DNA of 42,317 nucleotides, from the NCBI GenBank assembly GCA_946183175.1, contig CAMHBH010000002.1:1-42317 (forward strand), given 5' to 3'. The notes beneath the pieces were generated by a model. The model saw nothing but the letters and a program-made list of their open reading frames with translations, did no database searches and had not been told where the DNA came from. This DNA comes from an uncultured Oscillibacter sp. Lineage in GTDB: Bacteria > Bacillota > Clostridia > Oscillospirales > Oscillospiraceae. Positions 1 to 42,317 of this stretch are shown here, in pieces; within the stretch, counting starts at the first letter, position 1, and every line of letters begins with the position of its first letter. A program made the position numbers and the translations under genes.

Positions 1-482
1 TGCAGTCGAAAGAAGTACGCGACCTCATGCCCGCCCTGCGCAGTCGCTGGCTTGCGTTCCACGTCTCCACCGTCATTGTCGCCTACGGCGCGTTCGGCGT
101 GTCGTTCGTACTCGCGCTGATTTACCTGTTGCGCGACCGCGTGGCCCCGGGCGGCTTTCTGGATTCCCACATCCCCCGGAACGACAAGCTCGACATTATC
201 GGCTACCGGAGCGTGTCCCTGGGCCTGCTGTTCCTGACGTTCACCATCGTCACGGGCGCAATCTGGGCCGAACAGGCCTGGGGCAGTTACTGGTCGTGGG
301 ACCCGAAAGAAACCTGGTCGCTTGTGACGTGGATTGTCTACGCGGCCTACCTGCACTTACGCCTCCGGCGCGGCTGGCGCGGGAAAGCCGCCGCGTTATT
401 CGCCGCGCTCGGGTTCGTGTGCGTCATGTTCACCTATATCGGCGTGAATACCTTCCTCCCCGGCATTCACAGCTACGCATAA
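1..482 (+). CDS. CcsA/CcsB-type cytochrome c biogenesis protein, C-terminal part (5' truncated by window)
   Basis: Integral membrane haem-handling protein of the system II cytochrome c maturation pathway, which delivers haem to apocytochrome c outside the membrane. The frame is open to the left edge (first whole codon at base 3), so the ATG at 27 is internal and the gene begins before the window. Visible are a hydrophobic segment opening with FHVSTVIVAYGAF (family periplasmic histidine), the tryptophan-rich haem motif WGSYWSWDPKETWSLVTW, further hydrophobic helices, and the C-terminal PGIHSY segment with the second conserved histidine. It is followed by a hairpin and converges on the HEPN-like gene. 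The family call is strong. CcsA versus a CcmC/CcmF relative cannot be settled without the N-terminus, but the ending is CcsA-like. Confidence 0.88.
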   Translation, partial: QSKEVRDLMPALRSRWLAFHVSTVIVAYGAFGVSFVLALIYLLRDRVAPGGFLDSHIPRNDKLDIIGYRSVSLGLLFLTFTIVTGAIWAEQAWGSYWSWDPKETWSLVTWIVYAAYLHLRLRRGWRGKAAALFAALGFVCVMFTYIGVNTFLPGIHSYA

Positions 483-486
483 CAAC

Positions 487-513
487 AGCGGGACGGCCAC
501 AGGCCGCCCCGCT
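487..513. terminator. Hairpin between convergent genes
   Basis: AGCGGGACGGCC and GGCCGCCCCGCT form a 12-bp stem with one mismatch and a 3-base loop, placed five bases after the ccsA-like stop and just before the stop of the convergent minus-strand gene. There is no uridine tract, so it is a terminator or 3'-end stabiliser by position rather than a textbook intrinsic terminator. Confidence 0.55.
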
Positions 514-524
514 CTCATTGTCCT

Positions 525-1583
525 TTACAGGCTTATAACCGCCTCCACGTCGTCGCGGTCGACGGGCTTATTGTGCGCGAGCTGGTTCCGAATCCGGCGG
601 CAGAGGCGCAGGCCGCTGACTTCCGCCGACGTGAACAGGTGCACGCGCAGGTTGGCGATGATGTAGCACAGCGCGCCGATTTCGAGGTCGAAAGGCTCCG
701 TGACTTCGTCGCCGTTGGAGTTGGAAATCGGCAGGAAGCGCGAGAGTTCCAGTTTGTGCCGCTCTATGAAGTCGATACGGTAGCGCTCCATGAGGGGAAA
801 TAACAGCGCGACAGCCGCAAGCCATACTTTGCTTGTCAATTCGCTTTCGGTCTGGGGCGGAAAGTGCCTTCCGTCGGAGTCGCGCGCGGTCGCGAGGACT
901 TGCCGCGCGGTTTCGAGGGGGTCGTCGACGAGGCGCGCGCCCGTCTCCAACAGCGCCGCGCATAATTCCGGCTGGCTCCCCGCGATACTCAGCGCGAGTT
1001 CGGCCTGATAGTCGCGCAGTTGCGTGCCGGACTGCTCCGCCGCCATTTCCAGACAGAACACCCGGCAGTCGTAGCGCTCCACCTGACACGATATCAAGTC
1101 CAGATTGCCGGGCTTCATCGGGGGCCCGTCGTACTCAATCACGAATACGGCATGGGGTTCGCTGTCGGGGGCGGCGGCGTGGTACTGCGTCACGAACTCC
1201 GCCCACTTCATCAGGTCGGCCTTCTGGTGTACGCCCGTAATCCAGATGTCGTAGTCGTTCATGGCGAGGCTGCGCCGGGACGCGAGATATTCGCCGTAAG
1301 TCTGCCCGGGCCAGTAGTCGGCCTGTACGTCAATCGGGCAGAGGCTGTTCAGGATGAACTGTCCGGGGGCGGTCTTGCCGGGCCAAGAGACCCGCTTCAG
1401 GCGGCGCGCCACGCTGTAGGGGGCGCGCCGGATGTCGATTTCGCCGTAGAAGCGCTCCCGCCACGGGAAGCGTTCCGGCATGGACAGCACCGCCGAACGG
1501 TGGTCGCGGAGGTGTTCCGTGACGCTCGTCAGGAGGCGGAGAGAGTTTCCAATCTGTCCCCACCAGATGTCGTCGGGCCTCAT
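525..1583 (-). CDS. Partner protein of the STAND ATPase, with C-terminal HEPN-like RNxxxH motif
   Basis: A 352-residue soluble protein that I do not recognise as a named family. The ATG overlaps the stop of the upstream 1909-residue gene as ATGA, so the two are translationally coupled and probably work together. The last about 50 residues look like a small helical domain ending in RIRNQLAHNKPVDRDDVEAV. RNQLAH (R332 to H337) fits the R-x4-H signature of HEPN ribonucleases, including the frequent Asn after the Arg. The N-terminal part (IWWGQIGNSLRLLTSVTEHL, then a basic FPWRERFYGEID stretch) has alternating strand/helix character. It vaguely resembles degenerate (inactive) STAND modules of bacterial ternary conflict systems, but that is only an impression. 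No signal peptide or membrane segment is seen. Inference: effector or adaptor of a defence-like pair. The HEPN motif could instead be structural. Confidence 0.6.
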   Translation of the reverse strand: MRPDDIWWGQIGNSLRLLTSVTEHLRDHRSAVLSMPERFPWRERFYGEIDIRRAPYSVARRLKRVSWPGKTAPGQFILNSLCPIDVQADYWPGQTYGEYLASRRSLAMNDYDIWITGVHQKADLMKWAEFVTQYHAAAPDSEPHAVFVIEYDGPPMKPGNLDLISCQVERYDCRVFCLEMAAEQSGTQLRDYQAELALSIAGSQPELCAALLETGARLVDDPLETARQVLATARDSDGRHFPPQTESELTSKVWLAAVALLFPLMERYRIDFIERHKLELSRFLPISNSNGDEVTEPFDLEIGALCYIIANLRVHLFTSAEVSGLRLCRRIRNQLAHNKPVDRDDVEAVISL

Positions 1584-4500
1584 TCCGCGCCCTCCCCCAT
1601 GCGGGACAGCTTCTCAAAGATTTCCTCGTCGGAACCGAGCAGGTCGCGGAAGTTCTTCGACGCCAGAAGGTAGGTGTCCTGGCTGACGCTCCGGAGGATG
1701 TTCAGGTCTTGCAATTCCTGTAAGAGGGCGTCGACCTGTTCCTCGGAGAGGTCGCGGAGGGGCGCAATCTGCAAGTCCTTCGCGTGGCGGAGGATGTCCC
1801 CGGCGGTGTAGCCGCCCCGCGACGGCTCGTCGGTGTACATCCAGCCAATGAGGAGCGTCAGCGGGTAGTAGCAACTCCCCTGGTCCTGGTCGAGACGGAG
1901 CGTGATTTCAAACTTTTCGCGAATCTGCTCCATGAACTCCTTGTCGGCCATGACGCGCCGGAGGTGGTCGTCGGTGATGACGTAGGGCGGCGTGCGCTTG
2001 ACATCGTAGCCGGCGTAGTCGGGGGCGCGGAGGGACTCTATCAGCTTCTGGCAGTAGAGTTGAATCAGGCCGGGGAAGTAGTTGACGGTCGCGAGAATCT
2101 GCGAGACGGTGACGCGGCTGGGCAGGGACAGTCCCAGATAGCTCAGCGGGACGGTAAGCAGTTCCTGTGCTTCGGGGGTGCGGAAGGGCGTGATTTTCAG
2201 GGAGGAGAACTGCGTAATCACGGCGTTCCTGCCGAGGGCCACTTCGCGGTTGAAGCGGATAATATTGTGCAGTCCGGCGAGGGCGAATTTGAATCTGCCG
2301 GGGAGAACCTGCTGGATATTCTTCAGGTCGACGAGGGGCCTGTAGTTGTACTGACTGCAATCGGCGATAAAGGTATCGGCCTCGTCGAGCATGATGAGGA
2401 GGTAACGTACATCCTCATTCCGGCGGAGGTAGCGGCGGATTAAGTCACAGAGTTCGTCCCAGTCTTCGATAGCGGGGCCGTCGTCGGGGAGGATTTCCAG
2501 CTCCATGAGCTCCATAGACAACCGGCGCGCGGCGGCGGCGCAGTCGCAGTCCTTGATGTCGACGAGCACGGCGCGGCGGCCCTGATTGCCGTCGAGGTCT
2601 CCGCGGGCCTTCTTGAAGAGCGCCGACTTGCCGAGCTGACGCCCGCCGTAAATCAGGTTGACGCCGTTCGGGTCTTCGATTCGGAAAAGTTCGTCCTTGC
2701 GCCCGATGAAGATTTCGGGCGGCATGGTGTGCGACGACTCCACGACGTAGGGCTGGCAGTAGGAGAAGGGGATGCCGTCGGCCATGAGAATGCGGTTGAT
2801 GAGGTTCTCGTTGTAGTTGTTGGCGAGGTGGCAAATCAGAACGCGGTCGATGACAAGGTAGACGTTCCGGAGGCCGCTTTCGCGCTGTTTGATTTTGCGG
2901 GCGAGTACGCGCCGGTCGACGCCGCCAAGGGCGTAGTCAAGGAGGATTACTTTATTCCCGTCGAGGGCGTCGAGGGAGCGGATTTTCTCGTAGAGCCTGT
3001 CGCAGTCGTAGGAGCCGTAGAGGCAGGCGACGTACATGCCATCCCGGGCGAGGCGCGAGCCGAACGCCGCGATAGGGTGTACGGGCGCGGTCATATTGGC
3101 GGCTACGGCGTCGCGGAGGACGTGGTAAATCTCCGTGCGGGGGTCGGCGGGGAAACTGTACGCGCTGACCTGGATATTGTTCCATCCCAGGCGGTTGAGC
3201 AGTTGCGTGATACGCTCCGGGCTGGAGGGACTGCCGTTGTTGAGCCAGTTGTCAATGAGCTGTTGCGCGCCGCGCATGTCCTTGTTGCGGGCGCGGCGTC
3301 CGCCCAGAAGCGCCGACAAAGAACGGCTTGCGTCCGAAACGCGGCTGTAGACCGTCGCGTAGCTGTTCCAGAAGTCCTCCAGGTATCCGAGGGCCTCCGG
3401 CTGTTGAATATCAAGGGAGAAGTCGCCCACGCGGATACGCCGCATCCAGTCCTCCGCTACGATGAAGTTCTGGTTTGCAATCTGCTCCCGGATGGCGTCG
3501 ACGTAACCGGGGTGCTGGTCGAACTGCTCCTGATTCCCGGCGATGAGCGCGTCGAGCTGTGCGCCGAGGAGGCTTTCGTACTCCTGCGCGCTCTCGTGCA
3601 CTCTGTCCATGGCCTGCGTGAGAATGCGGTTGAAGAAACCGTAGTTCCTGCTCCGCAGACAGGCGACGTACCAGTAGCGTACTGTATCCTCTAAGGTAGA
3701 GCAGAAGTTGTCGGAGTTCATGATTTGCCCGTAGTTCATGGCCAGGGCGTAGGTTTCGAGGAAGCCCCGGAAGCGCACGCCGGCCTGTAGGCGGGCCTGC
3801 GTGACGAACTGGTCGGCGTTCTCGGGGACGGTCACGGCGTCGGCCTGTCCGGTGGCGCGGAGGTATTCGAGGATACGCGCGGCGGTGCCGTAGTTGTGGG
3901 CGGTCTTGTCGGGGCCGTAAACGCGGTCGAGGCGCGACTGCCAGTCGGTGAAGCCGTTCTCCGCGTGGGCCCGGATACGCGCCAGCACGTTGAGTTCGGG
4001 GAGGGCGCAGAACGTCGACGAAAAGTCCGGTAAGAAATCCTCGTCGAGCAGAACGGCGTCGCCCTTCAGGAACGTGACGTAGAAGAAATTCTCCTGCTCA
4101 AAGCTCCAGCGGCCTTCGAGGCGGTCGGAGAGTTCCTGCGCGGTGTGGCCCAGAATCCGGAGGCCCAGACGGTCTTCCGGGTTCGACGCCTGCGGGACGG
4201 TGTCGTGACAGTAGGCGGCGAGTTCTTCCAGTTGCCCGGACAGTCTCGGGTGCAGATTCGCGGCGGCCTTTTCGCCTTCCGGCGTGCGCCACGTCAGCCC
4301 GGCACTCCGCCCCGTCAGCGCGTACCACTGACAGACCACGTCCAGCATTTCCGTAATGTTCGAGCGGAGATTGTTCCGGCGGTCGCCCTGTAAGTCCGTG
4401 TGCTCCTTCTGTAGACGGAGACGCTTGGCGGCCTGCGTCCAGCAGTCCTCTATAAACTCGTCGATGGCGTCTGTGCTCAACTGCTTGTGGGAGAACTGCG

Positions 4501-7309
4501 GCACGCCGTTCAGGAAGCGCTCAATAAAGGTGTCGCGCTCTTCCTCTAACGCCTTCTGGTCGCGCTCCATGACGCGGCGAACCATCGTAGAGAGCCAGTT
4601 TTCTCTCGCGAACGCGATTTTTTTCGTTTCGAGCAGTCGCGCGAACCGGACGCCCTCCCGGGGCGGGGTGAGTACGAAACGGCGGTAAACCTCGTCGGCG
4701 TGGTGTACGACTTCCTCCAGCTCGTCGCGGATTCGGTTCACGTCCTGGTTGCGGTAGTCGGCGTAGATGTCCATGGCCTGTCCGGAGAGGTTGCGGAACT
4801 CTTCCAGCGTGTCACAGGCGCCTTGCAGGGCGGGGATGTCGCGTACCACGGAGATACTGTCGCGGAGGCCGCGGGCGGTGAAGTCCCAGCCGCGCCCGGA
4901 CAGGAACGACGCCCGCAGGAATGCCGCCGCCATACAGAAGTCGGTCAGACGGGGGTAGTCGGCGTCCATGTTCGTAAAGGCGCTGAGGAGGGCGGAGATG
5001 GAGTAATCCTGCGTCATGAGGGGGTCGCTGACGGCGATTCCCGCCACGCGGTACACCGGGAGCAGGGCGTCGTTGAGCGTGGAGGCGGCCTTCAGATACG
5101 CCACGGCCAGCGGCACGGCGTCGGGGCCGTCGAACTCCATCGCCTGGTCGACAATGTCCCGTTTCGACAGGCCCAGCGCGGCCCAGCCGTCGCGGTCCTG
5201 GTAGGGCACGGTCTCCATATTCTCGTCGCCGGAATCGGGCTCTTCCTCCTCCTCGTCGTCCTCGTCCTCGTCCTCTACGGCGTCCTCTTCTTCGTCGTAC
5301 TCCTCCCCGTCGCGGGGGAGTTCTTCGGGGCCTTCCTCCCCGGAATCGGCGGGGGCGCTCTCGGGGTACACCGGCCCCTCCCCGACGCGGTTCCGCTCCA
5401 CGCGGCGGCGCGTCTCCTCTAACGCCGCGTAAGAGCGCGCGAGGCGTTCGTCGTAGGGCGGCAACACCTCCGACGCAAGACGTAAATCTTCTTCCGCCTC
5501 GTCGGGCAGATTCAGCGCGCACTCCGCGCGGCACTTCCAAATCAGTATGCGCGGGTAGAAGCGGGCGTTCTGCTCGTCTCCGGCGAGTTCGTCGCTGCGG
5601 TAGAGCGCCAGCCACTCCTCGGCGCTCCGCCGCACGTCCTCCATGAGCGACAGGTCGAGCTTCTCGTAGTAACTGCGGATACAGGAGCGGATATACTGCG
5701 CCAGGAACGTCGAGCGCACTTTCGCGCTGGTGGGTCCGGCGTCGAGGGCGCGCCCCAAGTATTCCCGCGAAACCGGGAACTCGCAAAGGGAGTAGTAGAG
5801 CTGCCCGATGGCCGCGATACGCCACGGCTCCTCGGGGTAGGCGTCCTGGTGGGCGCGGTAGAAGGATTCGACTTCGTACAGGGTATCGGTCTGCCTGTCC
5901 ATGCGGAACTTTTCGAGCGCGAACTGCACGAGGTCGCCCATGGCGCTCGGGGCGTCGGGGGTCAGCGCGGCCTCCTCGCACAGGGCGATTGCCGCCCCGT
6001 ACTCCCCGCGCGCGGCGGCCTGACGCGCCCGTACAAGCGGCGAGTCCGCGCCGTGGATTTCGTAGGCCCAGCCCTCCCGGGGCACGAAACTGACCCATAT
6101 CGGTGGGCCCTCCAGGCGGTTGTTGAGATTCTCTTCCAGCCGTTGGGCGAGCGGCTTGTCGGCCTCCTGATAGGAGAAGTAGCACCGCCCGTCGGGGGCT
6201 GTAATCTCCCCGCGACGCCCGCCCCAGTCGAGTTTGCTAATCCAGCCGACGTAGCGGCGCTCCGGCGGCGCGACGACCGCCGACGGTTCCGGCACTTGCG
6301 CGACGCCCGACGCGGCTTCTTCCCCCTCCAGGACGGTGAAGCGGCGGATTTCCTGCGCGCTTTCGGTTCCGGGGAAGTAGCGGGTCAGGGTATTGAGGGC
6401 GCGTTCGGTGTCCTGAAGGCTGACGGTCTCCGGGAGGGGCTTGCTTGCCACGAGCGCGGCCAGTACGCGGCGCAAATTCTGCTGGAAGCCCAGCCCGAGG
6501 CGCTTGTCGAGCAGGCGGACGGCGGAAATGTCCTTCGCGTTCAGGGCGCTGACCGTCAGGATACTGAGCAGGTCTTCCTCGGAGGAACCTTCGGGGTGAC
6601 GGGTGTCGGGTTCGAGAATCGCCAGGGCGGCGTAGGCCCCCGCCTTGGCCCAGGTACCCTCCCGGAAGGCGCACAGGGCGGCCTCGTGGAAACAGCGCCC
6701 CACCAGGAACACGTCGGCGTAGTACAGGCCCGCGCGGGCCAGCATGGCCCCGCAGAAACAGGCCGCGTCGGTGCTCCAGGCGTCCTGCCGGGGGGCCTGC
6801 GGCTGTGTAATGAGTTGGTACGCGGCCCGCGCCGCCGCCGACATCCGCTCGCGGTCGGTACACTTCACGCCGTACTGAAATTTACTGTAGATACCGTCAA
6901 GTTTTTTGCGCTCCTTACGGGAGAGCTGTCCGAACAGGTCGCGGATTTTTCTGTCGCTGAGGGCGAGCCCCGCTACGGACACTTCGTCTCGGAGTAAGGA
7001 CGCGGTTTCGATTTGGGGTTCCGGCGCGGGGGCCGGGGCCGGGGTGTTTGACTGCGCCGGGGCCGGGGACGTTACGGACGAGACCTGCTTCCAGCCGTGA
7101 ATGATTCCGTAGCTCAAAAAGAGTTCCTGCCCGGCCCCGTCGGTGAGCATGAGCGTCCCGCCGGAAGGCGTGCCTTCCGCGTCGTACTCGGTTTCGTTCT
7201 CCGTCACAGTCGCGGAAAGTGTCTCCAGGTGCGTGACATCCCCGTAAGTGACGGATACCGTGTCCCCGCTCCGCAATTTTGAGAGCGACTTCATGATAAG
7301 TCTTGACAC
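1580..7309 (-). CDS. Giant multidomain STAND-type P-loop NTPase (1909 aa)
   Basis: Probable sensor/switch NTPase of a conflict system. The start chosen is GTG 7309: AGGAGG lies 7 bases upstream and the promoter at 7349-7377 places the track's upstream ATG (7372) at the -35 box. Order in the protein: beta-rich N-terminal domain (about 10-80), Ala/Pro linker (80-105), helical repeats, a cold-shock/S1-like segment around 350-415 (YVGWISKLDWGGRRGEI), TPR-like repeats to about 650, an acidic run of Asp/Glu around 665-695, a long helical region, an alpha/beta domain around 1400-1535, then the ATPase. The ATPase has Walker A GGRQLGKS near 1554 and Walker B LLIMLDEAD near 1635, followed by a winged-helix-like C-terminus. 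The IFIGRKDELFRI entry into the P-loop is typical of STAND/AAA ATPases. No nuclease motif is obvious in this chain, so the effector is likely the coupled downstream protein. The exact family is unknown to me. Confidence 0.8.
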   Translation of the reverse strand: MSRLIMKSLSKLRSGDTVSVTYGDVTHLETLSATVTENETEYDAEGTPSGGTLMLTDGAGQELFLSYGIIHGWKQVSSVTSPAPAQSNTPAPAPAPEPQIETASLLRDEVSVAGLALSDRKIRDLFGQLSRKERKKLDGIYSKFQYGVKCTDRERMSAAARAAYQLITQPQAPRQDAWSTDAACFCGAMLARAGLYYADVFLVGRCFHEAALCAFREGTWAKAGAYAALAILEPDTRHPEGSSEEDLLSILTVSALNAKDISAVRLLDKRLGLGFQQNLRRVLAALVASKPLPETVSLQDTERALNTLTRYFPGTESAQEIRRFTVLEGEEAASGVAQVPEPSAVVAPPERRYVGWISKLDWGGRRGEITAPDGRCYFSYQEADKPLAQRLEENLNNRLEGPPIWVSFVPREGWAYEIHGADSPLVRARQAAARGEYGAAIALCEEAALTPDAPSAMGDLVQFALEKFRMDRQTDTLYEVESFYRAHQDAYPEEPWRIAAIGQLYYSLCEFPVSREYLGRALDAGPTSAKVRSTFLAQYIRSCIRSYYEKLDLSLMEDVRRSAEEWLALYRSDELAGDEQNARFYPRILIWKCRAECALNLPDEAEEDLRLASEVLPPYDERLARSYAALEETRRRVERNRVGEGPVYPESAPADSGEEGPEELPRDGEEYDEEEDAVEDEDEDDEEEEEPDSGDENMETVPYQDRDGWAALGLSKRDIVDQAMEFDGPDAVPLAVAYLKAASTLNDALLPVYRVAGIAVSDPLMTQDYSISALLSAFTNMDADYPRLTDFCMAAAFLRASFLSGRGWDFTARGLRDSISVVRDIPALQGACDTLEEFRNLSGQAMDIYADYRNQDVNRIRDELEEVVHHADEVYRRFVLTPPREGVRFARLLETKKIAFARENWLSTMVRRVMERDQKALEEERDTFIERFLNGVPQFSHKQLSTDAIDEFIEDCWTQAAKRLRLQKEHTDLQGDRRNNLRSNITEMLDVVCQWYALTGRSAGLTWRTPEGEKAAANLHPRLSGQLEELAAYCHDTVPQASNPEDRLGLRILGHTAQELSDRLEGRWSFEQENFFYVTFLKGDAVLLDEDFLPDFSSTFCALPELNVLARIRAHAENGFTDWQSRLDRVYGPDKTAHNYGTAARILEYLRATGQADAVTVPENADQFVTQARLQAGVRFRGFLETYALAMNYGQIMNSDNFCSTLEDTVRYWYVACLRSRNYGFFNRILTQAMDRVHESAQEYESLLGAQLDALIAGNQEQFDQHPGYVDAIREQIANQNFIVAEDWMRRIRVGDFSLDIQQPEALGYLEDFWNSYATVYSRVSDASRSLSALLGGRRARNKDMRGAQQLIDNWLNNGSPSSPERITQLLNRLGWNNIQVSAYSFPADPRTEIYHVLRDAVAANMTAPVHPIAAFGSRLARDGMYVACLYGSYDCDRLYEKIRSLDALDGNKVILLDYALGGVDRRVLARKIKQRESGLRNVYLVIDRVLICHLANNYNENLINRILMADGIPFSYCQPYVVESSHTMPPEIFIGRKDELFRIEDPNGVNLIYGGRQLGKSALFKKARGDLDGNQGRRAVLVDIKDCDCAAAARRLSMELMELEILPDDGPAIEDWDELCDLIRRYLRRNEDVRYLLIMLDEADTFIADCSQYNYRPLVDLKNIQQVLPGRFKFALAGLHNIIRFNREVALGRNAVITQFSSLKITPFRTPEAQELLTVPLSYLGLSLPSRVTVSQILATVNYFPGLIQLYCQKLIESLRAPDYAGYDVKRTPPYVITDDHLRRVMADKEFMEQIREKFEITLRLDQDQGSCYYPLTLLIGWMYTDEPSRGGYTAGDILRHAKDLQIAPLRDLSEEQVDALLQELQDLNILRSVSQDTYLLASKNFRDLLGSDEEIFEKLSRMGEGAE

Positions 7310-7348
7310 AAAAAAGCCTCCTCTGCATGTCAAAATTTTACCGAATGG

Positions 7349-7377
7349 ATTATACCACGGCGGCGACGGCATTTCAA
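7349..7377 (-). promoter_or_regulatory. Sigma-A promoter of the STAND/HEPN-like operon
   Basis: On the minus strand TTGAAA, a 17-base spacer, then a perfect TATAAT. It points to transcription starting about 30 bases before the GTG at 7309 and supports that start. Confidence 0.8.
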
Positions 7378-7505
7378 GAGGTTTTTTGCGCGATTACAGT
7401 CGAATTGTATGTAAAAATGTTTGCCTGCCCCCCTCCGGGACACCGGAAAGTATGTGTAAAATTGACTGGCAAGCGTCATTTGCGCGCATTCGCGGGAAAA
7501 GGGGA

Positions 7506-7533
7506 TTGTATTTTCTCCCGTTTCCGCTATAAT
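7506..7533 (+). promoter_or_regulatory. Sigma-A promoter of metG
   Basis: TTGTAT, a 16-base spacer and perfect TATAAT, about 38 bases before the metG ATG. The leader is too short for a T-box, so metG here is not T-box controlled from this promoter. Confidence 0.75.
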
Positions 7534-7570
7534 GTGGGCATGGAGAAAGGAAAGAAGGAGGCCTTTGCAC

Positions 7571-9658
7571 ATGTCACAACGCAAACCCTACTATATCACC
7601 ACGCCGATTTACTACCCCTCCGACAAGCTCCACATCGGCCACACCTACTGCACCGTCGCCACGGACGCCCTCGCGCGCTACCAGCGCCTCAAAGGACGCG
7701 ACGTGATTTTCCTGACGGGCACCGACGAGCACGGGCAGAAAATCGAGACCAAGGCCAAAGAGGCCGGCGTGTCGCCGAAAGAATTTGTGGACGCCATCGT
7801 AGACGGCCCGCGCGGCGTGCGCGACCTCTGGCGGCTGATGAACATCTCCAACGACCGCTTCATCCGCACGACCGACGAGTACCATGTCAAGTCCGTACAG
7901 CGCATCTTCCGCCGCATGTACGAGAAGGGCGACATCTATCTCGGCTCCTACAAGGGAAAATACTGTACGCCCTGCGAATCCTTCTGGACGGAAAGTCAGC
8001 TCAAGGACGGCTGTTGCCCCGACTGCGGGCGGCCCGTCACCGACGCCGAAGAAGAGGCCTACTTCTTCCGCCTGAGCAAGTACGCCGACCGTATCCGCGA
8101 CCTGCTGGAGAATACCGACTTCTTACAGCCCCGTAGCCGCGTCAACGAGATGGTTAAGAACTTCCTCGACCCCGGCCTCGAAGACCTGTGCGTGTCGCGG
8201 ACAAGTTTCCAGTGGGGCATTCCCGTCGATTTCGACACCAAACACGTCGTCTACGTCTGGCTCGACGCCCTCACAAACTATATTACCGCCCTCGGCTACG
8301 AGAACGAACAATTCAGCGACTACGACCGCTTCTGGGCCGACGCCCAAGACGAAAGCTCCTGGCGGAGAAGCAATATCGCCGTGAACATCGTCGGCAAGGA
8401 AATCGTGCGCTTCCATTCGATTATCTGGCCCGCTATGCTGATGAGTTTGGGCGAACCTGTCCCCAAACACGTATTCGGCCACGGCTGGCTGTTGCTCGAC
8501 GGCGGCAAGATGTCGAAATCCAAGGGCAACGTCGTCGACCCGTATATTTTAGCCGAACAGTTCGGCGTAGACGCCCTGCGGTTCTTCTTACTGCGCACGT
8601 TCCCCTTCGGCGCGGACGGCAATTTCTCCAACGAACTCCTCATTCAGACCATCAATACCGACCTCGCCAACGACTTAGGCAACCTCGTTTCGCGCACGAC
8701 GGCAATGGCGGTCAAGTATTTTAACGGTACGCTTCCGGAATCCGCCGGGGCCACCGCCGACGAAATCGACCTCGCGAAACTGTCGGCGGCGGGCGGGGAA
8801 ATCACGCTCTCCGCCACCAGCGACGGCGACCCGCTCCTCTACGACGCCCAGCTCGTCGCGCTGGCGTCCGGACTGCGCAACCGCTTTGCGGCGCAAATGG
8901 ACACGTTCGCGCCCCATAACGCGCTGTCCGAAATCTTTAAGGTTATCCAGCGGGCCAATAAGTATATCGACGAGAACGCCCCGTGGGCCCTCGCGAAGGA
9001 TATGGACGCCAACGGCGCGCGCCTCGCGCATGTCCTGTACAACCTGCTGGAAACGGCGCGTATTTGCGGCGTGTTGCTGACGCCGTTCATCCCCGAATCG
9101 TGCGGGAAGCTGTTCGGGCAAATCGGCGCGCCGGAATCGGTTCGTACTTGGGACAGCGCCGCCGTGTGGGGGGCTTTACCCGTCGGCGCGACTATCTCGA
9201 AGGGCGAAAACCTCTTCCCGCGCGTGGACATGGAGAAGGCCTTAGCCGAACTCGAAGCGGCGTCGGAGGCCGCCAAAAAGGCCGCGCTCCCGCCCGTCGA
9301 ACTCGAACCGTATACGGCGGAACCCGTGGACTTTGACACGTTCTGCAAGAGCGACTTCCGGGTCGTGAAAGTCAAGGATTGTACGGCGGTCAAAAAGAGC
9401 GCGAAACTGTTGCGCTTCACCCTCGACGACGGCTCCGGTACGGACAGGCAGATTTTGTCGGGTATTCACGCATGGTACGAGCCGGAGGCGCTGATTGGCA
9501 AGACGCTTGCGGCGATTGTGAATCTCCCGCCGCGCAAGATGATGGGCCTTGAAAGTAACGGCATGCTGTTGTCCGCCGTCCACCGCGAGAACGGCGAGGA
9601 AAAGCTGAACCTTATCATTCTGGACGACGCGATTCCCGCCGGGGCCAAACTCTGCTGA
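7571..9658 (+). CDS. metG: Methionyl-tRNA synthetase
   Basis: Cytoplasmic class I aminoacyl-tRNA synthetase that charges tRNA-Met. The ATG at 7571 is chosen because AAGGAGG precedes it by a good spacing; the track's start at 7532 lies inside the -10 box. The 695 residues begin with the MSQRKPYYITTPIYY strand, followed by the KLHIGH signature, a zinc site CTPCESFW..CCPDCGRP, the KMSKSKGN loop, the anticodon-binding helical domain and a C-terminal EMAPII/OB-fold tRNA-binding domain (FDTFCKSDFRVVKVKDC onward). This is the usual Bacillota dimeric layout. The region after NDLGNLVSRT carries a loop of about 25 residues rich in Ala/Gly/Asp, longer than I expect for the family, between helices of the anticodon domain. 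It heads a run of plus-strand genes (HAD, methyltransferase, MNT/HEPN). Confidence 0.97.
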   Translation: MSQRKPYYITTPIYYPSDKLHIGHTYCTVATDALARYQRLKGRDVIFLTGTDEHGQKIETKAKEAGVSPKEFVDAIVDGPRGVRDLWRLMNISNDRFIRTTDEYHVKSVQRIFRRMYEKGDIYLGSYKGKYCTPCESFWTESQLKDGCCPDCGRPVTDAEEEAYFFRLSKYADRIRDLLENTDFLQPRSRVNEMVKNFLDPGLEDLCVSRTSFQWGIPVDFDTKHVVYVWLDALTNYITALGYENEQFSDYDRFWADAQDESSWRRSNIAVNIVGKEIVRFHSIIWPAMLMSLGEPVPKHVFGHGWLLLDGGKMSKSKGNVVDPYILAEQFGVDALRFFLLRTFPFGADGNFSNELLIQTINTDLANDLGNLVSRTTAMAVKYFNGTLPESAGATADEIDLAKLSAAGGEITLSATSDGDPLLYDAQLVALASGLRNRFAAQMDTFAPHNALSEIFKVIQRANKYIDENAPWALAKDMDANGARLAHVLYNLLETARICGVLLTPFIPESCGKLFGQIGAPESVRTWDSAAVWGALPVGATISKGENLFPRVDMEKALAELEAASEAAKKAALPPVELEPYTAEPVDFDTFCKSDFRVVKVKDCTAVKKSAKLLRFTLDDGSGTDRQILSGIHAWYEPEALIGKTLAAIVNLPPRKMMGLESNGMLLSAVHRENGEEKLNLIILDDAIPAGAKLC

Positions 9659-9667
9659 CACCTGTCG

Positions 9668-9694
9668 GGCGGGGACGCCGCGCGCGTCTCCGCC
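9668..9694 (+). terminator. Hairpin between metG and the HAD gene
   Basis: GGCGGGGACGC and GCGTCTCCGCC pair over 11 bases with one G-U and a 5-base loop in the 62-base gap. There is no U-tract, so it may be an attenuator, a processing site or a weak terminator. Confidence 0.4.
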
Positions 9695-9720
9695 GGAATC
9701 CGTAAGAATCGAGGTGCGTT

Positions 9721-10377
9721 ATGAGACTGCAAAGCGCGATATTCGACATGGACGGTACGCTACTGGACAGTATGCCGATGTGGCGGAACCTCTTGAATGA
9801 CTTCCTTCACTCGCAGGGGCGTATGGCCAAGGGGAACTTGTGGGAGGAAATCCGCCCCCTGACATTAGAGGATACCGCCGTTTATTTCCGGGAAGTCTAC
9901 AAGCTCCGGCAGTCCGAGGAGGAAATCGTGTCGATGATTAACGCGCGGATTGCCGAGTTTTACGAAAAGGAAGTCCGGGCGAAACCGGGCGTGGAGGAGT
10001 TCCTGTCCATGCTGAAAATGGAGGGCGTGTGGATGTACGTCGCGACGGGCACCGACAGGCCGTTCGCCGAGGCGGGGCTGAAGTGCGCCGGGATTGACGG
10101 CTATTTCCGGGGTCTGCTGACGTGTCAGGAATCGGGGGCCGGCAAGGACAAGAGCGCCGATATCTTTGAGCGGGCGATGGTTCGCCTGCGCTCCAATAAG
10201 AAGGACACGATTATTTTCGAGGATTCGCTTCCGGCGATTCGCGTCGCGAAGGCGGCGGGATTCCGCGTGGCGGGCGTCTACGACGCCGACTGCCCCGGCG
10301 ACCAGGACGAAATCCGCGCCCTGTCCGACTACTACATCCGCTCTTTCGAGGAACTCTTCACCGCGACCCCCGTCTGA
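9721..10377 (+). CDS. HAD-superfamily hydrolase (beta-phosphoglucomutase/phosphatase-like)
   Basis: A 218-residue haloacid dehalogenase fold enzyme, probably a small-molecule phosphatase or phosphomutase; the substrate cannot be read from sequence. Motif I is FDMDGTLLDSM with nucleophile D9 and acid/base D11. An alpha-helical cap follows (about 15-85). Motif II is the Thr/Ser region of VATGTDRP, motif III a Lys in GKDKSADIF, and motif IV FEDSLPAIRVAKAAG, the classic ED..P.. signature of subfamily I. GAGGTG precedes the ATG. The stop is 18 bases before the methyltransferase start, suggesting one transcript. No signal peptide. Confidence 0.9.
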   Translation: MRLQSAIFDMDGTLLDSMPMWRNLLNDFLHSQGRMAKGNLWEEIRPLTLEDTAVYFREVYKLRQSEEEIVSMINARIAEFYEKEVRAKPGVEEFLSMLKMEGVWMYVATGTDRPFAEAGLKCAGIDGYFRGLLTCQESGAGKDKSADIFERAMVRLRSNKKDTIIFEDSLPAIRVAKAAGFRVAGVYDADCPGDQDEIRALSDYYIRSFEELFTATPV

Positions 10378-10395
10378 GCTATGGAGGGAGACAGT

Positions 10396-11544
10396 ATGAT
10401 ATTGACAGTTCCCTGTCTGCTGGGGCTGGAGGGGATTGTAGCCGACGAGCTCCGGCGGCTGGACTGCAAGAATATACAGCCCGAAAACGGGCGCGTGTCG
10501 TGCGCGGGGAGTATCGCCGACGTTGCGCGGCTCAATCTGAACCTGCGTTGCGGGGCGCGCGTACTGCTCAAAGTCGGGACGTTCCCCGCGCCCGATTTCG
10601 AGGCCCTGTTCCAGGGCGTCAACCGTATCCCGTGGGAGGAAATCATCCCAAAGGACGGCGAATTTCCCGTCAAGGGCTGGTCGCTCAATTCGGTACTGCA
10701 TTCCGTCCCGGCCTGTCAGGCGATAGTCAAAAAGTCGGTCGCCACGCGTCTGGGCCGCGTCTACGGCTGTCAGACGCTCCCCGAGACCGGCGAACGCTAT
10801 CAGATACGCTTTTCAATCACCCATGACACGGCGTCGGTGTACCTTGACACCACGGGCGAGGGCTTGTACAAGCGCGGCTACCGCGCGCGGAATATGGGCG
10901 CGCCGTTGCGCGAGACCTTAGCGGCGGCACTGGTACTGTTGTCGCGCTACCGGGGCAAGGACCCCTTCTGTGACCCGTTCTGCGGTTCGGGCACGATTCC
11001 CATTGAGGCGGCGCTGATTGCCAAGAACCGCGCCCCCGGACTTGACCGCCATTTCGCCGCGCAGAGGTGGAAGACGATGGAGTCGCGCCACTGGGTGGAG
11101 GCCGCCGGGGAGGCTATCGACAAGGAATACCACGGGCAGTACGAGATTGTCGGCAGCGACATCGACCCCGACGCGGTGGAGCTGTCGCGGCACAACGCCG
11201 AGCTGGCGGGCGTCGACGACTGTACGCGCTTTGAAGTCGCCGACGCGCTGGACTTCCGCCGCGGGAGCGAGTACGGACAACTTGTGACGAATCCGCCCTA
11301 CGGCGAGCGCCTCATGGACAGAGCGCAAGTCGAAACGCTGTACCGGAATTTCGGGCAGACGCTGGAGGCGTTGCCGGAGCGCTGGCGCGTGATTATCCTG
11401 TCGTCGCATGAAGAATTTGAACGTTGTTTCGGGCGTCCGGCTGCGAAACGGCGCAAACTCTACAACGGCATGATTCCCTGTAACGCCTACTTCTACGGCG
11501 GCTGGACGCGCGCCGCCGGACAGAATGCGCCCGGCTCAAAATAG
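10396..11544 (+). CDS. THUMP-domain class I SAM-dependent RNA methyltransferase (RlmL/YpsC-like)
   Basis: Probable 23S rRNA guanine-N2 methyltransferase of the UPF0020 family. The ATG at 10396 is preferred over 10381 because GGAGGGAG sits just upstream of it. The 382 residues start with an N-terminal ferredoxin-like/THUMP region (about 1-155), then the Rossmann methyltransferase with the SAM-binding segment FCDPFCGSGTIPIEAALIAK, acidic loop SDIDPDAVELSRHNAELAG and catalytic VTNPPYGERL (the NPPY motif typical of N2-guanine methylation). Length matches single-domain Bacillota YpsC-type proteins rather than the fused E. coli RlmKL. The final bases run into a short gap before the nucleotidyltransferase gene. 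Confidence 0.92.
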   Translation: MILTVPCLLGLEGIVADELRRLDCKNIQPENGRVSCAGSIADVARLNLNLRCGARVLLKVGTFPAPDFEALFQGVNRIPWEEIIPKDGEFPVKGWSLNSVLHSVPACQAIVKKSVATRLGRVYGCQTLPETGERYQIRFSITHDTASVYLDTTGEGLYKRGYRARNMGAPLRETLAAALVLLSRYRGKDPFCDPFCGSGTIPIEAALIAKNRAPGLDRHFAAQRWKTMESRHWVEAAGEAIDKEYHGQYEIVGSDIDPDAVELSRHNAELAGVDDCTRFEVADALDFRRGSEYGQLVTNPPYGERLMDRAQVETLYRNFGQTLEALPERWRVIILSSHEEFERCFGRPAAKRRKLYNGMIPCNAYFYGGWTRAAGQNAPGSK

Positions 11545-11581
11545 CACACAATTTTATGGATGCCCGAAAGGCGGTGACGAA

Positions 11582-11917
11582 ATGGATGTGCAAGAGATTT
11601 CCGCCGCGCTCGCCGAAATCAGGGACGGTCTCTCCGCGCTGTTCGGCGCAAGGCTGGAAAATGTGTTCCTGTACGGCTCCTACGCGCGGGGCGAACAGGA
11701 TGAGGAATCCGACGTTGACATTCTGGCGGTCGTGAATCTCCCCGCCGGGACGCTGGAACAGTACGAAAGCCCGGTTTTGGATTTAGCCCTAGAAGTCGGA
11801 CTGCGTTATGACGCCCTCTTTTCCGTACTCCTACAGGACGCCGACGGGTTTCGCAAATACCAGACAGCTATGCCCTTTTTCGCCAATGTGATGAGGGAGG
11901 GAATCAGCATTGTATGA
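11582..11917 (+). CDS. MNT-type nucleotidyltransferase (antitoxin of MNT/HEPN pair)
   Basis: A 111-residue minimal nucleotidyltransferase. The start at 11582 (MDVQEI) follows GGCGGTGA; the track's earlier start overlaps the preceding gene without a ribosome site. The active-site signature is intact: G32-S33 in YGSYARGEQ and D44-x-D46 in SDVDIL. In characterised MNT/HEPN (MntA/HepT) systems this enzyme neutralises the HEPN ribonuclease by adding AMP to it. The next gene begins 8 bases inside this one, which is the usual arrangement. Whether the pair is an active toxin-antitoxin in this organism is inferred from family and order. Confidence 0.88.
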   Translation: MDVQEISAALAEIRDGLSALFGARLENVFLYGSYARGEQDEESDVDILAVVNLPAGTLEQYESPVLDLALEVGLRYDALFSVLLQDADGFRKYQTAMPFFANVMREGISIV

Positions 11918-12311
11918 GCAGGAGCGCGTAGACCTCGCGCTGTACCGCATGGACAAGGCGCAGGAGGCCTTGACCGACGCCGGGGAAGCGTTGCGGCAGG
12001 GCAGGCTCGCCAACGCCGCCAACCGTTCCTATTACGCGTTTTTCCACGCCGTCCGCGCCCTTTTCGCGCTGGAAGCACGCGATTTCCGAAAGCATTCCGG
12101 CGTGATTGCCGCGTTTCAAAAGGACTACGTGAAAACGGGCGTCTTTCCCGTCTCGCTGGGAAAACAGTTGCAAAGCGCGTTCAATCTCCGCACACAGAGC
12201 GATTACCGCGATTTTTACGTCTTGTCAAAAGAGAAAGTCGCCGCGCAGGTCGCCGACGCGGAACAATTCGTGGAGACGTTAAAGCGCTATTTATTGTCCA
12301 TGATAAGCTAG
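11910..12311 (+). CDS. HEPN-domain protein (HepT-like toxin)
   Basis: A 133-residue all-helical HEPN protein paired with the overlapping nucleotidyltransferase. The start is TTG at 11910: AGGGAGG lies 9 bases upstream, and the nearby ATG at 11914 is out of frame. Family signs are NAANRSYYAFFHAVRALF followed by HSGVIAAFQKDYVKTG. R57 and H62 in RDFRKH fit the R-x4-H ribonuclease signature, although in this HEPN subfamily the Arg is not always kept. Expected role: RNA cleavage when not AMPylated by the partner, giving growth arrest, stress or phage response. Downstream lies the groESL promoter region, with no further gene in the operon. Confidence 0.85.
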   Translation: MYEQERVDLALYRMDKAQEALTDAGEALRQGRLANAANRSYYAFFHAVRALFALEARDFRKHSGVIAAFQKDYVKTGVFPVSLGKQLQSAFNLRTQSDYRDFYVLSKEKVAAQVADAEQFVETLKRYLLSMIS

Positions 12312-12392
12312 CCGACGGGCGTTTTCATGTCGGATTCGTCCAAGTCATGAAAAATTGCGGTAAAATTTTCATAACTTTTGTGAAAAATCCCC

Positions 12393-12421
12393 TTTACAAA
12401 TTGGCAAGACTGTATTATGAT
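12393..12421 (+). promoter_or_regulatory. groESL sigma-A promoter
   Basis: TTTACA, a 17-base spacer, TATGAT, immediately upstream of the CIRCE operator. Confidence 0.75.
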
Positions 12422-12428
12422 ATCAGCG

Positions 12429-12455
12429 TTAGCACTCGAACGGATTGAGTGCTAA
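12429..12455 (+). promoter_or_regulatory. CIRCE operator (HrcA binding site)
   Basis: A perfect TTAGCACTC-N9-GAGTGCTAA inverted repeat, identical to the Bacillota consensus, right after the -10 box and 36 bases before groES. It implies HrcA repression and heat-shock induction of groESL; hrcA itself is outside the window. Confidence 0.97.
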
Positions 12456-12490
12456 CGCCGAACGCATATTCGACAAGGGAGGAACCTTCT

Positions 12491-12775
12491 ATGAAACTCA
12501 CACCGCTGGCCGACCGCGTCATTTTGAAGATGGTGGAGACCGAGGAGACCACGAAGGGCGGAATTATCCTGACCGGTTCCGCGAAGGAAAAGCCGTCCGT
12601 GGCGGAAGTCATTTCCGTGGGCCCCGGCGGCATGGTCGACGGCAAGGAAGTCACCATGACCGTCAAGCCCGGTGACAAAGTGATTACCAGCCAGTATTCC
12701 GGGACGAAAGTCACGCTGGAAGAAGTGGAGTACGTGGTAGTCCGGCAGAACGACATTCTCGCTATCGTCGAGTAA
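12491..12775 (+). CDS. groES: Co-chaperonin GroES
   Basis: The 10-kDa lid of the GroEL chaperonin, cytoplasmic. The start at 12491 is set by GGGAGGAACC just upstream; earlier in-frame codons run into the CIRCE element. The 94 residues carry the family strand MKLTPLADRVILKMVE, a mobile loop (EETTKGGIILTGSAKEKP) that contacts GroEL, and the C-terminal YVVVRQNDILAIVE. Heads a two-gene operon 46 bases before groEL. Confidence 0.97.
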   Translation: MKLTPLADRVILKMVETEETTKGGIILTGSAKEKPSVAEVISVGPGGMVDGKEVTMTVKPGDKVITSQYSGTKVTLEEVEYVVVRQNDILAIVE

Positions 12776-12800
12776 ACACCGTGCCTTTCGGGGCGCTTGA

Positions 12801-14447
<1,647 letters not shown>

Positions 14448-14468
14448 TTCCGGATACGACACGTAAAA

Positions 14469-14502
14469 CGGGAGACGGTTTCCAATCGGGAACCGTCTCC
14501 CG
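14469..14502 (+). terminator. Hairpin after groEL
   Basis: CGGGAGACGGTTTCC and GGGAACCGTCTCCCG form a 15-bp stem with one mismatch and the 4-base loop AATC. It is positioned as the groESL terminator but has no U-tract. Confidence 0.6.
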
Positions 14503-14514
14503 TGCTGTCAGTCC

Positions 14515-14543
14515 TTGAAAATCCGCGCCGGGTGTGGTAGTAT
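14515..14543 (+). promoter_or_regulatory. Promoter of the small DUF4160-linked gene pair
   Basis: TTGAAA, 17-base spacer, TAGTAT; the first ORF starts 26 bases downstream. Confidence 0.6.
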
Positions 14544-14569
14544 GGAAGTCGCAAAGGAGGGGGTTGCAT

Positions 14570-14815
14570 ATGCGGCGGCACTATGTCACGCTTTGCGTCC
14601 ACGGCAACACAGTCGTGACTTATACGCGCACGACGGGTGGCGTAGAGGTTACGTTTGAACAGGCGAAACACAAAGGTTTCAATACGGCAGTAATGGACTT
14701 GAACGGCGGGATTATCAGTAACGACGGCTTTGAACCCGCCGAGGCGGATTACTTCCGGCGTTTTTTAAGCCGCAACCGTGACGCCATTGCCGAAGGAGCG
14801 CTTGAAAATGCCTAA
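14570..14815 (+). CDS. Small protein of unknown function, upstream partner of DUF4160-like gene
   Basis: An 81-residue soluble protein that I cannot assign. The ATG at 14570 follows a strong AAAGGAGGGGG. The N-terminal half looks like a beta-sheet (RRHYVTLCVHGNTVVTYTRT, then GGVEVTFEQAKHKG), followed by a helix-rich C-terminus (AEADYFRRFLSRNRDAIAEG). It overlaps the next gene by 8 bases, so the two are co-translated and probably interact. The size and pairing suggest a toxin-antitoxin-like or accessory module, which is only a guess. Confidence 0.65.
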   Translation: MRRHYVTLCVHGNTVVTYTRTTGGVEVTFEQAKHKGFNTAVMDLNGGIISNDGFEPAEADYFRRFLSRNRDAIAEGALENA

Positions 14816-15080
14816 GCTGTACGAATTGCTAGGCTATCAGGTCAGCATTTGGAGCTTTGAGAACGGGGAACCAATTCATGTGCATATCTCGAAACGCCGT
14901 CCGGGCGCGAACTCAACAAAAATCTGGCTACTGTCGGACGGCACATTTGAACTGGCGCATAACGCTTCCCGGATTCCTCAGAGCGACTTAAACAGGATTA
15001 TCCGCTTTCTGAACGACAACGCGGACGAAATCCGGGATTTCTGGATTGCGTACCACGGATATGAAAAGTACGTCAGATAA
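14808..15080 (+). CDS. DUF4160-like small protein
   Basis: A 90-residue protein. The ATG at 14808 has GAAGGAGC upstream and lies inside the end of the preceding gene. The PIHVHISKRR segment, a later strand (IWLLSDGTFELAHN) and the C-terminal LNRIIRFLNDNADEIRDFWIAYHG resemble DUF4160 proteins, which usually show a PPHxHV-type motif and occur next to small partner genes. Function is unknown; members are often found beside toxin-antitoxin-like genes. No membrane segment. Confidence 0.7.
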   Translation: MPKLYELLGYQVSIWSFENGEPIHVHISKRRPGANSTKIWLLSDGTFELAHNASRIPQSDLNRIIRFLNDNADEIRDFWIAYHGYEKYVR

Positions 15081-15092
15081 GAAAGCGCTTAC

Positions 15093-15134
15093 AAAAAAGC
15101 CTCCCCCGTTGTTACACAGGGGAGGGGAATTTTT
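15093..15134. terminator. Bidirectional intrinsic terminator
   Basis: An A-run, CCTCCCC, a 12-base loop, GGGGAGG, then AATTTTT. Poly-A on one side and poly-T on the other let it end both the plus-strand DUF4160 gene and the minus-strand dapA. Confidence 0.75.
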
Positions 15135-15137
15135 ACG

Positions 15138-16025
15138 TTATTTCAAAAGCCCGTATTCTTTGAGCGCGTCGCGGATGTACGCCATATGCTCCGGCGACGG
15201 CTCGCACATGGGCAGACGGTACTCCCCGGCGTCGAGGCCCAGCAGGTTCATAGCGGCCTTGACGGGGCCGGGGTTCACCTCGCAGAACATCGCGTCGCAC
15301 AGCTTTTTCAACTGTACTTGCAGTTTCCCGGCGGCGGCGAAGTCGTTCGCCTTGCACAGTTCCGTCATGCGGCGCATTTCCGTGGGGTACACGTTCGCCA
15401 CAACCGATATCACGCCCTGTCCGCCCAGCGCGTAAATCGGCACGGTCTGGTCGTCGTTGCCCGACCAGACGTAGAAATCCTCCGGGCACAGGCGGAGAAT
15501 GTCCTGTACGACCCCGAGATTCCCGGACGCCTCTTTGATACCGTGAATGTTAGGATGTCCGGAAAGTCTGGCGCAGGTCTCCGGGGCGATACTCACGCCC
15601 GTGCGCGACGGGACATTATACAGAATACAGGGGCGCTCTACGGCGTCGAGAATGCGGAGGTAGTGCTGTACGAGGCCGTTCTGTGTGGCCTTGTTATAGT
15701 AGGGCGTGACAAGAAGGAGGGCGTCGGCCCCGGCGCGCTGGGCGTCTTTCGACAGCGCCACGGCGTGGGCGGTGTCGTTGGTGCCGCTCCCGGCGATAAC
15801 CGGGACGCGTCCGGCGACGCGCTCGACGCAGTAGGCGATAGTCCGCAGGCGCTCCTCGTTGCTCATGGTCACGGATTCGCCCGTCGTGCCGCAGACAATC
15901 ACGGCGTCGATACCGCTCTCAATCTGCCAGTCGATGATACGCCCGAAGGCGTCGAAGTCCACGTCGCCGGACTTGAACGGCGTCACAATCGCCACGCCCG
16001 AACCGGTGAAAATGGGGCTTTTCAT
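15138..16025 (-). CDS. dapA: 4-hydroxy-tetrahydrodipicolinate synthase
   Basis: Condenses pyruvate with aspartate semialdehyde, the first committed step to diaminopimelate and lysine. The 295-residue TIM barrel has the usual length. Visible are the CGTTGESVTMSNEER segment, YNVPSRTG (catalytic Tyr), and the Schiff-base Lys in GIKEASGNL. GGAGGA precedes the ATG. It follows asd by 24 bases on the same strand, so substrate producer and consumer share an operon. Confidence 0.96.
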   Translation of the reverse strand: MKSPIFTGSGVAIVTPFKSGDVDFDAFGRIIDWQIESGIDAVIVCGTTGESVTMSNEERLRTIAYCVERVAGRVPVIAGSGTNDTAHAVALSKDAQRAGADALLLVTPYYNKATQNGLVQHYLRILDAVERPCILYNVPSRTGVSIAPETCARLSGHPNIHGIKEASGNLGVVQDILRLCPEDFYVWSGNDDQTVPIYALGGQGVISVVANVYPTEMRRMTELCKANDFAAAGKLQVQLKKLCDAMFCEVNPGPVKAAMNLLGLDAGEYRLPMCEPSPEHMAYIRDALKEYGLLK

Positions 16026-16049
16026 ATAGAATCCTCCATTCCTGATTGC

Positions 16050-17141
16050 TTAGTCCAGATAGCCTTTCGCGCAGAGTAACTCGGCCAGCAGGACGCCGCC
16101 GCCCGCCGCGCCGCGTAAGGTATTGTGGCTCAGGCCGGCGAATTTGTAGTCGTACTGCGTATCGGGGCGCAGACGCCCGAGGGAAATCGCCATGCCGCGT
16201 TCGAGATTCCGGTCGAGGCGGGTTTGGGGGCGGTCGGGTTCTTCAAAATAGTGTAAGAACTGTTTCGGCGCGGACGGAAGCTGTAATTCCTGCGCGGGGC
16301 CGCGGAAGGCGTCCCAGTCGGCGCGAATCTGTTCGATAGACGGCTTGCGGCCCTCCGCGAACTTCATGAACACCGCCGCCATATGCCCGTCGAGGCAGGC
16401 CACCCGGAAGCACTGCGCGGTAATCGACGGCCCCTCCGCCTTCACGATACGCCCGTTTTCGACGCGGCCCCAGAGTTTCAAAGGCTCCTGTTCGCTCTTC
16501 TCCTCCTCGCCGCCGATGTACGGGATACAGTTGTCAACCATTTCGGGCCAGCGCTCGAACGTCTTGCCCGCGCCGGAAATCGCCTGGTACGTACACACTA
16601 ACACGCGCTCCAGGCCGTACTTGCGGAGAGGGTGTAAGGCCGGGACGTAGCTTTGCAGGGAGCAGTTCGACTTCACCGCGATAAAGCCGCGTTTCGTGCC
16701 TAAGCGCTTCTTTTGGGCGTCGATGACTTCCAGATGTTCGGCGTTGAGTTCGGGGACGACCATAGGAACATCAGGCGTCCAGCGGTTGGCGGAGTTGTTG
16801 GAGACTATCGGGCATTCGAGTTTCGCGTAGCGCTCCTCCAGCGCCCGGATTTCCTCCTTTTTCATGTCGACGGCGCAGAAACAGAAGTCGACTTGCGCGG
16901 CAAGGGCCTCGGCGTCGGCGTCGGCGTCGGCGTCGAGTACGGTCAACGCCTTCGCGGCGTCGGGAATCGGCTCGGACATCGCCCAGCGTTTCGATACGGC
17001 TTCCTCATACGTTTTCCCGGCGCTCCTGCCGCTCGCCGCGACGGCCACCAGTTGAAACCACGGGTGCGCCGCTAACAACGTCACGAAACGTTGTCCCACC
17101 ATTCCCGTAGCACCAATGACACCTGCTTTATATTGTTTCAC
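16050..17141 (-). CDS. asd: Aspartate-semialdehyde dehydrogenase
   Basis: Makes aspartate semialdehyde from aspartyl phosphate with NADPH. The 363 residues start at a GTG preceded by GGGAGTG. The Rossmann motif is GVIGATGMVGQRF, the catalytic cysteine lies in VKSNCSLQSY, and SGAGKTFERWPEMVDN with the IGGEEEKSEQE region is typical of the larger archaeal/fungal-type Asd also found in many Clostridia. A (DA)4 run near residue 75 is encoded by four perfect copies of a hexanucleotide (16909-16932). First gene of the asd-dapA operon, divergent from queA. Confidence 0.95.
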   Translation of the reverse strand: MKQYKAGVIGATGMVGQRFVTLLAAHPWFQLVAVAASGRSAGKTYEEAVSKRWAMSEPIPDAAKALTVLDADADADAEALAAQVDFCFCAVDMKKEEIRALEERYAKLECPIVSNNSANRWTPDVPMVVPELNAEHLEVIDAQKKRLGTKRGFIAVKSNCSLQSYVPALHPLRKYGLERVLVCTYQAISGAGKTFERWPEMVDNCIPYIGGEEEKSEQEPLKLWGRVENGRIVKAEGPSITAQCFRVACLDGHMAAVFMKFAEGRKPSIEQIRADWDAFRGPAQELQLPSAPKQFLHYFEEPDRPQTRLDRNLERGMAISLGRLRPDTQYDYKFAGLSHNTLRGAAGGGVLLAELLCAKGYLD

Positions 17142-17180
17142 TGCTATTCACTCCCATGCGTTTATAGAAATATCAAAATG

Positions 17181-17306
17181 CGCTTTTCTGTCGGCGGAAT
17201 CGCCCCGCGTGTGCGGGGAAAGGACAGGCCAAATCGGTCACTATCATTTTTAGGAGCACCCCCGCGTGTGCGGGGAAAGGCCATAGGAATCCCCAACAGA
17301 AAAGCG
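17181..17306. repeat. 126-bp element bounded by an 11-bp perfect inverted repeat
   Basis: CGCTTTTCTGT at 17181-17191 and ACAGAAAAGCG at 17296-17306 are exact reverse complements and flank the two CRISPR-like repeats. It could be a miniature element end, a long-range hairpin, or an accident of array decay. No obvious target duplication was found. Confidence 0.5.
17196..17280 (+). CRISPR. Two-repeat type I-E-like CRISPR remnant (no cas genes)
   Basis: CCCCGCGTGTGCGGGGAAAGG occurs twice, identical over 21 bases, at 17203-17223 and 17260-17280. Taking 28-base repeats (17196-17223 and 17253-17280), the second copy starts GGAGCAC like common I-E repeats, while the first is degenerate at its 5' end. 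Each holds the CCCCGC-GTGT-GCGGGG hairpin. The one spacer is 29 bases, giving a 57-base period, shorter than the usual I-E period of about 61. No cas genes lie in the window. It is a remnant or solo mini-array between divergent asd and queA. Confidence 0.55.
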
Positions 17307-17373
17307 GAGAAATACTATCACGCTTCCCGCACCTTGTCAAGAGCGGAGAAAATGTAACAAAGGACGGATTCCC

Positions 17374-18399
17374 ATGAAAACCAGTGACTTTTCCTACGAC
17401 CTCCCGCCCGAACTGATTGCCCAGACGCCCGCCGAACGGCGCGACGCGTCGCGTCTGATGACACTGAACCGCGCAACGAGCGAAATAGCCCATCATCATT
17501 TCTATGATTTGCCGCGGTTTCTATGCCCGGGGGACTGCCTGATTTTGAACGATTCCCGGGTGATTCCGGCGCGCCTCATCGGACAGCGTCAGCCGGGGGG
17601 CGGCGTCAGCGAAATCCTGCTCTTGACGGAGCGCGGCGGCGGCGTGTGGGAATGCCTCGTCCGTCCGGGGCGGAAACTCCGCCCGGGGACGGTGGTCACG
17701 TTCGGCGGCGGGGAACTGTCGGCGGAAATACTGGAACGCCTCGACAACGGAAACCGCCTGGTGAAATTCGCATGGGAGGGTATTTTCCTGGAAGTGCTGG
17801 AGCGCCTCGGGGAAATGCCCCTGCCGCCGTACATCCGGGAGAAACTCCGCGACCGCGACCGTTACCAGACGGTCTACGCGAGAATCAACGGGAGCGCGGC
17901 GGCCCCGACTGCCGGACTGCATTTCACCAAGGAATTGCTGTCGGAAATTAGGGCGCGGGGCGTGGGAATCGGTTCCGTGACACTGCACGTAGGCCTCGGG
18001 ACATTCCGGCCCGTGCGGGAGGAAGACCCGTTGGAGCACGAAATGCACAAGGAATACTGTATCGTGCCGCCGGAGACCGCCGAACTGGTGAACCGTACCC
18101 GGGCCAACGGCGGGCGGTGTGTCTGCGTGGGCACGACATCCTGTCGGACGCTCGAAACGTGGGCCGACGAAAGCGGAATTTTGCGTCCGGGCGCGGACTG
18201 GACGGGGATTTATATTTATCCCGGCTACCGTTTCAAAGTCACGGACGCGCTCGTGACGAATTTCCATCTGCCGGAAAGTACGCTGTTGATGTTGGTCTCG
18301 GCCTTCGCCGGACGCGAACGAATACTCAACGCCTACCGGGAGGCAGTTAAGGAACGCTACCGGTTCTTTTCCTTCGGCGACGCTATGTTGCTGATTTAA
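17374..18399 (+). CDS. queA: S-adenosylmethionine:tRNA ribosyltransferase-isomerase
   Basis: Transfers and isomerises the ribose of SAM onto 7-aminomethyl-7-deazaguanine in tRNA, making epoxyqueuosine. The 341 residues are full length. Family landmarks are [19 protein letters not shown] at the N-terminus, the [15 protein letters not shown] strand, [20 protein letters not shown] and the C-terminal [26 protein letters not shown] precedes the ATG. Divergent from asd; no tgt or yajC was seen next to it in this window. Confidence 0.97.
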
Positions 18400-18694
18400 C
18401 CTGATTCCGTGCAAAAGCGCTTCTGACGCGTTAGCTTCAGTCTGTCCGGGCATTGCCCGTCCTTCACCATGGAAGAATACGGGACTTCTGGCGGGACAGG
18501 TCGCTCGTAAGGATAAGTCCCGGACGGCGAAACCGCGCTCCCAAGGGATACGATACCAGTACAGTTGGAAACGCTGTTATGCGTCGCCATTTCCATGACC
18601 GTCTTGACTGCCATTCCCTTTTGCCCGTCCTCGTAATCCGGGCTCTCGATGTTCTCGAAAATCGTCAGAGCTTCGCCGGCGTTCATTTCCCGAT
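18400..18694. other. Non-coding/decayed stretch after queA
   Basis: Apart from the minus-strand fragment described above I see no supported gene, RNA or terminator here. ORFs in the track across it have no ribosome sites and no recognisable protein character. Confidence 0.5.
18564..18686 (-). pseudogene. Fragment of a small phage-type/hypothetical protein
   Basis: The minus-strand reading MNAGEALTIFENIESPDY and the following THNSVS segment resemble, from memory, the start of short Bacillota proteins of the form ..I.NIxSPxYSxEEKxxAIxxVxxMxTHNSVSK... The expected C-terminal half is missing, replaced by unrelated sequence, and no good ribosome site is visible. Treated as a truncated remnant; it could be a short real gene. 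Confidence 0.4.
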
Positions 18695-18965
18695 TGTCAG
18701 CCCGGCTTCTCCCCGGAGCGTTTTCATAAGGTCGGCGACGCTTACGTGTACTGGGGCAGGGACAGGGCGGAACGCAATTTCTTCAAACCGGCGCTGTTCC
18801 TGTTCTGGTTCCCGAAAATCCTGCAAGGCCCGATTTTCCGTCACAAGAACGTCGGCCCGCAACTGACGCGGGGAACCGTTTCGACTATGAAGGCTCCTGC
18901 TTCGGCGTACAGCTCGCTATGTGGGGCTACTTCAAGAAGCTGTGGGGCATTGCCGACGCTTCCTG
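18695..18965 (+). pseudogene. Frameshifted remnant of an MBOAT O-acyltransferase (AlgI/DltB type)
   Basis: One frame reads YWGRDRAERNFFKPALFLFW and then FPKILQGPIFRHKNVGPQL, matching the core of membrane-bound O-acyltransferases. After about 18875 the homology continues in another frame as FDYEGSCFGVQLAMWGYFKK LWGIAD. Both ends of the usual gene of about 450 residues are missing, so this is an internal scrap. AlgI/DltB relatives acylate surface polymers. The break may be ancient, as no transposon sequence is next to it. Confidence 0.65.
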
Positions 18966-18991
18966 TACGCGTACAATTTTCTCGAGGTCTA

Positions 18992-19021
18992 TTGACAAAT
19001 GTCATGGTAATCTGCTATTCT
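18992..19021 (+). promoter_or_regulatory. Promoter of the lipoprotein hydrolase gene
   Basis: TTGACA, an 18-base spacer, TATTCT, starting right at the end of the MBOAT remnant. The leader to the ATG at 19114 is about 85 bases. Confidence 0.6.
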
Positions 19022-19113
19022 TAACGGCGGAATGTCCCTGCATTCGGGACGACGGCGCGCATACGCCGTATTCGCGTGTGATTCGCCGTACAGTAACACA
19101 GGAGGCGAACAGG

Positions 19114-20544
19114 ATGAAAAGAAGAACTTGGTTATTGCTCGTCGCAGTCGCGGCGCTTGCGGCGCTGTTGACGGCCTGCGGCGGCGGGGGCACCGCTCCC
19201 GTAGAGGACACCGCGACCCCCGACGCCGACGCCGACGCCGCGCCGGAAGTCACCGACGCCGCGCCGGATTCCTACGAGTGCCAGTTAATCGGTACCGTCA
19301 CCGACGCCGGAGAGGTCGTCAGCGCCCTGACGATTGATTTCGGCGAGGCCAAAAAGGTCACGGGCGTCGACAACGACACGTTTACCGTCCACGCGACCGC
19401 CTCGACGGAGGCTTTCCGCGCCGATACCGATTTGGAGAGCTTCGGCGACTACGACATCGACCGCGCCATCGTCAAGACGGAGGACGGGCAGACTGTCACG
19501 CTCTATTTCGACGAATCGGAGGGCGCGACGCTGGCCTACACGTCCGGCTCCCGCAACTACCCCGCCGACTTGACTTACACCGTCACGCAGAATAAGCCCG
19601 TAACGCTGACGGCGGCGGACGGTACGGTGCTGAACGACGCCTACACGGCGGAGTACACCTGCGACAACTCCGTACAGGACGCCGAAACCGCGAAATTCCA
19701 GTCGGTTATCGTGGAGGACGGCATTAATTACCAGTTCTACGACGCCGGCGCGGACAAACTGCTTGTCTGGTTCCACGGCAACGGGGAAGGCGACCTTCTG
19801 CACTCCGGCAACAACGTCGCGCAAATGCTGGCCAATCGCGGTACCGTCGCGTGGGCGTCCGACGAGTTCCAGACGATTTTAGGCGGCGCGTCCGTGATGG
19901 CCTTCCAGGCCCCCGATACCTGGTACTACGCCCAGAAAGACGGCCTCCTGGACAAGGCCGCCGACGAAATCAACGCCGTTGTGGCGCAGTACGGCATTGA
20001 CCCCGCGAAAGTCCTGGTATCCGGCTGTTCGGCGGGTGGCTACATGACTACGCGTATGATTATCGCCCACCCGGAGCTGTTCAAGGCGGCTATGATTAAC
20101 TGCCCGGCCTACGACGTGGCCTCTGCCCGCGGCGGCGAGACGCCTACCGACGAGGAATTGCAGGCCGTGAAAGATTCCGGCGTCGCGGTGTGGCTCGTGC
20201 AGGGCGAGACCGACAGCGTCGTCGCGACCGACGCGTGCTCCCAGCGTCTTTTCAACATCCTGACGGACGGCGAGGCCCTCACGGAAACCGCCGTAACGCA
20301 GGAAAACCCGCAGGATTCCGATTTCGTGACGTACGAGACCGCCGACGGGAACTATAAGCTGTCGCTGTACGACACGACGGAGGACAACCAGCTCCGTTTC
20401 GCGGAGGACTACGACCAGGACGGCACGCTCAGCGAGGTACAGTACAGTAGCCACTGGTCGTGGATTTACACGCTCAAGAATAACCCGCAGTCGGCGGACG
20501 GTACGCATATCGTCGACTGGGCCGCCGGATTCGTCAACGGCTGA
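19114..20544 (+). CDS. Secreted lipoprotein with alpha/beta-hydrolase (esterase/PHB-depolymerase-like) domain
   Basis: The 476 residues are anchored outside the membrane. Signal peptide MKRRTWLLLVAVAALAALL is followed by lipobox LTAC with lipidated C22, then an Asp/Ala/Pro-rich linker (about 25-52). A beta-rich domain (55-215) precedes the hydrolase: LLVWFHGNGEG as oxyanion strand, nucleophile elbow GCSAGG with the catalytic Ser, a later Asp region (VQGETDSVV), and a candidate His in SSHWSW near the C-terminus. The ATG at 19114 follows ACAGGAGGCG; the track's longer start runs back through the MBOAT remnant. Likely a carbohydrate esterase or polyester/peptidase-like enzyme; the substrate is unknown. 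Confidence 0.85.
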   Translation: MKRRTWLLLVAVAALAALLTACGGGGTAPVEDTATPDADADAAPEVTDAAPDSYECQLIGTVTDAGEVVSALTIDFGEAKKVTGVDNDTFTVHATASTEAFRADTDLESFGDYDIDRAIVKTEDGQTVTLYFDESEGATLAYTSGSRNYPADLTYTVTQNKPVTLTAADGTVLNDAYTAEYTCDNSVQDAETAKFQSVIVEDGINYQFYDAGADKLLVWFHGNGEGDLLHSGNNVAQMLANRGTVAWASDEFQTILGGASVMAFQAPDTWYYAQKDGLLDKAADEINAVVAQYGIDPAKVLVSGCSAGGYMTTRMIIAHPELFKAAMINCPAYDVASARGGETPTDEELQAVKDSGVAVWLVQGETDSVVATDACSQRLFNILTDGEALTETAVTQENPQDSDFVTYETADGNYKLSLYDTTEDNQLRFAEDYDQDGTLSEVQYSSHWSWIYTLKNNPQSADGTHIVDWAAGFVNG

Positions 20545-20562
20545 CGGATTCCGCGACGGCAA

Positions 20563-20594
20563 ACGGGGCCGCGGACAAGTGTCCGTCGCCCCGT
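20563..20594. terminator. Hairpin between convergent lipoprotein gene and uvrA
   Basis: ACGGGGC..GCCCCGT with an inner CGGAC/GTCCG pairing forms a long stem in the 54-base gap. No U-tract follows on either strand. Confidence 0.55.
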
Positions 20595-20598
20595 CGTA

Positions 20599-23427
20599 TT
20601 ACATATCCAGCACGCGGCGGAGATACTGCCCGGTGAAACTCTCGTCACGCCGCGCGACTTCCTCCGGCGTACCCGTGGCGACAATCCGCCCGCCGCCGTC
20701 CCCGCCCTCCGGGCCGAGGTCTATAATATAGTCCGCGCACTTGATAACGTCCAAATTATGCTCGATGACTACTACGGTATTCCCGGCGTCTACGAGGCGC
20801 TGTAGCACGTCCAGCAGACGCCGTACGTCGTCGGTATGCAGTCCGGTCGTCGGCTCGTCCAGAATATAGATAGTCCGCCCGGTGGCCCGCTTGGAAAGCT
20901 CCGTCGCGAGTTTGACGCGTTGCGCCTCCCCGCCCGAAAGTTCCGTCGACGGCTGGCCGAGTTTCACGTAGCCCAAACCCACGTCCTGTAGCGTCTGGAG
21001 ACGGTTCCGGAGTTTCGGGAGCGTCTCAAAGAACGCCAGCGCCTCGTCTACGGTCATGTCGAGCACTTCCGAAATGTTCTTCCCCTTGTAGCGTACTTCC
21101 AACGTCTCGCGGTTGTAGCGCCGCCCGTGGCAGACTTCGCACGGTACAAAGATGTCCGGCAGGAAGTGCATTTCGATTTTGAGCACGCCGTCGCCGGAAC
21201 ACGCCTCACAGCGCCCGCCGCGTACGTTAAAGCTGAATCGCCCCGCCTGATAGCCCCGGCTTTTCGCCTCCGGCGTCGACGCGAACAAGTCGCGAATGTC
21301 GTTGAAAAGGTTCGTGTACGTGGCCGGATTGGAGCGCGGCGTACGGCCAATCGGGCTCTGGTCGATGTTCACGACTTTGTCGAGGTGTTCGATACCCTCG
21401 ATTCCCGCGCAGCGCCCGGGGTGTACTTTCATTCGCATGAGGTCTGCGCCCAGACGCTTGAACAGAATTTCGTTGACGAGGGACGATTTCCCGCTTCCCG
21501 AAACCCCCGTAACCGCCGTAAACAGGCCTAACGGGAAAGATACGTCAATCTGTTTCAGGTTATTTTCCGCCGCGCCGAGTACCCGCAGGAATTTTCCGTT
21601 GCCGTGGCGGCGCGCCGCCGGGACGGGAATCCGGCGTACCCCCGACAGGTACTGCCCCGTCAGGCTGTCGGGGTTGGCCATGACTTCCGCGGGCGTCCCC
21701 GCCGCGACGACTTCCCCGCCGTGTACGCCCGCCCCCGGGCCGATGTCTATCAGGTAATCCGCCGCGCGCATGGTGTCCTCGTCGTGCTCCACGACCAGAA
21801 GCGTATTGCCGAGGTCGCGCAGGTCGCGCAAAGTCGCGAGTAATTTGTCGTTGTCGCGCTGGTGCAGTCCTATGGAAGGTTCGTCGAGGATGTAGAGCAC
21901 GCCCATGAGGGACGAACCGATTTGCGTCGCGAGGCGGATTCGCTGGCTTTCGCCGCCGGAGAGCGTCCCGGCGGAACGGCTCAATGTCAGATAGCCGAGG
22001 CCCACCGATTGCAGGAACCCCAGCCGCGCGCGGATTTCCTTCAGAATCTGGTCGGCGATACGCCGCTGTTGCGGCGAGAGTTGCAACGCTTCGACGCGTT
22101 CGAGTTCCTCCGACACCGAAAGCCGCGTGAACGCGTCGATATCCTGTCCGCCCACCGTGACGGCGAGCGCTTCCTTACGCAGTCGCCGCCCCCCGCACGC
22201 CGGGCACGGGCATTCCGACATCAGCTCCTCCAATTCGCTCTTGCTTGCGTCGCTTTGCGTTTCCCTGTAACGCCGCTCCACGTTCGCGCAGATTCCCTCA
22301 AAGGGTTGATAAAGTACACCCTTTCCGCGCGGCTGGTCGTAGTGCAATTCGAGTTTTTCGCCGCCGGTGCCGTAGAGCAGGATTTGTTTGGCCTCGTCCG
22401 AGAGTTCCCGCCACGGCGCGTCGAGCGGGAAGCCGTACTTCTCCGACAGGGCCTCGAAGTACATCCGCGCGATACCGTCCGATTTGACGTTGTGCCACCC
22501 GCTGACGGCTATCGCCCCCTGTGCGACGGACTTGCTTTCGTCGGGTATCATTAACACGGGGTCGGCCTTTAACTGGCTGCCCAGTCCCGTACAGGCCGGA
22601 CAGAACCCGTAAGGGTTGTTAAACGAGAACATGCGCGGGGTCAATTCCTCAATGGAAATGCCGCAGTCCTCGCAGGCGTAATTCTGCGAAAACGTCAGGT
22701 CGCGTTCCTCGTCGGGCAGATTCACGACAATCAGCCCGCCCGACTGCCCCGACGCCGTCTCTACGCTGTCGGTCAGGCGTTGCCGGATATCCGGGCGGAC
22801 GGCGAGACGGTCAATCACGATTTCGATATTGTGCTTCTTATTCTTTTCCAGCTTGATTTCCTCGTCAAGACTGTACAGGTTGCCGTCAATCCGGACGCGG
22901 ACGTAGCCCGAACGCCGCGCGCCCTCGAAAATTTTCGCGTGTTCGCCCTTCTTGCCGCGCACTACCGGGGCCATAACCTGTATCCGGGTACCCTCCGGGA
23001 GGGCGAGTAACTGGTCGATTATCTGGTCTATCGTCTGTTGCCGGATTTCCTTCCCGCACTTGGGGCAGTGGGGCACGCCGACGCGTGCCCACAGGAGACG
23101 CAGATAGTCGTAAATCTCGGTGACGGTGCCGACGGTCGAACGCGGATTCTTACTGGTCGTCTTCTGGTCGATGGAAATGGCCGGGGACAGGCCTTCGATA
23201 TAGTCCACGTCGGGCTTTTCCATTTGTCCGAGGAACATCCGGGCGTAGGACGAGAGGCTTTCGACGTAACGCCGCTGTCCCTCGGCGTAGATGGTATCGA
23301 ACGCGAGGGAGGACTTGCCCGAACCCGAAAGCCCCGTCATGACGACTAATTTGTCGCGGGGAATCGTCACGTCCAGATTTTTCAGGTTGTTGACGCGCGC
23401 GCCTTTGACGATGATTTTGTCTTGCAT
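20599..23427 (-). CDS. uvrA: Excinuclease ABC subunit A
   Basis: DNA-damage recognition ATPase of nucleotide excision repair. The 942 residues are full length, with two ABC modules: Walker [15 protein letters not shown] near residue 31 and [14 protein letters not shown] in the second half, and signatures [13 protein letters not shown] and [13 protein letters not shown]. Four zinc-type Cys pairs are visible ([29 protein letters not shown]). AAGGAG precedes the ATG. Promoter and LexA-like box lie just upstream, consistent with SOS control. Alone on its strand here; no uvrB in the window. Confidence 0.97.
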
Positions 23428-23454
23428 GAGGTACTCCTTTTTCCTTAATTATTA

Positions 23455-23466
23455 AAACATCTGTTC
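23455..23466 (-). promoter_or_regulatory. LexA (DinR)-type SOS box of uvrA
   Basis: On the minus strand GAAC-AGAT-GTTT, one base from the Bacillota consensus GAAC-N4-GTTC, located 2 bases downstream of the uvrA -10 hexamer where a repressor would block transcription. Confidence 0.65.
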
Positions 23467-23468
23467 TA

Positions 23469-23497
23469 ATTATACCCGGTTTCCGCTTCTTTGTCAA
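23469..23497 (-). promoter_or_regulatory. uvrA sigma-A promoter
   Basis: On the minus strand a perfect TTGACA, 17-base spacer and perfect TATAAT. Such a consensus promoter would need a repressor such as LexA. Confidence 0.85.
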
Positions 23498-23646
23498 GCT
23501 GTAGTCGCGTGGGCCTCTCCGGGGCTATCTCCCGTAATTTGGCCGGTTCCCGACTCCCCCGCCGTACACGGCGACGGAAAGGCAAGTGCCAGGCCTTGAC
23601 AGTCATTTTCTCCATAGATTCCGCGCGCAGACAGCCGAAAAAGTAT

Positions 23647-23675
23647 TTGACAACTCTGCTTATACATGGTAAACT
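23647..23675 (+). promoter_or_regulatory. Promoter of the P-type ATPase/ter operon
   Basis: TTGACA, 17-base spacer, TAAACT, with about 58 bases of leader to the ATG at 23740. Confidence 0.65.
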
Positions 23676-23739
23676 GAATCGCTTACTTGATAAAATGACT
23701 GTAGATTGTATCCTTGGGCATAATACGGAGGTATGTCTT

Positions 23740-26343
23740 ATGAAATTCACCGGTCTGACGCCGCAGGAAGTCGAGGAAAGCCGAAAGCAATACGGCGCGA
23801 ACGTACTGACGCAGATTCCGCCCGACCCGCTCTGGAAAAAAATCATGGAGGGCTTCAAGGACCCCATGATTATGATTCTGCTGGTCGCAATGGCCGTACA
23901 ACTGATTCTGTTCTTTCTCAAACAGGCGGAGTGGTTCGAGCCCGTCGGAATCCTGATTGCCATCCTGATTGCGAACGGGGTTTCCTCCGTCAGCGAGAGC
24001 CGTCAGGAGGGCAAGGCGTCGGCGCTGAAGGCCGAGGAGGAGGCCCGGGAATCGGCGAAGGTCGTCCGGGCCGGGGAACTGCTGGAAATCCCGGTCGGGG
24101 AGGTCGTCACGGGCGATATCGTCTATCTACAGGCCGGGGACAAAATCGCCGCCGACGGCGAAATCGTAGAGGGTATGGTCATGGTCGACCAGGCCGCGCT
24201 CAACGGCGAGACCGAGGAGGCCAGAAAGACCCCGCTCCCCGAGGGGGAATCGTACAACATCAAAGACCTGCTCAACCCCTGCTACGCCTACCGCGGTACG
24301 GTCGTCTGCGGCGGCGAGGCCTATATGCAAGTCAAGGTTGTCGGCGATAAGACGCTGTTCGGCGAACTGGCTTTAGAAGTACAGGAGGACACCCGCGAGA
24401 CGCCCTTACAGGTCAAGCTCCACGACCTGGCGAATAAGATTTCGCGGTTCGGCTATATCGGGGCCACGGCGATAGTCGTGGGCATTCTGGCGAAAAACCT
24501 GCTGGGCGGGAATATCCCCGATAACTTCTACGGCTGGGTGCGGCTGATTCTCGACGCCGTGACCGTCGCCGTGACTATCATCGTCTGCGCGGTGCCCGAG
24601 GGCCTGCCTATGCTGACTTCTATTCTGCTGTCGTTCCAGAGTCTGCGCATGGCGAAAGACAACGTACTCGTCCGCAAAATCAACGGCCTGGAGACCGCCG
24701 GAAGTCTGAGCCTGCTCTACTCCGACAAAACCGGGACGATTACGGAAGGCCGCCTGTCCGTGACGGAACTCGCCACCGGCGACGGCAAGACCTACGCCGC
24801 GATTCGCGACACGTCCGCCGGGTTCGCCGAGGAACTGCTGTTAGGATTGGGCGTCAACAACAGCGCCGCCGTCAGCGCCGGGAACATCATCGGCGGCAAC
24901 AGCACCGACCGCGCCGTGATGTCGTACCTGTACGAGGCCGGGCTGGCCGGGCGTATCCCGGAACTCAAAAACAGTGCCAAGTCCTTCCGGGCGTTCGATT
25001 CCAATAAGAAATCGTCAAGCGTGACGGTTTCCCGCGAAAACGGGGCCTATACCTACGTCAAGGGCGCGCCGGAACGCCTGCTTGTCCGTTGTCGGCACTA
25101 CCTCGCCGCCGACGGCACCGTACACCCCATGCCCGACCAGAAGGCCATGCAGGACTATCTCGACACGCAGTCGGCGCGCTCTATGCGCCTGTTGGCCGTA
25201 GCGCGTGCTGAGGGCGAGAGCGACGAGGGCGAACTGACCCTTGTATGCCTCTTGAGTATCCGGGACAACGTGCGCAAGGAGGCCGTCAGCGCCATTCAGG
25301 AAGTGCGCAACGCCGGCATTCAGGTCGTCATGATTACCGGAGACCGCAAGGAAACCGCCGTGGCCATTGCGAAAGAGTCGGGGCTTGTCACGTCGCCCGA
25401 CGACGTGGCGCTGACTTCGGCGGAAGTCGGGGAGAAGACCGACAGCGAACTCAAAGAACTGTTGCCGCGACTTCGTGTCGTCTCGCGTGCTTTGCCGTCC
25501 GACAAAAGTCGTCTCGTGCGCGTGGCGCAGGAACTCAACCGCGTCGTGGGCATGACCGGAGACGGCGTCAACGATTCCCCCGCGCTCAAAAAGGCCGATG
25601 TCGGCTTCGCCATGGGCAGCGGCACGGAAGTCGCAAAAGAGGCCGGGGATATTACGATTCTCGACGACAATTTCTCGTCCATCGAAAAGGCCATCCTCTA
25701 CGGGCGCACGATGTTTAAGAGTATCCGCAAATTCCTGATTTTCCAGTTGACGGTCAACGTCGCCGCCGTGCTGATTTGCTTCCTCGGGCCCCTGCTCGGC
25801 GAAAACGTCGTCATGACGGTCATTCAGCTTCTTTTGGTCAACCTCGCCATGGACACCCTCGCGGCAATCGCCTTCGGGAGCGAACCCGCCCGCCAGGAGT
25901 ATATGCGCGAACCGCCCGTGCCGCGCTCGGCGAGTATCGTCAGCCGGGATATGCTCATTCAGATTATCATCGCCGCGCTCTATATTACCTGTCTGTGCCT
26001 CTCGATTCTCTTCTTCCCGCCGCTTCGCAACCTCTTCGGCGACGTGGACACCACCTATCTGAAATCCGCGCTCTTCGCGACCTTCATGATGTCCATTACC
26101 TTCAACGGCTTCAACGCCCGTACCGAACACCTCAACCCGTTCTACGAAATCGGCCGCAACCGGAATTTCCTGCTCGTCATGGGCTCCATCTTCGCCCTGC
26201 AATTCGTCTTCGTGACGTTCGGCGGCCCGGCCTTAAGCGTCGAACCGTTAAGCGTCGGGGCCTGGCTCCTCTGCGCCGCGCTTGCCTTCCTCGTGATTCC
26301 GATTGATATGCTGAGAAAGTTCGTGACCGGGAAACACGCCTGA
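23740..26343 (+). CDS. P-type Ca2+-transporting ATPase (PMCA-like)
   Basis: An 867-residue membrane cation pump. The ATG at 23740 follows ACGGAGG; the 83 extra residues in the track lie upstream of the promoter and are rejected. Order: N-terminal cytoplasmic segment, two TM helices ([18 protein letters not shown]), actuator domain with the LNGETEE motif, TM4 ion-site motif VPEGLP (about 285-290), phosphorylation site SDKTGT with D329, nucleotide-binding KGAPERLL, hinge [15 protein letters not shown] near 607, and six C-terminal TM helices. PEGLP with the C-terminal helix set fits Ca2+ (possibly Mn2+) pumps. It is followed within 23 bases by terD genes, whose products bind Ca2+ in known members, so a shared calcium/metal-stress role is plausible. 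Confidence 0.92.
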
Positions 26344-26366
26344 ACTGTGATAAGGAGGCTGTCAAA

Positions 26367-26945
26367 ATGGCTGTAAGTTTGTCCAAGGGGCAGAAAGTAG
26401 ACCTGACGAAAAACAATCCGGGCCTGAGCAAGATTCTCGTCGGGCTGGGCTGGGATACCAACAAATACGATGGGGGCTACGACTTCGACCTCGACGCCGC
26501 CGCCTTCCTGCTGGGGGCCAACGGCAAGGTGACTTCCGATGCCGATTTCGTATTCTACAACAACCTCAAGCACCCCTCGGGGAGTGTCGAACACATGGGC
26601 GACAACCGTACCGGGGCCGGCGAGGGCGACGACGAACAGATTCTCATCGACCTGAGCAAAGTCCCCGCCAATATCGACAAGATTGACTTTACCGTCACCA
26701 TCTACGAGGCCGACGAGCGCCAGCAGAATTTCGGACAGGTCAGCAACGCCTATATCCACGTCCTCGACGACGCCAACAGCCGGGAACTCATCCGCTATGA
26801 CCTCGGGGAAGATTTCTCCGTCGAAACCGCCATGGTCGTCGGGGAGATTTACCGCAACGCCGGGGAATGGAAATTCAACGCCATCGGGAGCGGCTTCAAG
26901 GGCGGACTGCGCGCGCTGGGCCTCAACTACGGCGTCAACGTGTAA
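26367..26945 (+). CDS. terD: TerD-family stress protein 1
   Basis: A 192-residue TerD domain, a Ca2+-binding beta-sandwich named for tellurite resistance and linked to envelope, metal and phage stress. Ca-site stretches are [12 protein letters not shown] and [15 protein letters not shown]; the end [10 protein letters not shown] is typical. TAAGGAGG precedes the ATG. Cytoplasmic, no signal. Very similar over its whole length to the next gene, so a tandem duplication. Loaded between the Ca2+ pump and terD2 with 23- and 14-base gaps. Confidence 0.95.
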
Positions 26946-26959
26946 TGGAGGGTTCGTAA

Positions 26960-27538
26960 ATGGCAGTGAATTTGTCCAAGGGGCAGAAAGTCGACCTGAC
27001 GAAAAACAACCCCGGTCTGAGCAAACTCCTTGTCGGGCTGGGCTGGGACGTGAACAAGTACGACGGCGGCTCCGACTTCGACCTCGACGCCTCCGTATTC
27101 CTCCTCGCGCCCAACGGCAGGGTGACTTCCGACGCCGATTTCGTATTCTACGGCAACCTCAAGCACGCTTCCGGGAGTGTCGAACACATGGGCGACAACC
27201 GTACCGGGGCCGGGGAGGGCGACGACGAACAAATCCGCGTCGATTTGGCTAAAGTCCCCGAATCCATCGACAAAATTGATTTCACCGTCACCATCTACGA
27301 GGCCGACGCCCGCAAGCAGAACTTCGGACAGGTCAGCAACGCCTATATCCGCGTCATGGACGAGGCCAACCACAAGGAACTCGTCCGCTACGACCTCGGA
27401 GAAGACTACTCCATCGAAACCGCGCTCGTCGTGGGCGAACTCTACCGCAACCGCGGGGAATGGAAGTTCAACGCCATCGGCAACGGCTTTCAGGGGGGAC
27501 TTCGCGCGCTGGGCCTCAACTACGGGGTGAACGTGTGA
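26960..27538 (+). CDS. terD: TerD-family stress protein 2
   Basis: A 192-residue paralogue of the preceding gene with the same [14 protein letters not shown] opening, [11 protein letters not shown] and [14 protein letters not shown] calcium motifs and the same LGLNYGVNV ending. Differences are scattered, many at third codon positions, so the duplication is not recent. ATGGAGGG precedes the ATG. The stop overlaps the ATG of the AIM24 gene by one base (TGATG), so translation is coupled. Confidence 0.95.
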
Positions 27539-28236
27539 TGAAGTACGAAATTCTCTACGGCAACGCCTTTCCGGTCGTGCGTTGCGAACTCGAACGCGGG
27601 GAGGCCGTCAAGGCCGAATCCGACGCCATGATTGCCATGTCCGGCGCGCTGGACATTGAGGGCTCCATGGAGGGGAATTTCCTCGGCGGTCTGGCCCGGA
27701 AATTCCTCACCGGAGAAAAATTCTTCTTCCAGACCATCCGCGCCGCGCGCGGCCCCGGGAAAGTCCTCCTCGGGCCGTCCACACTCGGTGGCGTCGTCGA
27801 CGTGCAACTGGACGGAAGCTATCACCTGCGCGTACAGAAGGACGGCTTCCTCGCCGCTACGTCCGGGATTAACGTCGAGACCGCCATGCAGAATCTTATG
27901 CAGGGGATATTCTCTCGGGAAGGCCTTTTCGTGCTGGACGTACACGGGCGCGGGACAGTCTTTTTGAGCAGTTTCGGCGCGATTCACGCCATCAACCTCG
28001 CCGCCGGGGAGGAGGTCGTCGTCGACAACGGGCACCTCGTCGCGTGGCCCGATTATATGGACTACCACATCGAAAAGGCCTCCGGCGGCTGGATTTCCAG
28101 CATGATGTCCGGGGAGACGCTGGTCTGCCGCTTTACGGGCCCCGGCGTCGTGCTCATCCAGACCAGAAAGCCCGAATCGTTCGGACAGTGGCTGCAAGGG
28201 ATGCTTCCGCCGTCCGTCCGGCAGAACCGCAATTGA
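27538..28236 (+). CDS. AIM24/TIGR00266-family protein
   Basis: A 232-residue beta-rich protein starting at the ATG overlapping the terD2 stop. The family is recognised by Gly-rich strands such as GDALDIEG-like turns, the GSMEGNFLGGLARKF segment, FFQTIRAARGPGKVLLGP, and the late GGWISSMMSGETLVCRFTGPG and LIQTRKPESF. Members are widespread, often beside terD genes, and their biochemical role is not established; a membrane- or trimer-associated scaffold has been suggested. No signal peptide. Position implies work with the TerD proteins. Confidence 0.88.
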   Translation: MKYEILYGNAFPVVRCELERGEAVKAESDAMIAMSGALDIEGSMEGNFLGGLARKFLTGEKFFFQTIRAARGPGKVLLGPSTLGGVVDVQLDGSYHLRVQKDGFLAATSGINVETAMQNLMQGIFSREGLFVLDVHGRGTVFLSSFGAIHAINLAAGEEVVVDNGHLVAWPDYMDYHIEKASGGWISSMMSGETLVCRFTGPGVVLIQTRKPESFGQWLQGMLPPSVRQNRN

Positions 28237-28245
28237 ACGCGCTCA

Positions 28246-28271
28246 GGCGGGGAACTTTCCCCGCCCCTTTT
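28246..28271 (+). terminator. Intrinsic terminator/attenuator inside the ter operon
   Basis: GGCGGGGAA-CT-TTCCCCGCC is a perfect 9-bp inverted repeat followed by CCTTTTC, in the 61-base gap between the AIM24 gene and the TerA-like gene. It could lower expression of the last gene. Confidence 0.6.
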
Positions 28272-28297
28272 CGTACAGAATCAAGAGGGGGGATTTT

Positions 28298-29530
28298 ATG
28301 AACGTCCAGCGAGGAATGCGCGGCAAACTCGACCAGTACGTGAACACGGGCCGGGAGATTACGGTATCCATGTCCGTGACGGGCCGGGACGTTTACGACT
28401 ACTGCTGTTTCGGCGTCGACGCCGACGGGAAGCTCTCCGACGACCGCTACATGGTCTTCTACAATCAGACGCGCTCCCCGGGCGGCGAAATCCGCTACGC
28501 GCCGAATGCTCAGGGCGCGGCGTTCACGGTGTCGCTCGAAAGCCTCCCCGCGACTATCGACAAACTCGTGTTCACGGTCTCCATCGACGGACAGGGCGTC
28601 ATGGGCACTATCTCGGCGCATACGCTGGACGTAGTCCAGGACGGCGACGCCGCCCTGCAAATGCGCCTCTCCGGGTCCGACTTCCTCAACGAACGCGCCA
28701 TTATCTCCGTGGAACTCTACCGGAAAGGCGGCTGGCGCTTCTCCGCCGTGGCGCGGGGGTTCAACGGCGGCCTCGGTGACTTGCTCCGCGCCTACGGCGG
28801 CGAGGAGGCCGCCCCGCAACCGCAACCCGTACCGCCGCCGAAAGCGCCTCCCGTCGTGCCGCCCGCGCCGCCGAAAATTGTCACGCCGCCGAAAGAGACG
28901 ATTGTCATACCGCCGCCCGTCGCGACGCCGCCGAAAAAAGTCGAGTTGCGCAAGGGTCAGAAAGTCAGCCTTGAGAAGCGCGGAAAGAACTTAGGCGAAA
29001 TCGTCATCAACCTGAACTGGCAGCAGCCGACGGGGCGCGGCGGACTGTTCGGAATGCGTCCCGCTGCCGTGGACTTGGACTTGGGCTGTCTGTACGAACT
29101 GAAGGACGGCACAAAGGGCTGCGTACAGGCGCTTGGCAAGTCGTTCGGCAACTACTCGAAAGTGCCGTACGTCGTACTCGACGGCGACGACCGTACAGGG
29201 GCCTCCGCGGGCGGGGAAAACCTCCGCGTCAACGGGAACAAAGTCTCCCTCATCCGCCGGATTCTCGTTTATACGTTCATCTACGACGGCGCGGCGAACT
29301 GGCGCGAGGCCAATGGCGTCGTGACTGTCCGGTGTGCCGACGGGCAGGAAATCATCGTCCGCATGGACGAATACGGCTCCAACCTCGGAATGTGCGCGAT
29401 TGCGCTGTTGGAGAACGACCACGACGAGACTTTGAGCGTCGAGAAGGTGGTACGCTTCTTCAAGGGACACAACCAAATGGACGACGCGTTCCACTGGGGC
29501 CTCCGCTGGATTCGCGGCAAAAAGGACTGA
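28298..29530 (+). CDS. TerA-like protein with two Ter-type domains and a Pro-rich linker
   Basis: A 410-residue cytoplasmic protein. The N-terminal TerD-like domain (about 1-165) keeps the fold pattern (YDYCCFGVDADGKLSDDRYMVFY) but lacks the full DxDxD calcium motifs of the two TerD genes. Residues about 169-214 are a Pro/Lys/Val linker (PPPKAPPVVPPAPPK). The C-terminal domain opens ELRKGQKVSLEKRGKNLGEI and has VDLDLGCLYELKDG and LDGDDRTGASAGGENL, as in TerA. AGAGGGGGG precedes the ATG. Last gene of the pump-ter unit and separated from it by a hairpin. The TerA assignment is by domain order. Confidence 0.85.
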   Translation: MNVQRGMRGKLDQYVNTGREITVSMSVTGRDVYDYCCFGVDADGKLSDDRYMVFYNQTRSPGGEIRYAPNAQGAAFTVSLESLPATIDKLVFTVSIDGQGVMGTISAHTLDVVQDGDAALQMRLSGSDFLNERAIISVELYRKGGWRFSAVARGFNGGLGDLLRAYGGEEAAPQPQPVPPPKAPPVVPPAPPKIVTPPKETIVIPPPVATPPKKVELRKGQKVSLEKRGKNLGEIVINLNWQQPTGRGGLFGMRPAAVDLDLGCLYELKDGTKGCVQALGKSFGNYSKVPYVVLDGDDRTGASAGGENLRVNGNKVSLIRRILVYTFIYDGAANWREANGVVTVRCADGQEIIVRMDEYGSNLGMCAIALLENDHDETLSVEKVVRFFKGHNQMDDAFHWGLRWIRGKKD

Positions 29531-29535
29531 TACAA

Positions 29536-29566
29536 AACCCGCCCGGGCGCGTTTCCCGGACGGGTT
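29536..29566. terminator. Hairpin between convergent ter operon and unknown gene
   Basis: AACCCGCCCGGG and CCCGGACGGGTT form a 12-bp stem with one mismatch and a 7-base loop, filling the gap between the two stop codons. No clear U-tract. Confidence 0.6.
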
Positions 29567-29569
29567 GCG

Positions 29570-31174
29570 TTATTGCGCGGCGCACTCGTCGGCGAGACGC
29601 GCCAGCGACTGCGCCGTGATGGCCGTACAGGGTACATAGCGGTGTGTCGGGTTGCCGTTCAGCAGGAATCCCGCGATTCCGTTCGGGTTGCGGGTCATGT
29701 GCCATACGCCGTTCTTGTCGGAGGCCCCTTCCCGCGCGACCAGGGCCTCACAGATACGCTCCCACAAGGCCATGTCGACGGCCTCTCCGCGCGTCAGGAC
29801 GGCGGAGTGTATTTCGGCGTCGCGGAAAATCGTCAGGCCGAACGCGCCGTTGTGCGTCCGCAGGTAGCGGTTCAGCGGCCCCGGCGAAAGTCCGCCTACT
29901 GACGATAAGTCGTAGATTTTCAGCGGCACGCCGTGCTTGTCTTTCAGCTCGCAACTCGCAATGGTAATTGTCCCCGCCGGGGTCTCGATGGCGTCGGCCT
30001 CCGCGCAGTCCTTCGGAATCGCCGCGCACAGCGCTTCGTAGGTGCGCGAAAAGAGCATTTCCTGGTAGAACCGCCCTTCCCACAGGAAGTACATCACCAG
30101 CCGCGACACCTCCTCGCCCCATGTCCGCGTACACAGATACGGCAGATACGGTACCAGCAGATTCAAGTCGGTTTCGTGCCCGGTCTCGCGTCCCTTCACG
30201 ACACGGTTGCCCTGCTTGTCGGTCATCGTCAGTTTCAAGTCGCCGTTGGCCTGACTGCGCGCGAAAACCGTCGTCAGAAAGCGCGTGATTTTACGCGACG
30301 CGGCGTCGAACCCCGGTTCGTCCTTCAGCGCCGTGCGCGCCCGGTAGTCCGACAGCGAACGCCGTAGCGCCGGCTCCCAGCGCCCGCGCTCCCGGAAGTT
30401 CGCGGACGGCTCGCGTAAACCTTCATAGAACGCCGTCAGGGCGGCGTCGACGACGGCGGTTTTCCATACCGGGGCGGCGTCCTCCCCGCCGAACTTCTCC
30501 GCCGGGAGCGCGTTCAAATACTTGACGTACGTCGCGAGGTTCTTCGAGTGCCCCCCGCCGTACATGTCGATATAGTTGACCTCGTTCAACATCTGATAGA
30601 ACGGGTACGGGGGCCGTTGCTTTCCCAAAAGGTAACGCTTCATCAGAATCACGAGGGAACTGCTTTCGCGCTCCTCCCCGTAGGATTCGTGCTCGTCGAA
30701 CAGCAACAGCGGCTCCGCGCCGCCCCGAACCGTACTCCCGATTCCGAGTACGGCGGCGTGGGGCCAGCGCGCTTTCGCGTCGAGGTCGTCGTCGCGGGAG
30801 GTCAGGAACGTCTCGCCGAGTTGTAACCGGTACATCTCATCAGGCAGACAGGCCCGCAGGAATAAGGACGACAAATACTCGTCCATATGGGGCCGGAAGT
30901 GCGGCAGGATATACTCCCACTGTTCGAGCACGTCGGGCGGGAAGGCGTGGATTTCGAGGCCCCGGAACGTCTCCCGGACGACGGCGGCGGATTTCCGGGA
31001 AATCGCCCGGGGCAGTCCGCCACTGTCGCGGATTTCGCCGGGCGTCAGCGTAACGAGGCCGGGGGCCTCCCGGCTCTTTTCGCCGATACGGTCGCACAGC
31101 GCCCAGTTTTCCAGCGTAAATCCGGACTGCTCCGGGATACGGGGCTCTTCCTTCTGATAGTCGGTTTTCTTCAC
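29570..31174 (-). CDS. Protein of unknown function (534 aa) convergent with the ter operon
   Basis: I do not recognise this family. The start is GTG 31174: AAAGGAG lies 7 bases upstream; the track's earlier ATG has no ribosome site. It is soluble, with no signal or membrane helix. Features: a charged N-terminus, a middle section rich in Tyr and Arg, a basic stretch KQGNRVVKGRETGHETDLNL, LPYLCTRTWGEEVSRLVMYFLWEGRFYQ, and a well-structured C-terminus (GVWHMTRNPNGIAGFLLNGN). It has its own promoter and stands alone on its strand. No catalytic signature is clear to me. Proximity to terD genes may matter, since uncharacterised proteins often travel with Ter modules. Confidence 0.75.
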   Translation of the reverse strand: MKKTDYQKEEPRIPEQSGFTLENWALCDRIGEKSREAPGLVTLTPGEIRDSGGLPRAISRKSAAVVRETFRGLEIHAFPPDVLEQWEYILPHFRPHMDEYLSSLFLRACLPDEMYRLQLGETFLTSRDDDLDAKARWPHAAVLGIGSTVRGGAEPLLLFDEHESYGEERESSSLVILMKRYLLGKQRPPYPFYQMLNEVNYIDMYGGGHSKNLATYVKYLNALPAEKFGGEDAAPVWKTAVVDAALTAFYEGLREPSANFRERGRWEPALRRSLSDYRARTALKDEPGFDAASRKITRFLTTVFARSQANGDLKLTMTDKQGNRVVKGRETGHETDLNLLVPYLPYLCTRTWGEEVSRLVMYFLWEGRFYQEMLFSRTYEALCAAIPKDCAEADAIETPAGTITIASCELKDKHGVPLKIYDLSSVGGLSPGPLNRYLRTHNGAFGLTIFRDAEIHSAVLTRGEAVDMALWERICEALVAREGASDKNGVWHMTRNPNGIAGFLLNGNPTHRYVPCTAITAQSLARLADECAAQ

Positions 31175-31225
31175 AGAGCGGCTCCTTTCCGACTTGTTTC
31201 GTCTGTTTTTCTCGCACAAGCCGTA

Positions 31226-31254
31226 AGTATACTCTGATTCTACGCATAAAGCAA
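31226..31254 (-). promoter_or_regulatory. Promoter of the 534-aa unknown gene
   Basis: On the minus strand TTGCTT, 17-base spacer, TATACT, about 45 bases before the GTG. Confidence 0.6.
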
Positions 31255-31410
31255 GCGTTATTTGCCCTGCCGCGCGGAAAGCGGAACGGAATCATAGTCG
31301 ACTCTGCCCGGATTTTGCGGAGAAGGTCTTAATTTTTCGATATAAACAGCGTCTTGCGTTACGGAGGGCCCGCGCCAAAAAACTCTAGCGAAGTCAAGCG
31401 CAAAAAAGAG

Positions 31411-31439
31411 TTTACGTTCCGGGGCGGTTGTGCTACAAT
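31411..31439 (+). promoter_or_regulatory. Promoter of the TrpR-like regulator/ior operon
   Basis: TTTACG, 17-base spacer, TACAAT, about 42 bases before the regulator ATG. Between this and the divergent promoter (31255-31410) I see no gene or clear structure. Confidence 0.6.
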
Positions 31440-31486
31440 ACCACCGGACGCGACATTCCCGGCGGAACACGAAAGGGGCGGACGCT

Positions 31487-31810
31487 ATGGGCGGGAATCG
31501 AAAACACAGAGAACCGAATACGGGCCTTTATGAGACCATCCTGAACCTCAGAGACCTCGACGAGTGTACCCGTTTTTTTCAAGACCTGTGTACGCCGATA
31601 GAATTACGGAGCATGGAACAGCGCTTTGAAGTGGCGGTAGAGCTGGAGCGCGGCGAAGTCTACTCCGAAATTCTGGCGAAAACCGGGGCGAGCAGTGCGA
31701 CCATCAGCCGGGTACGGCGTTCGATGTTGGACGGCGGCGCGGGCGGCGTCATGCGGGACGTGATTTTCCGCGAACGCTTCCGGCGCACGCCCGAAGAGGA
31801 ATCATCTTGA
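31487..31810 (+). CDS. YerC/YecD-type TrpR-superfamily regulator
   Basis: A 107-residue DNA-binding protein of the Trp-repressor superfamily. The start at 31487 follows AAAGGGGCGG. The helical core LYETILNLRDLDECTRFFQDLCTP and ELRSMEQRFEVAVELERG precede the helix-turn-helix YSEILAKTGASSATISRVRRS. The ligand and targets of YerC proteins are not well defined. Here it is the first gene upstream of iorAB with a 22-base gap, so it is probably co-transcribed and may autoregulate the aromatic 2-oxoacid genes. Confidence 0.88.
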   Translation: MGGNRKHREPNTGLYETILNLRDLDECTRFFQDLCTPIELRSMEQRFEVAVELERGEVYSEILAKTGASSATISRVRRSMLDGGAGGVMRDVIFRERFRRTPEEESS

Positions 31811-31832
31811 CGGAAATTGTGAGGGAATGAAC

Positions 31833-33578
31833 ATGAGACAACTGATGTTGGGCAACGCGGCGGTTGCCTGCGGACTGTACGAGGCGGGCTGCGCGGTGGT
31901 ATCCAGCTACCCGGGCACGCCGAGTACGGAAATCACCGAGGAGGCCGCGAAGTACGACGAAATCTACTGCGAGTGGGCCCCCAACGAGAAAGTAGCCATG
32001 GAGACGGCGTTCGGGGCAAGCCTGGCCGGGAAGCGGAGCTTTTGCGGCATGAAACACGTAGGGTTGAACGTGGCCGCCGACCCGCTGTTTACGGTGTCCT
32101 ATACGGGCGTCAACGCCGGCATGGTGATTGCCGTCGCCGACGACGCCGGCATGCACTCGTCGCAGAATGAGCAGGATTCCCGGCACTACGCCCGCTCCGC
32201 CAAACTGCCCATGCTGGAGCCGTCCGATTCGGCGGAGGGCCGCGCGTTCGCCATGCGGGCCTACGAAATCTCCGAGGCGTTCGACTGCCCCGTACTGCTC
32301 AAAATGTGTACGCGTATCGCACACTCGCAGTCGGTCGTGGAGACCGGGGAGCGTACCGCGCCGCCCGCGAGGCCCTACGAGAAAAATATCGCCAAGTACG
32401 TCATGATGCCCGGCAACGCGATTCGGCGTCACCCGGTCGTAGAGGAGCGTATGCGCAGGCTGGCGGAGTTCGCGGAAACGTCGGACCTGAACCGCGCGGA
32501 GCCCGGACAGGATACTGCTTTTGGCCTTCTTACATCGTCGACCTGCTACCAGTACGTAAAAGAGGTGTGCGGAGACCGCTACCCGGTCTTGAAACTCGGC
32601 ATGGTCTGGCCCCTCCCCGAAAAGAAAATCCGCGCGTTCGCCGCCTCCGTCGATTCTCTGGTCGTCGTTGAGGAACTCGACGGTTTCCTGGAAACCTTCT
32701 GCCGGGAAATCGGGCTGGAATGCGTCGGGAAGGAGAAATTCCCACCGCTGGGAGAGTATTCACAGAACTTCGTCGCGGAGAAACTCGGAATGCCCGTACA
32801 CAGCGGGAAAGCCTTGGACGAGCCGATACCGCCGCGCCCGCCCGTCATGTGCGCGGGCTGTCCGCACAGGGGGCTGTTCCACACGCTCAACAAGTTAAAG
32901 TGTACCGTCCTCGGCGATATCGGCTGTTACACGCTGGGGGCCGTCGCGCCGCTGTCGGCCATGGAAATGACGCTCTGCATGGGCGCGTCCATCAGCGCCA
33001 TACACGGTTTCAACAAGGCCTTCGGCGCGGAGAGCGAACACAAAACCGTCGCGGTTATCGGCGATTCCACCTTTATGCACTCCGGCATGACGGGCCTTGC
33101 AAATATCGCCTACAACCGGTCCAACAGCACGGTGATTATCCTCGACAACTCCATCACGGGCATGACCGGACACCAGCAGAACCCCACGACGGGCTACAAT
33201 ATCAAGGGCGACCCCGCCGGGAAAATCGACCTGGAAAGCCTCTGCCGCGCCATGGGATTCCGGCGCGTGCGCGTCGTCGACCCCTACGACCTCGCGGAGA
33301 CAGAGAAGGCCGTCAAAGAGGAACTCGCGGCGGAGGAACCGTCGGTGATTATCTCGCGGCGTCCGTGCGCGCTGTTGAAGTACGTCAAGCACAAGGCCCC
33401 GCTGAAAGTCAACACCGAAAAGTGTGTGGGCTGTAAGTCGTGCATGAAAATCGGCTGTCCGGCGATTTCGATTCAGGGCGGCAGGGCCCGCGTCGACGCG
33501 ACGCTGTGCGTAGGCTGCGGCGTGTGTACGCAACTTTGCAAGTTCGGCGCGTTCGAGAGTACCGGAGGGGAGGCGTGA
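31833..33578 (+). CDS. iorA: Indolepyruvate:ferredoxin oxidoreductase, alpha subunit
   Basis: Oxidatively decarboxylates aryl 2-oxoacids (indolepyruvate, phenylpyruvate) to aryl-acetyl-CoA while reducing ferredoxin. The ATG at 31833 is chosen because GAGGG sits 7 bases upstream; the ATG at 31827 is too close. The 581 residues open with LMLGNAAVACGLYEAG and SYPGTPSTEI (pyrimidine-binding domain), continue with the TPP domain (CAGCPHRGLF, GDIGCYTLG, GDSTFMHSG, ITGMTGHQQNP), and end with two 4Fe-4S clusters (CVGCKSCMKIGCP near 530 and CVGCGVCTQLCK near 560). Cytoplasmic, forms a complex with IorB. First enzyme of the four-gene aryl module. Confidence 0.96.
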   Translation: MRQLMLGNAAVACGLYEAGCAVVSSYPGTPSTEITEEAAKYDEIYCEWAPNEKVAMETAFGASLAGKRSFCGMKHVGLNVAADPLFTVSYTGVNAGMVIAVADDAGMHSSQNEQDSRHYARSAKLPMLEPSDSAEGRAFAMRAYEISEAFDCPVLLKMCTRIAHSQSVVETGERTAPPARPYEKNIAKYVMMPGNAIRRHPVVEERMRRLAEFAETSDLNRAEPGQDTAFGLLTSSTCYQYVKEVCGDRYPVLKLGMVWPLPEKKIRAFAASVDSLVVVEELDGFLETFCREIGLECVGKEKFPPLGEYSQNFVAEKLGMPVHSGKALDEPIPPRPPVMCAGCPHRGLFHTLNKLKCTVLGDIGCYTLGAVAPLSAMEMTLCMGASISAIHGFNKAFGAESEHKTVAVIGDSTFMHSGMTGLANIAYNRSNSTVIILDNSITGMTGHQQNPTTGYNIKGDPAGKIDLESLCRAMGFRRVRVVDPYDLAETEKAVKEELAAEEPSVIISRRPCALLKYVKHKAPLKVNTEKCVGCKSCMKIGCPAISIQGGRARVDATLCVGCGVCTQLCKFGAFESTGGEA

Positions 33579-33580
33579 GC

Positions 33581-34153
33581 ATGGAGACGAAAAATATCAT
33601 GATAGTCGGCGTCGGCGGACAGGGAAGCCTTCTGGCAAGCAAACTCCTCGGGCATTTGCTTCTCGGGCAGGGCTACGACGTGAAGGTGTCGGAAGTACAC
33701 GGGATGTCCCAGCGCGGCGGGAGTGTCGTCACTTACGTGCGCTACGGCGACCGCGTCAACTCGCCCGTCATCGACCGCGGCGAAGCCGATTTCATCGTGT
33801 CCTTTGAACTGCTGGAGGCCGCGCGCTGGCTGTCGTACCTGAAGCCCGACGGGCAGATTGTCACGTCCACGCAGAGAATTGACCCCATGCCGGTCATTAC
33901 GGGCGCGGCGGCGTACCCGGAAAGCCTCGTCGAGAAAATGCGCGCCACGGGGGCGAAAGTCGACGCGCTGGACTGTCTTGCGCTGGCGGAGCAGGCCGGG
34001 AGCAGTAAGGCGGTCAATATCGTGTTGATGGGGCGGCTGTCGCACTACTTTGACCTCCCGGCGGAGGCGTGGGAAAAGTCGCTGGAAGCGATGGTTCCGG
34101 CGAAGTTCCTCGAACTCAACCGCAGGGCGTTCGCGCTCGGAAAAAACGCTTGA
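33581..34153 (+). CDS. iorB: Indolepyruvate:ferredoxin oxidoreductase, beta subunit
   Basis: The 190-residue gamma-type (POR-gamma-like) subunit. ATG 33581 has GGAGGGGAGG seven bases upstream; the iorA stop is two bases before it. Diagnostic segments are IMIVGVGGQGSLLASKLLG and SEVHGMSQRGGSVVTYVRYG, the fold that contacts CoA/TPP in the oxidoreductase complex. Directly follows iorA and precedes the CoA ligase gene. Confidence 0.95.
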   Translation: METKNIMIVGVGGQGSLLASKLLGHLLLGQGYDVKVSEVHGMSQRGGSVVTYVRYGDRVNSPVIDRGEADFIVSFELLEAARWLSYLKPDGQIVTSTQRIDPMPVITGAAAYPESLVEKMRATGAKVDALDCLALAEQAGSSKAVNIVLMGRLSHYFDLPAEAWEKSLEAMVPAKFLELNRRAFALGKNA

Positions 34154-34231
34154 CAAATGCTCTTTTGTGGTGTAAAACATTACACCGTTAAAGAGCCGCG
34201 CGGAAAGCGCACCGGAAAAGGAGTGTACAAT

Positions 34232-35533
34232 TTGGAGCGTTATTACCAACCGGAAATCGAGACCGCGTCGCGGGAGCAAATCAAGGCCTGGCAGGACGAA
34301 CGCCTTGTCACGCAGGTTCGCCACGTCTGGGACAACGTCCCCTACTACCGGGAGAAAATGCAGACCGCCGGAGTAACCCCCGACGACATCCACGGCACCG
34401 GGGATTTGCACAAGTTGCCGTTCCTGAGCAAGGACGACTTGCGCAGGGCGTACCCCTACGGCCTCGTCGCCGTGCCGCTGAAAGACTGCGTGCGGATTCA
34501 GTCCACGTCGGGCACGACCGGCAAGCGCGTCGTGGCCTTCTACACGCAGGCCGACCTCGACTTGTGGGAAAGCTGTTGCGCGCGCGCGATTGTCGCGGCG
34601 GGCGGCACCAACGAGGACGTGTGCCAGATATCCTACGGCTACGGCCTGTTCACGGGCGGCCCGGGCCTCAACGGCGGTTCGCACAAAGTCGGCTGCCTGA
34701 CGATTCCCACCTCGTCCGGCAATACCGAACGGCAGATTATGTTCATCCGCGACCTGAACGCGACGATTCTTTGCTGTACGCCGTCCTACGCCGCCTACTT
34801 GGGCGAGAGCATGAAGGAAATGGGCCTCACCCCCGACGAAATCCCCCTGAAAGCGGGCATTTTCGGCGCGGAAGCGTGGTCGGAGGAAATGCGGCAGTCC
34901 ATTCAGGACACGCTCGGAATCAAGGCCTACGACATCTACGGCCTGACGGAATTGTCCGGCCCGGGCGTGGCGTTCGAGTGCTCGGCCCAGTCCGGCATGC
35001 ACATCAACGAAGACCACTTCATCGCGGAAGTCATCGACCCGGAGACGGGCGAAGTCCTCCCGGACGGCACACAGGGCGAACTCGTGTTCACGTCCATCAC
35101 GAAGAAGGCCTTCCCGCTGATTCGCTACCGTACCCGCGACATCTGCGTACTGACGCGCGAAAAGTGCTCCTGCGGGCGTACCCACGTCAAAATGACGAAG
35201 CCGCGCGGCAGAACCGACGATATGCTCATTATCCGCGGCGTGAATGTCTTCCCGTCTCAGATTGAGACCGTCCTGCTGAATCTGGGCTACCCCGCCAACT
35301 ACCAGATTCTCGTCGACCGCGTGAACAATACCGACACGCTGGACATACAGGTAGAAATGACACCGGAGATGTTTACGGACAACCTCGGCGAAATCAGCCG
35401 CCGTCAGAAAGAACTCGTCAACGGCCTGCGCTCCATGCTGGGCCTGACCGCGAAAGTGACGCTTGTCGCGCCGAAGTCCATCGTGCGGAGCGAGGGAAAG
35501 GCCGTGCGCGTCATCGACAAGCGCAAGATTTGA
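34232..35533 (+). CDS. Phenylacetate--CoA ligase family (PaaK-like)
   Basis: Activates an aryl acid with ATP and CoA, or runs in reverse to recover ATP from aryl-acetyl-CoA made by IorAB. The start is TTG 34232, with AAAGGAG eight bases before; the track's ATG at 34157 has no ribosome site and would make an unlikely N-terminus. The 433 residues fit the family. The AMP-binding loop is QSTSGTTGKRVVAFYTQADL, followed by IYGLTELSGPGVAFEC, RTRDICVL, and the C-terminal lid GRTDDMLIIRGVNVFPSQIE. The ior-paaK-ACT order recurs in anaerobes and argues for ATP formation during aromatic amino-acid fermentation. Confidence 0.95.
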   Translation: MERYYQPEIETASREQIKAWQDERLVTQVRHVWDNVPYYREKMQTAGVTPDDIHGTGDLHKLPFLSKDDLRRAYPYGLVAVPLKDCVRIQSTSGTTGKRVVAFYTQADLDLWESCCARAIVAAGGTNEDVCQISYGYGLFTGGPGLNGGSHKVGCLTIPTSSGNTERQIMFIRDLNATILCCTPSYAAYLGESMKEMGLTPDEIPLKAGIFGAEAWSEEMRQSIQDTLGIKAYDIYGLTELSGPGVAFECSAQSGMHINEDHFIAEVIDPETGEVLPDGTQGELVFTSITKKAFPLIRYRTRDICVLTREKCSCGRTHVKMTKPRGRTDDMLIIRGVNVFPSQIETVLLNLGYPANYQILVDRVNNTDTLDIQVEMTPEMFTDNLGEISRRQKELVNGLRSMLGLTAKVTLVAPKSIVRSEGKAVRVIDKRKI

Positions 35534-35548
35534 GAGGAGGCGTGCCCC

Positions 35549-35980
35549 GTGATTCAACAGATTTCAGTCTTTGTGGAGAACCGTCCCGGCGCGTTGCAGT
35601 CCATGACCGCCGTACTGGCGGAGAACGGAATCGACATGCGGGCGTTTTCACTGGCGGAGACCAGCGATTTCGGAATCGCCCGTATCATCGTCGACGACGT
35701 TTACAAGACGACCACCGTCTTGCGCGACGCGGAGTTTGTCCACAGCGTGACGCAAGTCCTGGGCGTGGCGCTGTCCGACACCCCCGGCGGTCTTGACAAG
35801 GTGCTCCGCGTTCTGGCTGACGCCGGCGTGAACGTAGAGTATATGTACGCCTTCCTGGGCGGCAAGAAGGGCAAGGACGCCTACATGATTTTCCGTGTCG
35901 CGGACAACGCGAAAGCCTCCGCCGCGCTCACGGCGAAGGGTATCCGGCAGGTCGAACAGCAGGAAATGACCGACTTGTAA
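35549..35980 (+). CDS. Tandem ACT-domain protein
   Basis: A 143-residue protein with two ACT domains (about 3-66 and 71-137), a fold that binds amino acids. GTG start with GAGGAGG eight bases upstream. The first domain begins QQISVFVENRPGALQSMTAVL, the second reads GGLDKVLRVLADAGVNVEYM. It is the usual fourth gene behind iorAB-CoA ligase and is thought to sense the aromatic amino acid or regulate a partner enzyme; no DNA-binding part is present. Confidence 0.92.
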   Translation: MIQQISVFVENRPGALQSMTAVLAENGIDMRAFSLAETSDFGIARIIVDDVYKTTTVLRDAEFVHSVTQVLGVALSDTPGGLDKVLRVLADAGVNVEYMYAFLGGKKGKDAYMIFRVADNAKASAALTAKGIRQVEQQEMTDL

Positions 35981-35986
35981 GGCAGT

Positions 35987-36019
35987 ACGGAACCGGGGCA
36001 GTAGTTGTCCCGGTTCCGT
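35987..36019. terminator. Perfect 11-bp hairpin between convergent genes
   Basis: ACGGAACCGGG and CCCGGTTCCGT pair perfectly around an 11-base loop, seven bases after the ACT gene stop and just before the stop of the convergent NADAR gene. There is no U-tract. Confidence 0.6.
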
Positions 36020-36024
36020 GCCGC

Positions 36025-37653
36025 TTACGGCTGATAGGTTTGCTGGATATACTTGCTTTCCCAGAGCGGGTCTTGATACGTCCCGTAGCCCGACAGGCGG
36101 CACTCCTGAAACAAATCGTCGGCGATTTCCAGAATCACGCTCCGCAGTTCCAGATTCTCCGTGAACTTGCGCGGAATCGCGCCGTAGCCCAGACGCGCCC
36201 CCAGAATATTCCCCGCCACGGCCCCGGTCGAGTCGCTGTCGCCGTCGTGGTTGACGGCGGCGATAATGCCCCGCTCGAAGTCGGTTTCGTACTTCAGGGC
36301 GCAGTAGACGGCGATTGCAAGCGTCTCCTCGGCGACCCAGCCCTTGCCCAGTCGCCGGATTGCGTCAAGGTCTGCCATGCCGGACGCTGACAAGTCCACA
36401 GCCTTGCGCGTAAGCGACACAAACTCCTCCATGTGTTTCGCGCCCGGAAACAGCCCGGGAATCGTATTCAGCGCGTCGGTCACGGCGGAAAGTACGGTTT
36501 CCCGTTCGTTTTCGGCCAGCCTCCGGACGATATGCGCGAGGGCGGCGGCGGGAATGTAGCCTAACTCGTGCCCGTGTGTCAGCGCGGCGGCCTCCGCCGC
36601 TATCCGGTCGGAAGTCTCAATGGAGACTTTGTTATAACAAGTCGGCTCGGCGAAAAACAGTCCGACGGGCGCGACGCGCATGACACCGCCGCAACCCTTA
36701 CTGTGATTAATCGGCTCCTCAATCGTCCCCAGACGCCCGCCCGACAGCGCCGACATACACGTATTCCCCGGCGCACGCGTATGGTACAGCCCGGGCACGT
36801 TCAACAGCCACGACGTATAATATTCGTCCGCTTTCGGGGCCTGATTTCTTTGTGTCCTGTACCAGTCGCGATAGGCGCCGTCCAGGTAGCCCCACGGGAG
36901 GCCGATACCGCGTGTGGAAACTCTCGTGTCCCCGAACAGCAGGCCGTTCGCGGTGAAAAGCGTCATCTGCGTATCGTCGGAGATTTGCGCCACGCCGCCG
37001 CGGAGTTTGTATTCCGTGATTCCGCGCGGCCCGTACTCCCGGAAAATGTCGTCCGCCGTCCGGAACTCCACCGCGTACCCCAGCGCGTCCCCGGCCGCGC
37101 CGCCAATCATACACCCCCGGAACTTGTTCAAATCCCGCCGGACGGGCTTTTCGTCCTGCCGGGCGGCTTCCCGTATTTTCAATGCCTCCCGCGCCATCAT
37201 CAGCGACGCCCCCAGAAGGTTTTGCCCCTTCCAGTTCTCCATATTCGCGCGGCCCGGGTCTTTCGTCGACACGCCGATACCCCAGACTTTGTCCGCAAAG
37301 GCGCATTCCGCGAGAATATCGTCGCCCGTGTCGAGAAGTTTCCGTTTCAGTTCGGCATTCTGCCCGAATTTCGCGAGCAGTCCCCGGTACACGACCGCCT
37401 GCCGGACTGCACTCCATGCGGCGTCGTTGTAGTCCGACACCTCCCGGCCCAGCGCCTTGACTTTCTCCGGGTTCGATTCCTCCAGAATCTTCTTTGCCGT
37501 TTTGCTGTCGCCGAAAATAACCGCTTTCTGGTACATCATGTATTGTTCCATCGAGCGGAACAGTACCCCGTCCAGCGTGAACTCCGACGGATACCAGTTA
37601 CTTAAATATCCGTTTTCGTCCTCCGGCCTGTGAAACAGTCGCACACGATACAA
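36025..37653 (-). CDS. NADAR - ADP-ribosylglycohydrolase fusion protein
   Basis: About 542 residues joining two ADP-ribose enzymes. The start is probably TTG 37653, eight bases after AAAGGAGG; a GTG at 37659 lies only two bases from it. The N-terminal part (about 5-170) is NADAR/YbiA-like: NGYLSNWYPSEFTLDG, SMEQYMMYQKAVIFGD, FADKVWGIGVSTKDP, NLLGASLMMARE. NADAR members remove ADP-ribose from guanine or act on N-glycosidic bonds of nucleotides. The rest is ADP-ribosylglycohydrolase (DraG): GCMIGGAAGDALGYAVEF, SDDTQMTLFTANGL, HSKGCGGVMRVAP, and VNHDGDSDSTGAVAGN, with the metal-binding aspartates present. Cytoplasmic, single gene, own promoter. No ADP-ribosyltransferase toxin is adjacent. Likely a broad eraser of ADP-ribosylation, possibly protective. 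Confidence 0.9.
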   Translation of the reverse strand: MYRVRLFHRPEDENGYLSNWYPSEFTLDGVLFRSMEQYMMYQKAVIFGDSKTAKKILEESNPEKVKALGREVSDYNDAAWSAVRQAVVYRGLLAKFGQNAELKRKLLDTGDDILAECAFADKVWGIGVSTKDPGRANMENWKGQNLLGASLMMAREALKIREAARQDEKPVRRDLNKFRGCMIGGAAGDALGYAVEFRTADDIFREYGPRGITEYKLRGGVAQISDDTQMTLFTANGLLFGDTRVSTRGIGLPWGYLDGAYRDWYRTQRNQAPKADEYYTSWLLNVPGLYHTRAPGNTCMSALSGGRLGTIEEPINHSKGCGGVMRVAPVGLFFAEPTCYNKVSIETSDRIAAEAAALTHGHELGYIPAAALAHIVRRLAENERETVLSAVTDALNTIPGLFPGAKHMEEFVSLTRKAVDLSASGMADLDAIRRLGKGWVAEETLAIAVYCALKYETDFERGIIAAVNHDGDSDSTGAVAGNILGARLGYGAIPRKFTENLELRSVILEIADDLFQECRLSGYGTYQDPLWESKYIQQTYQP

Positions 37654-37674
37654 GTCCACCGCCTCCTTTGTTCC

Positions 37675-37703
37675 ATTTTAGCATACGGGTACCGCGCGCG
37701 CAA
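37675..37703 (-). promoter_or_regulatory. Promoter of the NADAR-DraG gene
   Basis: On the minus strand TTGCGC, 17-base spacer, TAAAAT, about 15 bases before the ribosome-binding region. Confidence 0.5.
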
Positions 37704-37774
37704 GGGCGGTTTCGTCGAAAACGCCGAAATTCCGTATTTCCCGGCGTTCACGCGCGGAGAATCGCGGATTCCGC

Positions 37775-37803
37775 TTGACTTTTCTGCTTTGAAGGTTTAT
37801 AGT
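37775..37803 (+). promoter_or_regulatory. Promoter of the symporter/amidohydrolase operon
   Basis: TTGACT, 17-base spacer, TATAGT, then AAAGGA before the ATG at 37842. Confidence 0.65.
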
Positions 37804-37841
37804 GTTAAAGCTGTAAAGCAAAAGAAAGGACTGGTTTCTTT

Positions 37842-39269
37842 ATGGTTTTGAAAGCGCTCATGCTGGTGGTATTCTTCGGGCTGATGGTCGGAATCGGCCT
37901 CTACTGCCGCCGCAACGCCACCGATGTCGACGGCTTCGTACTCGGCGGGCGCTCCGTCGGGCCGTGGCTGACCGCCTTCGCCTACGGCACTTCCTATTTC
38001 TCGGCGGTCGTGTTCGTCGGCTACGCCGGGCAATTCGGCTGGCGCTACGGTATGGCCGCCACATGGGCCGGTATCGGGAATGCCCTCCTCGGCTCCCTGC
38101 TCGCCTGGGCCGTACTCGGTCGCCGTACCCGTATCATGACGCAGCACCTTTCCAGCGCCACTATGCCGGAGTTCTTCGGCAAACGCTTCGGCAGTCACTC
38201 CCTCAAAATCTCCGCCTCCGTGATTATCTTCATCTTCCTCATTCCCTACACCGCAAGCCTTTACAACGGCCTCTCGCGCCTCTTCGGAATGGCCTTCCAC
38301 ATCGACTACTCCGTGTGCGTCGTCGTCATGGCCGTGCTGACGGGTATCTATGTCATCGCCGGGGGCTACATGGCTACCGCTATCAACGATTTCATCCAGG
38401 GCATTATCATGCTCTTCGGAATCTGCGCCGTAATTGCCGCCGTACTCCACAGCCGGGGCGGCTTCCTCGCCGCGCTCGACGGCCTTTCGCGTGTCAGTGA
38501 CCCGCTGGTGTCGGACGCCCCCGGCGTGTTCAACTCCTTCTTCGGCCCCGACCCCGTGAACCTCCTCGGCGTCGTTATCCTGACTTCCCTCGGTACCTGG
38601 GGCCTCCCCCAAATGGTACAGAAATTCTACGCTATCAAGAGTGAGGAAGCGGTCAACAAGGGTACCGTGATTTCCACGCTCTTCGCGTTCGTCGTCGCGG
38701 GCGGGTGCTACTTCCTCGGCGGCTTCGGACGCCTCTTCTCCGACGTGATTCAAGTCACCGAAAACGGCGTCCCCGTCGGCGGCTACGACGCCGTCATCCC
38801 CTCCATGCTCTCCGGCCTCCCCGATATCTTAATCGCCGTCGTCGTCATCCTCGTGCTCTCCGCGTCCATGTCTACGCTCTCCTCTCTCGTACTCGCTTCC
38901 TCCTCCACGCTCACACTCGACTTTATCAAAGACCTGTTTTTCCCCGGCATGAACCAGAAACGGCAAGTTTCCATTATGCGCGCCCTGATTGTCGTCTTTA
39001 TCGCCGTGTCCGTCGTACTGGCGATTATCCAGTACCGCTCCAGCGTGACCTTTATCGCGCAACTCATGGGCGTAAGCTGGGGCGCACTCGCGGGGGCCTT
39101 CCTCGCGCCGTTCCTCTACGGCCTCTACTGGCGGCGTACAACTAAAATCGCCTGCTGGGTCAGCTTCGTATTCTCTACCGTCGTCATGCTCGCGAATATC
39201 TTCGTCCGCTCGAGTTTCCCCGTACTGATTCAGTCCCCGATTAACGCGGGCGCGTTAATCGGGGACTGA
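37842..39269 (+). pseudogene. Sodium:solute symporter interrupted near its 3' end
   Basis: SSS-family transporter: a Na+-coupled permease with TM helices throughout. Helix 1 is LKALMLVVFFGLMVGIGLY, followed by GGRSVGPWLTAFAYGTSYFSAVVFVG (family SxxSF-like region) and AGGYMATAINDFIQG. The frame stops at 39269 inside an insertion. Removing 54 bases (39257-39310) restores the original frame, which continues AFCMLAGLVIVPLVSLF, the last TM helix, to a stop at 39453-39455. There it would overlap the amidohydrolase ATG as ATGA. So the intact gene was 37842-39455, about 519 residues, and the present one lacks its last helix. It may still be partly functional. The substrate is unknown. Confidence 0.85.
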
Positions 39270-39285
39270 ATCAGTACGGGGAAAC
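39214..39285. repeat. 72-bp near-perfect palindrome (35-bp arms, 2-base centre)
   Basis: Arms 39214-39248 and 39251-39285 are exact reverse complements around GG. The left arm is native gene sequence; the right arm lies in the 54-base insertion. As RNA it would be a very stable hairpin ending the truncated symporter frame. Confidence 0.95.
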
Positions 39286-39310
39286 AGTCCCCGATTAACG
39301 CGGGCGCGTT
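39231..39310 (+). repeat. 26-bp direct repeat marking a 54-bp insertion
   Basis: CAGTCCCCGATTAACGCGGG plus CGCGTT occurs at 39231-39256 and again at 39285-39310, a 54-base shift. Together with the palindrome this is the signature of a template-switch (fold-back) duplication. Confidence 0.95.
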
Positions 39311-39451
39311 CTGCATGCTCGCCGGATTGGTGATTGTCCCGCTTGTCAGCCTGTTCACGCCCGCCCCCGACAAGAATCTCGTCGACGGCGCGTTCTCCTG
39401 CTACGACCGGAAAGTCACGGTTCGCCAAAGCGAGGCCCTCGGAGACCCGGA

Positions 39452-40300
39452 ATGATTATCGACATCCACACGCATACTTTCCCCGGCAAAATTGCCGCCG
39501 CGACGGTGTACAAACTGCAAGCCGCCGCGCATATCCGCCCCTTCACCGACGGCACGGTAGACGCCCTGCGGGCGTCCATGCGGGCGGCGGGCGTCGACTA
39601 CTCCGTCAATCTGCCCGTCGCCACGTCCGCGCGGCAAGTCCGGGGAATCAACGACGCGGCGGCGCGTACCAATGACACCCGGGAGACCGGGGTGCTGTCC
39701 TTCGGGGCCATGCACCCCGACTACGGCGACTGGCGCGACGAACTCGGACGCGTCGCCGCGCTGGGGATACGGGGTATCAAGCTACATCCGCCGTACCAGG
39801 GCGCGGACTTCGACGACATCCGCTATCTGCGTATCCTCGACCGCGCCGGGGAACTCGGCCTCGCCGTACTCGTACACGCCGGGCTTGACATCGGCCTCCC
39901 GGACGAGAACCGCGTCACGCCCGCCATGATAGCCCGGGCCGTCCGGCAGACCGGGCCTGTAAAGCTGATTTGCGCGCATATGGGCGGCTGGCGGCAGTGG
40001 GACGCCGTGGAAGAACTCCTCCCCGAAACGGGCGTGTACCTCGACACCTCGTTTTCGCTCGGGCGGATTACGCCCAACGGCGACGGCTACCCGTGGACAG
40101 AAGCGGAACTTCCGTTGATGGACGCCGCGCAATTCGTGCGGATTGTGCGGAAATTCGGCGCGGAGCGTATCCTGTTCGGGACGGATTCGCCGTGGGGCGG
40201 ACAGGCGGAGGCACTACGCCTCTTTCGGGAACTCCCGCTCACGGACGCCGAACAGTCGGCGATTCTCGGCGGCAACGCCGCGCGGCTTCTGGGATTGTAA
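39452..40300 (+). CDS. Amidohydrolase-family metal-dependent hydrolase/decarboxylase
   Basis: A 282-residue TIM-barrel enzyme of the amidohydrolase_2 type. Metal ligands: HxH in DIHTHT at the first strand, GIKLHPPYQG, VHAGLDIG, CAHMGGWR, and FGTDSPWGG with the terminal Asp. Such proteins hydrolyse C-N or C-O bonds or decarboxylate aromatic acids; the substrate is not readable. The ATG overlaps the original symporter stop (ATGA), so uptake and hydrolysis of one compound is likely, and translation may now suffer because the symporter frame stops early. Followed by an intrinsic terminator. Confidence 0.88.
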   Translation: MIIDIHTHTFPGKIAAATVYKLQAAAHIRPFTDGTVDALRASMRAAGVDYSVNLPVATSARQVRGINDAAARTNDTRETGVLSFGAMHPDYGDWRDELGRVAALGIRGIKLHPPYQGADFDDIRYLRILDRAGELGLAVLVHAGLDIGLPDENRVTPAMIARAVRQTGPVKLICAHMGGWRQWDAVEELLPETGVYLDTSFSLGRITPNGDGYPWTEAELPLMDAAQFVRIVRKFGAERILFGTDSPWGGQAEALRLFRELPLTDAEQSAILGGNAARLLGL

Positions 40301-40305
40301 AAACG

Positions 40306-40338
40306 CGGACAGAGGAAACGTTTCCTCTGTCCGTTTTT
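40306..40338 (+). terminator. Intrinsic terminator after the amidohydrolase gene
   Basis: CGGACAGAGGAAAC-GTTTCCTCTGTCCG is a 28-base perfect palindrome followed by TTTTT, six bases after the stop. The best classical terminator in the window. Confidence 0.9.
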
Positions 40339-40340
40339 CG

Positions 40341-41975
40341 TCAACCCTTGTTCTGGCTTTCGACAAGGCGCGTTGCCCCGTAGATTTCGCGCAGTTTCGG
40401 CTTCTCGATTTTGCCCGTAGGGTTGCGCGGCACGTCGGCGAAAATAATCTTGCGCGGGCGCTTGTAGCGCGGCAAGTCCATACAGAACTTTTGAATTTCC
40501 TCTTCCGTACACGTTTCTCCCTCGCGGACTTGGATAATCGCGGCGGCGATTTCGCCCAGTCGCGGGTCGGGCAGTCCGATAACCGCCACGTCGTGAATTT
40601 TCGGGTGGGTGTGCAAGAAGTCCTCAATCTGTACCGGGTACAGGTTCTCGCCGCCGGAAATAATCACGTCCTTCTTGCGGTCCACCAGAAAATAGAATCC
40701 GTCGGGGTCCTGCTTGGCCATGTCGCCCGTATGGAGCCAGCCGTCTTTCAGGACTTCCGCCGTGGCCTTGGGGTCGTGGTAGTAACAGCGCATGACGCCC
40801 GGGCCCTTTACGCACAGTTCGCCCACGTCGCCCTGCGGTACGGTTTTCCCCTGCTCGTCGACAATCTTGCACTTCCAGCCGAACCCCGGCACGCCAATCG
40901 CGCCGACTTTGCGGATGTTCTCCAGCCCCAAATGCACACAGCCCGGGCCGGTCGATTCCGAAAGGCCGTAGTTGGTGTCGTACTTGTGGTGCGGGAAATA
41001 CTCCATCCAGCGCTTGATGAGCGACGGCGGCACGGGCTGCGCGCCGATGTGCATGAGCCGCCACTGCGAAAGCTGATAGTCTTCCAGCCGCAAGTCGCCG
41101 CGGTCGAGGGCCGCTAACAAGTCCTGACACCACGGCACGAGCAGCCAGACGATAGTACAGCCCTCCCGCGTGACCGCTTCCAGTATCGCTTTCGGGGAGT
41201 TGCTTTTGAGAAGCACGGCTTTCCCGCCCGTGTAGAGGGAGCCGAACCAGTGCATTTTCGCGCCGGTGTGGTAGAGCGGCGGAATACACAGGAATACGTC
41301 GTCGTGTGTGGTCTCGTGGTGTACGGCCTCCATGCGCGCCGACTGCGACAGCGCCGTGTGGTCGAGAAGGATGGCTTTCGGGAATCCGGTCGTACCGGAG
41401 GAGTAGTAGATGGCGGCCTCGTCGGTGTCCTGCACGAGGATTTTCGGGGCAGCGGAGGAACAATTCGCGGTGGCGTCGTGGTAGCTCTCGGCGAACGACG
41501 GACAGCTCTGGCCGACATAGAACAGAATCCGGTTCAGGCCGATACTGTCGACGATTTCCTCGACGCGCCCGATGAACTCCGGGCCGAAAAACAGCACGTC
41601 GGCGTCGGCGAGTTTAAGGCAGTATTCGATTTCGTCGGCGGTGTAGCGGAAGTTGAGCGGGACGGCGACCGCGCCCGTCTTCAGGACGCCGAAGTAAATC
41701 GGGAGCCACTCCAGGCAGTTCATGAGCAGAATCGCGACTTTCTGTCCCTTGCGCACGCCGCGCGACAACAGCAGATTCGCGACGCGGTTGGCCTTCTCGT
41801 CGAACACGCTCCAGGTAATCTGCCGGACGTAGGGCGTGGGGGCCGTGGGCTGGATAAGCTCGTACTCTTTCCAAGTGACGCGCGGGGCCTCCTGTATGTC
41901 CGGGTTCATCTCGACCAGACAGATTTCCTCGCCGTAGAGTTTGCTGTTGCGTTCCAGCAGGTCGGTAATGGGCAT
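40341..41975 (-). CDS. Acyl-CoA synthetase (AMP-forming, class I adenylate-forming)
   Basis: Activates a fatty, aryl or branched acid to acyl-AMP and then acyl-CoA. The ATG at 41975 is chosen for GAAAGGATG about ten bases upstream; the track start lies above the promoter. The 544 residues have the expected length. Visible are the helical N-terminal domain ITDLLERNSKLYGEE, KVAILLMNCLEWLPIYFGVLKTGAVAVPLN, phosphate loop YYSSGTTGFPKAILL, YGLSESTGPG, the adenine/ribose motif GWLHTGDMAKQDPDGFYF, hinge DRKKDVIISGGENLYP, and the catalytic Lys in NPTGKIEKPKL. Cytoplasmic; monocistronic, convergent with the amidohydrolase gene. Substrate not assignable. Confidence 0.93.
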   Translation of the reverse strand: MPITDLLERNSKLYGEEICLVEMNPDIQEAPRVTWKEYELIQPTAPTPYVRQITWSVFDEKANRVANLLLSRGVRKGQKVAILLMNCLEWLPIYFGVLKTGAVAVPLNFRYTADEIEYCLKLADADVLFFGPEFIGRVEEIVDSIGLNRILFYVGQSCPSFAESYHDATANCSSAAPKILVQDTDEAAIYYSSGTTGFPKAILLDHTALSQSARMEAVHHETTHDDVFLCIPPLYHTGAKMHWFGSLYTGGKAVLLKSNSPKAILEAVTREGCTIVWLLVPWCQDLLAALDRGDLRLEDYQLSQWRLMHIGAQPVPPSLIKRWMEYFPHHKYDTNYGLSESTGPGCVHLGLENIRKVGAIGVPGFGWKCKIVDEQGKTVPQGDVGELCVKGPGVMRCYYHDPKATAEVLKDGWLHTGDMAKQDPDGFYFLVDRKKDVIISGGENLYPVQIEDFLHTHPKIHDVAVIGLPDPRLGEIAAAIIQVREGETCTEEEIQKFCMDLPRYKRPRKIIFADVPRNPTGKIEKPKLREIYGATRLVESQNKG

Positions 41976-42036
41976 AAAAGCAACATCCTTTCCGTTCTTT
42001 TGCGCTTTTATGGTTTTCGCCTCTAAAGCAACCGTA

Positions 42037-42065
42037 AGCATAGCCCATCCGGCGCGGATTGTCAA
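42037..42065 (-). promoter_or_regulatory. Promoter of the acyl-CoA synthetase gene
   Basis: On the minus strand TTGACA, 17-base spacer, TATGCT, about 55 bases before the ATG. Confidence 0.7.
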
Positions 42066-42130
42066 GACCAAATTCTTCCTTTTCTGTCACGGGGCGCACT
42101 TCTAACGGGCGTAAACCTTGACGAAATCTG

Positions 42131-42158
42131 TTGACATCCGACGCAATCGGAGTATAAT
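42131..42158 (+). promoter_or_regulatory. Promoter of the gene leaving the window
   Basis: Perfect TTGACA, 16-base spacer, perfect TATAAT. Transcription from about 42165 would carry a leader of about 108 bases. Confidence 0.85.
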
Positions 42159-42185
42159 GTACGGAGCATGATAGGGGCATTCGTT

Positions 42186-42249
42186 TCATGACTTCACGGA
42201 GCGCGTCCGCGGGAGAGGGCGCGTGAAGTCGTGCGCTGTCATGACTTCA
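42186..42249 (+). promoter_or_regulatory. Structured leader with two mutually exclusive hairpins
   Basis: Segment 1 GACTTCACG (42190-42198) pairs perfectly with segment 2 CGTGAAGTC (42222-42230). Segment 3 GACTTCA (42243-42249), part of a repeated TCATGACTTCA, can instead pair with the TGAAGTC of segment 2. This competing 1:2 versus 2:3 layout just before the ribosome site is how attenuators and riboswitches are built; no known class is recognised. Confidence 0.45.
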
Positions 42250-42272
42250 TCTTTCGCTAAGGAGTGAGACGC

Positions 42273-42317
42273 ATGAAAAAAGTGTCGCGGCGCGTCATGG
42301 CCTTCCTGCCCATGATG
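42273..42317 (+). CDS. Start of a gene truncated by the window edge
   Basis: AAGGAG seven bases before ATG opens MKKVSRRVMAFLPMM, a basic then hydrophobic start that could be a signal peptide. Only 15 codons are inside the window, so no function can be given. Confidence 0.7.
   Translation, partial: MKKVSRRVMAFLPMM

Follow-up and report, generated by a model that had tools for sequence, protein, structure and literature searches.

Chromosomal type I-E-like CRISPR mini-arrays without cas genes carry spacers resembling neighboring genes in Oscillibacter

The Sulfolobales viruses SPV1 and SPV2 carry mini-CRISPR arrays that contain one or two spacers, host-type repeats and a promoter-containing leader but no cas genes (PMC6858448). 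Their spacers target close relatives of the carrier virus at sites near the array, the corresponding site of the carrier itself bears point mutations or deletions, and different spacers succeed one another while the location of the array is conserved. According to Medvedeva et al. 2019 (PMC6858448), how this proximity between array and target arose and what follows from it remain unclear. Some phage mini-arrays similarly target adjacent genes of related viruses, a proximity left unexplained (PMC6858448, PMC7099407). The repeat sequence of a type I-E array, CRISPR4 of S. thermophilus, has been described together with its 33-nt spacers and predicted PAM, AA, of which only an A or T at position -1 is needed in vitro (PMC3890593).

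Here we describe a mini-array that is located between asd and queA, on a contig of housekeeping genes from an uncultured rumen Oscillibacter, occupies the same site in a second MAG (G018) and is not virus-borne. Like the SPV1/SPV2 arrays, this array and its sisters have few spacers, no cas genes, a leader promoter, spacers that resemble DNA near the array, carriers that escape their own guides, and spacer turnover at a fixed site. Unlike those arrays, which belong to archaeal viruses, the Oscillibacter arrays are mostly chromosomal and located beside housekeeping genes, they have bacterial type I-E repeats, and several of them are closed by a stem.

The window, by which we mean the whole stretch of 42,317 nucleotides that was analyzed, comes from an Oscillibacter MAG of 2.05 Mb and 95% completeness (G000). 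Within it, the 21 bases CCCCGCGTGTGCGGGGAAAGG, which include the CCCCGC/GCGGGG stem, occur at 17203-17223 and again at 17260-17280, with a start-to-start period of 57. In a 28-nt register, this gives a first repeat at 17196-17223 that is degenerate at its plus-strand 5' end, a 29-nt spacer at 17224-17252, and a second repeat at 17253-17280. An inverted repeat (17181-17191 and 17296-17306), perfect over 11 bp and 93% complementary over 14 nt, frames the element. The original prediction, made from the letters alone, had described two 28-base repeats with 21 identical bases including the hairpin, one of them degenerate at its 5' end, a single 29-base spacer and an 11-bp inverted repeat bracketing 17181-17306, and all of these features and their coordinates proved exact. 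The divergent genes it had named on either side were identified by their Pfam domains as asd (16050-17141, minus strand; PF01118/PF02774) and queA (17374-18399, plus strand; PF02547, E = 1e-140).

The functional strand of the array is the minus strand, and the array is contained in the asd 5' UTR, downstream of the promoter. This promoter is a sigma-70-type sequence (TTGACA-17-TAGTAT, with TGn before the -10 element; 17312-17340, minus strand) that reads leftward into the array and then into asd; it matches the consensus at 10 of 12 positions, and one such promoter was found compared with 0.3 in shuffled sequences. It is kept in relatives that lack the array, where a small hairpin is all that the asd 5' UTR contains at the array position. 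On the minus-strand transcript, the 5' arm of the closing stem, CGCTTTTCTGT (17296-17306), would lie just downstream of the predicted transcription start. It is followed by the leader-proximal repeat CCTTTCCCCGCACACGCGGGGGTGCTCC (17253-17280; 44.3 bits with repeat model R1), which has an intact 5'-handle end, GTGCTCC, by the spacer TAAAAATGATAGTGACCGATTTGGCCTGT (17224-17252), a diverged copy of queA codons 35-44 whose length is 4 nt below the 33 nt found in sister arrays, by the terminal, leader-distal repeat (17196-17223; 41.8 bits), and by the 3' arm of the stem, ACAGAAAAGCG (17181-17191). Degeneracy at the 3' end marks the terminal repeat, a usual trait of leader-distal last repeats that is also seen in the last repeat of most of the sister arrays. 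RNA from either strand of the array folds far more strongly than shuffled sequences (z = -4.4 and -4.8), and pairing of the inverted-repeat arms lies at the 99.9% point of mismatched-partner controls. We infer that the array is transcribed from the asd promoter within the asd 5' UTR and that the inverted repeat closes this transcript into a stem.

The repeat itself places the element among type I-E arrays. The clade repeat GTTTTCCCCGCACACGCGGGGGTGCTCC is identical to the CRISPR4 repeat of S. thermophilus at 26 of 28 positions, and the second repeat of the window at 24 of 28. No full I-E locus was found in G000; sister genera of the same family have complete I-E operons beside long 28/33-nt arrays with near-identical repeats. 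The type I-E-like assignment made originally is supported. In one sister genus (G269), a type I-E operon at L369 14161-15036 has Cas2e fused to a DnaQ-like exonuclease. The sister mini-arrays share with CRISPR4 not only the repeat but also 33-nt spacers (28/33, period 61) and the PAM AA. They differ from it in that the three MAGs carrying them (G000, G018 and G104) have neither an I-E cas operon nor a long array, and in that the window array, together with its counterpart in G018 (L017), has a 29-nt spacer (28/29, period 57).

As originally proposed, the array is an orphan: G000 contains no Cas1, Cas7e or Csf2. No cas3-cse1-cse2-cas7e-cas5e-cas6e-cas1e-cas2e system was encountered, with Cas7e detected in 0 of 86 genomes of the genus and type I-C only in G104, and the type IV effector Csf2 was likewise found in none of the 86, G000 included. 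The element is a genuine mini-array of the type I-E kind without cas genes. We considered the type I-C system of G104 as a partner, an unlikely one given that the repeat of the mini-arrays is known from type I-E, and rejected type IV effectors as the nuclease, no Csf2 having been found in the genus. As neither I-E nor type IV effectors were found in any of the 86 genomes, a nuclease would have to be supplied from elsewhere or have acted in the past. Solitary CRISPR repeat units without cas genes are also found in mobile elements as RNA anti-CRISPRs. The Oscillibacter units resemble these in being CRISPR-repeat RNAs that lack cas genes, but RNA anti-CRISPRs are bare repeats, whereas the Oscillibacter units are repeat-spacer-repeat elements with target-matching spacers and PAMs.

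We then searched the 86 genus genomes with a covariance model of the repeat at a cutoff of at least 35 bits. The 19 sites recovered were confined to four genomes (G000, G018, G104 and G105), and the next score was 27 bits; this confinement indicates neither chance nor a scattered REP family. Nearly all of the strong sites form pairs or triplets with a 57- or 61-nt period, and the others are solo copies resembling collapsed arrays. The exact 26-nt repeat core was present in only two Oscillibacter MAGs among 85,000 genomes, a collection that excludes the window's own genome, and no exact repeat copies were found in viral contigs. Six near-identical weak hits of the repeat model (21.5 bits), at similar positions on contigs C42, C44, C48, C49, C50 and C53 of G045, probably represent an unrelated repeated element.

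All genomes concerned are MAGs, and independent arrays are few, at seven sites. The flanking genes examined are housekeeping or phage genes, whereas a CRISPR-associated transposon with a homing guide would have Tn7-like transposase genes beside the guide. The intergenic region of the window was compared in relatives. G018 has the same element (L017, G018:C102, 2686-2840; period 57), with the same spacer, one change in the stem of the terminal repeat, and one change in an inverted-repeat arm that keeps a G-U pair on the minus-strand RNA. In the asd 5' UTR of G104 lies a homologous array that is strongly degenerate and contains another spacer (L037, G104:C558, 1862-2100), and relatives without the array show the small hairpin described above. 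The remaining arrays have a period of 61 and are located upstream of pgm in G000 (L018), upstream of a C_GCAxxG gene in G018 (L016), between the terminase, portal and capsid genes of a G018 prophage (two arrays in L015, 9170-9330 and 10640-10735), in phage-like DNA at a contig end of G104 (L030), and between smc and ftsY in G104 (L031, G104:C607, 8560-8700). Solo repeats, both degenerate at the 3' end, lie upstream of pgm in G105 (G105:C15:136502-136529; L172/L193), orthologous to the filled site of G000, and after an acyltransferase-like gene in G104 (L221, G104:C428, 2813-2840); both are probably collapsed mini-arrays. In G104, one of the copies of the pgm site seems to be empty; this assembly is fragmented into 640 contigs, has two pgm copies and may be mixed.

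The two L015 arrays are new members of the virus-borne kind of mini-array, with one or two spacers and no cas genes. They have promoter-like sequences (TTTACA-17-TATAAT and TATAGT), a closing stem and a terminator-like hairpin, ACCGCCGTTATCGGCGGTTTTT; no mini-arrays were found in 80 relatives of this phage. The asd/queA, pgm, C_GCAxxG and smc arrays differ from phage mini-arrays in being chromosomal and outside phages. Framing stems of 13 bp at L030 and of 8-10 bp at both L015 arrays were also detected, and we rejected framing by an inverted repeat as a general mini-array feature, as it is strong only at the window site (with G018) and at L030 and weaker at the L015 pair.

We compared the spacer of the window array with asd and queA, the genes singled out in the original prediction, and found that it matches queA. 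Read on the plus strand, the spacer encodes T-G-Q-I-G-H-Y-H-F, and codons 35-44 of queA encode T-G-E-I-G-H-Y-H-F-Y in relatives, while queA of the carriers reads differently. Over its 29 positions, the spacer has 9 mismatches to the queA gene of its own genome, at a protospacer-like site on the minus strand for which we take a 33-nt extent (17476-17508), 8 to queA of G018, and only 4-5 to queA of G026, G105, G106 and G104. The original prediction had missed three things: that the spacer is a piece of a relative's queA, that most sister arrays follow the same rule, and that the spacer falls 4 nt short at its seed end.

In total, 8 of the 9 clade spacers, from the three MAGs and seven sites, match DNA within 1 kb of their own array with 1-10 mismatches, and among the sister mini-arrays this applies to seven of eight spacers. 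Mismatches to the local DNA number 9 for queA, 7 for pgm, 10 for C_GCAxxG, 3 for terminase, 2 for capsid, 1 for portal and 5 for the asd promoter, and the smc spacer has 6 to a remnant copy and 10 to the smc gene itself. For these eight spacers, none of the control 2-kb segments (51-151 per spacer) matched as well as the adjacent DNA, and the chance of an adjacent match is about 1e-3 per spacer for a 2-Mb genome. Spacers of long I-E arrays from the same order never had fewer than 11 mismatches to their flanks, in a comparison that leaves out the cut-off array L351 with its three spacers scoring 0. For the ninth spacer, that of L030, no target within 3 mismatches was present in the 86 genomes; its neighbor on one side is cut off by the contig end, and no viral relative of its neighboring gene was found. 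No exact protospacer was found for any of the spacers, and standard spacer searches miss the relation to adjacent genes because identity is only 70-97%. The site between asd and queA holds different guides in different genomes, a queA guide in G000 and G018 and, in G104, a guide that resembles the asd promoter of relatives.

We also examined 80 viral contigs with I-E-like arrays. Among 49 mini-array spacers, counted after setting aside duplicates within an array or contig, a clear adjacent match was found only for L246, and suggestive ones for L279 and L298. With three clear or suggestive cases, adjacency is unsupported as a general rule for viral I-E-like mini-arrays. In these three unrelated phages from IMG/VR, the single spacer matches a gene 0.5-0.7 kb away, and the differences are largely conservative.

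The differences between spacers and genes point to where the spacers came from. The spacers are closer to the alleles of relatives than to the carrier's own for queA (4-5 versus 9 mismatches), smc (5-6 versus 10) and C_GCAxxG (7 versus 10), and about equally close for pgm (6 versus 7). Of the 19 differences from the nearest relative, 13 fall in third codon positions (P = 0.002), indicating that the source was a coding allele. This pattern is as expected if the spacers had been captured from coding alleles of an unsampled relative and were not decayed copies of the resident genes.

The protospacers of relatives are preceded by AA in smc, C_GCAxxG and two of four pgm alleles, and AA also precedes the portal protospacer in the closest viral relatives. 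For queA, an AA dinucleotide (17509-17510, minus strand) follows at a distance of exactly 4 nt from the 29-nt match, which would be the expected I-E PAM position if the first four nucleotides of the spacer, ATCA, had been lost. Such a loss of the first four seed nucleotides is the simplest reading of the sequence; it would explain the period of 57 instead of 61, and it implies that the guide of the window array probably no longer works with a nuclease today. Resident copies in the carriers escape in two ways. Resident terminase, portal and pgm have no A or T at position -1, all 5 mismatches to terminase and capsid fall within seed positions 1-8 (P = 5e-4), and resident C_GCAxxG and smc have seed mismatches, at positions 4-7 and at positions 1 and 8, respectively. 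In L015, whose guides are aimed at the terminase, portal and capsid genes of near relatives, the carrier's copies escape through seed mismatches or PAM loss. The resident protospacer shows clear excess recoding for smc, a suggestive excess for C_GCAxxG, and no significant one for queA and pgm.

The smc locus of G104, a single locus in a fragmented MAG, gives a more detailed picture. Here smc terminates with GACATGACAAAGCAACTGAAATTGGACTAA, where all relatives have GACATGGCGAAGCAGTTGAAA..., and the L031 array follows directly. Beyond the array lies GACATGGCGAAGCAGTTGAAATTAGACTGA, a relative-like smc end (DMAKQLKLD*) that is out of use. Three smc 3' ends therefore stand in a row, split by two CRISPR repeats, of which the middle one is the spacer and the last one the unused original-like end. 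Over 29 nt, the resident smc end shows 7 private changes, compared with 31 in 430 overall. Judging by this arrangement, it looks like the array and a recoded gene end were inserted ahead of the original end.

We propose, with a probability of roughly 0.6, that these elements are orphan, locus-linked guides that use type I-E Cas proteins in trans against rival alleles of the locus to which they are linked, and that the window copy is probably disabled. In the window array, the guide was taken from the queA gene of another lineage, and queA is the gene that faces asd across the array. Transcription from the asd promoter would produce the array RNA within the asd 5' UTR, the inverted repeat would close it into a stem, and Cas6e, Cascade and Cas3 would be supplied in trans by cells bearing type I-E systems. 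The guide would then attack DNA carrying a rival allele of the linked gene, and such DNA would be destroyed or replaced, while the resident allele would be spared by the lost PAM or seed mismatches seen in the sister arrays. The likely effect would be that incoming rival alleles are excluded or that a resident rival allele is replaced by the array-linked one. Counting against the proposal are the effectors that were not found in the genus, the lack of an exact protospacer for any spacer, local recoding that is clear only for smc, the 29-nt guide of the window copy with its truncated seed, and the L030 spacer without a known match. Of the three options offered originally (a decayed array, an insertion hot-spot product with one repeat-spacer unit, or a regulatory element), the decayed array probably fits the window copy. 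Taken together, the family looks less like debris than like a set of locus-linked guides.

A different history, possible though rather unlikely in our judgment, is that the matches are a by-product of adaptation: the arrays once resided in cells with an active Cas1-Cas2, spacers were taken preferentially from DNA beside the array (breaks or recombination intermediates), including homologous incoming DNA, and the neighbors later escaped by mutation or recombination, with no drive or exclusion involved. Protospacer hot spots beside arrays have been reported in E. coli, and such a process would account for the adjacency, the PAMs, the mixed strand orientation and the escape mutations. However, the greater closeness of the spacers to alleles of other lineages and their synonymous divergence rule out simple copying from the chromosome next to the array, adjacent spacers are lacking in the long I-E arrays assessed from this order, and the three MAGs have no I-E adaptation genes: Cas1 was found neither in the whole G000 draft nor in G018, and that of G104 is located in the type I-C operon.

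Less probable still is that the array now serves without Cas as an exapted RNA, either as a structured asd 5' UTR or as a small RNA pairing with queA, that regulates its neighbors. Its position between the asd promoter and start codon, its strong fold, the small hairpin that array-less relatives have at this place in the 5' UTR, and the spacer strand, which is antisense to queA, are all compatible with this idea. Against it, no Rfam match or known asd leader riboswitch was found for the window element, and escape in seed and PAM would be meaningless for a regulator. The guides also differ in their orientation to the target genes: those for smc, pgm, C_GCAxxG and capsid are sense and those for queA, terminase and portal antisense, a mixture that agrees with targeting of DNA but not with regulation by antisense pairing.

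That the window array is a plain relic of an ordinary array, adjacent to queA by accident, is very improbable. The single, shortened spacer, the degenerate terminal repeat and the missing cas genes would suit a relic, but adjacency of 8 of 9 spacers at seven sites, at a chance of about 1e-3 each, does not; for the family, the adjacency controls and the comparison with long arrays contradict this reading, which is possible only for the present inactivity of the window copy. Finally, a REP-like palindromic family with no connection to CRISPR, as short intergenic palindromes and the solo copies in G105 and G104 might suggest, is hardly credible, given that the original prediction's own check for scattered hairpins was negative (the 19 strong sites were limited to 4 of 86 genomes, and nearly all formed periodic pairs or triplets), that both solo copies, at comparable sites, resemble what a collapsed array would leave, and that the repeat is a known I-E repeat.

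Returning to locus-linked guides that act with Cas in trans, we note a functional likeness to free-standing homing endonucleases and marker exclusion in phages and to synthetic cleave-and-rescue drives: a sequence-specific cutter would favor its own allele when it is linked to a version of the target that resists it. For such a bias in the inheritance of the linked allele through target-site cutting, the sequence correlates here are the smc remnant, the recoding and the escape. The likeness would be one of function and not of descent, and unlike in homing or cleave-and-rescue systems, the linked cutter here would be a guide RNA only, using the Cas proteins of another cell. In its strongest and much more tentative form, which we regard as doubtful at present, the proposal is that the arrays are natural guide-only selfish chromosomal alleles: a mini-array joined to an escaped version of its target would borrow the Cas proteins of I-E-positive cells so that the linked allele replaces or excludes its rivals. 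They would then be a natural counterpart of cleave-and-rescue drives, shared by prophages and housekeeping loci and with spacer turnover at a fixed site. Sequence alone does not choose between exclusion, drive-like replacement and a footprint of adaptation beside arrays.

In the literature searched, mostly open-access papers, we found no description of mini-arrays of this kind at chromosomal housekeeping loci. Virus-borne relatives are already known, and the chromosomal, locus-linked mini-arrays appear to be new. Sister genomes offer filled, collapsed and seemingly empty sites and, at smc, a remnant, and this set makes the question of the role of the arrays directly testable. The arrays also call for caution in that "decayed orphan arrays" may hold information in the relation between a spacer and its adjacent gene. 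If the rule holds on bacterial chromosomes, as at asd/queA, pgm and smc/ftsY, CRISPR guides would shape allele exchange between relatives and not only antiviral defense.
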